Shown piece by piece: positions 1-64,000 of a stretch of 64,000 nt of DNA. Numbering within the stretch: the first letter of the stretch is position 1; each line of letters opens with the position of its first letter. A program made the translations under genes and the position numbers. This DNA comes from Myrmaecium sp. VS I D KN 1 (Eukaryota > Ascomycota > Dothideomycetes > Valsariales > Valsariaceae): NCBI GenBank assembly GCA_019775845.1, contig JADQAV010000035.1:146138-210137 (forward strand), in the 5' to 3' direction. Below the pieces are notes generated by a model, which ran no database searches, was not told the DNA's origin, and saw only the letters and a list, made by a program, of their open reading frames with translations.

Positions 1-150
1 GAGATCGTCTTGCAAGCGGACTGGTGCGATCTGGCGCCCAAGAGGAACTGGTACAGGACCGTGGTTATGCCCGCGTTTGAAAAGCATGTTCAGGGAGGTG
101 CTCAGAGATATGGATTTGAAGCGCGTGCGTGCCGAATGATTGAAGTATCC
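1..150 (+). CDS. possible 3' end of a gene cut by the window edge
   Basis: Frame 1 is open from the first base. Its opening residues (…DLAPKRNWYRTVVMPAFEKH…) have a protein-like composition, while the reading after about base 150 turns into hydrophobic low-information sequence. It may be the last exon of a plus-strand gene that starts left of the window. I do not recognise the family. The true stop or splice site cannot be placed. Confidence 0.2.
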
Positions 151-653
151 CGAACGTTACGGTTGTTTCTATTCCCTCCCCACCTGTCAGTCACGATTGT
201 TCCATTGAAGCTCTTCTTGCTCTTATCTCGGACTTCCATAGCATACATATATATCAGGCCTATCCGCTTCCTTACTATTATCTCAAGAGAGCTGGAAGGG
301 ACGTCCAGCGGTGTGGATTGGGTGAAGGCAGGCGTCAGACAAACTGATAATCTGCAACTTCACTGGTACCACCGCTCTCATGCTTTATTTAATTATCGTA
401 TCGCTTTTGGTTACATCTCTAAATGTAAACATCCTGAAGCATACTCAATCCGCCAAGCCAAATCCGTCCGGACTAGTAGCTTCGTAAGCACGGCCCCCAC
501 ACCTAGGTAGGCACTCCGGCGCGCCCTCCGCAGTCAGTATTTAGCCTCCCCTTCCCCCACATACGGACGGCGGAGTCATCTGTACAGCTTGATATACGAC
601 CAGAAAACCCTCATCATCCTTTCCTCCGTTCTCCAGGGAAAAGAGCGTCCACG

Positions 654-1764
654 ATGTCCGCACTCGACCACGTAACGACAGCGGACAAGATCCACCTCGT
701 CCCCTGGGATCCCGCGGATGAGGCGCATTACCAGCGCATGTATGACCAGCGCGTCGCGTGCGGCTGGCGGGAGGACGAGGTGGCGGAGTGGAAGGAGAAG
801 CAGTTGAGGGGTTGGAAGTATATGTACTGGGTGGTTGGTCCTCCCTTCTTTTCTCTTTTCTCTCTCTTTTCGATGACCTCGTTTTCTTTCCATTTCTTAA
901 TTTCATTATCTGTTGTCCGCTCCTTCTTCTTCTTCTTCTGGAACGTCCTCCCACCGTCTCCCCTGTTTGAGACCTTTTCTTTTTCCTGAATGCAACGCTT
1001 TTCCGGTTGCACGTGGCTCCCATTCAAGCATCCCGTTTTTCATGAGTTGTATACAGGTACTTTCGGATACCCTGCCGGAAAAGGCCGATCTGCTCGCGAT
1101 GCATATTGAGAAGTACCCAAAGGTAAGCTCTCGTGGACATTGGACCGACAAGACGTAAAAGACCATAGGAGGGAACACTGGTCCATTAACTGACTGACTG
1201 GACGGATTCTCCAGGAGGCCGAGCCCCTTTTGAACCGAGCCACCACACCACCAACTCCCTTCCACCCCATCGGCCACACCGCCCTCGAACGGCTCACCTC
1301 CGAGGAAGCAACCTACCTCGACCTACCCGAAACCGAAACACTCTGGATCAAAAGTCTCTACATATCCTGGTACGACCCCTCCCCAAATGCATCCCCACCA
1401 AAACCAACCCTCCCCCCCTCCCAGGCCCCTGCAAGAAAACCCCCACCACCGCCTCGGCCGGCTCACCATCACGCACACCGAGCGCCTCGCCCGCGCGCCC
1501 GCGCCCTTCGGCGCCCGCATCCTCGCCCTCGACACCATCGCCGCCGCCTTCCAGCGGTCGGAGCCCTACCAGGCGCGCATGTTCGACGCGCGCGGCCTGG
1601 CGCGCCCGGACCCGGACGCCTTTCGCACGACGGAGGGCTGGTGGGCGCGGGCGGGTTGGAGGGTTGTGGAGGGGAAGGGGACCCGGTTTGAGTGGGGGGA
1701 TCGGGAGTCCGGGGCGGGGGTGGAGGTGCCGATTTTGTTTATGGTGAAGAGGCTGGAGGGGTGA
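654..1764 (+). CDS. GNAT-like N-acetyltransferase, four exons
   Basis: Exons 654-830, 1057-1122, 1215-1369 and 1425-1764 join into an open frame of 245 aa. Introns: 831-1056 (long and pyrimidine-rich), 1123-1214 (GTAAGC donor) and 1370-1424. The N-terminus (MSALDHVTTADKIHLVPW) reads as the first strand of a GNAT fold: a ligand-facing 'L-x-P-W-D-P-x-D' start followed by a W-rich helix. The C-terminal part (GWWARAGWRVVEGKG … ILFMVKRLEG) resembles the end of small fungal GNAT proteins, where a strand closes with a 'FM.K' motif. The family would transfer an acetyl group from acetyl-CoA to a small-molecule or protein amine; no substrate can be read. The classical R/Q-x-x-G-x-G/A acetyl-CoA loop is not obvious to me, so the family call is tentative although the gene model is sound. 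Confidence 0.6.
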
Positions 1765-3869
1765 GAGGTGTTTGTGTGGGCGGGGAGTTCGAGGAAGCTG
1801 GTGTGGTTGGGTGGGGGGATCTCGAGGATGTAGGTGCGAGTGTGGTGCTTCCGTGAAAGCAGACGGAGACGGAGACGTAGACGTGCTTGTGTATCCTGTT
1901 GTACGGGTTGATGCGTACTGGAGAATTAGCCTTTGCTCGGACAAGGGTGGGAAGAACGTTTCCATCTCATTAATTTTCCTTGCTTCGACTCACTCGTTGG
2001 AACGTCGGTCCCATGCTCATGGTCAGGGGAAAGGTTGGCAAGTCCCGCGCGTTCTGGTTCTAATTCTACGGCCATGTGGCAGAAGGAGGTCTCGCAATCT
2101 ACATCAAAGTATAGGAAGGTAAGAGCCCAGATGTGAAAGAAGGGGACACCTAACCGACTGATGATTCAGACAGAAACTTTAGAGCGACCGCAATACATCA
2201 AATGAGGGAGGGCTAGGTCAGCTGTACCACACGGCCTCGCTGCAGTCTTAGCTTTTCCATCAAGAACGTCTGTCTCACTCTCATCAGCATATCAATATGT
2301 CCTTGCCTGATGATGCTGGGAAACGGAAACTCCTTCGTGAGACTCCTGCCGCTCACAGCAACCCCTCCTGCGAACATCGTCGTGCCAGTTCCCATCTTCG
2401 TGGAGAGGACTCGCTAGAGTGGAGAGTCTGTGAGTTCGGGCTTCTAATCCGGGTATGAATCTACCGCAGAGGTTGTCATGTCAAAGAGCTGCAAATCCAG
2501 TAGATGGTCCCACCGGGTATGGAACGAAACCGTCTTTCCCCGAAAGCCAGTGGGGTCAGGATCTGCCACTGTCCTGTCCCAGATAGTGCTCCGAAGACCG
2601 ACGCGGGATGCGGCAGCGGTGCTTGATCAAACCTGCTCGGATCGAAGGCCCATCGAGGAGCACAGGCGGTGGTATGCTCGTCGGTCTTCATGATAAGGAG
2701 AACCGTTGCCTCGGGCCCAGATGGGAGGTTCTGGCCAAGCTTGCACTTGGGAGAGCGTGGGAGGGAGAGAGGACTCGGGTCTTTTCCTTGCTTCTGGACG
2801 CTGAGCTTGGGTTCTGGATTTGGGGCCTGTGAGCGAACTTGGAGGTGGAGTGAAAGATGGTACCTAGTCTCGCCATGACCTTCTGCACGTTGGCGAATGG
2901 ACCTTGAGAACCCCTGACGTATGTAATAGGCTTGCATCTGTATTGCGTTTGGCGCGTTCCTACTCCTATGATTTTCAAGGTTGGTTATAGGGCAATTCCT
3001 TTGCTGGGCTGATATAAGCAAAGGAAAAGATTCACAAAGCCTCTCAGCATTTCGGTGCGCATCTTGTCAATCGAGCGAATCCCCGATTTCAGCGATGTTG
3101 ATGACTTGGAAACGGCAATTAACATGACATATATTACCTACGGAATTCATCATGACTCCTGCTGTTCCTCGTCACGAAGAAGTGTTGCCTCACGATTTTA
3201 TCAATCGACAACCGCGGCTTATCGCGGCCCCCCGCCTGTCTCCGGACGGCGCCATTCCTGATGGGCGCTGGTCGCTGGGCGGGTGTCAGTGCTCGCCGCG
3301 GCGGGCTGGGGGCAGTTGGGGAGGTGGGAAAGTGTGGGAAGCTACAAGCGACGCGACCGCCCCACTCGGGCAGAGAAGGACCGACATCGCGCTTCTCAAT
3401 GGCCTCTGAATGGCCTTCCGATGCCCCCAAACACCTCGAATCCTTCCACCTTCCCCCCCCCCTATCGCAACCGGACGGGACAGACCAGATCTTCACCCGG
3501 CCGACTCACAATCGCATTTGCCCCAGGAAGCTCGGCCCCTTTCTCGCTCCCCATCCAATGGGCGGGCCCGCAGTCAGCGTTGGAGTTACCTATTTCCTTG
3601 ACCTCTGCAACCCCCCCGGGCGTCGCCACATCTTATCACAAGGCCACCCGTTTGTGGGACGCATCGTGGAGGAAGACACCGACGGTCTGGTTGCTTGGAT
3701 AGCCCATCTATCTCCATCATGGGTTCCTGGATAGCGAGGTCGGCGGTCGGACTCGGTTACTACTTAACAGCCTGATGCCCTCAAGCCACTCGACCACTCC
3801 TCACTCCCTGTCATCCTCTCTCTCTCAACATCTCCCTCCCCTCCTCGTCTCTATCCTCCCTCTCACATC
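1765..3869. other. intergenic stretch, no supported gene
   Basis: About 2.1 kb between the acetyltransferase and the MFS gene. Short open frames occur on both strands (for example minus 2213-2395 and minus 2476-3021), but they do not join with sensible splice sites and match no family I know. The 90 bases before 3870 are pyrimidine-rich, as is usual for a fungal 5' leader. Confidence 0.5.
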
Positions 3870-5582
3870 ATGGCTGGCACCGAGCGAGAGATCGACTATG
3901 CCATCCGGCCGCCCGGGACCGTCACGCTCGAGGAGCTGCGAGGGGATGGCCAGGTCAGCGAGGACATCATCCTCCAGCCGCAGCCCACCGACGACCCCAA
4001 TGACCCCCTAAACTGGCAGAACTGGCGGAAGTACTGGAACTACGGCCTCGCCAGCTTCTTCGTCCTCATGATTGCCGAATTCCTCGACGCGGCTACGCCG
4101 ACCTGGGGCCCCATGAACGTCGAGCTCGGCTTCAGCTACGAGGTCCTCAACGACAGCTACGCCATCGGCTGCGGTGCCCTGGCCATCGGCGTCCTCCTGC
4201 TCATCCCCTTCGCGCTCAAGTTCGGCCGCCGTCCGCTCTACCTCATCAGCACGCTCGTGCTGTTCGCCACGTGCGCCTGGAGCGCGAAGCTCCAGACCGT
4301 CGCCGACCTCCTCCTCATCAACTTCATCAGCTGCCTCTTCGGCGCCCTGGCCGAAGTCATCGTCCAGATGACCATCGCCGACGTCTTCTTCGTCCACCAG
4401 CGCGGGATCATGAACACCATCTACGTCTGGATCTGGAACATCGGCTCCACCCTCGGCTCCCTTGTCGCCGGCTACATCACCGCCAACATGGGCTGGCGCT
4501 GGCTCTGGTGGTGGAACACCATCCTCTACGGCTGCTGCATCATCGTCTTCGGGCTCGGCTACGAGGAGACGAAGTGGACGCCGCCCACGATCGGCCTGGA
4601 CGCCTCCGCTCCTGCTGCCGACCATGCCCCCAGCCAGGAGCTGGCCAAGCGTGACTCGAAGGAAGAGCAAGGCGAGGACAAGAAGACGCCCTCCGCCTTC
4701 GACATCAACCCGGTCACGGAAGCGGGCCACGACTTTGAGAAGCCGTCGGAGCGCGCTCTGATCACCACCTCCACCCCGCGCGTCCTCAACCCGTCCATCC
4801 CGCGGGAGACGTACTGGCAGCGCATGTCCCTGACCCGGACGTCGCCGGGCGACTTCCTGACCTTCCTCCGTCACGTCCACCAGCCGCTCACCATGCTTGG
4901 GACCATCCCCGGCGTGGGCTACATGGCGCTCGTCTACGGCGTGACCTCGGCCCTCTCGACGGTCATGTCGACCGTGATGAGCTCGTACATGACCGAGGCG
5001 CCGTACGACTTCACGTCCGACCAGATCGGGCTGATGGGCTTGGCCCCCTTCGTCGGCCTGACGCTGGGCTCGCTGCTGTGCGGGTGGGGCAGCGACCGCA
5101 GCATCCTCTGGCTGGCCAAGCGCAACGGCGGCGTGTACGAGCCGGAGATGCGGCTCTGGGGGCTGCTTCCTTTCATCCCCTGCGTCACCGCCGGCGCGCT
5201 CATCTTCGGCATCGGGCTCGACTACGGCGCGCCCTGGCCGCTCGTCGCCGTCGGCCTCGGCCTGAACCGGTTCGGCATGGCGCCCATCAACATCCTCGCC
5301 GTCACCTACATCCAGGACGCGTACAACCAGGTCGTCGGCGACGCCGTCGTCGGCGTCATGGTCGTCCGCAACGTCATCGGCACCGCCTTCGTCTTCGCCC
5401 AGGACCCCTGGATCGCGGCCATGGGCATCCGCAACATGCTCGTCATGATGGTCGTCATCCACTTCGCCGTCATGCTCGGCGTCGCCGTCTTCGTCAAGTG
5501 GGGCCGCGACTTCCGCGTTCGCAGCGTGCGCCGGTACAAGTACTACGCTTCCCGCCAGTACACCAGTCGCGAGGATCTGTAG
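3870..5582 (+). CDS. MFS transporter, DHA1 type, 12 TM, intronless
   Basis: A 570-aa integral membrane protein, probably a proton-driven antiporter in the plasma membrane. The cytosolic N-terminus ends with the fungal hallmark 'DDPNDPLNW' before TM1. The loop after TM2 carries the MFS signature around FGRRPLYL, and six N-terminal and six C-terminal hydrophobic segments flank a charged central loop (about residues 240-320, rich in K, E and D). TM4-5 contain 'MTIADVFFVHQRG', typical of the DHA1 branch related to yeast Hol1 and fungal multidrug or polyamine carriers. The start at 3870 follows a pyrimidine-rich leader and fits the family length. Substrate unknown. The second MFS gene (26606-28554) belongs to the same broad type. 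Confidence 0.9.
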   Translation: MAGTEREIDYAIRPPGTVTLEELRGDGQVSEDIILQPQPTDDPNDPLNWQNWRKYWNYGLASFFVLMIAEFLDAATPTWGPMNVELGFSYEVLNDSYAIGCGALAIGVLLLIPFALKFGRRPLYLISTLVLFATCAWSAKLQTVADLLLINFISCLFGALAEVIVQMTIADVFFVHQRGIMNTIYVWIWNIGSTLGSLVAGYITANMGWRWLWWWNTILYGCCIIVFGLGYEETKWTPPTIGLDASAPAADHAPSQELAKRDSKEEQGEDKKTPSAFDINPVTEAGHDFEKPSERALITTSTPRVLNPSIPRETYWQRMSLTRTSPGDFLTFLRHVHQPLTMLGTIPGVGYMALVYGVTSALSTVMSTVMSSYMTEAPYDFTSDQIGLMGLAPFVGLTLGSLLCGWGSDRSILWLAKRNGGVYEPEMRLWGLLPFIPCVTAGALIFGIGLDYGAPWPLVAVGLGLNRFGMAPINILAVTYIQDAYNQVVGDAVVGVMVVRNVIGTAFVFAQDPWIAAMGIRNMLVMMVVIHFAVMLGVAVFVKWGRDFRVRSVRRYKYYASRQYTSREDL

Positions 5583-7421
5583 TGAGATATCGACTTGGCG
5601 GTTTTTTCTTCTCTTTTCTCAGTATCTTTTCCTTGTTCATATCCTCAATACCACCTGTTGTACATACATATGCATGCATACCAATACCAACATACGCAAA
5701 AGCCTTCTTTCTGATAACCCACTACCAAGTTCTCCTCCACCATTTCCCTTGCTATCAAAATCATGCACGGTGTTAGCTCGCCACGGACAAGCCCATCCAT
5801 CATCGCCCTCTCTCGCCAAGAAACTCAGTCACAGCCAACCAAACCAGTGATGCATGTATATATGGAGTAGGTACGTACGTATATCAGCTACCAGACCTTC
5901 CTCCGGCCCGTTCCCTTCCCTTCCCTTCCCTTCCCTTTCGCCTGGACCTGTCTGACTGTCAATCCCACCCCCACCCCCACCTCATTCCCGTCGTTAGCCG
6001 ATCAATCTATGTACACACCCGCCACACACGCACGCACCCCACGTCCTCCTAAGCCTCCCACAAGCCAAAGGGATGTGAGAGGGAGGCGGGGAGGAGGCTA
6101 CTATTTAGTACTCCTAGGTACGCTAAGTTCCCCGCCTGCCGCTTAGCACATTTGGGTAGGTGGTGCCGATAGGTAGAAGCAAAAATGCTTACATAAGATG
6201 CTTCACCCCCAGTAGTCAGGCTGGATGCCTCAGGTGTCTTTCTCTGCGCCCTTCCTTCCGTATGCGGAAGGAGGTAACGTGTGGGCTTGGCTTGGTTTCT
6301 GTCGCAACCTCACTTCGTCTCGTCGTCTTCTTCTTCTTCTTTTGATTTTTCGCCTGAAAAGTCCCGATTTGCTCGGAACTAATTGGGTTGGATGGGATGG
6401 GTTTGCTTCGAGGTGCACTGTCTCCTCTTCCCCGGACGCTGTCCTGTATCCCTTTGCGTGAGGGTGCTGGGCCTGCTCTGAGAGGGAGGGAGAGGGAGAG
6501 GAATAGGGGGATGACGGATGTGACGACGAGGTTTTTTGTGAGGTGTGCGAAAGAGGAGAGAACGTTGGGGTTTCGGATGAGGATGGGCAGACTTATGTCG
6601 GCTTTCGCTGGGGTCGATGAAGAAGAACATGCCTGTGGGTTCGGTAAAGAGCTTGGAGAGTGGATGCGCTGGTATGAGCACTGCAATCAAGGACAAACGA
6701 TTGCATGTGCCAGAAGAGATTGGCGGCTGGGGAGAGGGAGGGTGTTGGTTAGGAGTCGGTTTGCTTGAGCGATCGGAAAGCGCATCAGCCATGAGAGTCG
6801 CATTCTTGATCCCGTGGTATGAGAGAACAGCTCTAAACGATGTCGATAATAGAAGCCACGAGAGCAGCGAACGGCTCAGAGCATATACCGGCATAACTCA
6901 CGTCGTCGGAACTTTCGTTTGTCTAATGGGCTACGAAGGTCGGTCTCCAGATGATGCCACAGCAGTTGTCACTCGTCAGTCTGTATCAACGGACGAAACA
7001 TGAGCAAGATGGAGGGTGAAGGGGGGAGACAGATACCCTCAGCTGCTCGCTGAGTAGTGAAAACACATCGGCTTCTTTCTTTTCACCTTCTGACATACTC
7101 GCTGCCACCCAAAATATACAAACGACACCACAGATGGATCCCAACGTCCAGCAGTCTCCCATGTAGGCCCGTGGCCATCTGTCCCGTTTCCATAAGGCGC
7201 TATGTCAGTCCAGAGTCGCCACGACGCTCGCTCGGATGTCTGTATACACGTCAAGATACCTGACACGCACGAAGAAAAGTTATGCCGCGAGCTTGCTGGC
7301 CACTGTCGACCTGGAGATAAATAGCTCGCAAATAATCAGCCCGGATTGCTCTCCACCACAATCGCTCTTTCCATTCCTATCTTTGGTCGCAGTCGACGGT
7401 TATTGCTTTGCCTTATCCGTG
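5583..7421. other. intergenic stretch with low-complexity tracts, no supported gene
   Basis: Contains CCCTT repeats (about 5911-5937), CCCCA repeats (about 5967-5983) and a TTC run (about 6325-6340). The open frames on both strands around 6216-7003 are rich in S, P, R and K, lack conserved-looking segments and overlap each other. I see no credible gene here. Confidence 0.45.
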
Positions 7422-7862
7422 ATGTCAACGGTCGTTGCGAATGTGCAAACGAGGAACCAGCTAAAAGGGCTTGAATCGCGGCGAAAGAAAATCAAGAAAG
7501 GGGAACTCCAGCAGCCCCAGCAGCCGCAGAATGACCAAATTCCTACTGGATACGGCGGGCTTACCTATAACCCAAATTTACACTTCTGGTATGCAACATG
7601 GATTCCGGTCGGGGGACAGCAAGCGGCCCAGGCCGGCTGGTACGTACAGGATGCGAATGGTTCCTGGTTTTTGGCGTACGGTCCCATTCCTTTTTCTTCT
7701 GCACACATTTTGAGCTCCGCTCAAGCGTGTGCCCTCCCTCTACCCATTCAACTGTCCGGGCGTGGAGAAAATACTAACAACGCGTGTCGTAGGACGCCTG
7801 CCCAGATAAACCATTACGTTGGACGGCCCTCTCTGATGGAATGCCTTTGTTGTGGCATGTAG
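7422..7862 (+). CDS. hypothetical small protein, weak model
   Basis: From the ATG at 7422 the frame is open to 7862 (146 aa). The first 90 residues look protein-like: a basic N-terminal helix (RRKKIKKGE), a Q/P patch, then an aromatic-rich part with W and Y (…LHFWYATWIPVGG…). The last third changes character, and candidate donors occur at 7590 and 7640, so the real exon structure may differ. No family recognised. Confidence 0.25.
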   Translation: MSTVVANVQTRNQLKGLESRRKKIKKGELQQPQQPQNDQIPTGYGGLTYNPNLHFWYATWIPVGGQQAAQAGWYVQDANGSWFLAYGPIPFSSAHILSSAQACALPLPIQLSGRGENTNNACRRTPAQINHYVGRPSLMECLCCGM

Positions 7863-9536
7863 TGAGTGCGCTGATTGAGGGCGTCGATGAGAAATTGCTT
7901 AGTGGCGGAGATTCGTGGGATCCCAAGAGTGAGATTCGTATGGCATGGAGAGGAAAAGGCAAAACGTGACATGGTAATCAAAACGCGGTGGCTTTTATGC
8001 GCTTCTATCGTTCTCCTCCGTGTGCGAAGAGGCTTTTGGGTAGAAGGGTCCTCTCTCATCGTGCACGTACTGGCGCATATCGGATGAGGTTGATCATCCG
8101 AGCTGCGTACACTGCTCATCTTCACTAGCCGTGAAGGATAGTACGCATCCCTAATGAGGACAGGCTGGTTTCTGGGGTCTATTTGTTTCGAGGCGAATGA
8201 TTAGCATGATTCTGGAGGCCAATGAATTAGAAAATCTTACGCCCGTTTTTCCCTTCTGCTGTCCCCAGGTCACTTCGTCAGATGATATCCGTTTGAGAAG
8301 ATCAAGATTCTCTCTGCTCATGACCGTGTGACGTTAATGAACTGGTGACAAAGCGAGCTTTGTCCGGTCACGAGGCTCTCATATACAGACACCGCCACGC
8401 GCTCTTCCCACCACTTTTATACTTAATGAGACCTTTCCATCGCCACGAGGCTCGTGCTTCCGCGGAGCATCATCGGGAAGAGGTATGCACACTCCCATTC
8501 CAATCCTTTCTCCAGACCTGGCTGTTCGATATCCGGATCACGCGAGGATAAGGATTTGATCTAAGCCTTATATCTAGTTCTGCGTATCATTACACGCCTG
8601 ACACATGAAAGTCCCTGAGCCATATGACCGCAAATCCCCGCCTTGGTTCGCTGTCCATGATTCACCCAAGATATACATAAGTAGAACCCGAAAGTCCGCC
8701 TAGATTTCCCAGACATCAGCCTTAGTCACAACCTCCATCATCCTGCCTGAAGCACAACAGCCACTCCGGGAAACGAGAAGCCACCGGAGCCTCATACAAC
8801 CACCCCCTTTCTCTCATATCCATGGGACCCGTTCACAGTAAATCCACCAACGCCCGCCTGGCCATTCTATGCGAGATCCGGGGATGGCGCGCGACGCGAG
8901 TGATAAGATACCGCCACGGCAGATATGTGGCGCCAGCGTGACCATTGGTCCCGAGGCACCTCGCCAGGGCCGCGGACGACGCCAGGCCACCCATACCCGT
9001 CTGGCTGATCTACCGTCTTGTCTGGATCGTGGAAGGTTGGGACACTCATGAAAACAAGCCGTGTACCATGGTGTTGAAAGGGGTCCCCCTTTGGTTATAC
9101 TGGGACAACTGGCCGCCTGGTACGCTGGCCATATTTCCTTTGAGCGAGGGGGCAGGTCATGCTGATATCGTCTCTAGGAGATCCAGTCCCCCCACCGAAG
9201 GAGAGATCACGGCTCCCCGAATGGTCACCATAGATGAGGGGGATGGGAAAGGCCAAGACTCCAGTACGAGATATATGTAGTACCGGGGTGCAGCTTGCGC
9301 CGCCGGTTGTTGACGTGAGAGCCTTGACGAGACTGTGCGGTGCTGGCAGATGTCTGTGGTCGTCACTATCTCGCCGGTTAGGGATAGAATGTAGCAATTG
9401 TGGCACTGGCTTACTGAACAGCACCGGAATCTTTCCTGATACATACCTTACTATTCAAAAGATGAATTGCTTTGCTTCTCCACTAAGACTCCCAAAGAGA
9501 CTATGAGATCCAGCGCACATCCTAGGGCTTTCCATT
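7863..9536. other. intergenic stretch, no supported gene
   Basis: About 1.7 kb downstream of the NLR gene (which ends at 9537 on the minus strand). Short frames on both strands around 8870-9440 show no domain, no plausible introns and no repeat structure. Nothing can be supported. Confidence 0.45.
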
Positions 9537-12500
9537 CTACTCTGGCTTTCTCGATTCCGGGTTCCCTCCCTTGAATCTCTTGAACAGTGAGGAGCTCTTC
9601 GCCTTTTTGGCGGCGGCCTTTGCATGCGCTACAGTATGCCCGTCCGTGTACCAGGGTTGCAAGATACGCCTCACCTCTTTCAACCAATTCGCTTGAGTCA
9701 TTTCGCGCTGACCTACCCGCACGACCTGTCTCTCAATCCGCCTCCATGTTGCCTCATCCAGGGCTGGCAAGCGTAGCAGCTGGTGGGTGCTGCCACACAC
9801 ACGTACCTCTAGATTGCCCTTCCTGAGCAGATCGCGGCAACGCCGCTCGAACTGCACATCGATGCAATCCTTGCACATGTACACGTCCTTATCTCCTCGG
9901 CCAGACCATGGTTCCCCGCACCCGTCACAGAGATACCGCCAGGATTGTTGTAAATTCACAAGTGACCAGGCTGCAAAGGCATGCTCGTCCTGATCCAGTG
10001 CGCTGCAGGCTTGCGTGAGCATCCAGAAGCTCTGCCAGTCATTATCCGGAATCTGGTCGACGAGCAGGTCGAATGCACCATCAACATAAGCTCGGATGCT
10101 TTTGCAAGCCTGACCCTTGTCTCCTGTAAGGTAGTGAGCTCGGGCGAGCAGGAGAGTCACTTCATGGTCCTCATTACTCATGCCCAGCTTCTGAGTTATG
10201 AAGTCGCCGAGTCGAGCAATTTTGTCGCCGAAACGGGCACGTCTGTGCTCAACAGTTTCCACAGCGACCATCTTTTGAATATACTCGGTCAGCATTCTCG
10301 CAGCTGAGCGTATCTGGTACTCCACGTTCGAGGCGACATCATCTGTTTGGACCTTGGGAACCGCAAGCTTATCCGCCAGGTGATTCTTCCACACTATCAT
10401 TGCCTCTCCACTGCGCTTTTGATATAACAGGGCAACTCCATAGAAATACTGTAGAGAATTTCGCTGGACGGAGCTCGGAGCGGCCTTCGTCAAGGCGTCG
10501 ATGTACATTTTGATCAAAAGGCCGACTTCCAGTCTTAGGATAGTAGCAACCCGCTCGTAAACTCATGCAGCCAGGCGTAGTGAAGACAAAGCGCCGTCAA
10601 CGAGTTTTGTTCTTCAGTAGAAGAGGCTGAAATATCATGTAGGAAGCGTGACAGGAAGGTTGAATCCTGATGATCCTCTGTGATCAATTTCCAGGCCGTG
10701 CTCATGAGCCATGTTTTGTTCGATACATTCTCAAGGAGCGCGCAGCACGCATTCATAGCCGGTCCGGATTGATGTCATGCTCCGTGGCACAGCGCCCACA
10801 GCGACTGGACCATGTCCTGGAGCTTCTCTGGATATTTCTTTTGGAACCTCTCTTCTTTCACTTTCTCGAGGTAAATCCGCAGACATTTGATTCCTTGTTC
10901 TGGATCATCTCGGTTCGCTCGAAGTAGGCACCAATATACTTTCCAGTCCCCCTCCCGCGGCGTGGTGTTAGTCACGTCGAAGATCTTAATCGCTCGTTGC
11001 AGTTCGGCCTTTGCCTCGTCGAGCAAAAGGTTTTCCAAGAGAGTCTCACCTAGTCGCAAATGCCAGTCGCCATCGCCTTCGCTTGTGGGGTTTCCAAGAA
11101 GTTTGATAGCGATTTGTTCTGCGTCTCTTAGACATCGGAGTGCATCTCCCTTCGTCTCCACGTATTGTAAGGGTTGCTGACTCTCAAGAGCGTCCACAAA
11201 CAGCGGTTGGGTGCTGGAAGCGTCCTCGAGTGATGTCCACTGTCCTGATATCGTCGCTTCCTCGTTTCCTTGTTCTGGTGTATTATCTACCTAATGACCA
11301 AGCATCAGTAATCTTGGAGCTACCTGAAACACAAGCAGGAGGGTGGGGGGGGCACCAGCTTGCTGAGATAATAAAACCATTGATAGACTTTCTCAACCTT
11401 CCAGTCATGCTTCTGAAGCCAATTCGCAGCCAGAACGAGGAGGATGGTACTGTAGAGGCCGTGCCCCTCCATCTTGTTGGCGCCCTCTGGGGGTATCCCA
11501 CTCCGCACGTCTGGGTCTTCGAGCCAAGCCTTGGTGTTTCGGAGACTGTTGCTCCAATAGGCTGCGTCCACTGGCGAACAGCTGTCGGGATCATTGTCAG
11601 GATCATTATTCGCAGCTCGCTCCAGCCACGTTTCCATGGTATCTCTATCGTGGAGATAGCGGTAGAACCAACTGCCGATTTCTTTCTTAAGGGATGGCTC
11701 AAGTTTAGCTGCTGGAAGATAAGTTAAGTGGTCGAGCAAGTATTCAGCCACGTATTGGTGCAAACTCTCCGTATCAGCTCTGTATTCGGGTACTGCCACT
11801 GCCTTTAGGAGGCGGAGAATGAGTTTGCCTTCGCTCTCTACGCTATCATAATGAATCACCAAGCGTTGGCGGCTTCCAGGACGTTGCTCTTGCTGAAGCT
11901 GGCTGAAGTGACGACCGAAAAAAAATCTTGTGAATATTTCGTCCCCGTAAGCCTCACGCATGACCCTTTCCAACAGACTGATCTCGGAGGGGTTCAAATG
12001 AGAACTAGACCCCCTGGGCTCGTTCTGGCAGCGAGTGAAATCACGTTGGATCTGGGAGTGTAAGGATGGACCCAATCCCATGCGAAGATACTCGTACATG
12101 CTAGGGGAATAGATTAAGCCTCCTGCATCCTCGAAGATGTCAATGTCAAAGTGTCGGCCGTACTTGGCCAGGATCTCGTGTCTCAAGCCCTTCGCCGGAA
12201 GATTCCCGTTCCGCATAAGCACAAATGCTCTATACTGACTCAAAGTGGGATAGATCATCAAAGAGCCCATGCATGTCAAGAAATCATTGATGTTTTCTAT
12301 GTCATCAACCTGCTGCTGCTCGTTGAGTTCGTCAACCTGCCACTGAAAGGTGACGCCGGGGTTGTCCCAGTCGCTATTCAAGATCTCTCCGAGCTCCCGA
12401 CTTGTCTTTGCCTGGGCTATGCGGGTCAAGGCCAAATGGGCTTTGGCCACGTCGTTGCTGTAATGATCGCACAATTTGACTTCCAGGTGCTTTAAAAGCG

Positions 12501-13930
12501 TCACACGTTGGGAGTATCTCTCGCCAGTGTCGACGAGCTGCTGGATCTTGACGTGGCACCTTTTCTGGACATCCTCGCGGAAATGCTTGTTGCCCGTGAT
12601 GGGGATTGACTCGATGAGCCCCTCGTGTTCGTCTTTCAGTCCCCGGAGAGCCTTCGAGGTGCCCGTCAAGAAGAGCCTGATGTGAATTTGCGTGTTCTCG
12701 GATTGCATTTGCCCAAGGGAGTCGATAATATTATTGAGACTTTTGTACTCGTTTTGTTCTTTTTAGCTGTAGGAAGCTTGGTCAATGCCGTCTAAGATTA
12801 TGAAAAGACTCGAGGGGAGACCCCCTGTACTTTGACATAATCTACAACCAGATCAGTCCACCGCTGACAGGTCTTCGTCCTCTCGGGAAGCCTTTCTAAC
12901 TGTCTCTGGACAAAATTCTGGAACGAGACATCCTTTTCAGTGAGCTGCCATATGACGGCTCTCCCGGCCTCGTCCATAGTGGTCCCGTCATTGTCCGTCG
13001 ATCCCCTCCGCACTCTGAGTCGGGTCTCCCTCCTAACTTCTGTCCGGTCAAAGTAGAAGTATGCAACGTAGGCTTTTGGGCGTGTGTGACCTGTCTCTTG
13101 AGGCATGCTGCCCAAGCGGATCAATTCTTCCACTACTTCAGAGCACAGGTAGCTTTTGCCGCTACTCCCTGGCCCTTCCAGGGCGAAGACTGGCTTCACC
13201 TTGCGTCCGACCTCGGTCCACTGGCGGAAGGAGTCCATCGTCAACAACCATGAGCCTGTGCGCTCCAACACAGTGGCGCGGAGCTTCCGGTGAGTTTCCT
13301 CCCAGGACATCCAACTGAGGAATGTCTCCCACGTCATGAATGTGCGTCTCGGTCCACCTTAGCGTAAATGCCGCAGACAGTGACAAACCGGGCAAAGAGT
13401 TCCACACAGATGTCTTGAACCTCTCCAATTGGCGCTCCCTGTTGCGCTCCAGACATATACATCGCAATCCGCTTCAGGATTGGGACGAGCGTCTGCAGTG
13501 TTCCGAACAGGGCGTCTGTGGTATAATGGTTGCGATAGTTTTCTACAGCATAGATAAGTGGCTGTAAAGCCCTGAAACAGATCGCTGCTGGAGGCCATGC
13601 CTATGAGGCGAGGTTAGCATGGATCTAGGAATGCTAACCTATGATCCTCTCTAAGTAATGTGATTGGGAAAGTTGCCATACCGTCGACGCAACATCTGCG
13701 GAGATACGGCCAAGATCCATGAGTGTGTCAATCTTGTTCTTAAGAAGTTTGCTCCTCTGGTCTTTCAGGCGGCCGAATCCCGCCTCCTTCATCATTTCCT
13801 CCATTTCGGCCAGGGTCATCTCGTGCTCGAGGGCAATCTGCCGTTTTGTTGTTTCTTCATACCGTTTGATCGCCTCGTCTAAGGCCCGTTGGACTTTTTT
13901 CGCGCCTGGATCCTCGATTTGTTCGTCCAT
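9537..13930 (-). pseudogene. NACHT/STAND (NLR-type) gene with TPR-like repeats, disabled
   Basis: Fungal NLRs are ATP-driven switches linked to non-self recognition and cell death. Starting at 13930, exon 1 (13682-13930) encodes a charged helical stretch. The intron 13601-13681 is clean. Exon 2 resembles the N-terminal 'Goodbye'-type helical domain of fungal STAND proteins. A Walker A (GPGSSGKS) lies near 13180 and a Walker B (LFIILDGID) near 12795. A long helical region follows; the intron 11291-11355 joins it in frame to TPR-like helices. The C-terminus has paired cysteines (CDGC … CKDC, 9865-9930), like a ZZ-type zinc finger. Disablements: an apparent 1-nt frameshift near 12815 just before Walker B, an in-frame TAA at 12763-12765, an in-frame TGA at 10775-10777 and a frame change near 10550. 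The frame change near 13340 may be an intron I could not place. Both stops could come from CAA or CGA by a C-to-T change. Assembly error is the alternative for the frameshifts, less so for the stops. Confidence 0.75.
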
Positions 13931-14526
13931 GGTAACGGCGCGTTGTCAAGGCAGAACGGTGGACTTGATATGCGAAAGCCAGGTTCAGATGGTGTTTTTG
14001 AGAAGAGGAAGCGAGGGAGTCGTAAGGGGGCATGAGCGAGTCACCCTCGGCTGGGAGTGCCCCAATGTTACTGTAAAGCGCCACCATGCAGAGCGGCTAA
14101 GTTGCATCCGATCGCAGATATGCTGAGTAAGCGAAGGATGCAGCTGAAGACGGGGGTAGGCTTACAGATCATCGAGTAGAGCAAAAACCTCAGCGGGCCT
14201 TGGCCCCTTGACTGGAAGACTCATTGGCCGTGAAGAAGGGATGATGGATCGGTAAAGTGGTCCTCTGCGATGAGGAAAAAGCTTTGTTTCCCGATGGTGG
14301 GGAAGAGACGAAATGAATTCTGTCAGTGCCGGCAACGTCGCGTGCATAAAGAGGCGATGTCTCGATGATGCCGTCCATGGAAAGTCCAGGGGGAGGTGAC
14401 GTGGATCGCCAGGAGCTTGCGAGAGAATGTTCATTACGATGGCGTGTTACGAGATACTGCCCTTCCTCCAGAGAACGACGACTCCAACGACGGCCCTTTC
14501 ATCCCTTTTACCCAACCAGAGCCATA
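13931..14526. other. intergenic stretch between NLR promoter and membrane-protein gene
   Basis: About 600 bases holding the presumed promoter of the minus-strand NLR gene and the 3' flank of the membrane-protein gene that ends at 14527. Overlapping short frames on both strands show no recognisable protein. Confidence 0.4.
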
Positions 14527-16761
14527 TCATACGGAACCTTGCTCATCGTCCACCCTCCTCAACAACCCCGGCCCTACCTGATAAACCACCTTCACCCCTT
14601 TGACGCCATCCACAAGATGTTCCAATCCTTTCCCATCCCCGACAATCCCACACTCTCTCAGCATAGGCGCCTCGAATGCGGCCCCGATCTCTAGCGGCGA
14701 CAAGCTGACGGCCCGCCCCAGCTCCCACCATCCCCAATAGCACCCTACGACCGCGAACGACGCTGATACGCTGAGTACCACCGCAGCGATCGCATACCGC
14801 CAGTCGGTGGCGTAAAGCGCCTCGTTCTTGGTGCCCACGAATGAGGCGTTGCTGCCCACTCCGGGCAGGGAGGCGTTCAGGCCGGCCGCGTATAGGGCGG
14901 TGCGGAACGCGATCTCGGTTGCCGCGTTCAGGAAGTCCGCGGTCGGGTCGGACCAAGTCAGATTGGTGACGGTGCTGAGGCTCTTGATCACCTGAGCCGT
15001 CATGTTCAGGTACTGGTTCGCGGGCGAGCCTGTTAGGAGCATCGTCGACACCGCCCCGGAGAACTCGAAGGTCGCCGTGGAGGCGAAGAGCTCGTCGAAG
15101 GCATACTGAAAGCCGCCCAGCGTCGACGTCCCGCCGTTCCAGCTGGGCGCCACCAGCGGGGTGGAGGTGAAGTTGGAGTATGCGGAGCGTTGGCTCGTGG
15201 CCAGGTCGTCGGTGGAGCCGCTGATGACGGGAGAGAGGATGGTAGCGGTGGAGTTGCTGAGTCGGAGCGTGTAGGTGATGATGCCTGGATGCAGGTCGCA
15301 GATGGTGGCTGTGAGTGTGTGGTAGATGGAGGTGTCGCTCAAGTTGTTTGAGGAGGGTTCCGTGCTCCAGGACCGATCTTCCGGGCTGAAGCGGGTAGTG
15401 TTGATGCGGATAGGGGCGGTGAAATCCACGGAGATGTCATCGTCTAGCGCGGTGTCATTGTAAAGGGTGGCCCCGGTGGAGAAAAGGATCTCGTCGTAGT
15501 TGTCGTTAATGGAGTCAGTGACAAGCCGGGTCACTTGGGAAGTTGTACAATTGGGCATGAACCCAAAGGCCTGGTTGGAGAAAGTGAGTTGTCGTTTGAC
15601 CTGAGAGTTCTGGAGGCAAGACCTACTCTGAGGGTAACTGTGCATTCGTCCCCGCATTGGCCCTGGTCCATCTTCAGCTCGGTGCCCGTGGAGTACTCCT
15701 TCATGATTTGGGAAAAGTTGCCGGTCAACCCTGCCGTCTCCCTGTCTGTCCTGACGCGAGTGAACGAGTTGTATCCGGTAAACCCATCTGGAAGCTCCTC
15801 TGCGACCTGTGAAGGCATGGTGCCATTGATCTGGACGGGTACGCTGCTCCGCACGTAGGAGCTCTTCTGGTATAAGGGGCCACGGAGGACGGAGAGTCCA
15901 GCGAGAATGCAGGCTATACACTCCCGATATCAGCTCGTCGAAGTCTCAGGTAGGTTGACGGTTTCACTCACCCAGTGCACTCCTTTTCGCTCGATTAGAA
16001 AGGCCGCAGGCGATGGCACCTTTCAGTGAATGCGCGGCTTCCCAGTTGTAATGAAGGTCTTCAAGCTGAACAGGAGCCATTATGAGAAAGGGTTGCCATG
16101 CGGAGCAGCTGTGGACAACATACCGCACATCCATGCAAGGCTTTGCGCCAGAACGTAATCACCAGACCGTAAGCCAAAGCATAACCGAGTAACGCATTGG
16201 CGATGATCGAGGTTATGGAGAGGTAAACGGACGGACTAAGGCCACCACCCCAGCTATCAACCAGTTCGCCATTGCTTTCGGCGAGAATGATCAACGAGCC
16301 AACAGTACCTGGAGCGCACAGGTGAGCAGAACTGAGCAAAGAGACAGACCAAAACTTCCACTGGACTTACATCCCAAAACCCCAATCAACGCCGCGAACC
16401 CTTCGTAGGGGAGAGTTTTCCAGAAACCCGTACTCGCGCTGTCCTTTTGACTCGGCGGTCCGTCATGGGTGCTGGATCGGTCGCACTCATGGATACTGTC
16501 CCGGGCCAACTTTGGAGACGGTGGTCTTCGCTCGTCGTTCAGATCTCGGCCACGGGATTTCTCCATATCAAAGTCGCTTCGGCCGGTGTTGGGTTCGTAG
16601 TGAAGCTCGATCGTGTCTACTCCGTCGCTTCCAAGAAGGCTGTCAGAGGCTCCGGCGGAGAAGTCGTCGGATGAATTCGTTGGCGCCCGTTCGGTTCTTG
16701 AGTGGTAATGACTTGACATGGCGTTTTGGTCTGCTCTGCCTTCAGAACCAAGCGTCACCAA
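14527..16761 (-). CDS. multipass membrane protein of unknown function with large glycosylatable ectodomain
   Basis: Exons (minus) 16371-16761, 16124-16308, 15972-16065, 15627-15913 and 14527-15570 sum to 2001 nt (666 aa). A second Met at 16719 would give 652 aa and may be the true start. All four introns have good donors (GTAAGT, GTATGT, GTGAGT, GTAGGT). The N-terminal 120 residues are charged and disordered. Three hydrophobic segments follow (FAALIGVLG…, SIIANALLGYALAYG, ALACILAGLSVL), then about 380 residues rich in N-x-S/T sites and paired cysteines (CGDEC, NCTT), then one last hydrophobic segment (YAIAAVVLSVSASFAVVGCY) and a cytosolic tail. This layout recurs in fungal membrane proteins of unknown role. 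I infer a surface protein with a glycosylated extracellular domain and assign no function. Confidence 0.75.
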
Positions 16762-17438
16762 GCGCTGAAAAGGAACCGTAAACCAAAAGTCTGAAAAAAC
16801 GTTGCGCGAGCCACATCTGTCGAAAAAAAAGTCGGCGACGGGCGGCGCAACTGGCGCCTATCTATGTACCTCGCGACATCTCAAAGGGTGAGCTGCATCC
16901 CCGCTCAACACCAATGGGAGAGGTACGAGCGTCATGTTAGAGGAAGGAATGGCTCGATCCTACGCTAAGCGCCCAACTGCGCACAGCGCGCTCAATGCGT
17001 GATGGGGGCCGAAACCCACGTTGTGTGGCCAGAGAAACCACCCAGCATCCTGTGCCGGCCCACTTTCCGCAAAGAACCCCGCTTTCCGGCATTGCATTGC
17101 GAACAGCCTTGTCCATCACCGCCGGCCGCCGGGATGGTGATCCATGGCGTCGGCCATGAGACTCCGCCCCCGTTCCCACGCGTCCGCTCTGGAGTCGTTG
17201 CGATCAGCAAGCGTGTTTCCGGCAGTCATCTCAAAGGGTCTTCCGACTTCCCGCCCCACAGTTTCCCTTGAACGCCCGTTGGGCCGCCCGAGCAAAGGAA
17301 ACCCAAATATAGGCACAACAAGGGAAGATCGCGCAGCCAAAGGCATTCAAAACCGAAAGGAAGGAAGACGAAACAGGGATCGAGATGCCAGAGCTGTTCG
17401 CAGAGATAACCACAACGAGAAAGGGCCAACAGCACAAC
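16762..17438. other. intergenic stretch, no supported gene
   Basis: Lies between the start of the membrane-protein gene and the end of the fungal_trans-domain gene, both on the minus strand. Short overlapping frames only; no repeats of note. Confidence 0.4.
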
Positions 17439-19504
17439 CTACCAGCCCCCATGCTCGCCCGCCGCATCCCAGATCTCCGCCCAGCTTCCTCGCCCGCCCG
17501 CCTCGCCGTCACCTTCTCCGTCACCGAAGAAGTTTGGGAAGTCAAGCAGAGCAAACGGGTCGTCGGTCGCGGAGGGAGGAGGAAGGCAAGCGTTCGGTGG
17601 GAAAAAAGGGGGAGAAGCGATCGGATGCGGAGATGCGGCGGGGTAAGAGACAGTCTGCGGGGTCGACGGGGTGAGCAGGTCAACAATGCGCGGGGGTTGC
17701 GACACGCGCGGAGGACCCGCTGCTATGGCATCTGCGGAGGACGGTGGCTGTTGAAAGCTGGTGGCGCGAAGGTCGCTGAGAGCGGTGGCGCATTGGTCGG
17801 CCCAGAAGGTGCCGCGGCGCGCGAGCTCGTGGAGGATGGCGATGGAGTTATCGATGTTGCTGGGAGAGATGCAGGGGTCAGTGTCTTGCGTGGAGGTTGG
17901 TAGTTTGGTGGATGGGGAGAATGATGTACCGCAAAGCTGATTTGGTAGGGAAGTAGTTTTCCGCCGCGGCGTAGAGGAGGATGAAGCAGCTCATCCACAC
18001 GGCCGAGGTGAGGGAGGGCCACACCAGCAATGTCGGCCGGGGTTTTCTCCGCGGCTCTTCCAATGCTTCGCGAGGCGATTTCTTCACTGCTTGTTGCAAC
18101 GTGGGGATGATCTCGCGGGCGGCGCCGACGCACGTGTGCAAGGCCGCGGCGTAGGAGGGACTGGCTTTGTCGGCAACGAGGAGGGGTCGGTTGAGGGCGA
18201 TGATGGATTCTTGCTGGGAAATGCGGAGGAGCAGGCGGTGGCTGTCGTGCATGGACACGGATTGCTCCGTGTTGGCCTCGAGCATCTCTTGCACTTCGTT
18301 CCACCACCTTGCGAGCTCGCCTTGGATGAACGTGACGGTATCGTCGTCCTCATGCCTGTAGTTTAGGGACTTGTTCCGCAGCTCTAGGATCATGCCTTTG
18401 ATCTTGGCATGTTTGGAGACACAAGTCAAGAGGCGAAGTTTTTTGTCTTGATGAGAAGCTTTGTCAGTATGCGGCGGCATCTGTACGGGGTATATTGGAT
18501 ACTGTACCTTCTGCTCGGTCCTCTTCGGTACCTCGTTCTTCTCCGGTGCAATGGAGTTCATGCCCGGGGTAGCAGACATCGATATCGTCGTCCCGGATGC
18601 CGAGAGGGAGGCCCAGCGCCTGACTCAAATGCCTATCAAGGCAATAGATGGTCCAGAACAGTCGCCGTCGTAGCCTCGCTTCGGCGGGAGAGAAGGTCGC
18701 ATACCGGGACGGGCACCGATGGAGCCCCAGCTGGAAGGCTATCCGAACAATGAGCCCGCCGAGCCGTGACGCGGAGCTGTAGTAGAGCATCGAAGTCAGG
18801 AAAATCTGCACGCTCACGACGGCCTGGAGGATGCGGATTGTCGGCGGCAGGGACAAAACGTCGCCCAGGCTCGAAAAAGTGTGATAACGCTGTTCAAACA
18901 CGGCGGGAAAGGGGATCGGAATGTGAAGGGGTGCAAAGCCCGACTGCCGCCGATCGGCCAACGAAATGGAAAGGATCGAGCGGATGATGATGATATCCTC
19001 CGGGTTCAGCGCTGACAATCCTTTCCGGCTGGCGTCCTGGAACAGCTGCAGCACCGTCGGCGCATGGAGGAACGGGAACAGCGGGTGCCAGATCTTAAAA
19101 TAACTCTTGGACCACTCCACAAACAACTCGAACGTCGGAGAGACATTGCCCGCACCCGGCATAGCTTCAGACGGATCCCAGAGCTTGCTCGGCCGGAAGA
19201 CATACCCCGGCCGGTCCCAAAAATGGTCCTCTTCCCCGGGAACCAGCTCGTGCGCTCCGCGCCACCGGGGCGCAGCGGACCGCCGCCCCAGCAAGCGTGA
19301 GACGTTCCGGATGAAGTGAATGCCGCTTCCGCTGCCAAGGAACCGCGCGGAGCCTCGTCCGGTCCCGTCGCGCATCAGTCCGTACTCGTGCCCGTGCATC
19401 AGCCGCCGCCGCTTCGCCGGAGGGGCGGGGAGCACGTCGACCTCATAACCCGGCGGAGGCGCGAGGGCGTCGTCGCTCATGCTGTGGGGAATGGCTTGCA
19501 GCAA
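17439..19504 (-). CDS. fungal transcription factor middle domain without its own zinc cluster
   Basis: Exons (minus) 18508-19504, 17930-18446 and 17439-17859 give 644 aa from 19504. The Met at 19480 (MSDDALAPPPGYEV) is an equally good start. Intron 18447-18507 has a perfect CTGAC branch point; intron 17860-17929 has CTGAC then CCCAG. The protein has a short basic patch (PPAKRRRL), then 'GSGSGIHFIRNV', the linker usually found between the coiled coil and the regulatory domain of Zn2Cys6 factors. The fungal_trans domain follows (YFKIWHPLFPFLHAPTV … LGGLIVRIAFQLGLHR … RLRRRLFWTIYCLDRHLS). There is no cysteine cluster. The preceding gene on the same strand (19864-20892) has a zinc cluster and coiled coil but no such domain, so the pair may be a split gene. 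A TATA-like CTATATAG at 19693-19700 sits about 190 nt upstream, supporting separate transcription. Confidence 0.8.
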
Positions 19505-19692
19505 CGGATGCCTGTTTGACAGCGGAGGTTGAGATGAAGGTGGTGGACCCTGAGAACCGTTTCTCGATGTCCGACGCTCTTTCCCCGCTTAGTCATCTCA
19601 GCCCGACTTCGCGTCAGATCTGTGTTACCTACCTCCTCAACCCATCTCTTCATTAACTGGATGGTACTGGCTATCATTTGCACTATGTGGTT

Positions 19693-19700
19693 CTATATAG
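19693..19700 (-). promoter_or_regulatory. TATA-like element upstream of the fungal_trans-domain gene
   Basis: CTATATAG lies 190-215 nt before the two candidate start codons of the gene ending at 17439, in the spacer after the stop of the zinc-cluster gene. Position and sequence suit a TATA box. It is nearly palindromic, so orientation is inferred from the neighbouring gene. Confidence 0.3.
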
Positions 19701-19863
19701 GGGAGCCTGCTGCGTCTTCACATTCTGGTTTTGCTGTGGGAATGCTACCCACTCTCACTCGCCTCCCTTTCGAAATGGGGCAGCAACAATGAATAAAGTA
19801 GACCGGTCTGATCGTGCAACCTTCCACAAAATGGAGCATAGAGCAATCGCATCTCCTCACCCT

Positions 19864-20892
19864 TCAAAAGTATATATGCGGCTGGGCACGAGCAAGCTCT
19901 TCCGCGCTCGTTCCAGGTCCGATCCTAGCCGCAGAGGTTGGCCTGCGCCTGTCTGGCGCGCCCTCCCATGCGCTTCCAGGCCGCTTCGGCCTTGCGACTG
20001 GCTCGGTGCCAGTGGGACCGCTGAGCGCGCATGCGGTGGGCGATATGCCTGTCTGAGGACGTCCTTCTTCCACTGACGCCGCAGAATGGAGCTGGGGAAG
20101 CTCAAAGCTTGCGCGCATCCACCCGTCGCAATTCACGGGTAGTTCCTGTGGCCTGGGTCCGCGTTGATCGACCGCAGACGCTGAGAGAGCACTGTCGAAG
20201 GCTGAGATGGTGTGGAAGTCGGTCGCTCCCTCTGGTCGGCCGTTCGCTCTTCCATCCCCCTCGGCTTGCCGTGCCGCGGCTTCTTCCTCTTCGTCTTCGT
20301 CGTCGGGTCCGGTCACCTTGGAAGACCACCATACTCGTAATTCTTCTTTCGTGGTCAAGGGAGAGTAAGCCCATTCGCGCAATCTGTCGGGCCTGGGTGT
20401 GCTGTGGGTGATGGCTTCCAGTTGGGTCCGTATTGCGGGAATGCCTTCGTGGGGTTGGTCGCCCTCATCTTGGCTGAAGATGTCATGTAAGACGGAAAGA
20501 AGAGCAGCTTCGGTCTCAACAAGCCGGTCTTCCAGCTTGTTCACGTAACCGGTTGGGAGTCCTCTGGGTAAATGGATTGGCCGGGCAGATTGCTAGGTTA
20601 GAAAGATGGGAGTGACAACAATTTCGTGGAGGATACGAACCGCTTGTTCCTTTCGATGTACGTGCACCTCGAAGGGTATTCGGCGCATTGTGAGCACGTC
20701 GGTCTAGTCCCGTGTGAGTATCCAGAATACAGGGGACTTCGTGAGAAGCCTTTCACTCACTGCTCTCGGTCGCACTGAGGGCGAATCAAACAAGGTCAGC
20801 CATGCATCTGCAAAGGCAAGGATAGCGGTTGGCTCGACCCTGCGTTTTCTCTGCCTGCATGGCTCGCATGCAGGATTCGATGCGAGGCTCAT
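19864..20892 (-). CDS. Zn2Cys6 DNA-binding protein, short form, with a 14-nt micro-exon
   Basis: Exons (minus) 20839-20892, 20761-20774, 20637-20703 and 19864-20592 give 287 aa. Spliced, the N-terminus is a canonical Zn2Cys6 cluster: CEPCRQRKRR, then CDREQPT, then CSQCAEYPSRC (C-x2-C-x6-C-x6-C-x2-C-x6-C). The third cysteine is supplied only by the 14-nt exon, whose flanking introns (20775-20838 with GCTGAC branch, 20704-20760 with GTGAGT donor) are well formed. A coiled coil follows (VNKLEDRLVETEAALLSVLH), the usual dimerisation segment. The remaining 200 residues are charged with an acidic run (DDEDEEEE), and no fungal_trans domain is present. It would bind CGG-type half sites. It may be a genuine short regulator or the DNA-binding half of a factor whose other half is encoded at 17439-19504. 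Confidence 0.78.
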
Positions 20893-21356
20893 CGTGGTTC
20901 AAGCATGGAACATATCGGCGAAGTCGGTTGATTCCGGGACGCCATACATATGCTGTATCGGCGGGGAAGTAGGGGATCCGCTGGTGGCCACGAGCGCTGG
21001 AAGTGCTTTCTGGTAAACTCCCTTCCTCAAGCTACAAAATTAACTTGCGATTGCCCGCGGGCGTGCCCGGCGATGGGTGAGCTCTGGGCGGGGAATCACA
21101 AGTCCGAGGCGGTGTTTGTCCTCTCCGGTGCTAACCGAGAGAAGCCGCAATCACGGGCCACGTTTCTTACGGGCTTGGCATCTTACAAAGCCGTTACGTA
21201 CTGATCACCAAAGCCAATATAAAACACTTCTCGACTCGAAAAAGCAGCAGTCACGTGCTTCCACGAGTCGCGCGCCGCCGGGCCAAGAGGGACGGGCTCC
21301 GCCCTCCAGTTCCAACCATCTTCATCCGGTCTCATGCCGGGACGGCCGCACCCACA
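20893..21356. promoter_or_regulatory. shared 464-bp promoter between two divergent zinc-cluster genes
   Basis: The zinc-cluster gene at 19864-20892 runs left and the one at 21357-23890 runs right. The 464 bases between their start codons must carry both promoters. I see no clear TATA box for the right-hand gene, and no binding site can be claimed by eye. Confidence 0.5.
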
Positions 21357-23890
21357 ATGCCAGGCTCACCCCCTTCGCTGGCGCCGTCGGAAAATGGAGA
21401 AGGTGAGTGGAAATATTTTCAATGTCAGTCAGCGGATAGAGGATAACCATTCCGGCACCAGCCCCGGTCGCACGAAACCCCAAGGCGTGCGAGGAGTGCC
21501 GCCGGCGCAAACAGCGATGCGACGGGAAGAAGCCGTGCTCGCTTTGTAAGCACCGAAGAACCGCATGCACCTATAGGGCGATTACCCGGCGCAGGCTGAA
21601 GCGCAATGCCGACGGCGTGCTCCAGGCCGGTGCTGAAGTCCATCGGCATCCCTCTCAGTCGGCTGACCATCCTCCTTCTCATCCTCACCATCTCAACCTG
21701 CCAGGAGATCCGGATCCACAGCAGAAAGGCGCGCTCGTGCATGACATCCCCCAAGAGAATCTCCCTCCTCGGACCCAGATCTACTCCAGCATCCAGGCCA
21801 CTCATGCCTCCACTGAGACAAGGTCCATCCCATCGGTGCTTCAGCTCTACTATGGCCCATCATCCAATTTCTCTTTTATGCAGCATCTCCACTCCCGCAT
21901 CAACTCCGATGCCGCCGTCAACGGAGGTGCCGATGAGACCAACGTGGAGGACGGCAACATCGGAATCGATGCCTTCAACTACCGCGGCATTGCCTTTGCC
22001 AGCTCCGCCTTGCGACGGGACGGATTTGAGCCATCGGCGGTTGCTTTCCTGTCTCACGAACTCGCCAGTCTGTTTCTGCAAAACTTCACCCTGAGCGCTC
22101 TGCCATTCCTCCCTTTTCTGGATGCCGACCGTTTACGGCGACGGTTGGATGACCTGTACAACGTGCAACGAGATCCTACCGGAAATGCGTCGGGTCGGGC
22201 AATCCTGCTGGCTGCCCTGGCCATCGGCGCTTTGATGACGGAGCATACGCAGCGGGCGGACCTGCTGATGCAGCAAGCGGACGCCGACGCGAACGTGCAG
22301 CATCAGAACGTCAGCATGCAAGCAGTCCAGGTCATGATCTTGTCGATAAGTCTTCCCTTTCACTCTCCAACATCATCGTCGAAGCTGGCGCTAACCTGTT
22401 TCACGCCCACTATGATTTGGCTTCCGGAAGGCCCAACTCTGCGTACTTGCATCTTGGTCATGCCATCCGCATGGCCTTTGCAGCAGGCCTGCACAGAGAC
22501 ACTTTCAGCGCGCCAAAAACCGGTCTTGCAGCGACTCCTGCGGAGGGCGAAAGCAGCGAAGCATCGAAAACGTGGAACATGCTCTACTTCTACGAAAGGT
22601 GAGCTCTGACTAGACAGAACATCGAACAATCCGCCTCCCAAGCTTGGTCTGACGAGCCTTTAGCGTCACCTGCCTGTGCGTCGGACGACCCTCTACTCTT
22701 TCACCACCTGCATCCGTCTCGTCGCTGCCTCTGGACACCTTCCATGCGGCTCTTCTTCGCCTTGCATCGATCATGGATGATGCTCGGCGCCTGCATGACC
22801 ACCACACTGCCACAGTGGCTTCCGATATGCGCGGCACGCTTTCTCTTCGTGATCGACTGCGCGCTTTCGCCGATGAAGTGGAGAATTCCAATCTTGGCTT
22901 CAAACTGGGCCCGCCGCTGGCGTCGGACCGAGGAAAGGGAGTCATGCAAACTTCGTTATCATGTTGTATGTGCTAATTCATTGCGATCGGGGCACTTGGG
23001 GTTTGACGGACTGACCGGACGCATGCAGTATACTACTACGTTCTCCTCCTTCTTTTCCGCCCTTTCCTCATCCTACACGCGGTGCTTCAGCGCGAAGATC
23101 GAATCCAAATACCATCATGGCTGCCTACCGTGGCGGAAGCGTCGGTCGACGCCGCGAAAGGCCTGGTCGACATTGCGGAAGAAGTTTTTGCCACTCTTCC
23201 CGATGTCCCTCCCGAGGTGGGAATGCTCTCTGCGGCTAGCATGTCGATACAATCCAGCTGACGCTACTCTAGGCCATCTTCAACTTCGGCTTTCTCATTG
23301 AGTCCGCTTGCTTTGTCATACTATTCCAGATGGCAGTACAGCTGCGGCCCACGGCATCTTCCCCACCGTCTGTCAACGCCGCCCACACAACAAACTCAGG
23401 CTACATCTCCAGCGCTCTTCGCTCCCTTGACCGGTTTGTGAAGACCACCGCCGTCTGGAGCGTCGTGTCAGCCGTCGAGCAGATGCACGCCAAGCTGATG
23501 CCAGTGCCTCTGCCTCCTTCAAACATCGCGGCCGACGCGCCAGCATCATCGGTGGCCGCCGAACTTGTCCCACAACCCTCACAGGCCTATCGCCACCCTC
23601 ATCCGCAGCAGCAACAGCAGCAACAGCAGCAACAACCCCATGAACTGAACCAACCGCAAAAACCACAACATCAACCTCACAACCGCCTCTTTTCCGCTGA
23701 CTTCGCCCCGCTGGCAGATGGTGGCGACAGCAACGGCGCACACGGTCTCGAGGAGCTTGGGACCTGGCCGGCGGACTGGAACTGGGATCTCAACGTCGAT
23801 CTGACGAGCTTGGATTTCGAGAGCTTTATGAGTGTGCTACCTGGCGACCACTCTGGGTCGGGACCGACGATGTTTTCGAGCTGGCGGTGA
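21357..23890 (+). CDS. Zn2Cys6 transcription factor with polyglutamine and acidic tail
   Basis: Exon 1 (21357-21402) joins through intron 21403-21461 to a classical cluster: CEECRRRKQRC, then DGKKPC-SLC-KHRRTAC (C-x2-C-x6-C-x5-C-x2-C-x6-C). The regulatory domain includes GRPNSAYLHLGHAIRMAFAA followed by GLHRDTF. Further introns are 22599-22663, 22966-23028 and 23217-23272, all in phase. The last exon (23273-23890) holds a Q10 run near residue 95 of the exon and an aromatic-acidic tail (WPADWNWDLNVDLTSLDFES) that looks like an activation domain. One problem: the frame used up to about 22340 differs by one base from the frame of the GRPNSAY part, and no good intron explains it, so either a small intron was missed or there is a 1-nt lesion. 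It lies 0.7 kb upstream of the P450 and may control it. Confidence 0.75.
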
Positions 23891-24600
23891 TTCTCACTAG
23901 GAAAGACGGGTTCCGATCCCTACGTCTTTGACAACTTCGAATCTTCATTGCGATGGTCTCTGAACCTTTTCTCCCTCCCTCCTCCCCGATACTCGTCGCT
24001 TGAGACCGCACCAAATAGTGATTTCCGGATGAGCAACTGCCGTCCATGGGGAGGACGAGAGCCGGGATGTCGATAACATCCCTGATATGGCAAGGTTCAT
24101 GCCTACTGGTACTTCCCACCTTCAGGAGAAGTCCACAAGTTCGTGAGGCTCTCCCGACCGGGGCCTTGACGCAGTGGTTGCTGCGAACCCACTGCCAATC
24201 TTTGGTGGTGGACACTGTGCTACCATCGGTCAGCGCGATCACAACCTCATGGGGCCGTTCATTGGAGACACGAGTGCGTCTCACAGAACGGACTAGCAAC
24301 CGATCTCAAACACTGAACGGCCTGTCCGCGTTCTGCGTTGCTCCGGATTCTTCAGCCTCCATTTCCCCGCTCCACGGCTTTATCAACGACTGGTGCCTGT
24401 TCTCTTCGTACTCCTCCGGGTCAGCTTTTGTGGTCGCCTGCCACATGAGGGTTTGATGCAGTGCTGCCCTTGATTGCACCCACCATGGAATGTTCAAGCT
24501 TAAAGGCGCGGCGCGAAGCCGGTCAGCCGCGCATCTGCCTCGTACTTTCAACCTTCTCTTCCACCTCCCATCGTCGTGACCCCCCAGAAAAACTCATACC
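23891..24600. other. intergenic stretch before the P450
   Basis: About 710 bases between the transcription-factor stop and the P450 start, both on the plus strand. Presumed P450 promoter. No TATA box stands out, and small frames on both strands are not credible genes. Confidence 0.4.
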
Positions 24601-26368
24601 ATGGCCTCAGTTATACGTCTTTCTGAGAAGTATTATGTCTCTTCTGTCACTATGTTGCTCGCCGCCATCCTCTGTTACCTCGTAGCTGGGGGGCTTTACC
24701 GGATGTACTTCCACCCACTGGCCAAATTTCCCGGACCCAAACTCGCTGCCTTGACAAGTTGGTATGAGTTCTATCACGACATCGTACACCGCGGGCAGTT
24801 CATCTGGAAACTACGAGAGCTGCATGATCGATATGGTGAGTGAAGGTCTCTGCCTTGCGTCGAAGCTCGGGCAGCGCATCGCATTTCGAATATCTCAGCC
24901 ATTCCTTTGCTGACCGGATCCCTATCAGGCCCCATCGTTCGCATCAGTCCGCACGAGCTCCACATCCGCGACGCTGATTACTACGACACCATCTACGCTC
25001 CCAGTTCGAAGAAGCGCGACAAATACAGCCCCTGGGTCGTCCTCGCCGCCGCGCCACGCGGATCCTTTGCCACCGTTTCGCATGAGCTGCACCGCCTGCG
25101 CCGTGCCGCCATGGCACCATTCCTCTCTAAACGTCACGTCACCTCGTTGGAACCGCTCATCGTCTCCAAGATCACGCATCTCTGCGAGCGCTTCCGCGTT
25201 GCCGCCCAGCATGGCCCTTCCTCGCCGCTTCGCCTCGATGCTGCCTATATGGCCTTGACCATGGACATCATCACGCACTGCGCATACGGCTACTCCTCCA
25301 ACAACCTCGCCGCGCCCGACTTCCGGCTCGAATGGAAAGAGACCATCGTCGACAGCGCCGCCAACGGCGCCCTCCTGCGACACTTCCCCTGGCTACTTCC
25401 GCTGCACAGGCTCACGCCACTGACCCTTCTGCTTTGGGTGAACCCCAAGGCCGCCAGAATGGTTATCTGGCAACGGTGGGCGCGGGCGCAGGCGCAGCGG
25501 AGCTTGCAGGAGTACGCGGTGGGTAACAAAGGCGGCGACACGCTCTTCCGCACGCTCCTGGAGGCGCCCGATCTGCCGCCGGAGGAAAAATCGCTGGACC
25601 GGCTGGAGGACGAAGCGCTGACGGTGGTGGGGGCGGGCAGCGAGACGACGGCCAAGGCGCTCGCGATCACCACGTTCTATCTGTGCGCCGATCCGCTGAA
25701 GCTGGAGCGGGTTAGGGCCGAGTTGCGCAGGGTCATGCCGCGCGTCGACGACGTACCGCGGTGGAAGGATCTGGAGCAGCTCCCGTACCTCACGGCGTGC
25801 GTGAAGGAAGGGGTGCGCTTGATGTTCGGGCTCACGTCGCGGCAGCCGCGGGTGGCGCCCAGGGAGGTCCTGCGGTATCGGGAGTGGGAGATCCCGGCTG
25901 GGGTAAGTACTATGTCAGCTTCATTAAGAGGCTGCAGTGAACTGTTTAACTGACGTCTATGCAACAGACGCCGGTGAGCGAGTCGAGCTATTTCGTCCAC
26001 ACCGATCCGACCATCTTCCCGGCTCCGCTGGAGTTTCGTCCGGAGCGCTGGCTCGAGGCTGGGCGCCAGCTGGATCGGTACTTCGTCTCTTTCTCAAAGG
26101 GTAGCCGGATGTGCGTTGGGATCAAGTGAGTCCGTCTAAAAACCCCTAGCCGGAGGAATAAGCCGCCTTTTGCTGACAGACGGTGGGCAGTCTGGCGTAC
26201 GCGGAACTCTATCTCACCCTCGCGATGGTGCTGCGTCGGTTCGAGCTGGAGAACTATGAGACTATTGCCGAGCGGGATGTGCATGTCGCCCGGGACTTTT
26301 TTGTTGGTGTGCCGCGTCCGGAAAGTCGAGGGATTCGGGCGAGGGTCGTGAGGGTTGTGGAGGAGTAG
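24601..26368 (+). CDS. cytochrome P450 monooxygenase
   Basis: Exons 24601-24835, 24929-25902, 25968-26125 and 26191-26368 sum to 1545 nt (514 aa), a normal length for a microsomal fungal P450. Residues 13-34 form the membrane anchor, followed by the hinge '[18 protein letters not shown]', which is typical of fungal class II enzymes. The I-helix oxygen groove reads GAGSETTA (about residue 310), the ExxR pair is E372-R375 (KEGVRL), the 'RPERW' clamp is present, and the haem loop [10 protein letters not shown] places the axial cysteine at 452. All key residues are intact. It would oxidise a small hydrophobic substrate with electrons from NADPH-P450 reductase at the ER. Substrate unknown. An MFS transporter follows tail to tail and a zinc-cluster factor precedes it, suggesting a small pathway. 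Confidence 0.93.
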
Positions 26369-26605
26369 GGGGATTGACCATCTGGCCTCAAGAGTCTCTT
26401 TAGTCTTGCGAGGTCGGGAGATGCAGCCACGAAGTAGTCATGCAGATTGGAGGCGACATGACGGATATTTTGGTGGAGGGATGTGTAGGTACGGTCAATC
26501 CGAGAGATCTATATCTATTTCGCTGATCTATATATGGCCTGGAAGATACTCTATCCTCCTGTCGATCGAACGAATCAACTTCCCATCTGCCTATCCCATC
26601 GCCAC

Positions 26606-28554
26606 TCAATGACCTCCCAACGCACTCGTCTCAACATACGCCCAATACCGCTCCCGACTGCGAACACGAATCTTCTTCCCCCACCTCACCATCAACAAAA
26701 AGCTCGCCGTGCACACCATCCCCACAAACGCCGCCGTAATAAAACAATCCCGATACCCCATCCCCTCCACCCACGGCGTAATCCCATACCCAATCGCAAA
26801 CCCCATCGTATTCCGCACCAAAATCACACTCACCATGCCCTCCCCGGCCAACTCCCGATAGCAATCCACCGCATAATTACACGCCGCCGTCGCGCCCACC
26901 CCGTTCGTCGCGCCCACGATCCCCATCCCCACCAGCACCACCATCCAATGCCACCCCCGCGCCGCGCCCACCCCCCACATCACCATCCCCAGCGGGACCA
27001 GCACCACGTTGATCCCCAGCACCCAGAGCTTCGCCTCCGGCTCGCGGAGCCCGCGCGGGTGTCGCCGGGCCCACGCCAACGCGATCGCGTCGCCGCCCCG
27101 CCCGGCGATCGCGGCGCCTACGCACACCCCCACCAGCGGCGCCAGGTAGGCCAGCCCGACGGCGGAGGCGGCGAAGTGGTAGGGCGACCCGCTCAGGATC
27201 AGCGAGGCGGTCGCGTTGAGGATGTTGAACATGATCAGGCTGAGGCCGTAGTGGAAGCCGGCGAAGAGGAGCGGGGGCAGTTGGTAGAGCAGCTGCACGG
27301 GGCGGAGCATGGTGGTGAGGAGGGCAAGGGGACGCCGGCTGGGGCGGTGCGGTTGCTGGTCGATGAGCAGGAGTTTTTGGAGGTAGGTTTTCCGCGGGGG
27401 CTGGAGGATCTGGCCGGTTTCGATCTCGGGGGAGAGGGAGGTGGGTGTGCTGATCCCGTTGATGGGGGATTTTTCGGGGTCGGTGGGGGTGCTGGAGATG
27501 ATGCCGTCTTTTGTTGAGGGAGGACGGAGGGTGGCTTGCGGGGGTGTGATCGGGCGAGAGCTGAGGTCTTCTACCTCCTCCATCACCTCCTGTCCTTCGA
27601 CGGAGCGCCGGCCGTAGTAGTTCGTCTCCTCCATGAAGAAGAAGAGGATCACGAACCCGATGGCGGGGATGATGGCCGACCAATACAGCACCCACCGCCA
27701 ACCCTGCCCGTCGTTGATGAAGCCCGCGATGATGGGGGCGAGGAAGTTGCTGCCGAAGAGCATCATGGCGTATGCGCCCTGGGAGGAAGAGAAAGTGAGA
27801 AGAAGGAATAGAAGAAGAATGGGGATCAGACATACCATGTAAAACCCCCTCTCATGCGCAAAATAAACATCCGACACCGAAATCTCACACAGCGACTCGA
27901 TCGGCGCCGCAAAAAAGCCCTGGATCACCTTGCTCGCCAGCCACTGCCCCGAGCTCTCAATATGCGCCGTCCAGATCAACGTCGCCTGTAGCGGAGGTCA
28001 GTTCCAACGGCCACGTAAGGGGCGCGCTTCGGATCACCACTCACAATCACCCCCACCAACGACGTCAAATACACCAGCCGCTTCCCCCACGCCAGCGCGA
28101 CCGTCTGCCAGAACAAACACCCCCACCCCAGCAGCAGGAACATGTAGCCCGTCCCCGCGTTCAGCGTGTCCAACCCGATCCCCGTCGCCGCCGTGATTTG
28201 CGTCAGGATGGAGTATAAGGTCGACCCGGCGATGCCGCAGGTTAGGACGTAGCTGTTTTTTTTTTTTTTTTTTTTTTTTTTTCCTCTCCTTTAGCTAGGG
28301 CTTCTACTTAGGGAGGGGGAGAGAGGTGGATGCCTGACGTACGTAAAGTTACAAAACGTCGACAGCGCTTTCCGTCGCGGTGACCAGTTCAACGGATCAT
28401 CCGGGTCGGCGGAGGGCGTGGGGATGAGCACGACGTCCCGTTGCCCGGCGGAGTGTTTACTGTGCGTCATGGTCCCGTCTTGGTCGACGAGGTGGACGGT
28501 GCCGGGGACGGCGCGCTCGTCGATGTGAGCGTGGTGATGAGGTGTTGTGGCCAT
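26606..28554 (-). CDS. MFS transporter, DHA1 type, 12 TM
   Basis: Exons (minus) 28343-28554, 28045-28252, 27836-27985 and 26606-27778 sum to 1743 nt (580 aa). The N-terminus ends in 'DPDDPLNW' before TM1, the fungal DHA1 hallmark. TM4-5 carries 'EISVSDVYFAHERG', and a charged central loop separates two six-helix halves. The introns are 28253-28342, 27986-28044 and 27779-27835. The first intron is odd: its acceptor CAG is preceded by 27 consecutive A (T on the plus strand, 28256-28282) instead of a pyrimidine tract. The gene runs tail to tail with the P450 and shares a 1.4-kb promoter region with the divergent amidase, so export of a P450 or amidase product, or of a toxic substrate, is a reasonable inference. 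Confidence 0.9.
28256..28282 (+). repeat. 27-nt poly-T tract inside an intron of the MFS gene
   Basis: On the coding (minus) strand this is 27 A directly before the CAG acceptor of intron 1 of the MFS transporter. Length may vary between individuals or be imprecise in the assembly. Confidence 0.85.
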
Positions 28555-29939
28555 GGTGGTGGGTGTGGTGTGGTGGGGTGTGAGTTGGTTTCCTGGACCC
28601 GCGCCGTTTGCGAGACGTGAGATGCGTTCGTGACGCCGAGGGTGTGGCTACATTAATACCTTCTGAAGTCCTACTGTAGGTATCCTTTGGGATGGGAGGG
28701 GCGATTGATCATGGTGGACTGGGTTCACTCACTTATCGGTGGAGGATTCTCCATTCGCGCGCTTGATAAGTACATCAGTACCACTTCTCAACAACCCCTC
28801 AACCCTATCAATCGGAAGGAGTCAACCAAGGAGATGGAAGCAGGGGGCAAGGGACATGCAGAGCCGCAGTTACTACTGATTAGCTCTTATCTCGGAACCT
28901 TGCATCGGCCGCTAGTTCTGGAGGCGTCGATTGGCGCGAGTTAATTCGAACCTCGTTCGGACTTTTGTTTAGGGCTACTTGCTCTCGTCTGCAGATAATC
29001 TATAGGAGGTGATGTTGTATATGGACATGCTTTTATGATTCAACGTGCTCATCCTCAATGCTACAGAGAGGGCACAGACGGGGTATCAAGTCACGATACG
29101 TTGCCGAAAGTGGGTCTCGCCGGCATGTGAGAATGGAGTGGAGTGGAGTGGAGTGAATGCTGGGGTTGAAGAGAAGAGGGGGAGGGGCCGGGGCAGGTGG
29201 AGCTCCCTAGCTGACTGGGCGTTGATAGTGAGTGCACAGTGCGTGCTTATCAGTGACGCTGCAGATCTTACAAAGAGTGGGGGAGGGGGGTCAGGGGTGA
29301 TACAAACACGTTCACCACCTCGGATTGGCTCGAGGGGGATCCTTCAGCGGGGTTTGGGGATACATACGTACTCATAAGCAGATGGATACCTTTACCCGGA
29401 ATAAGCTGGTAGAAGAAGAAGATACTGATTAAGATAAATATCAGGAGTACTCCATCCCTACCTACCGGCAGGACTTGCTATATCAAGGCTTAGACCGGTG
29501 TCGCCCGGAGGAGATAGATCTTGACTACCTGGTGCGGCGTTATTCTGGGATTCACATGTTGGGCTGTCGGGGTTAGTATCTAGCCTGGTTTATCCCCGAA
29601 TTGCTGTCTTATCTTGCGCCCCTCATTCCTTTGAGCTCGGGGTACAGCTGGGTATCGCCCAGTGTGAGGCGCCAATCGGCGAAAGAGACGCTACCATCTG
29701 CTGCAGTCGGAGTTCACGTCCGTTGCATGCAGCTAGCTGAGCGGGGTCAGCAACGTACCACAACTCCTGGTCGTTGCACAGCGAGCTATAAAGGGAACCT
29801 GAAGCTCGGAAACAACCTGGGATGTGACAGAGGATCGGCGAGACGACCATCATCAATATACCTATAACGATCCCTCCTCACTCCCAAGGCCATTGATCTC
29901 ACCGCCTGCTCCCCCTCTCCCTTCCTACTCTCCATCATC
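28555..29939. promoter_or_regulatory. 1.4-kb divergent promoter region, MFS transporter / amidase
   Basis: Separates the start codons of the minus-strand MFS gene (28554) and the plus-strand amidase gene (29940). It holds a GGAGT repeat (about 29137-29156) and a TATA box for the amidase. No gene is supported inside it. Confidence 0.5.
29786..29794 (+). promoter_or_regulatory. TATA box of the amidase gene
   Basis: CTATAAAGG lies about 150 nt before the amidase start codon at 29940, in the expected orientation, followed by a pyrimidine-rich leader (about 29870-29935). Confidence 0.5.
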
Positions 29940-31687
29940 ATGGCAATAAAAAACTGGGAAGAGCTAGCTCAGATCTCCCAAAAGATCCTCGCCGACTCCA
30001 TCCCGAAAGAATGGATGGTGCAGGAGGACAAGCTGCCTCCGCCCGAGCAGCTCGACGTCCACACGTTCCCGGAGGAATGCGGCATGCTGAGTGAGAAGGA
30101 GATCACCATCACACGCACCGACAGCGTCGGCATCGTGGAGAAGAATGCGGCGGGCGAGTGGACGGCGGAAGAAGTCACCATCGCCTTTGGCAAACGCGCC
30201 GTCGTCGGTCATCAACTCGTATTTATATCCCCCCCCCTTTCCTTCACCACTCCAACTCACAAATCCCCCCCAATCCAGACCAACTTCGCCACCGAATTCC
30301 TCATCCCGGACGCCCTCGAGCAAGCCCGGAAGCTGGACGCCCACTACCGCACCCACGGCACCCCCATCGGCCCGCTCCACGGCCTCCCCATCTCCGTCAA
30401 AGAGCACCTCTGCATCGCCAACCACATCACGCACGCCGGCTACACCGCGGGGATCGCCGACCCCCCTCCCATCACCGACGCCCTGCTCATCCAGTACCTC
30501 CGCGCCGCCGGCGCCATCCCCTTCGTCCGCACCAACGAGCCCCAATCCCTCATGCACCTCGACTGCCGCAACCGCATCACCGGCGCGACCACCAACCCCT
30601 TCAACCGGCGCCTCACACCCGGCGGCTCCTCCGGCGGCGAAGGGGCCGCCCTCGGCCTCCGCGCCTCCCCCCTCGGCATCGGCACCGACATCGGCGGCTC
30701 CATCCGGCACCCGGCCGCCTGCAACGGCGTGTACGGGCTCCGGCCCACCGCCCTCCGCGTCCCCGGCGAGGGCATCAAGAAAGCGGGCGCGGGCCAAGAA
30801 AGCGTGCGCGGCGTCGTCGGCCCGCTGGGCCAAAGCACCCGCGACCTGACCCTCTTCATGTGCGCCGTCCTCGCCCAGCACCCCTGGCGTCGGGAGCCCA
30901 GCCTCATCCCCTTGCCCTGGCGGCCCGTCGACTTTCCTCCTCCCAGCACGCTGACCATCGGCATCCTCGCCGACGACGGCGTCGTGCGTCCGCACCCGCC
31001 CATCGCGCGCGCGCTCCGCGCCGCCGTCGCCCGCCTCCGCGACGCGCCCGGCATCACCCTCGTCGACTGGCCCGCCTACCGCCACGACCACGGCGTCCGC
31101 ATCGTCTCCGCGCTGTACTTCCCCGACGGGGCGGCCGCGCACCGGCGGCTGCTGGATGCCACCGGCGAGCCCCCCTTGCCGCTGACGGAGTGGGCGTTTG
31201 CGTTTAGCGCGTCCACGCCCTTGACGATCGGGGAGAATTGGAAGTGGAATGTGGAGCGGGATGAGTATCGCGCCGAGTATGTGAGGCGGATGGATGAGAT
31301 GGGTGTGGATGTGCTGTTGTGCCCTGCGTATGTGGGTGTCGCGCCGGAGCTGGACACCGCGCGCTATTGGGGGTATACGAGTGTGTGGAACGTGTTGGAT
31401 TTTCCGGCGGCGGTGTTTCCCACTGGGGATGTGGTGGATGTGGACAGGGATAAGGTCGAAGAGGGCGAATTTGTGCCGAGAAATGAGGTGGAGGGGAGGG
31501 AGTGGGAGGGTTGTAGGTGCAACCCGTGCGCTGCTGAGATCTTGAGCTAATTTTGATGGGTGTAGATTCTCCGGAGAAGTACATCGGCGCCCCCCTCGCG
31601 CTGCAGCTCGTGGCTCGACGGTTTGAGGACGAGAAACTCCTGGCGGCCATGCAGGTCGTTGAAGATGCGATCAAAGCGGAGGCTTGA
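29940..31687 (+). CDS. amidase-signature (AS) family hydrolase
   Basis: Exons 29940-30218, 30279-31512 and 31566-31687 sum to 1635 nt (544 aa), the normal length of fungal acetamidase-type enzymes. The catalytic Ser-cisSer-Lys triad is complete: Lys134 in PISVKEHL, Ser210 in TPGGSSGGEG and Ser234 in GTDIGGSIRHPA. The spacings (76 and 24 residues) match those in fatty-acid amide hydrolase. It hydrolyses a carboxamide to acid and ammonia, probably in the cytosol because no signal peptide is seen. Intron 30219-30278 has a long C-run. The last intron, 31513-31565, brings in the conserved end 'SPEKYIGAPLALQLVARRF'. The next gene to the left is the divergent MFS transporter. Use of amides as nitrogen source or detoxification of an amide are both possible; the substrate cannot be read from the sequence. 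Confidence 0.93.
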
Positions 31688-33301
31688 GAGGAGGCGTGAT
31701 GGTTGAGGAACGAATAAGGCTGCTCGGTGATGTTTTACACAGAGGGAAGAGCGGAAGGTTGAGGTGTTTCTTCCTGAAAAGAAGTTGCTGGCATGATCTG
31801 CCATTGATGACGGGACTTGCCGATCAGAGGAAGACAGACACGTCCGTCCGTCCGTCCGGCTGAGTTATAAAGATCAGCGCATATACTACTAGTAAGTTCG
31901 AAGGCCTTTAACTTCATCTTACAACGTGAATGTACAAGGCAGTTTGATATACATATATCTTCCACTCTCTCACAATCCTTGATCCACCCTCATTATCTCA
32001 CTGAAGTACCGCCCGCGCTCACTCCTTCCGTCTCGATATCCACGAATATCCGCCCCAGCCTAGAACAACACTCCTCATACTTTCGAAATCCGCCTCGCCC
32101 CTCGGGCATCTCTCTTATCGAGTCCTGGCAGAGTCATGTCAGCGACGACAGCGGAGGGGTGTTTGCTTCAACGAAGCTCTTCGGATAAGCATACCTCCGG
32201 TAGGCTGTAAGGTACCTAGAACATCCCGATGTCTCCCTTCTTCTCATATCATATAACAAACCCATGCCGTCTCAAGATACTTCAAAACGGCAGTGGCGAA
32301 ACCAGTACAAGTCCCAGTCGGATTTGCGGCTCGCTCGCTCTTCGAGGCTTGCCGTTGTCTCGTGGTTGATCGTATCCCGGTTGGCGAATTTGCCAGTCTG
32401 GGCGAAAGGTGTCTAAAGGCGAGAACATGACGGAGGAGCGTTGGATTGGTGAGGGAGGAAACGGCCCAGGCGTGCTTTACGCTCTCGATTGTAGTGGCGG
32501 GGAGGCATTGCTGTTGGTAAGGTTGATCAAAGTAGGTATTGTTTGTGATCGGATGGAAGTTGGAGGATAGACAGACGGGGTGATGATGGAGTTGGAATCC
32601 GAGATGGAAACGGGAGTAAGTTAGATGGAGGTGGAGTGAGATGGGGATGGAGTGGAAGGGCAGCCCGGGGTAGAGATGTTCCTTACGTGTTAATGAGATA
32701 TCCATTTGCTAGGAATGGAAGGCACACCTACGTCTTCCTTACGGCACTCGCCCGTCGCCTAGCTACTGTATGTAGGAGGTATTAGAAGGTGTAAGGCTGC
32801 AAGGCAGCAGGTTGCGAGGGAGGAAGGCAGCGGGGCAGCGAGGCAGCGAGACATATACTGCCCGACGATGAGCCGGGTGCCCGAGTAGAGAGTATAGGTT
32901 TGATTCTTACTTATGTCGTAACAGCCCAACGCCTCGCGAGGCAGTAAAGATGTACAGGGCTTGCGTGGTAGCACTGTCGTTGCTGGGAGGGCGCGTGCAT
33001 CAAGTGCTGAGGCTGCGGCTGCGAGAGAGGCCCTCTCTGCGGAGAAAAGCCGGTGGATATAACCGCCCGGTGTGGGCCTGAGGACAGGCCTGGTGGGAGG
33101 GGAAGGGCAATTATAAGGCTGGGAGGCAGCAGGCTGCGAGGCATTGATGTACACGGGTTGCCTGAGTGGCAGGACCTTGGCGTTACAGAAGGCAGGCGGA
33201 GATACTATCTATATTTCGCTAAGATCAATGTAGCAGTTTCCTCCTCCCTCCCATTAATGTCTAATCCACCTCACTTTCTCGCCATCCTCGCCATCCTCCT
33301 C
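31688..33301. other. intergenic stretch with a possible small repeat element
   Basis: About 1.6 kb without a credible gene. It holds a GTCC microsatellite (31843-31858). Two imperfect direct copies of a motif with core 'AGGCAGCAGG-TGCGAGG' lie at about 32789-32820 and 33113-33142, with a perfect 12-nt palindrome GCCTCGCGAGGC (32931-32942) between them. This could be a small non-autonomous element, but terminal inverted repeats are not evident. Confidence 0.35.
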
Positions 33302-33742
33302 CTACATCTCCTCCTCTGCACCCAAAGACATGATATTCCCGTCCACCTCATTGATATAATCCAGCGTATCCCATGGGATGAGTCCGCCGGGAGGGCCTAA
33401 AGAGTGAGTAGCAGAGGCACCGAAGAAACGGGAAGAAGACTTACACGGTCGAGAGGACTCGAGGAGCTTGCACACTTCGTCGTAGCTCAGATGCGCAAAC
33501 TCATCGAGCCCGTTGATGGAGGCGGGTGGAACCGCACCACGAGCCGTGCCGGGGCTGCTGGTCTCCATGGGGCTGCTGGCCTTCGTGGGGCTACGGCGTT
33601 TCGGCGGTGGGGTCGCGGCGTGTGCAGATGCTCGTCGCTTGAGCGTCGAGATGGTGTCCCTTGGGTGTTGAGTGGTTGTCGTGATGTCGCTGCCATCGTG
33701 CTCGAAGGAGCCTGGCCGGGAGTTTGATCGTGTGGGCTCCAT
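33302..33742 (-). CDS. small basic/acidic protein of unknown function, 130 aa
   Basis: Exons (minus) 33445-33742 and 33302-33396 give 130 aa with a 48-nt intron (GTAAGT…TTTAG). The start (MEPTRSNSRPGSFEHDGSD) was chosen because upstream sequence is made of tandem repeats. The N-terminal half is S/T/P-rich with two basic patches (LKRRASAH, PPKRRSP) that could act as a nuclear signal. The C-terminal half has helical content (LDEFAHLSYDEVCKLLESS) and a conserved-looking end (GGLIPWDTLDYINEVDG). No domain recognised. The clean intron and changing composition argue for a real gene. Confidence 0.5.
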   Translation of the reverse strand: MEPTRSNSRPGSFEHDGSDITTTTQHPRDTISTLKRRASAHAATPPPKRRSPTKASSPMETSSPGTARGAVPPASINGLDEFAHLSYDEVCKLLESSRPCKSSSRFFGASATHSLGPPGGLIPWDTLDYINEVDGNIMSLGAEEEM

Positions 33743-33848
33743 GGGAGAGAGTGAAGTCGAGATGTTGCGGTCGGTGGGTGGTGGATGAGTGAAGTGAGAG
33801 AGGAGAGGTGGAGGAGGGGATGAAGTGAGGTTAAATAGGCGGACGCGG

Positions 33849-33943
33849 TCACGAGTAGGAGGATACGGTAACGAGTACCGTAGGAGGATACGGTGACTAG
33901 TAGGAGGATACGGTGACAAGCAGGAGGACACAGTGACGAGCCG
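33849..33943 (+). repeat. 20-bp tandem repeat, about five degenerate copies
   Basis: Copies of a unit like TGACGAGTAGGAGGATACGG lie about 100-200 bp upstream of the minus-strand gene that starts at 33742, hence in its promoter or leader. Confidence 0.7.
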
Positions 33944-33954
33944 GAAGTCTGGAC

Positions 33955-34015
33955 CTGGAGCTAGCCCTACAGCCTTGCAGCCAGCCCTACAGCCAGCCCT
34001 ACAGCCAGCCCTAAT
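33955..34015 (+). repeat. 12-bp tandem repeat CCAGCCCTACAG
   Basis: Three to four copies, the first and last degenerate, directly beyond the 20-bp repeat array. No coding role is apparent. Confidence 0.7.
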
Positions 34016-34685
34016 GCAGGTTACCGAGGAGGCGATCAGGGCGGAGGCATGAGGGCGGAGGACGAATGAGGCTTCTCGGTCATACAAGCTCTATACAGTA
34101 GAGGAGCGGATGGTTGGAAGATATTCCTTTCTACGAAGAAGATATAGGTGTGATCTGGCATTGTCCAGAGACGGGAGACTTGTGACGGGAAGATTAACGC
34201 AGACATGGTATATTCGAAGAACTCTCGACGGTCGGCCTACGCGCTGAATATACAGGGGAGATATAAATAGAGAAGAAAGAACTTTCGGCCTGCGATAGTA
34301 CTTCAGGGCCTTGAGGTATCTGAATGAAGTGCGTGGAGGAGAGATGATGGAGGTCTTGGCAGAACGAGCGGATTAGGTAGGTAGTCCGTAGATGAGCCGG
34401 CCAATGGGAACGTTTCCCGGCGTCGGTCCAGTCTCCACCAGAAACTCGCAGTCTGCACAATACCTTCTAAATATATACTGTACGGTATGTACATGCAATC
34501 ATAGTGACTCGTATGTCACCCGCCGTCGCGGCCTACCCAAGCAATATGTCTTCGCATCTGCCTTTACCTCCTTGGTGATCGTTTTGTATTGACGTGCAGC
34601 TACAGCTACGGCGTAGACTTTCAGGGGTTCACAACATCACCGTCTCGCAAGCTGCATTGGCTATTCCCTCTCACTATCTTCTATC
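34016..34685. other. intergenic stretch, promoter of the zinc-cluster factor
   Basis: About 670 bases between the repeat arrays and the start of the next zinc-cluster gene. Short overlapping frames only. No TATA box is convincing. Confidence 0.4.
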
Positions 34686-36451
34686 ATGTCGGACAGTTCA
34701 GAGAAGACAGCGTCCCCCTCCACGCGTCCGCGGAAGAGGGCGCCGCATACCCGCTCGAGGCTGGGCTGTCGCACCTGTCGGTACGTGCGGATATGTGGTT
34801 TGAAATACCTCAGTGACTGGCGAATCACCGGCGATCCAGATCAATCACTAAGTCCTTCCGTCTACCTAGCGCCCGCCACATCCGATGCGACCTTGCCCGT
34901 CCCGCCTGTCACCGCTGCACCAGCACCGGCCGGACATGCGACGGCTATCCGGCCGTGAGTCCGATGGGGAGAGGTTCCGCCTCCGCCTCCGCCTCCTCCG
35001 TCACCACCTGGGCCGCGCTCCGACCGCAAGCCACGCCCTCGCTGCTCGGCGGCGGCGACGACGTCGACCTGCCCACCCTCCGCTCCCTGCACTACTTCCA
35101 CCGCGTCACCAAGCGGCAGCTGCCCGGCCCCGTCGCCAGCGAGTTCTGGGACAGCCTGGTGCTGCGGCTCAGCGTGCGGGAGCGGTGCGTGCGCGAGCTG
35201 GCCGCCGCGCTCGGCATGCTGGACGAAGCCTCCGTCGACGCGCACCGTCGTCGCGGTCGCCACAGTCGCGGTCGCTCGCCGCCCGGGGGGACCTCCCCGG
35301 GTGCCCTGGACCTGCCCGCGGCGTCCGTCGTCCGCCAGTATGATAAGGCGGTCCGCGCGCTGAACGCGCATATCTCGGCCAGCTGCTGGGATCAGCTGGA
35401 GATCACCCTCACCGGATGCATCCTCTGCATCCTCTTCGAATGGATCCAAGGCGACTTGGCCGCCGCGCAGATCCACCTCCGCGGCGCCCTCAACATCCTG
35501 AGTCAATGGGAGCGTAGCCACGGCAGCGGCAGTCCCATCCCTGGCGGCGGGACCTCCTACACCTCCCCCAGCGGCGACTTCATCCGCCACAAGCTCCTCC
35601 CCATGTTCGTCCGGATGATGCTGCAATGGTGTCTCTTCTCCGGCACGGCGCCCGCCTGGAACCTCGCCCGTCTCCTCCCGGGCCCGGACGCCATCCACAC
35701 CCTCGAGGAGGCCCGGGACGCCCTCCACCTGCTGCTCTTCCAGATCCTCGACCTGCGCGAGCGTTTCGCGCGGACTCGCGGGCGACAGAGCCATCCTCCT
35801 TCCTCCATTGCCGCTCTGCGGCGCGAACAAACCACCTACACCACCGCCCTCAACCAATGGTCCCGCAGCTTCGCCTCCCTGCGGCCCCCATCTTCCTCCT
35901 CGCCAACCACCCTCCTCCTCACCCTCACCCACACCCTCTCCACCCTCCTCCTCACCACCGCCCTTTGTTCCAGCGAAACCACCTACGACACCCACCTCCC
36001 CACCTTCCAGTCGCTCCTCCGCTCCGCCCGCACCCTCCTCGCCTCCCTCCCCGCCACCCCCTCCGGCCTCCCCGATGACCCCCGCGCCCCTGTCTCCTTG
36101 GACCTGGGCCTGGTGCCGCTGCTCGCGTTCGTGGTGCTGAAGTGCCGTGACCCAAGCTTGCGACGGGAGGCGCTGGGCTTGTTGGAGCGGTATCCGCGCC
36201 GGGAGGGGCTGTGGGATGGGCGGGCGGCGGCGGTGTTGGGGGGGTGGGTTGTGGGGGTTGAGGAGAGTGGGGTTGGGGATGCTGGGGAGGGGTGCTGGCC
36301 GAAGGAGGAGGATAGGGTGTGTAGGGTGGATTTTGGGATGGATTTGCAGAGGAGGGTGGTGAGGGTGAGGTGTTTGAGGGGGTGGGAGGTGGAGATGGAG
36401 GGGATGGGGATGGAGATGGGGGGAGAGGGGTGGGTGGAGTTTGGGTGGTAG
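34686..36451 (+). CDS. Zn2Cys6 transcription factor
   Basis: Exons 34686-34780 and 34870-36451 sum to 1677 nt (558 aa). Intron 34781-34869 (GTACGT…CCTAG) splits the cluster. Spliced, it reads GCRTCRARHIRC, then DLARPACHRCTSTGRTCDGY (C-x2-C-x6-C-x6-C-x2-C-x6-C), with a basic arm (RPRKRAPHTRSRLG) before it. The rest matches the helical architecture of fungal regulators with a 'fungal-specific transcription factor' C-terminal domain: YDKAVRALNAHI, the helix CILFEWIQGDLAAAQIHLRG, and LPMFVRMMLQWCLF. That arrangement is common in fungi (Pfam Fungal_trans_2 type). Nuclear, binding CGG-type half sites; target genes unknown. Codon use is very GC-rich in the middle and becomes G-rich and repetitive near the C-terminus. 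Confidence 0.88.
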
Positions 36452-36831
36452 GAGGGAATGGAAGATGTTGTCTTTTTGGGGAAAAGGAGAAAAAGATGGA
36501 AGGATGATTAGTGATGATGATATTAGCCATTATGTATAGTCTTCTTCCAAATTACCCAACATTCCCCGACTCCAGTAGGGGTATCTTTGTGTTTTTTTCT
36601 TTCTTGAGAAAAGAAGAAAAGGCAATAATCAAAACGCCCCTTCGTTGCCAAACAACCCCTTCCCGTCCATGCGTATGTAGTAGCACCCAGCTCCGTCCGT
36701 CCATGCCATGCGAATGCGAATGCGAATGCGATACCAAATCCAACCAACACCGAAATCAAAAAGTAGAAAAAGTTAGGTCCCAAAAGGAAGGGATCCCTCT
36801 CAAGAAAGAATCCAATCAACCTCTTCTCCGT
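36452..36831. other. convergent 3' flank
   Basis: 380 bases between the stops of the plus-strand zinc-cluster gene and the minus-strand 137-aa gene. It holds GAATGC repeats (about 36714-36730). Presumed 3' untranslated regions. Confidence 0.5.
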
Positions 36832-37245
36832 TCAGTCATCCCAATGCGGCGCTCCAAACGTCCGATCCGCCCTCACCGCACAGCCAAACGACTCCAACTC
36901 CCGCGCCTTCCGCGCCCGCCGCTTCGCCTTCTCCTCCTCCGTCTCGTGGAACGGGTTCCAGTGCCACTTGCTCTTGCTGTTGTTCTTCTTCGCCTTCTCA
37001 CTTGTGGTGGTGCTGAGGGCGCCCGGGGTGCTGACGGCGCCGGGGGTGCTGGCCGTGCTGCTTGCGGTGGCACTGGTGGCTGGGGCCGGGATGGGGTTGC
37101 CGGCGTTGTGCGCGGTGAAGGCGCTGTCAAAGGGGTTGAGGGTGTTGTGGTGGTGGGCGGCGGGCGTGTTGGCGCCGCTGGAGAGGGGGGAGGAGGTCGC
37201 CGAGAGGACGTGAGAGGGCTCGGGGCCGACGGTGTTGAGGTACAT
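36832..37245 (-). CDS. small protein of unknown function, 137 aa
   Basis: A single exon from ATG 37245. The N-terminal half is low-complexity S/T/A/P. The C-terminal half is distinctive: a K-rich stretch, then WHWNPFHETEEEKAKRRARK leading into a helical, charged segment and an aromatic-ended tail (RTFGAPHWDD). That contrast suggests a conserved C-terminal module on a disordered leader. No domain recognised, no signal peptide or membrane segment. The 5' flank (37246-37470) is rich in GGTT and GCTT repeats, probably a long leader. Confidence 0.5.
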   Translation of the reverse strand: MYLNTVGPEPSHVLSATSSPLSSGANTPAAHHHNTLNPFDSAFTAHNAGNPIPAPATSATASSTASTPGAVSTPGALSTTTSEKAKKNNSKSKWHWNPFHETEEEKAKRRARKARELESFGCAVRADRTFGAPHWDD

Positions 37246-37873
37246 GATGGTTACTTTGTTGGTTTTGGAGGGTTTTGGTTGGTTGGTTTGGAGGAGGATT
37301 GAGAAAAGTGGAGAGTTTGTGGAGGTTGAGGTTGGTTGATTGGTGGACGACTCGGTCCGATTCAGAGAGATGTTGTGTGAGAGGGGGGTTGGTTGGTTGG
37401 TTGGCTGGCTGGTGAGCGAAGCTGGAGTTGTTTGCTTGCTTGCTTGCTTGCTTGGAGGAGATGAGGAGTGAATGAGGATGGATGGAATGGAATCGATGGA
37501 ACGGATGTGACTTGGGAATTTATCCCTTTTCCCTCCCTGCCCCTTATCCCCTTCCCCCCCCCGGCCCGCTTGCGCTTTTTTTTTTTCCCGCTCCTCCTCC
37601 CTGCCTCTCTCTATCAAAGCCCTCTTTCCGACACGCTGGGAATAGAAATGCGACCATGGCGGATGGGGTAGGGATGGGCGGAATGGAACGCTCCGGGCGG
37701 TTCGCCAATCGTCTGGACAAAAACGCACGCCCCCGTGCCTGGCCGATCAGTTCCCCTTAACGCTAACTTATCGCGCTCCGTTGCCCGCCCGCTGAGCCGC
37801 CCGGGTTCGCTTGGTCGCTTCGTTGCTGGATGGCTGACCCGTCCGATCCGATGGCGTGACGAGACGCAACGAC

Positions 37874-37900
37874 GGGGGGGGGGGGGGGGGGGGGGGGGTG
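37874..37900 (+). repeat. 27-nt poly-G tract
   Basis: An uninterrupted G run preceded by 'acgac'. Such tracts can form quadruplexes and are often mis-sized in assemblies. Confidence 0.85.
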
Positions 37901-38520
37901 TAAAAATCCTGGCTGGGCAGCTGCCATCGTCGTCCCGTCGTCTCACAGGCCAACGCACCTGCCTTGCATGCTTCCATGCGATCTCGAACGTTGTTCCTGT
38001 TGCTGCTGCTGGTGGCACAACAAGCACCATCCCACATCGATCCCAGATCCTTTTCCCCTTCCCCCAGCTGTCTCACCTGAGAATCAGTTCAACACTCCCC
38101 CCGGATATTCTCCCTCTCTCCACGGGGAAAACCGGTTCGAGGTTCAGGTGGGGAGGAAGCTATGTACAAGTCAAGTTGGTGTTTGAAGAATCGGATAGAC
38201 GGCATCCAGAGTAGTACAGGTAGGTGGAGGAACTTCTTCCGCTTTTCCCAATATTTTCAGCCACTGTTTGCGTGTGAATTCGCCTTTCTCCACAGCGGCT
38301 TCTCGCCACATCCCACCCACAGAAGGGCTTCTGATAAGAAGGAGTGGAGGGGCCGACGGGGAGAGGAGGGGGCAGGCTCACAGACGGGCAGACAGCCACT
38401 CAGCCACAAAGGCAGACAGACAGGCACGGATAATAGGCACCGGGTACAGGCACGGGAACGGCCCGGGCATCCAACCACAACCAAGCACCTGCACGGAAGC
38501 ACGAGGAAATTGGGCTGGGA

Positions 38521-38541
38521 GCGCGCGCGCGCGCGCGCGCG
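38521..38541 (+). repeat. alternating CG tract
   Basis: About ten GC dinucleotides in a row, a classical Z-DNA-prone sequence, in the large intergenic region. Confidence 0.85.
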
Positions 38542-39918
38542 GCCGTTCAACTTACTGGTTGATGCCCGGAAATAAAAGTGGCGCGGGATTTTAATATTTT
38601 AGAGGGGGAGGGATCGGCGTGCTGATCCTCCACGGCCACCGTTATCGGTCGCTTGCGTTTGCGTTTGCAGGAGGTCTTTTCCTCTTTCGCTTTTCCATTA
38701 GGAGTACGGAGTACCTTTTCTTGCGACTTTTGATAGGGAGCGGTGGGTTGGTCTACCTATCTATCCATCCAGTCGTGAGCGTCGCGGTTCATGGGGGAGG
38801 AGGCGACTGTGATTTCTCTCTCCCTTGCTGATGCGCATGATCATCGATCATGAAGCAGCACTCCTGAAACTTGTTACGCCCTTGGGCTGGGAGATGGCAA
38901 TTCAGCAGCGCAAAGGAGAACTGCGATCGATCTGATTTGGCAGGTGGTGAGAGAGCCAACGAAGGCTCTTAAAAAATCTGGCGTGGCACATGCGCATGCG
39001 CATGAATTCGAAGGTATCCAGCCTGTCGGTTTCGCTTTGGTGCCCACATACCCACACAGGCAACGCGGACCATGCTGCTGTCGCAACGGCAGCGCGTCTT
39101 GTCTTCGTGATTCAGGTTTGTCACAAGGAATCTTGGACAGGCACATGAGAGAGTTGGTTTCATGCTTTGCTACTACTGTAGGACTTCTGTCAAATCATGC
39201 ATGGAAGGTGAGCAATGGACAGCAGCTCAAGGTCCAAGCGATTTCGACTTTTCCCCAGCCGCTTTCTCCTGTTGCTTTCTCCACTCTACTGGAGTAGGTA
39301 CAACCTTAAGTACTTACGCACAACGTTTATCAACCCGAACTTGCTTCCAAGCGGCAGACTTCGAGATAAGTAGCCTAGCACTTGGTATTGCGTACTGCAA
39401 CGCTTGCGACTTTGAACCGGATGGATGAGCGATTGATATCGTTTCGATGGTAGATAGGACTGCGGAAGCGTCACAGATCGCTTCAACAGCGTTCTGCCGG
39501 TGCTTTCGTCCAACCCTATCCGTACTCAGCATAAAGCCTCGCCGGTCAGCATGAACAGGTTGGTATCGGGTTGATTCGTAGCAGCAGTTGCTTCGGACGA
39601 GGCCGTCAGTTACGAACGGGATGATGATGACTTATTGAGCGATTGCGCCCGCTGAGGAAGCGTGGGCGGGTGGCTGACCTCCTGCCATGCCGGAAGAACC
39701 CGAGTGGCTGTGTATGTGGCGCAGAGGTCAAGCTGACTGTTTATATGACAACGTCATCATCCGCTCTCCCATCCCGTGCCGTTCGGGCGGCCATCCGAAT
39801 GGACAGCCTGAACTTGGAACTTGGAAGCTGAGGTGAAACCCGACCCGACCCGATCGGATCAACATCTCTCCACCTCCATGCATCTTATCCCATCCCGGTT
39901 GTACCACCACGACACCTC

Positions 39919-41748
39919 ATGGAGTCCCCCCGTCGTCCCTACCATGATGCCATCGAACTCGATACCTACACCGACAACGACAACAACAACAACGCCGACG
40001 ACGACGATGACGAGCCCGACTCTCCGCTTCCGCTTCCCGTCACCGCCGCCGACGACACGGACAACGAACCGTGGCATTTCCGCTCCCGCCGCCTCCCCCG
40101 CTGGCTGCGACCGCCGCACGCCCACCGCGCCCGCTGGCGCCGCCTCCTCCACGGCCTGCTCGTCCTGCTGAAGCCCCGACTCACATGGCGGTACCTCCTC
40201 GCCGCCCTCGTCGTCCTCTACATCCTGTACTGCTACCTGCGCGACTCGCCGCTGCTGGCCTCCAAGCTGCCGGCGCGGTACTCGGGCGCGCACGCCGTGG
40301 GCACCGTCGACGTCGAGGTCCCCGTCGCGAAGCCCCGGAACGTCAGCGCGACCGTGCTGAAGGCCTCCGGCCAGCCGGCTTTCGCCCTCGAGACCGTCCT
40401 CTTCTCGGTATACTATCCGGCGGCCAAGACGGCCCGCTCCACCCGCCCGAAGCATCCGTGGATCCCGCGACCCATCTCCCTCACCGCGGAGGGATACGCG
40501 AAAGTCGCCGGGCTGAATAATTTCGTCACGCGGCCCCTTTTCACGGTGCTGCTGTGGGCGTTGGGTGGCAGCATCACAATCCCGGCTCAGGTCGACGTGC
40601 CGTTGCTTGGGTCGGGCGAGGAGAAGGACAACAACACGGAGGCGTTCCCGGTCATGGTGTTTTCGCACGGCATGGCCAGTTCACGGACGGACTACACGCA
40701 TTACTGCGGCGAGCTAGCGAGCCGCGGCATCGTCGTCGCCGCCATCGAGCACCGCGACGGTAGCTGTCCGGGCTCAGTTGTGATGCGGCCCGGAGGCAAA
40801 GCACGGAGCGTGCTGCCTATCCTGGAAGAGGAGGTGATGGCCGAGCAGCCCATGACGACGGAGCAGTTCAAGAAGGAGCAGCTCGCCTTCCGGGAGGCAG
40901 AGATCCTCGAAACCATCGCCGTGCTACGCACGCTCAACGCGGGTGAAGGCCCCGTCGTCTTCGCCGCTAACCTCCGTAAGGAAGGCACGCACTTCGCCAC
41001 CTGGCGCAACCGCCTCGACTTCGCCCACCTCGTCATCGGCGGGCACTCCTACGGCGCCACCGGCGCACTTCAAGCACTCCGCAACACCTCCTCCTCCTCC
41101 TCCTCCTCCTCCTCCTCCTCCTCCTCCTCCTCCTCCCCCAACTCCCCCAACTCCCCCAACTTCACCAACCCCATCCCCGCCGGCGGCATCATCCTGGACC
41201 CAGGCAAGCACAGCGGGCCCCTCAACCCGGACGTCGCCGTGCCCCTCCTCGTCGTGCACTCGGCCTCCTGGTCGCGCGCGCACAGCGTCTTCTACGGGCG
41301 GCCGCACTTCGACGCCGTGCGCGACCTGGTCCGTCGCGTGCGCGCCCGCGTCGGCGCCGCCTGGTTCCTGACCAGCTTGGGCACGAGCCACCCCTCCGTG
41401 ACGGATGCGCCGCTCATCGAACCCTTGCTGTTGCGCTGGACGACGGGGGCCACGGTCGATGTGGTGGAGGGACTGCGCGAGTATGTTAAGGTTTCCGATG
41501 ACTTTTTTGGGTTTTTGAGGGACGGTGTGCGGCGCGGGGTGTTGGCGGAGGGCGTGAGTCATGAGAGGTTTGGTGTGCCGGTTCAGGAGGATGGGGAGGA
41601 TGGGGAGGGGGAGGAGGGCGATGGGGGGATGGGGCAGGGGGAGGGGAGTGTGGGCAGGCCGTTGCCGAAGGAGATTGCGAAGTTTTGGGAGGTGCATGTT
41701 GCGCCGCCTGTTGAGGAGGAGATGGAGAAGGAGAAGGATGGGATGTAG
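39919..41748 (+). CDS. membrane-anchored PAF-acetylhydrolase-like esterase
   Basis: An intronless gene of 609 aa in the platelet-activating-factor acetylhydrolase (isoform II) alpha/beta-hydrolase family, which cleaves short or oxidised sn-2 acyl chains from phospholipids. A disordered, Asp/Asn-rich N-terminus and a basic stretch precede one hydrophobic anchor (YLLAALVVLYILYCYL, about residues 92-107), so type II membrane topology is likely. The family features are 'PVMVFSHGMASSRTDYTHYC' (oxyanion region), 'AAIEHRDGS' and the nucleophile elbow GGHSYGATGA with Ser at about residue 377. Just after the elbow sits a run of about 16 serines encoded by TCC repeats (41090-41136). The likely acid is D in 'GGIILDPGKH' and the likely histidine is in 'LGTSHPSVTD'. 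The C-terminus is Gly/Glu-rich. Confidence 0.88.
   Translation: MESPRRPYHDAIELDTYTDNDNNNNADDDDDEPDSPLPLPVTAADDTDNEPWHFRSRRLPRWLRPPHAHRARWRRLLHGLLVLLKPRLTWRYLLAALVVLYILYCYLRDSPLLASKLPARYSGAHAVGTVDVEVPVAKPRNVSATVLKASGQPAFALETVLFSVYYPAAKTARSTRPKHPWIPRPISLTAEGYAKVAGLNNFVTRPLFTVLLWALGGSITIPAQVDVPLLGSGEEKDNNTEAFPVMVFSHGMASSRTDYTHYCGELASRGIVVAAIEHRDGSCPGSVVMRPGGKARSVLPILEEEVMAEQPMTTEQFKKEQLAFREAEILETIAVLRTLNAGEGPVVFAANLRKEGTHFATWRNRLDFAHLVIGGHSYGATGALQALRNTSSSSSSSSSSSSSSSSPNSPNSPNFTNPIPAGGIILDPGKHSGPLNPDVAVPLLVVHSASWSRAHSVFYGRPHFDAVRDLVRRVRARVGAAWFLTSLGTSHPSVTDAPLIEPLLLRWTTGATVDVVEGLREYVKVSDDFFGFLRDGVRRGVLAEGVSHERFGVPVQEDGEDGEGEEGDGGMGQGEGSVGRPLPKEIAKFWEVHVAPPVEEEMEKEKDGM
41090..41136 (+). repeat. 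TCC microsatellite encoding polyserine in the esterase
   Basis: About 16 TCC codons in frame within the PAF-acetylhydrolase-like gene, directly downstream of the catalytic elbow. Its length is a multiple of three, so changes would keep the frame. Confidence 0.85.
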
Positions 41749-42954
41749 AGGAGGAGTTGTAGAGGAGGAGTGTTTGGGCGTTGCGAGTGCTTAGGGAGAG
41801 GGTTTATGTCGGTGGCATTTGTATTCCTTTTTATTGTTTAATTTAGCATCGCAGCTTCGATATGCCATTCATGCCATTCCATTGTAGCCTTGACCCACTC
41901 ACATCGCTCATCGTTCGGTGTTGAAGGAAGGGCAAAACTACATCGTCCTCATCCGATCTGAGGCAGGCGATCTACTAATAAGAAGGTCGTGCGGAGTAGA
42001 TAAACAGATAATGAGCACTGAAGTCTCGAAGTCTATCATCCCCCTCTCACTCCCAGCCCTTTCGGAGCCGCGGCTGCCATGCCGCCTAGCCTCGGGCGCT
42101 AAGTTGGTTTGAGAGTTTTCCCCGACATCTCATGGATCTATCTATCTAATCTCTTTATCTTAGCGAACTGCAGTGTACTATACCTACCCGTCACTGCGAA
42201 CAAGAGAAGAAGCCAATTACAGTGACTGTATTGATGCGTACGCGTTCCAGAGAAGTATCTGCTCATGAAGGGAGTAGGTTTGTGAACACAAGACTTATAT
42301 AGCATCTTCGCCACGAAGGGAGATCGGGATAAAGATTTAGTTATAAGGTGAGAATCGCTTCATCCACGATGCATCATTCCATCGCGGGATGGCGTCAGTT
42401 TTTAGCCTGGGATTTTGCTCGCGACGCCCACGCCCAGACCCTGCCACTGCCTGTTCTCTAGGTCCTTCGACAAGGCAAGGTTGTTGATTCCCGTTGGAAG
42501 GCGCCTTGGAAGGTTCCGCTGTATGTATGTATGGCAGGTCCATGTGCTTTGCTTTCGCGTTGCCGAGAACATGGGAAGGAACGACTGTGACTGTTGGAAT
42601 AGGTCCGATTACCAGTCCCAGCATGCAGCAACGGCGAACTCCCTCCCCTCCCTCCACCCCATGTACGTACACACACACACCATCAAGCGGCCAATTGCGT
42701 GATGAGTGTTGGCTGGGGACCGGGCAGGGAAAAAGCTATGCTGATAACGCACGCCATTGCGGAAGGACGACAGGGGATTTTTTTGGGCTCGGCGCCATAT
42801 AAGGTGTCTTGTTAAGACGGCGATGTCTGTACGAACGACGCGTACTGCTTTTTCTTTTTCTTTGTTCTCTCTACTGATGTTCCATTCGCACGTCGTTGTG
42901 TCTTGATTGATTAATCGATTGAACGATTGATCCTTGGTATCCTCCTCCTCCGCC
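41749..42954. other. intergenic stretch and promoter of the first OPT gene
   Basis: About 1.2 kb. Overlapping small frames at 42337-42800 on both strands are not convincing. The promoter-proximal part has a TATA-like element and a pyrimidine-rich leader. Confidence 0.4.
42796..42804 (+). promoter_or_regulatory. TATA-like element of the first OPT gene
   Basis: CATATAAGG lies about 155 nt before the start codon at 42955, in the right orientation, followed by a T-rich leader. Confidence 0.4.
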
Positions 42955-45900
42955 ATGACCGCCGCCGAGATCCACCAGGCCGACACGCAGAGCGTGAGCT
43001 CTGGCACCGAGAAGCATACGGATGCCAAGGTCGTCGTTGATGTTGAGGCTGAGGTAAAGACGAGGGGGGATGATGAGTCGGACAACTCGCTGCCTCCGGA
43101 TCGGTCGGAGGCGACGGAGTTGACGCCTGTTGAGGCGTTTAAGTGGAAGGTTGATGGGGATCAGTCGCCTTGTGAGTTGCGCGCGCCTCAGATATCAAGC
43201 GGTTCCTGGAAGTTGTATATGGGATGACGGCGGCTGACGACCGTATATTGCAGTTCCAGAAGTAGCGGCATGTGTACCTAACACGGACGATCCGAGCATC
43301 CTCTGCAACAGTAGGTCATCCAAGGTTGCCGTGAAGCCATTTGCTCCGCCCGCGTCTAACAACCAATTCACCGTCCAGCCGTGCGCGCGTGGGTCTTAAC
43401 CACCGTCTTCGTCATCCTCTTCGCCGGCGTAAATCAGTTCTTCGGCCTCCGATATGTCAGTCTTTCCCCCGACCTACCTACGTCCCCCCTCATCCCGTGA
43501 AGACCATAGGCACTAACCTCCACCCTCAGCCTTCCCTCTCCATCAGCTACGTCGTCGCCCAACTGCTCGTCTTCCCTATCGGCCGCGCGTGGGAGCGTCT
43601 CCCCCGCTGGCGCGTGCCCTTGGGCAAACTCGCCTTCGACGTCAACCCTGGTCCCTTCACCATCAAGGAACACGCCTTCATCGTCATCTGCTGCAATATC
43701 AGCGTCAGCATGGCGTACGCTTCCGGCTCGGTCGTTTCGATCGTTAGCCCGCAGTATTGGGACCGTGATTATGGAGCGGGGTTTATCTTTTTGTATCTGC
43801 TTACTACGCAGATGCTTGGGTGGGTTTGCGCTGATTTCACGCTCTTCGTCGAGCGATGATGCTGATTCGATACCTACCCATCCAGCTTTGGGATCGCAGG
43901 ACTCGCGCGCAGGTGGCTGGTCTACCCTGCCGCCCTGATCTGGCCGTCTTCCCTCGCATCCACGGTCCTCTTCTGCACGCTCCATGAGCCGCAAAGCCGC
44001 AAGCCGGTGAATGGCTGGTCGCTGTCCCGGTATCGGTTCTTCAGCTACTTCACCATCTTTGCGTTTGTCATCTTTTGGTTTCCGGATTACATCTGGACGA
44101 GCCTGAGCACGTTCGCGTTCATCACGTGGATTGTGCCGCATAATCAGGTTGTGAATACGCTGTTTGGGGTAAGTGAGAGTCGCTCTTTCGTTGATGACAG
44201 GTTCTGACAGGTTTTGCGTGTGCAGATGAACTCCGGATTGGGTTTATTGCCCATCAGTCTCGATTGGACACAGATCAACTACGCCGGCACACCGTTAACC
44301 ACTCCATTCTACATCACCTGCAACGCCTTCGCCGTCGTTGTCTTCTTCTACCTCTTCCTCTCTCCCATCCTCTACTACACCAACGTCTGGAACAGCGCAT
44401 AGTCAGTCCATTCCCTTCCCAACCACCACCCTCCGCAGCTGAACTCACAACCAACCCAATCGTCTAGCCTCCCCCTCCTCTCCTCCAGCACCTTCGACAA
44501 CACCGGCGCCACCTACAACGTCTCCCGCGTCGTGGACGCCAACCTCAACTTCGTCCTGAGCAAGTACGAGCAGTACTCGCCCATGTACATCTCCATGTCC
44601 TACTCGCTCTCCTACGCCCTCTCCTTCGCCGCCGTCACCGCCATCGTCGTCCACACGTACCTCTACCACGGCGCCGAGATCTGGGCGAAGTGGAAGGACG
44701 CCCGTCATGGCGGCGAGGATGTGCATCGTCGGCTCATGCATGCCTACGCCGAGGTGCCTGAGTGGTGGTTTGGCGTGCTGACGCTGGTGGTGGTGGGGTT
44801 GGGCATCCTCACCGTGCGCTATTGGGATTCGGGCTTGCCGGTTTGGGGGTTCATCGTCGTGTGTTTGGGCATGTGCGTGCTGTTGATTGTGCCGGAGGGG
44901 ATTTTGGAGGGCACGACGAATCAGCGGATGTTAGTATTTCCCGGCTTTCTTTTGCTCTGTCCTCCCCCTCTGACAGAAAACCTGTCGCAGCTTCCTAAAC
45001 ATCATCACCGAGCTCATCGCCGGCTACGCTTGGCCGGGGAAACCGATTGCCAACACGATGGTCAAGTGCTACGGGTACAACTCCGTCAAGCATGGGATGG
45101 ACTTTTCGCAGGATATGAAACTTGGGCAGTATATGGTAAGTCCGTTCGTCCCTCATCGCTTTTCTTTGGCTCTGACCGGCATATAAGAAAATCCCCCCTC
45201 GCGTCCTTTTCGTAGGGCAAATCTACGCCTCCGTCCTCGCCACCGCGACGCAGACCGGAGGTAAGTAAAGCCCCACCAGCGTCCGCGGGCTTTCCGGAAG
45301 GCTAACCTCTCTTCTCCCTCCGCAGTACTCCGCTGGATGATGGCAAACATCCCCAATCTGTGCAGTTCCAAAAACACCCAGCGCTTCACGTGCGCGGGAT
45401 CGAAGGTCGTCTACAACGCGTCAATCATCTGGGGCACCATTGGCCCGCAACGGATGTTTCAGTCTGGTCAGGTGTACCATGGGATTATGTACTTCTTCTT
45501 GATCGGGGTGAGTTGCGTTTCGCCCCTGATACTTGCGGGAGGGGGATGTGAGTGCTAACGTCTTCATGCTCCGCAGCCCGTGGTCACCCTCCTCGTCTAC
45601 TTCCTCTACCGCCGGTACCCCAATTCCTGGATCCGATACATCAACGTCCCCATCTTCTTCAACGCCGCGGGGAACATCCCGCCTGCTAACACCAGTAAGT
45701 GAAGCGAAAGCAAAAACCAAACCACCTGCGTTGCTCAGACTCAGCCCACCGCTGACTTCTTCGCCTTTTCCTTTTCCTAGCTCAATACTCCCTCTGGTTC
45801 ATCGTCGGCTTCCTCTTCAACTACCACATCCGCAAGCGCGCCTTTGGATGGTGGAAGAAATACAACTGTGCGTCCCTCCTCTCCCCCTCCTCCTCACCTC

Positions 45901-46171
45901 CCTCCCGCTCACCCCTCCTCCTCACCTCCCTCCTGCTCACCCCTCCATACTAACATCCACCGATCCCCTTCCTCAAGATCTCCTCCAAGCCGCCATGGAC
46001 ACGGGAACCGCCCTGGCCACTTTGATCATCTTCTTCACCCTCAGCTACACCGGCACCACACTTTCGTGGTGGGGCAATAATGTCGGCGCCGATACGGATG
46101 ATGCGAATTCGGTGCCGTGGTTGACGGTGCCGGAGGGGGGGTATTTTGGGAAGGGGCCGGGGGAGTTTTAG
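42955..46171 (+). CDS. oligopeptide transporter, OPT family, 13 exons
   Basis: A proton-coupled importer of small peptides (or glutathione or metal chelates) in the plasma membrane. The exons I can place are 42955-43171, 43254-43310, 43379-43455, 43530-43819, 43886-44168, 44226-44401, 44468-44929, 44991-45135, 45188-45260, 45326-45507, 45577-45694, 45781-45867 and 45978-46171; all junctions keep the frame. Hallmarks: '[15 protein letters not shown]' after TM2-3, the NPG-type OPT signature; '[14 protein letters not shown]'; '[19 protein letters not shown]'; '[20 protein letters not shown]' near the end; and 'TLSWWGN' before the tail. About 14-16 hydrophobic segments are expected. It faces a second OPT gene tail to tail. 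Confidence 0.92.
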
Positions 46172-46514
46172 AAGTTGATTCCTGCTGGAGGATGCTGGAG
46201 AGGAGTGGTAGTGGTAGTGGGAAAATATACGCTTTCTGTTTTGCTCTCTTCTTCCTTTCGCTATCTGATCTTTCCATGATCTTGAAGAGAATACAGGGAA
46301 ACAACTCCCCGACTCATAGTACAAAGAGAGACGAACACATAAATTCGGTGAAACACAAACTATGGGAACGACAACACATCAACTTCATATCACACACTAC
46401 CAAAGCTACAGGACTCCAGGATCAGCCACCAACCTCAAAGCCCAAAACCTGGTTTCCCTATCCACCCAGCGCATCGGACCCCCCTCATCTTAACACACCA
46501 ACCCCCCCACCCCC
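46172..46514. other. convergent 3' flank between two OPT genes
   Basis: 343 bases separating the two stop codons. No gene; presumed 3' untranslated regions of both. Confidence 0.55.
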
Positions 46515-49500
46515 TCACCAACTCCCCGGTCCAAACCGCGCCCCCTCCGCCACCACCCTCCTCACCGCCATCCCCAACGCATCCACCGTGCGGAAAACCT
46601 CCACATTCCCCCACCACCTCGGGCCCTCGACCCCAGGTAGCGTGACCGCAAAGAACACCACCAACGTCGCCAGCACGAGCCCGGCATCCAGCGCGGCCGC
46701 GACGACATAATTGTACGTGCGCCACCGGCCCGGCCACCGCCGTCGCACGGCCCCGTTGCCCACCAGCCCGACGGCGGCCCAGGAGAAGAAGTTCAGGGGG
46801 GTGGCGGGCGGGAGCCAGGCGGTTGCGCCGAGCATGCTGGATGAAGAAGGGGGGTGTGAGCGGGGGGGGGGTTATTGATGGAGGGGGGGAATGGGGGGAC
46901 GTACACGGGTGCGTTGAGAAACTGGGTACGTGGCCAGTGGCGGGCGAGGAGGAAGAAGGATATGGGCAAGAGGGCGCCGAGGAGCCAGAAATATTGGAAG
47001 GCGGAGTAGAGGGCGCCTGGGCCGAACATCCGCGCCGGTCCGATGACGCCCCAGGTTATGCTGGAGGAGAAGAAGGTTTTGCCGTTGGGGCAGGTGAAGT
47101 TGGCGGGTTGGGTGCTGGGAGGGAGGTTAGAGAGGGGTAAGGGGAGGCAGGGGGTGATAGATTGGTGGAGGATGGGGGAGGGGGAAGAACGGACGTGCTG
47201 CAGACTCCGTCGATGTGACCGAGTGTCCAGTTCATCACGGCGATTTGCACGAAGACGGCCCAGATGGTGGCGACGATTTGGCAGGAGAAGGTCGTTTTTG
47301 GGGGGACTTTCATGTAGTGGGCGAGCTGGGATGGCACGTTTATGTCAGTAACCAGGAGGGCGGAAGAGAGCAATGGGTTTGTTAACTTCTCACCTTCAAA
47401 TCGCCGGAATATGTTTGCCTACATCGAGCGCATCATTCAGTTGATACGGAACCACGATGGGAGATGAAGAGGAGGAAAGGGCGACTCACGCCTGCCCCAG
47501 CGTAATCGTGCTGAACACTTTGAACATCATCACTCCGATCGGTCGTCCGGGGATCATGAATCCGGCCAAGAACGGCGAGAGAACATTCAGCGCTGCGAGG
47601 AAGAAGAGAGGATAAGCTCATTACCTTTCCCGCCAATCTGGCTAGTGGAAACCAGAGTCACTTACAAAGCTGGATGTTGGTGATCGCCAGAATCACACAG
47701 GTTGGGATCTGCTTCTTCGTTAGCCTGTTGGACGAGGCAGTCTCCCATTGCCGGGGACAAAGGGCCACTTCACCATGAAGACGAAGGCGACTAGGTTCGA
47801 GACGAAGAATGCCCACCCTGCACGTATGAACGTCAGCAACTCTCACTCATCAAACCAAAGAAGCTGCAGCAGCACCACAAGAAGGAAGGAAGTTTTCATG
47901 AGCAAGGCAAAAAAGGGAGGCAAAACAGACAAGGCAATTGCGTCGCCCATCCCAACGTCGCAGCCAGACCCAAGCCCAAGCTGACCAGCAGCAAGACAGC
48001 GTACCACCACTCAGGCGCCTCCGGGTAGCGACGCATAAGGCGCATATGGATATCCAGCCCGGCATCAGCACCACGGGAACGTTGGCGAAGGCGACGAAGC
48101 AAGTCGCGGCCGTGGTAGAGACCAACATGGACGAGGGCGGCCACCAGGGCGGCAAAGGAGAGTCCGTAGTTCAATGCAAAAGTCGGCGCGAGGAACATGG
48201 GCGAGTAGGCCCGGTAGCGCTCCAGATCAAATGTATACGCACCCGGGGCCAAAATGCGGGAGACGTTGTAAGTCTGCTGAGTGTTGTCGTACGTGGTCGA
48301 GGTGTTGAGGGGCAGGTAGTCGGCGTACAGGGCGCCGGTGAAGGAGATGCCGATGGCGGGCAGGATGACGAAGATGCACAGTCCGAGGAGGGTGTTGAGG
48401 TGCGAGGAGGTGGGGGAAAGCAGTGGGTTGAGCAGGTAGGAGGAGATGTAGGTCCAGTCGAAGGTGAGTGGGAGAAGGGAGAGCCCGGTGAAGCCGCCGA
48501 AGAGCTGGTTGATGGTGATGTTGGTTGGCATGATCCCTGGGTAGTGTCAGTCTGACCAGAGGTGTAAAAGTTGAGGGCGGACTGCGCACAAGTCAAGAAG
48601 GTGAATGCCGAAAGGCCTTGGAAGAGAACGCCAGGGATCCTGTGAATGCCCTAAGCCAAGGCTGGTATAAATTGAAGTCACGGGAACCTCTCACCAGTAA
48701 TACACAAATGACCCCAAAGCGATATACAGGAACAAGCGGTAGCGCGAGATGCGCCAGCCATCCGTCTCAGCTGGGTCTGACGCTCTTTTGTCGTGCAGGG
48801 CGTAGAAGAGGGCGGTGTTGCCGAACTGGTTGGGCCAGATCATGGCGGCGGGCCTGGACAATCGTCACTACGCTCCCATTCCTCCTCATTCCCATCGTAG
48901 GACCGGATACACTCACCACACCAAAAACCGCCTGAATAGTCCAGCCAAGGCGATGCCAATGAGCTGGCTGCTCAAGGTGAACAGCAGCTGGAAGCCCCAG
49001 CCCATGTTAATGTTGTAGAACGCTGATGTCCCTCCTCGTTAGTTGGATATCATATTCATTGGATTATATGATTGCTAAAGGTGAGAAAATTCAATCCACA
49101 TACGCTTTCCCTGTAACGCCAGTAGTGCATCCGTCGCATAGGCATAACCATACGTCACACTGCCAAAGAAGTGTCAGCTTTATTTCGACGGTAAGAGACG
49201 AGGGGAGAGGGTTCAGTCAAATGATAACATGCGCAACTCACTTGGACATCAACTAAAACAGCAACCCACAAAAGTCAGTCTTCCACAACACTCCCAAGAA
49301 CCCACCTGACCTATTCAAACATAGGGATAATATTAATGACAATGAAAAACCCCAGTTAAAAAACTCACAGTAACAACAACATGCTCCTTCACCCCAAACG
49401 GCCCGGGATTCAACACCACACCCCACCACCTTTCCTTCGGCACCCACCGCGCCCACGCACACCCCATCGGGTACACCAGCAACTGCACCACCACGCCCGG

Positions 49501-49929
49501 CACCTGCACCGCCGGACTGCGCATGCTGAGGAACATGTTCGCACCCGCCGTCGCGGTCACGAAGAGCAGGCCCAACGTCCAGGCCCGGAGAGTGTTGGCG
49601 GGGTCGGGGGTGTCGGTGGAACGGACGGCGGCGAGGACGGTGGGGTCGAGGGGGGTGGTGCTGCTGCTGATGGGGGAGGTGCGGGCGGTTTCGATGTCGA
49701 TTCCCTCTTTGGGGTTGTTTGCTTCGTCCGCTTGCTGTTCTTCTTCTTCTTCTTGCTTGGGGTTGATGGCGATGGAGATGCTGGGTTTGTCTTTGATGTC
49801 GGTGGAGAGGGGGAGGGGTGTGATGGCGAGGTCGGGGTCGTTGATCTCGAGGACGTTGCCTAGGTCGATGTCCTTCTCCTCGATATCCTGCTTCTCCTTC
49901 TTCTTCTCTTCTCCGGTGGTGATGGTCAT
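46515..49929 (-). CDS. oligopeptide transporter, OPT family, divergent paralogue
   Basis: Starts at ATG 49929 with a K/E-rich cytosolic leader (MTITTGEEKKKEKQDIEEKD), then 'TLRAWTLGLLFVTATAGANM' and 'VVLNPGPFGVKEHVVVTV', the same OPT signature as the first gene. It continues through many short exons (for example around 48230-48531 'GLSLLPLTFDWTYI' and 47500-47600 'PFLAGFMIPGRPIGVMMFK'). It ends in 46515-46835 with 'SWAAVGLVGNGAVRRR', 'RTYNYVVAAALDAG' and 'PRWWGN'. Not every exon boundary was fixed, but the order of family motifs is complete and no stop inside an exon was seen. It is clearly more diverged from the first OPT gene than a recent tandem copy would be; for instance NYHIRKR is replaced by GNGAVRRR. 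Confidence 0.85.
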
Positions 49930-50984
49930 TTTGTCAAACGTGAGGAGGCTAGAAAGGGTGGATTGACCTTGGTAGGATGGGCAATGTCTTCCGCCGCCGT
50001 ATAGCACCTGCGACTGCGAGGAGAGGAAGTGGCGGAATGGGGAAGAGCGCAGTTATAACGATTGCTGCAGGTTGATCACACGCCGCCGAGTGGCAAGTTG
50101 ATATCCTGCGAATATGTAACTGTCTATCTCCATCCCGGTTCAGCTGAGATGGTGGTTGGGCGGATGTTACACGGTATCAGTGCAAGAGGAGTGAGTGAGG
50201 GACCTCGTCGGTTCCACCACAGTCACCTTCCGGAAGGGGCATGAGAGGGGAGAAGCATCCTTGCTGGTTTGGCAACCCCATGTTGATTGCCAGGGATATG
50301 AAGGGCCATGGAGGGATGCTTGATGAGAGCTCACTGGGAGTACATCGATAAGCTCTGCTGTTCTCTACGTGGACCGTCGCTGGTTCCATTGAACATTGCC
50401 GTCTACTCTGTCGTTGTATTATTGGATCTCTTCATATTGTGTTGTATAGCATCACATGCCAGGGACATTCGATGAGAGGGCCTCGCCAATCCACCATTCA
50501 CCAATTGTACCCGCTGCTTAGTCAACGTTCCGGAATGTCAGCGACATTACCCCGCCCCCACCCCCACTCCGTTTCGACTCATGATGACCCCGAGAAGTCA
50601 CCACCTCTGAGTCATGAGGAAAGGGTCCATCCGAAGAAATTACGGCCGACCGCGAGGAGAAAGGAAGTGAGCCAAAGTACTCCGTACTGTACCATTTTGC
50701 TCTCTACGACTACCACGATCTCCCATTCTCACGGATCACCTACGCACCATCTACCGCGGTATATTTCCACCTCATCTGCGCGACCTCAGTTCTCTCAACG
50801 CCCTGAGAACCCTCTCCACCATTGCCGCCACCGGAACAGAATTTTCCAGAAGGCGAGGAGAATAGGTCGACCGACACACTGCGATTCGAAGCACCACGAC
50901 CACGACATTGCCCCCGAGGGTCCGCTCTTTTGAAGAGATATTGAAAGAGACTATTGTACACGCACTTCTTCGCAAAGAAAAGCG
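49930..50984. promoter_or_regulatory. divergent promoter region, OPT / NCS1 permease
   Basis: About 1.05 kb between the start codons of the minus-strand OPT gene (49929) and the plus-strand NCS1 permease (50985). No gene supported. The two transporters may share regulation. Confidence 0.4.
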
Positions 50985-52836
50985 ATGCGCGATGAGGCGC
51001 AAGTGGTCCCAGGCACGTCCCAGCCGATGACCAAGATGACGACCGCGGCGGAGGCGGAGGCGGCGTACGCAAAGGGATCCGCGGTTGAGGCGGGCGTCGC
51101 ATATCCCGATCCACATTCACACTCACATACTGGACCTCAATCGCAACCACCCACTCAGCTCACCGCCGATGCCGACTCGGATGAGGAAGAAGACAACTTC
51201 TGGCTGGCGGCCAAGGGCCAGCTCCTCGCGGCGCGGTTCGACAGCTGGGGGGTGGAGTTGCGGGGAATCGCGCCGGTGCCGGTGGAGGAACGGACGGACA
51301 CCCGCTACCTGAATGAGTTCTCGCTTTGGTTCACTATGAGTGTCACTCTGTCTCCGTATGTTTCCCCGTTCTCTCTTTCACCTGGCGCAACAACCCTCCT
51401 AACAACTCCCTAGGATCATCACCGGCATGCTCGGCCCACTCTCCTACGACCTCTCCGTGCGCGACAGCTCGCTGACAATCCTCTTCTTCTCCCTGGTATG
51501 CGCCATCCCCCCCGCCGGGCTAGCCATCCTGGGACCCCGAACGGGGCTACGACAGATGGTACTGGCCCGGTACGCGTTCGGGCACCGATTCGTCTGCCTA
51601 CCCGTGCTGCTGAACCTGGCGACGGTGACGGGCTTTGCGGTCGTGGACGCGGTCGTGGGCGGGCAGACCCTGGCCGCCCTCGGCTCGACCGCCCACCCGG
51701 TTAGCCCGACCGTCGGCATCGTCGTCGTCGCCCTGCTCAGCCTGTTGGTTTCTTTCTTCGGCTACCGGGTCCTGCACGCGGTCGAGCGGTGGGCCTGGCT
51801 GCCCTCTTTACTCGCCATCGTCATCGCGACCGGCTGCGGGGGATCCCACCTCGTCTCCGCCTTAGGAGCATCATCTTCTTCTTCTTCCTCCCCCTCCTAC
51901 CCCCCCGCCACCGCCCCCACCATCCTCAGCTTCGGCGGCCTCGTCGCCGGCTTCCTCATCCCCTGGGCCGCCATGGCCGCCGACTTCGGCACCTACTTCC
52001 ACCCGGCCGCCCCCGCGCGCCGCATCTTCGCCTACACCTACGCCGGCCTCGTCGGCCCCACCGTCCCGCTGATGGTGCTGGGCGTCGCGATCGGGGCGGC
52101 GGTGCCCCGCGTGCCGGCCTGGGCGGCCGCGTACGATGGTCCGACGGGTGCGGGTGGCGTCCTGGCTGCCATGCTTGCTCCCGCGGGCGGCTTTGGTCGC
52201 TTCGTCGTTGTTCTGCTTGCTCTCAGCGTTCTGGGCAATCTGGCTGCGGCGATGTACAGCGTGGCGTTGAACGCGCAGCTGCTGCTTTTACCGGTGATGG
52301 AGTGGGTTGAATCAAAACGACGACAGCGTCGACATCAACGTCGCCAACGCCAACATCAAACCCCAAACTTCGAAGGCCCTCCCTCCTCCTCCTCCTCCCA
52401 CCTCCCACCAACCCACCTCCTCCCCCCCCGCTGGTCCCTGACCCTCCTCGTCACCGCCGTGGTGATCCCCCTCGGCATCACGGCCGCGCACTCCTTCCTC
52501 GCCGCCCTCGAAAACTTCATCGGCCTCATCGGCTACTGGAGCGCGGCCTTTTGCGCCATCGTTGCCCTCGAACACCTCCTCTTCCGTCGGTGCGACTGCG
52601 CCTCTTACGACCACGCGATCTGGCGCGACCCCGCACGTCTGCCCCCGGGGTATGCGGCGGCGCTGGCGGGTGTCGCGTGTTTTGCGTTGGTGGTCCCGTG
52701 TATGGCCCAGGTCTGGTTTACGGGACCGATTGCGGAGAGGACGGGGGATGTGGGGTTTGAGGTTGCGCTTGTGCTTGCCGGGGTGCTGTATGTGCCGATG
52801 AGGTGGGTGGAGATTTGGGTGAGGGGTGGTTTGTGA
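50985..52836 (+). CDS. NCS1-family purine/cytosine-type permease
   Basis: Exons 50985-51355 and 51414-52836 sum to 1794 nt (597 aa); intron GTATGT…CCTAG. A hydrophilic N-terminus of about 100 residues ends with 'GVELRGIAPVPVEERTDTRY', the conserved lead-in of fungal Fcy-type NCS1 carriers ('…GIEPVPPEERT…'). 'SVTLSPIITGMLGPLSYDLS' then follows in TM1. TM3-4 has 'RYAFGHRFVCLPVLLNLATV', and a later segment has 'PWAAMAADFGTYFHP', where the family keeps a D-F-x-x-Y motif. About 12 TM are expected. It imports purines, cytosine or related compounds with protons. A poly-Ser/Pro loop (51865-51920) and a basic R/Q loop (about 52315-52370) are insertions in hydrophilic loops. Substrate not determined. 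Confidence 0.9.
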
Positions 52837-53827
52837 GGGATGATGGGGAGGATGGGTTGGGGTTTGGTGTTTTGGTGGGTTGTGTTATGTTGCTTTATAT
52901 ATTTGGGTGGCGCTGGATTGATGGGACTTGATATCACTGCTGTATATAGTTTACCTCCCTTTTGTTGACCTTCATTCTCATGAAGATATATCATATATCT
53001 TTCTTTCTTCTCACTCTGCCTGCCTTGCTGTCTGTGGTGTGTCGTGTAAGGTACTGTACCTCTCCCTAGGACCCATCGCCCTTTCTTACATCTGCCACAC
53101 CTATTACCTTCCTGCCCAGCCAACATGTCCCTCGGCGATCTCACTCGGGAAAAGCAGCAAGAGGCGCAGAATTCACTTCGAAGAGGAGGAAAACGTTGGC
53201 CTGTGTGTGATGATTCCGCGGCTTTGGTGCGACAATGGCTGGCCAGTCATATCGAGTACATGCAGCTTACATTTTGAGTCACGAAAAACTACCCCTGATT
53301 ACCGAATGGGGCAACCGGGGACCCTCGGAATAGTTGCGCGAGTGATGTGAATCCAGTGGAAGGAGAGAGGGACAGGTGATATGTCCGATCTTGCTATCTT
53401 CTTCCTGAGTGATAACCAGTACAAATCTCATATGGAATTGTCTTGTGAAGCGGTAGATAAACTCCCCGTATACCTACTACCCATATGTATGCACAGTAGG
53501 TGGAGTGATACTCTTAATCCCCCGATCCCGCATCTCCTACATCGGCCCGCGGCGGGGACTCGGGGGACTCGGAGATGCAAAAGACCCCTCTTGCTCTCCC
53601 CGCTTATCGATAACGCACCCCCCACCCCTCCCCGCGAATAGCCGCGCGCCGGCCATGACGTTCGCGGGTCGCAACAGGGTCCAGCCCGTTCACCGCCCTG
53701 GCCGGCCTCGGCTGGCGTCGGCCTTTGGGGGGCGGGATCCATAGGTAATCTGGACTTTCCAAGATAACGGCGGAGATTCGTCCCTCCTCTTCTTCGTTCC
53801 TTCTTTTTCTCGGCCTTTTTTTTGCGG

Positions 53828-53858
<31 letters not shown>

Positions 53859-54045
53859 CCTTCCCCTCTTGCGCGTGTTCACAGATTTCAACTCTCTCCT
53901 CCTCCTCCTTCTTCTTCCCCTATCCACCCTCTCTCCCTCTCCCCCCTCCTGCTGTGTGGTTGTTGTTGTTGTCGCCCGTTGCCGCCGTGCTTGGCCCACA
54001 TTCACACATTCACATTCCGCCCACATCCTCATTCACACCCGCGCC
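52837..54045. other. intergenic stretch and promoter/leader of proline dehydrogenase
   Basis: About 1.2 kb. TTC repeats at 53828-53860 and other pyrimidine-rich stretches just before 54046 fit a fungal promoter or leader. Open frames across the repeats are low-complexity and not credible. Confidence 0.45.
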
Positions 54046-55664
54046 ATGTCCACCGCACTCCGCCTCAGCCGCGCCGGGCTGCGGTATACCCGCCTGCCCT
54101 CCAGCGTCGGCCTCACCAGCAGCAGCGCCTGCCACCACCCCATCTCCGCCAGCGCCGTCCTCCTCCGCGGCCGCGGCAGCCCCCTTTCCACCCAACGCCG
54201 CAACCAGTCCTCCTCCTCCTCCACCACAACGGAGCACACGACCAGCCCCCGGATCGCGACGACGGAGTCGGTGCTGCCGGCGTCGGCGAAGGACCTGCAG
54301 AGCGCGGAGCCGCCGGCGCTCTCCCTCCTCCCGACCGCGACCCTCCTCCGCAGCATCCTCATCACCACCTTCCTCTCGCAGCCGCTCCTGCTCCGGCCCA
54401 GCATGGCGCTCATGCAGGGCCTCGCCCACGCCTCCTCCGCCCTCCTCAACCCGGACCGCAACCCGCTCCTGCACTTCGCCCTCCGCAAGACCTTCTACGA
54501 CCAGTTCGCCGCGGGCGAGAATGCGGCCGAGGTCCGCGCCACCGTCCAGGCCATGAAGGATCTGGGCTTCAAGGGCGTCATCTTGGGTTATGCGAAGGAG
54601 TGCGTGGTGGATAAGAAGGCCATTATGAAGCAAGTGGAGGCCCAGGGTGACAAGGAGGATGTCTTGACCGCTGAGGAGGAGGGTATCATCCGTGATTGGG
54701 TCGATGGTAACCTGCGCACCCTCGAGATGATCGGTCCGGATGACTACTTGGCGTTGAAGTGAGTCTTTCCACATTCTCCCCATCCACTGTTTCATCTCCT
54801 TCCGCAGCACCCACTAACCACTCCACCTCCTGCAGATTCACCGGCGCCGGACCCGGCGTCATCCGCGCCCTCGCCGCACGCCGCCCGCCCCCAGCGCTCT
54901 TCTGGGACGGCCTGATCCGGATCACGGAGGCGACGCTGGCCCAAGGCAGCAAGCTCTGGACCGACGCCGAGCAGCTCGTCTTCCAGGACGCGATCGACGA
55001 CTGGACCATCGACCTGATGCGCCGCTACAACACCGACCGCGCCGTCGTCTACAACACCATCCAAGCCTACCTCAAACGGGCCCCCGCCAGCGTCGCCCGC
55101 CACCTCCGCCTCGCCCGCGACGAAGGGTGGGTCCTCGGCGTCAAGCTCGTCCGCGGCGCCTACATCGGCGTCGAGGACCGCGACACCATCTGGGACACGA
55201 AGCACGACACCGACAAAGCCTACGACGACATCGTCCGCGGCTTCCTCGAGCAGCGCTACGGCGGGCTCGAAGGCGACAGTTTCCCCCCCGCCGCCCTCTT
55301 CCTCGCCTCCCACAACCTCCGCAGCGTCCTGTCCGCCAGCGAAATCCAACGCGCCCGCATCCTCGCCGGCGACGGCCGCCGCCTGACCCCCGTCGAGTTC
55401 GGCCAGCTCCAAGGCATGGCCGACGACGTCAGCTGCGCCGTCCTCCTGCGCGCCCGCCGCGCCCGCGCTCACCCGGACCCCCGTGAGCGCGCGGCCGCCC
55501 CGCGCGGCTTTAAGTATCTTACTTGGGGCTCGGTTCAGGAGTGTTTGGGATACCTCCTCCGTCGCGCCGTTGAGAACGCCGGCGCGCTCGACAAGACCCG
55601 CCAGGCCGCCCGGGAGCTCCGGGAGGAGGGCTGGCGGCGACTGTTTGGTCGCAAGACCGCGTAG
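54046..55664 (+). CDS. proline dehydrogenase (proline oxidase), mitochondrial
   Basis: Exons 54046-54758 and 54836-55664 sum to 1542 nt (513 aa). The FAD enzyme oxidises L-proline to delta-1-pyrroline-5-carboxylate and feeds electrons to ubiquinone at the inner mitochondrial membrane. The N-terminus is Arg/Ser-rich without acidic residues over 50 residues (MSTALRLSRAGLRYTRLPSS), a typical import presequence. Family motifs follow in order: 'KDLGFKGVILGYAKE', 'FTGAGPG', 'DDWTIDLMRRYN', 'VYNTIQAYLK', 'LGVKLVRGAYI' (substrate carboxylate contact), 'LFLASHN' and 'FGQLQGMADDVS' near the active site. The last part, 'PRGFKYLTWGSVQECLGYLL RRA', matches the C-terminal helix. No prnB/prnC-like neighbours are next to it, so a proline-use cluster is not shown. 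Confidence 0.95.
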
Positions 55665-57302
55665 AAGAAGGAAAGAATAAGAAGAAGGAGAAGAAGAACC
55701 GGGTGACGGCTCGTTTTCCTATTTTTTTTCTTTGCGTTTCCGTTTTTGCATTTTTCTTCTTTTCCTGCGGCATTTCTCGACGGCGTTTGAGGGATCGTGG
55801 CTTTTGACGGTCTTGCTTGCTTGCTCTGATGCATGGACTGGCATCGACGCGTGCCTGTTTCCTCCTCCTACCACCCACGTCTTTCCCTTCCCCTTCTTTT
55901 CGGGCTCGGGAGAAGTACTAGACGATTACCCGGTTAGATCGTTTCGTTCTTATCGTCATCATCATCACCCTACCGAATATTTAAATCGATGTTCCGTTCA
56001 TCCTTCGCAGATTTACACGATGTGGAATATTTTCCTTATCATCAGACGTGTGGGAAGTAACGCTAACTACTAGCTGCGTTCAGGGGGTACAAGTATAGAA
56101 CAGCACGGCCTACAGTACTCCTAGTACTCCCTAGCCGCAGGTATCATCATATTCCTGAGGTTCGTCCCGAGCTGTAGGGCTGGCGCTAGGCTCAGCTAAG
56201 AGATCCGGACGTCCACCCATCACCGTATCCTCACTTCATTTCATCCTCCATCTCCCATCCCTCCTCCCTCACTCCGTCCACCACTCCACCAACCCCCCAA
56301 CCAACCGCACGATCCTCGCCTCACCCTCACCCTCTCCCACATGGCGCCCATCCAACCAAGCTCCCCGCTAGACTCCCTCGTGCACCACCACACCCAGCGG
56401 ACTCTCCGCGACCTCACCGCCCCAACGCCGTCGCCCCCCGCAAACCAGCAGCATCTCCCCCTCCCGTTCAGCCCACGGAGGACCTCTCCACCCCAAGACA
56501 AGACGCACGTCCGCCACGCCTCCCAAGACACAGAAGAAGCGCCACAGCCACCCTCCCGTCCCCGCGGATCTACCTCCCGGCCCCGCCTTCATCCACAGGG
56601 CGCGACGCGATCGCGCATCGGAGCTACTAACGTACTACTACGAGGAGGAGGAGGAGTAGGAGGAGGAGGGAGTGCGGGGCCGGGCTGGGGCTGGGCCGGG
56701 CTCCCCCCCGCGCGTCCTGAGTTTCTTCTTCCTCCTCCTCCTCCTTCTGTGTTTTCTCTTCTTGATCGCTGCTGGACTCTCTTTTTCTTCGGGGGGTTCT
56801 CTTCTTTCTTGCTGTATGGTCCTTTCCTTCCGGCGAAGCGTCCTCACTCATCACGCTGGGAGCCTGGGGATTTTTTTTTATCGATGAGGTGGAGGGGAGT
56901 AAGTCGGTCGGAGGATTTTTTTTCGGGTTCGGATGCGGATGCAAATGCGGATTGTAAGGTTCATGATGATGATAATGGTGGGAAGGGGGGAGAGGAGGAG
57001 GAGGGCGAGAAGTGAGGTGGATTGGAAGAGCGAGATTTAAGAGGATAGGCTCGTAGTTTTATAATAAGGATTAATAGCTTGATATTAACCTACCTTCAGG
57101 TCCCGTTCTTCCGTCCGGTGCGTCCCCGATCGGCCTCGAGCAGCCAGAGTGTTTTCAAGTTCAGGGCTCTAGCCTTAACACGCACGACTAAGGGGTAACG
57201 ATTCCAAGCCTTCTGTAACCCCGGAAGAGATATCCTGTGATATACGAGGCGGGTCGAACTGAATAAATGAAAATCTAAGACCATATTCAAAATTCCCTTG
57301 CT

Positions 57303-57467
57303 AACGTCGGGATATTAATATCGAAGTTGATGTGGCTGTGGATATAGGTGTTAATGTCGACGTTAATATCGGCATTAATCTAGACGTTAATCTGGACGTT
57401 AACCTGGACATTAATCTGGTTGTCGACCTGAATGTCGATCTAGATGTCGATCTAAGCGGCGTCCCGC
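57303..57467 (+). repeat. 12-bp tandem repeat, GTTAATCTGGAC type, nine or more copies
   Basis: Nine consecutive degenerate 12-bp units are visible from about 57351 (gttaatgtcgac, gttaatatcggc, attaatctagac, gttaatctggac and variants), with earlier degenerate copies to 57303. The plus frame would encode repeated V-N-L-D units, but no gene structure surrounds it. Confidence 0.8.
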
Positions 57468-57599
57468 GACCTGGGATAGGCATTTTTCTCGTCCTCCTCG
57501 TCCTCCTCGTGCCGTGGTCGCTGCCAGGGACGCGGACGTCTATATCGGAAGCGGCGAAAGCGCGACGAAAAGGACGGGCGAAGGGCCGTAGGAAGGGTT

Positions 57600-57860
57600 C
57601 GAGACTATATTCACTCCGGATAGATTCTATATGTCGGTCGTAGCGGAGGCGGTAAATACGGAGGGGAATAGTTTAGGCCGGAGTTACGAGTAGTAGATAT
57701 TTATTCTAGACGCGATACTTATAGAGGTATATATTAATTTAGATTACCCCGTCGCGACGGCTTATAGCGGCTGAATACTTATAGTAGCTAGAAAGGAATA
57801 GATAGGAAGATGCTATACGACGCTTAGGTTAAAAAATTGTTTTGTCTCATTGAATATGTA
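57600..57860. repeat. TpA-rich, CpA-poor island (RIP-like)
   Basis: The segment is dense in TA, TAG and ATA but has almost no CA while keeping CG, the pattern left by repeat-induced point mutation at CpA. It contains no open frame of note. Likely an ancient repeat or transposon remnant that can no longer be identified. Confidence 0.5.
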
Positions 57861-57884
57861 CGAGGGGCTCCGTTAATAGAGAGT

Positions 57885-57985
57885 GTCTCTGTCGATGGAG
57901 ACCCCTTCCATCAGTAATAGAGACCCCTTCCATTACCGATGGAAACCCCTTCCACTTCCATCAGTAATGGAGACCCTTACGTATA
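57885..57985 (+). repeat. tandem repeat GGAGACCCCTTCCATCAGTAAT
   Basis: About three to four copies of a 22-24-bp unit. A reverse-complement copy (GGGGTCTCCGTTGATGGAAGGGG) lies at about 58049-58071, so the array and this copy could pair as an imperfect hairpin. Confidence 0.7.
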
Positions 57986-58147
57986 GGCGTGCGGGTGCGT
58001 TACCGTCGCCCGTTCGCCCTCTCCTTCCGCCGAAAGGCCCTCTTACACCCGGGGTCTCCGTTGATGGAAGGGGCCAACACGCTCGCCGATCACAAAGGTA
58101 TAGATGCTGATGGAATAGGGTTGAAAAAAGCCCTCCCTTATCCTCCC

Positions 58148-59808
58148 TCATCCTCCGTCACCCCGGCTCCCGTCCCTCTTTACGACAGGTCTGAGAAAAT
58201 ATACCCCGGTATTACGCTTCCCCTCCCTTCTCTCGTCGCTCCGCTCGGCTGCGCAGCGCGCTTCCGTCATCGGTTGCGATACGTCTTCGGGCCTCCGGGC
58301 GCGCTTGGACTTGCGACGGCGGCCAGCAAAAGGGTTGGTTACCGTGGCAGGGTGATCATTCGCGGAAAGGGCATCGGAGTCGCGTTGACGTAAGCGCTTT
58401 TGGTGTTGAGAGGCTGCTGCGGCGTTGAGCTGAGCATGCAGGAAGGCGAAGGGAATGGTAGCGAGGTATAGGTTGGTTGTGGTGGTGCTCGGTGGGGGAT
58501 CTCGGGCGGTACACGGGTAGAAGATATCACGAACGTCAAGGGTGAGGGCGCCAGGGGCGAGGTCGCCGTTTGCGACACGGAAAGCTTTGTCAGTCACGGT
58601 GCGTTTCGCAAAGATGCAATCGTCTTCATGGCTGCCAAACAGAGACGGTGGCGGTCTTATCAGACCGGCTGAGGAGGGCTGCGAGGCGCTCTTCGTTGCC
58701 ATCCGCGCGGGCTTGCAGGATCTGCTCGTGGTAACTGGGCGGTTCATAGGTGACGTCCAGGCCGATGACCACGGTGACGGGTGACAAAGACTCGCAGCGT
58801 CGGATGTATTCGTCCGCCAGCTTCTCGACGTTCTTACCGTTTTGTGAGTTGGATACCTCCACAATCATCCGATAATATGGGTCGTCACTAGACTCGAATA
58901 GCCAGTCCGGCGTGCGGGAATCGCCTTTGGCCGGGCGTCTGCGCTTTTGCTTCTGCCGAGACGTCCGAGCAGATCCGCCTCCGTTCTGATCATTATTCTC
59001 TACTCCTTCTTCTCCTCCTTCCGGCTCCAACAGAATGCTTTCCGAGCCGATGGACATAAAGCCCTTCAACAGCTTATACAGTACTGGGTCGGTATGCTCG
59101 ACCCGCTCTCCTACCTTCTGAAGTTGGTCCTCCAATTTACGTACAAAGCGCGAGCACACATATTTGTGAACGCGGACCGGCACACGGAGCGTGAAGAGCG
59201 CGAGATGCGAGTCGTAGTCGTACCTGTTCGAGCAACCAGATGAGCAAATCTCGACCAAGCGCCGCGGAGCAGAATCGAAGGAAGCACACAACCAACCAAC
59301 CATAGTGTAGGCTGGCAAACAGAACCCATACATACCGAATCTTGTCCTGGAAGAAGCCCCACAGACCCTCCTCTCGCAGAGCATCGCAGAAGCCGCCGAA
59401 GTCTTCCAAGCGCTGCTGGTGCCAGTCTCCCAGGCTATCGTCGACGAGACCGCCCCTGATGGCACGGATGAGAGCGAGCAGATGAGCGACGTCGGCAGGA
59501 CGCGAGGGAGGCACGCAGGGCAGCGACTGCCTGTCGTCGCGACGGTGGGACGGGGATGTAGGTGAGGCCCGCTGCTTTTCCTCCTGCTGCTTCTTAGACG
59601 GCGACTGGAGGGGGGCATTGTCAGAGCAGACGGTTGTAGCAGGCGACGAGTGCGGAGGCTCTTCTACCTCGGTGGGCTCAGCAGCCGCGAAGCTTCGATG
59701 GGAGGAGTTGCTCTCGCTACAGCTGCTGTCGGCGGAGTGAGAGGAGGACGTTGAGGAGATGCGCAGTACAGTCGTTATGTTTCGCGGTTGAGCGACCGGC
59801 GAAGACAT
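58148..59808 (-). pseudogene. PD-(D/E)XK nuclease-like protein with apparent frameshift
   Basis: Exon 1 is 59336-59808; intron 59224-59335 (GTATGT…ACAG) keeps the frame; exon 2 runs from 59223. After an S/T-rich leader there is a helical domain (HLLALIRAIRGGLVDDSLG), then a restriction-endonuclease-like core: PD at residues 263-264 (TPDWLFESSDDPYY), MIVEVSNSQ with Glu280 and Gln285, and 'LADEYIRRC … VTVVIGLDVTYEPP'. This arrangement (PD, then VEVSxSQ, then a 'vvGlDi.Y' strand) is common in fungal proteins of unknown role and resembles the nuclease module discussed for Crinkler-type proteins. Near 58630 the frame closes (…ATVSVWQP-stop), but a frame one base over continues at once with related-looking sequence (HEDDCIFAKRTVTDKAF …) to 58148, so a 1-nt lesion or sequence error is likely. 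A basic stretch (RRRKSKRARR) near the end could be a nuclear signal. Confidence 0.6.
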
Positions 59809-60029
59809 CAAGGCGGGTGCTCTGCTATAACTATAAGAGGGAGGGTTTGACTATGCGACAGCGCGCGTCGTCGGTACAGAGAGGGATCGGTAGCACGGAT
59901 AGAGATGCGGTGCATTCATATTAGTGGTGATGGTGGTGGTAGTGTTGACTGTAGTAGGCGGTGGTGATGACGGCATCGTTGTGATTATCAGGGTGTCGGT
60001 CACTGGCGGGCATTTGTCGCGGTTCGAAC

Positions 60030-60340
60030 GGTATTTAGCCGAAGTAGGTATATAGTTATACCTTTTATTAAAAATACGTCTACCGACTATATAAACCTAT
60101 AGTATCTTATAAGATTATAGTTATAAATTACTATCTATATATTATTCGGTCGCTTAGACTAATATCATATCTTTTATAACTAAAACTCCGCGTATATACA
60201 CCCTCTTAGCGCAGCCGGTAGTTAGCACTCCTTTATATATATATCTTCTTATAAGGAATAAATCACCTCCGGACTGCTTTTTATTCGTATAAACCAGGAT
60301 CTCAAGCCGCATACATGGCGTAAGCTCACTACCGGCTATA
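60030..60340. repeat. AT-rich, TpA-dense island (RIP-like remnant)
   Basis: Long runs of TAT, ATA and TTATA with few CA dinucleotides and no open frame. It is flanked by normal GC-rich sequence on both sides. A tRNA-like A-box sequence (TAGCGCAGCCGG, 60209-60220) lies inside. Probably a degraded repeated element. Confidence 0.5.
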
Positions 60341-60586
60341 CTAAGGGGGTGTACATATCATGCGTCGAGCACGCGATCCTAGCATCTGATGAGCGGCAGC
60401 GGACTGAGGTGGGGGTGTATTGATCCTTCCCCCTGTCCACCATGCGGGGTTTGGGGGATGTTCGGATTTGGATTTATATCTCGCTGTTCTAGGAGGATTT
60501 AATATTGTAATCCTACTCTCGCTTTGTTGCTCAGAGACCGTAGGATTGATACAAAGACATTCACACCTCCACATCTGCATTGACAT

Positions 60587-60590
<4 letters not shown>

Positions 60591-60619
<29 letters not shown>
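60591..60619 (+). repeat. TC microsatellite in the leader of the dioxygenase gene
   Basis: About 14 TC units end 13 bases before the start codon at 60633. Pyrimidine-rich leaders are common in fungal genes, but a perfect dinucleotide run of this length is likely to vary. Confidence 0.85.
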
Positions 60620-60621
<2 letters not shown>

Positions 60622-60632
60622 CTCACATAACC

Positions 60633-62432
60633 ATGGCCACCGAAGTCCTTCCGCGATCCCAGCAGCAGCCGGACATCGCGTACGCCCCCGACTGGGACAA
60701 GTACCAGGCCCGCACGGCGCGGCGGCTGGCGACGGAGCAGCTCGAGACCACCCTGCCGGCCGGCTTCCCTGTCCAGCTGGAGGGTGAGCTGGTCTGGGAC
60801 GGCGACGGGCTGGCGGAGACGTACAACTGGACGTATGTGCTGAGTGAGCAGCAGCTGGAGGAGATCGAGCGGGCGCTGCAACACTTTAAATGTTTGTCGT
60901 TTGCTATACTTTCCTTCTCCTTCTCCTTCTTCTTCTCCTTCTCCTTCTCCTTCTCCTTCTCCTTCTCCTTCTCCTTCTCCTTCTCCTTCCCCCTTTACGG
61001 CTCTCACTCTCTCTTTGCCTCTCCATTACACTGACCAGAAGAATCTCCACCCACATCACAGCGCTCGACCTCCCCCTCTCCCGCATCGGGCAAGCCACCT
61101 TCCCCCTGCCCACCCTGCACGCCGAGCTCCGTCGGCTCTCGCGGGAGTTGCACGAGGGCCACGGCTTCTTCGTGCTGCGGGGGCTGGACCCGACGCGGCA
61201 CTCGCGGACGGACAACATCGCCCTCTTCGCCGGGGTATCCGCGCACGTCGCGCCGATCCGGGGGCGGCAGGACCACCGCACGCACGACGGCAGCGGGCGG
61301 CCCGTGGCGGCCGCCGTGGTGCTGAACCACATCACCGACCTGCGCGGGACGGCGGCCGGGTCGCGCATCGGCGCCCCGGCCTACACGGCCGACCCGCAGG
61401 TCTTCCACACCGACAGCGGGGATGTGGTGGCGCTGTTCGCGCTCGAGACGGCGGCCGAGGGCGGCGCGAGCCGGCTCGCGAGCGCCGCGCGCGTGTACAA
61501 CGAGTTGGCCGCCAACCGGCCCGATCTGGTGCGTACGCTGAGTGAGGGCTGGATCGCGGATCGGTGAGTGTTCCTTTTTCTTCTTCTTCTTCTTCTTCTT
61601 CTTGCCTTTCTTCTCCTGGCCGCGGGGGCTGGGCATATTCAACGGCCGTTATTAGAGGGATTTGAAGAGGAGGAAGAGGAGAGGAGGATGAAGAGAAGGG
61701 AGAGACGGAAAGGGGAGACCAGGAAAGAAGTCACTACCGCCTCCTTGTCGGCAGAGCCACCCAGTCAGTCACTAACAAAACCCGTTCCCACAGCGTCTCC
61801 GCCCACAACAACACTAACAACCCACCCACACCCACACCCACGCCCCTACTCATCCACCTGCCCGCCGCGCAGGAGAAGGTGGAGGACGGCAGCAGTAGCA
61901 GCAGGAGCAGCAAGACTTCCCCCTCGCAGCGGATCGTGCTGCAGTACGCGCGACGGACGTTTACGGGTTTCGGGGCGCTGCCGCGCAATCCCGCCGTGCC
62001 GGCCATCACCGAAGCCCAGGCCGAAGCCCTGGACGCGATGCACTTCCTGGGCGAGCGGTTCGGGCTTCGGCTCGACTTCCGCCGGGGGGACGTGCAGTAC
62101 GTGAACAACCTGGCCGTCTTCCACGCCCGGGACGGGTTCGTGGATCGGGGAGAGAGGCGGTGCGTCGTCGTTTTCCACCTTCCCCTTTCTATTTCCCCCA
62201 TCTGACTTGGTCTCTTGCTAACCTTTCGAGGCCGGGTAGGAGACATCTCGTCCGCTTGTGGCTGCGGGATCCGGAGTACGCGTGGGAGACGCCGGAGGCG
62301 TGGCGGGAGCGGTGGGAGGGCGTGTATGGGACGGATCTTGCGGGGGACTTTGGGGCGGGCGTTGAGGAAGTCCTTCCCCTCGAGCCGTATGTGAGGGGCG
62401 CGGCGGATGGAGGGATGCGGAAGACAGCGTGA
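60633..62432 (+). CDS. TauD/TfdA-type 2-oxoglutarate-dependent dioxygenase
   Basis: Exons 60633-60891, 61062-61563, 61794-62159 and 62240-62432 sum to 1320 nt (439 aa). The Fe(II) facial triad is present: His202 and Asp204 in 'QVFHTDSGDV', and the distal His at about 378 in 'RRHLVRLWLRDPE', which also supplies arginines for 2-oxoglutarate. 'HGFFVLRGLDP' and 'VQYVNNLAVFHARDGF' are family signatures of the fungal TauD-like group. A Ser-rich insertion (about residues 285-300) sits between them. Introns 1 and 2 are unusually long and built from CTTCTC and TTC repeats. The family oxidises sulfonates, carboxylates or specialised metabolites; the substrate is not evident. No signal peptide, so cytosolic. 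Confidence 0.88.
60905..60992 (+). repeat. CTCCTT microsatellite inside intron 1 of the dioxygenase
   Basis: Roughly 14 hexamer units make up half of the 170-nt intron 60892-61061. Splice signals flank it outside the repeat. Confidence 0.85.
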
Positions 62433-63358
62433 GGCTGTGGGGGCTACGATCGTAGGTGTGCTTGATGGTAGTATGTATATATACTTCGAAGCTCTCGTAG
62501 GGTAGCGTGTGTTCCTCCTTCTATCTTCAACTCGGGCTCGATCATCATCATCATCATCACCAGTCCCAATCTACTTTTGCATATCTACCGCACATACAGC
62601 TCTGCATCTGGTGGGTTCTATGCCCAAGTAACCTCTAAACACCATGAATTTCGAGTTATAAGCAATCGTTGTACGACGATATGATGGGGACAAGCCCGTA
62701 GAGGCTCCAGGAATGAAGTGTCTCGGCCCCCTCACTTCGTCATCGGCCACCGCCAGCGCGTGCTGTGACATCGTCGCCGAACCAGGCAGGTCGTCCAGCG
62801 CCGCGTTCACCTGCACATTCAACTCCCCGGCGGAGATCAACGGCAGCGTGATTCGATTGGACTAAGGCTTCATTCGCTATTGCACGCTGCCGTTGACGTA
62901 TTCGCCATCCCTGTCGTAGTCTAAGGCTTGCATCTCAGACCGATAAGTAATAGTACTAACAGTCCATCCAAAGAGGGGCCGCCTCCACCCGCCGCCGGCA
63001 TGCAACTGCTGTTCGCCACCGTCCGCACACCCAAGACCTCGACGAGACAGCGGATCCAGCTCGTCGGGCTCGCCCAGCTAGCCACCGCGAGATTGTGTGA
63101 TCGCTCCAAACCATCGCGCCATGGAAATCGGTCGGCAACATCAGCCAGGAGCCAGCAGATCGAATCCCGGTGTTCTCGTCGATATATATGTTATCTGTCA
63201 CGCACGACCAGCTCTTCGTTAAATCCTTGGTCCCCGGCTACCATTCCTGAATCCGTGTAAAGAAGGCCGGAGTCCGCGGCAGCCAGTCTCCCACCTAGCT
63301 CCCGCCATCATCAGAGAGCTTATTCCAACCTTACCAGCCCCCCGATCCCCTGACCGCT
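62433..63358. other. intergenic stretch before the truncated permease
   Basis: About 930 bases with overlapping short frames on both strands (for example minus 62571-62840 and plus 62928-63260) and an ATC microsatellite (about 62541-62560). None is a convincing gene. The part near 63300-63358 is the presumed permease promoter. Confidence 0.4.
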
Positions 63359-63970
63359 ATGGTCTCCTTTACCATCCCCCGGCTCAGCAGTAGGAGCAGC
63401 AGCAGCAGCCGACGAAGCAGCACTACGCCTCGCCACGGCGTGGCGCAAGAAGTGCTCCGCGCCCCGGCGTCCGCCGACGACGCGGCCTCGGAGGAGTCGA
63501 GCAGCAGCGGCAGCGTGATCATCAGGGATGGCGATTTGGCCTTCACGCGCGAGCAAGGGGGCAACGACTCCCAGCCGTCGTACCAGGAGGCGGTGGGCGC
63601 GCCCGTGGAGCGGGAGAGCCCGCTCGGCTACCACGTCCACTGGTTCACCATCATCTTCCTGAACGTGGGCATGATGATCGGGACGGGAGTGTTCAGCACG
63701 CGTGAGTAGTCCATCTATACCATCCAAGGCCGTCTTCCAACCCTAGGGTTTTCAGCAAAACTCACTCACCCCCGTCCCCAGCCGCCTCGATCCTCGAAGC
63801 CACCGGCAGCGTCGGCCTCTCGCTCGTCTACTGGGTGATCGGGTTCGTGATTACGGCGGCCGCCCTGGCCGTCTACCTCGAGCTGGCCGCCTACTTCCCC
63901 AACCGCAGCGGGTCGGAGGTCGTCTACCTCGAGCAGGCCTACCCGCGCCCGAAGCACTTCTTCCCCATCG
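63359..63970 (+). CDS. LAT/Mup1-type amino-acid permease, truncated by the telomere
   Basis: Exon 1 63359-63701, intron 63702-63781 (GTGAGT…CCCAG), exon 2 from 63782. The leader of about 95 residues is Ser-rich and cytosolic, then TM1 reads 'HWFTIIFLNVGMMIGTGVFS', spliced to 'TPASILEATGSVGLSLVYW', TM2 'VIGFVITAAALAVYLELA' and the loop 'FPNRSGSEVVYLEQAYPRPK'. These match the start of fungal high-affinity methionine (Mup1) and LAT-type permeases of about 520-600 aa and 12 TM. Only about 177 residues remain. After 'KHFFPI' the next bases are the telomere repeat, so ten membrane segments are missing. It cannot be a working transporter. Coding quality is intact up to the junction, which suggests the loss is recent or that the break lies in the assembly. 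Confidence 0.85.
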
Positions 63971-64000
63971 GGTTAGGGTTAGGGTTAGGGTTAGGGTTAG
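63970..64000 (+). repeat. telomere repeats (GGGTTA)n
   Basis: Five uninterrupted copies of the TTAGGG-type repeat occupy the last 31 bases, G-rich strand running 5' to 3' toward the end, as expected for the right end of a chromosome. TTAGGG is the usual telomere unit of filamentous ascomycetes. Confidence 0.95.

Follow-up and report, generated by a model that had tools for sequence, protein, structure and literature searches.

The window analysed here is a stretch of 64,000 nucleotides that corresponds to positions 146138-210137 of contig C26 in the assembly of Myrmaecium sp. VS I D KN 1 (25.66 Mb in 66 contigs). As C26 is 210137 bp long in total, window base 64000 is also the right-hand end of the contig, here termed C26R. 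At this end the coding sequence of a putative methionine-like permease passes without interruption into a short array of telomere repeats, and the features concerned are collected in Table 1.

Table 1. Features at the right-hand end of contig C26, in window coordinates.
Feature	Position	Strand	Description
Open frame next to the permease gene, on its inner side	61666..62202	+	Partial TauD/TfdA-type dioxygenase domain; Pfam TauD profile positions 193-261 of 267, E 3.2e-9
Exon 1, Mup1/LAT-type amino-acid (methionine-like) permease	63359..63701	+	ATG and open frame up to a GT donor
Intron, 80 bases, GT-AG	63702..63781	+	Spliced frame continues to align with relatives on either side
Exon 2, cut mid-exon after ...YPRPKHFFPI	63782..63969	+	In frame and conserved to the final codon before the repeats
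Telomere array, (GGGTTA)5G	63970..64000	+	Perfect 31-base repeat that closes the contig

The permease fragment comprises 177 codons, with a frame that is open from the ATG at 63359 through 63969, and a match to the Pfam family AA_permease_2 (profile positions 3-79 of 427). Permeases of other fungi make up its relatives; most have 570-615 residues, many are named as high-affinity methionine permeases in their source records, and the nearest are spread over several fungal classes (best 120 of 759 matches); among the best 20 of the 759, identity is 66-77% over 74-85% of the fragment. A PAF-acetylhydrolase likewise has its nearest relatives in several classes, whereas RPC2, encoded on the same contig, is closest among named proteins to that of the Dothideomycete Coniosporium apollinis (82%), with an unnamed protein at 84% (best 120 matches). 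These proteins place the fungus no more narrowly than Pezizomycotina, perhaps close to the rock fungi of the Dothideomycetes. The TM1 region is conserved with full-length relatives, and an alignment with 14 of these places the last matching residues at the ten that close exon 2, agreement ending at the junction with the repeats. The fragment covers approximately the first 30% of the length of the relatives, which continue for a median of 439 further residues (range 305-498), and about 70% of the protein is absent. Frame, Pfam match and alignment together uphold the sequence-only reading of this locus as a Mup1/LAT permease gene with a spliced intron, a conserved TM1 and a cut in mid-exon.

That reading had also placed (GGGTTA)5 at the end without any spacer, and this holds in the slightly longer form (GGGTTA)5G, with the junction at 63969/63970. 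A 12-mer of the repeat gave 4 matches, a count that was reached by 0 of 100 shuffles, and when bases 63970-64000 are translated in the permease frame they give Gly-Leu repeats free of stops. The possible homology in a short G-run at the junction has to be narrowed. When the residue following the junction was scored in the best 120 relatives listed, 6 of which were dropped for not matching the motif used, the remaining 114 had Ala (80), Thr (32) or Ser (2) at this position and in no case Gly. As Gly is found in 0/114 relatives, the junctional GGG codon probably does not belong to the original gene. The telomere seed is therefore probably at most one G, the first base of an Ala codon, so that a single shared base at most survives from the suggested G-run. 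A direct join of repeats to unique DNA through a presumed seed of this size lies within the 0-4 nt range taken here to characterise chromosome healing.

The repeat at the end of C26 is canonical, and its G-rich strand points outward, a polarity from which we take the contig end to be a chromosome end. In this respect it is one of a class. Searches with repeat probes of two lengths (24-mer and 16-mer), which shorter or more degenerate arrays would escape, located arrays at no fewer than 28 contig ends, with the G-strand outward in 28/28; C64 is the sole contig with an array at both ends. The shared polarity is a strong argument that these are real ends as a class, and falls short of proof for the single junction on C26. 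It bears directly on the possibility that telomeric reads were joined to the unfinished end of a contig, whether during assembly or in the library. Array length speaks for such a chimera, being exactly 31 bp at 15/28 ends and 25-32 bp at 24/28, so that it looks like a limit set by the assembly rather than the true length of the telomeres. However, false joins would have no polarity bias, and the chance that s of them all face the right way is approximately 0.5^s; moreover, nothing closely resembling the absent permease segment was found on another contig. Given the uniform polarity of the 28 terminal arrays, we consider a chimera improbable.

Two further features of the arrays were recorded. 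At 14/28 ends the unique sequence closes with a C where it meets the array (expected 8.75, P 0.027), a count in which the junctions at the degenerate-repeat ends C24L and C55R were placed by rule. In Pyricularia, C is noted at five of the six MoTeR junctions that lack a seed (PMC7367193). We dropped the excess of C as a candidate feature, as a P value of 0.027 is too weak to build on. Separately, C13 (1.05 Mb) has, near its left end, TTAGGG tracts that face inward (L038:215-240, and in L039 at C13:7921), possibly representing an old telomere that has become internal.

The fate of the distal part of the gene was approached with a full-length relative, P0001, compared with the whole 25.66 Mb assembly. 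Its N-terminal part aligned at the end of C26 with 69 and 74% identity, and for the rest of the permease it recovered on other contigs only paralogs on C24, C54 and C64, at 26-39% identity, on which basis the idea that the remainder lies on another contig was rejected. A genome-wide Pfam search gave 21 matches to AA_permease_2, some of them limited to its C-terminal half, including those at C28:74268, C64:412197 and C17:288304; these C-terminal matches were not picked out by P0001. From these comparisons we infer that the distal piece was probably lost from the chromosome rather than left unassembled.

The sequence preceding the array is unique in the genome. The terminal 1520 bp before the repeats matched only itself, as did the final 1.47-1.52 kb at four other ends that resemble C26R (see below), in a search that passes over simple repeats and words of very high frequency. 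An origin of these ends by duplication, or by capture of a copy from the interior, was accordingly rejected, and the uniqueness of the five flanks fits simple truncation. A related possibility is that the broken end acquired its repeats by recombination, copying the telomere of another chromosome without the involvement of telomerase. Pyricularia provides a documented precedent, in that failing ends there have captured other sequences (PMC8381367), and copying that started within pure repeats would be traceless. Against this, nothing derived from other ends lies between the gene and the repeats at C26R, and no terminal family is available that would be common to the ends. When the 28 ends were compared all against all (over 9-10 kb for 20 ends and about 2.4-2.5 kb for eight), no shared subtelomeric family was common to them; there were 18 matches of 34-265 bp, confined to some of seven ends (C5R, C15R, C18L, C42L, C43L, C49L and C65R), and a subtelomeric family common to all ends was rejected. 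Capture of this kind thus appears very improbable at C26R. Least credible of all is an interstitial origin, in which a short GGGTTA tract had entered the gene and the contig was interrupted at that point by the assembly. Internal repeats of 16 bp or more do occur at three sites (C11:192946, C13:215 and C13:7921), but the reversed 16-mer used as a control also has 4 matches in the genome, so that such tracts are not clearly above background. The assembly yielded no partner contig of the kind expected, with repeats of opposite polarity and the remaining permease sequence, and no host sequence follows the repeats, the contig ending at the array.

The C26 end had been viewed as an isolated case, but it is one of five ends that lack a cap. 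The ends fall into two classes, which were separated by a score that starts from the junction and adds 1 for each A or T and subtracts 1 for each G or C, within 2300 bp: the AT-rich cap measures 109-2111 bp at 23/28 ends and 0-3 bp at 5/28. The cap-less, or bare, ends are C26R (where the score gives 3 bp), C10L, C42L, C53R and C61L. Under a stricter cut, in which the AT score has to exceed the 95th percentile found at random positions in the window, 21/28 ends qualify, the capped ends C22L and C55R falling just short. The five bare ends also have the highest terminal 200-bp GC content, at 0.60-0.69, with the next end at 0.52; among the 28, C26R ranks first at 200 bp and third, second and second at 100, 500 and 1000 bp, respectively. 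On the scale of the window, GC is at least 0.60 in 35.9% of 200-bp pieces, and random positions have a median AT score of 2. The bare ends therefore look like ordinary interior DNA.

What the caps consist of is relevant to how the two classes arose. Terminal pieces containing stretches that recur within the approximately 0.27 Mb of end DNA compared were found at 6/28 ends, all of them AT-capped (C5R, C15R, C24L, C43L, C49L and C65R), with C43L having the most, at 430 of 531 bp. The AT-rich tips of C43L (L022), C5R (L010), C49L (L024) and C65R (L033) partly recur some kilobases inside C42L (L021), and these stretches are likely to be decayed dispersed repeats. The presence of repeat relics in some caps weakens a simple origin of caps by ageing, and a missing cap may thus signify a missing repeat element rather than youth. 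A subtelomere built around a telomere-linked helicase was also rejected. Of the assembly's 81 Helicase_C matches just one, about 12.7 kb in from C34L, is less than 20 kb from one of the 28 ends, and no helicase family stands beside the ends; the earlier statement that the C26 end has no subtelomeric helicase is in agreement with this.

Recognisable genes meet the array at three of the bare ends, encoding the permease at C26R, an O-methyltransferase at C10L and an F-box protein at C61L. At C10L (L014:1-468) the methyltransferase frame reads away from the telomere and opens inside the array; it matches Methyltransf_24 (E 3.7e-10) and also Methyltransf_3, and its homology begins at residue 19, some eight residues after the array. 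The first ATG of this frame is at residue 66, inside the domain match, and an ATG present at the junction itself is in a different frame from the methyltransferase. The start of the gene and its promoter side seem to be missing. At C61L (L030:28-600) the F-box frame (F-box-like, E 2.6e-6) runs in the direction of the telomere, and a TAG within the repeats terminates it. The situation at the remaining two bare ends is less distinct. C53R has a frame of 82 residues, with no recognised domain, that reads away from the array; a HET-domain frame (L026:6637-9498) begins 294 bp inward, separated from the array by a short frame, and a cut gene may be present here also. At C42L the nearest coding-like frame, which has no Pfam domain, ends 334 bp from the tip. 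An NCBIfam scan of five frames from four bare ends returned weak matches to one frame, far below the cut-off.

It should be noted that genes may lie near a telomere at other ends too. At C9R a stop-free frame of 1611 residues (L013:4111-8943) is located 0.6-5.5 kb from the telomere and contains carnitine acyltransferase, asparaginase and class II tRNA-synthetase domains in tandem; it is either a fusion or an accident of intron-poor adjoining genes. Since these genes are also near a telomere, the closeness of gene and telomere is not in itself proof of recent loss.

Taken together, the direct junction, the probable seed of at most one base, the lack of a close distal match in the assembly and the correct polarity of the array are best accommodated by terminal truncation of the chromosome, healed by de novo telomere addition, and we assign this explanation of the C26 end a probability of roughly 0.83. 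The sequence-only reading had arrived at the same event, with everything distal lost, and the junction, seed, absent distal match and polarity support it, the loss following by implication. According to this explanation, the chromosome would have broken, or eroded, within the permease gene. Telomerase would then have extended the bare end, adding repeats directly in mid-exon, a step that we propose on the precedent of Pyricularia and Zymoseptoria, and the distal tip of the arm, including the remainder of the permease gene, would probably have been lost. The absence of an AT cap, along with the intact reading frame, suggests that the truncation at C26 may be recent, and we infer likewise that the bare ends are recent truncations.

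Events of this kind are documented in other fungi. The Pyricularia reports cited here describe 19/24 de novo telomeres on truncated rDNA ends that grew from seeds of 1-4 nt (PMC7367193), and the eviction of AVR-Pita by terminal truncations in Pyricularia (Magnaporthe) oryzae, which those authors would rather attribute to telomeres that fail and wear down than to internal breaks that recur (PMC8381367). The end of C26 resembles these cases (PMC7367193, PMC8381367) in having TTAGGG placed directly on what is probably a truncated end, through a presumably short seed and with a probable loss of the distal sequence. It differs in that the Pyricularia truncations were tracked in known strains and were often tied to MoTeR or rDNA, whereas that of C26 is read from one assembly, in which a selection of 30 terminal ORFs scanned with Pfam has ordinary host domains or none. 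In Zymoseptoria tritici, the portion of the report considered here describes new telomeres at breaks in delta-kmt1 mutants, and places 13/28 analysed breakpoints of duplicated regions in genes (PMC6510446). TTAGGG at breakpoints, many of them within genes, is the feature shared with C26, but the Zymoseptoria case concerns a mutant without H3K9 methylation. The simple subtelomeres of Neurospora crassa, for which the excerpt cited describes no repeat class common to telomeres and an AT-rich, RIP-marked stretch of about 2 kb before the first gene (PMC2596135), are similar to the 23/28 ends that are AT-rich before the first gene, and differ from C26R and the four other ends that have no AT-rich stretch.

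The two classes of end invite a more far-reaching idea, that chromosome ends in this fungus are disposable and carry a clock. Loss and healing within genes would occur repeatedly, each bare tip would gain an AT cap that dates its truncation, and 5/28 ends would have been remade in a recent burst; at C26R the permease promoter would now fire toward the telomere and yield a non-stop transcript bearing UUAGGG. We regard this as doubtful, the repeat relics in some AT caps making it less likely. The healing of a broken or eroded end by telomere addition is, by comparison with the fungi above, an event of known kind, and it appears to have affected several ends of one genome.

The end of C26 offers a clean natural case in which a telomere interrupts a gene, the seed probably having been close to nil. 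Beyond this single junction, the contrast within one genome between 5 bare and 23 AT-capped ends bears on how new chromosome ends mature and on how often fungi lose the tips of their chromosome arms. If the bare ends are recent, sister isolates would give the rate of arm-tip loss directly.
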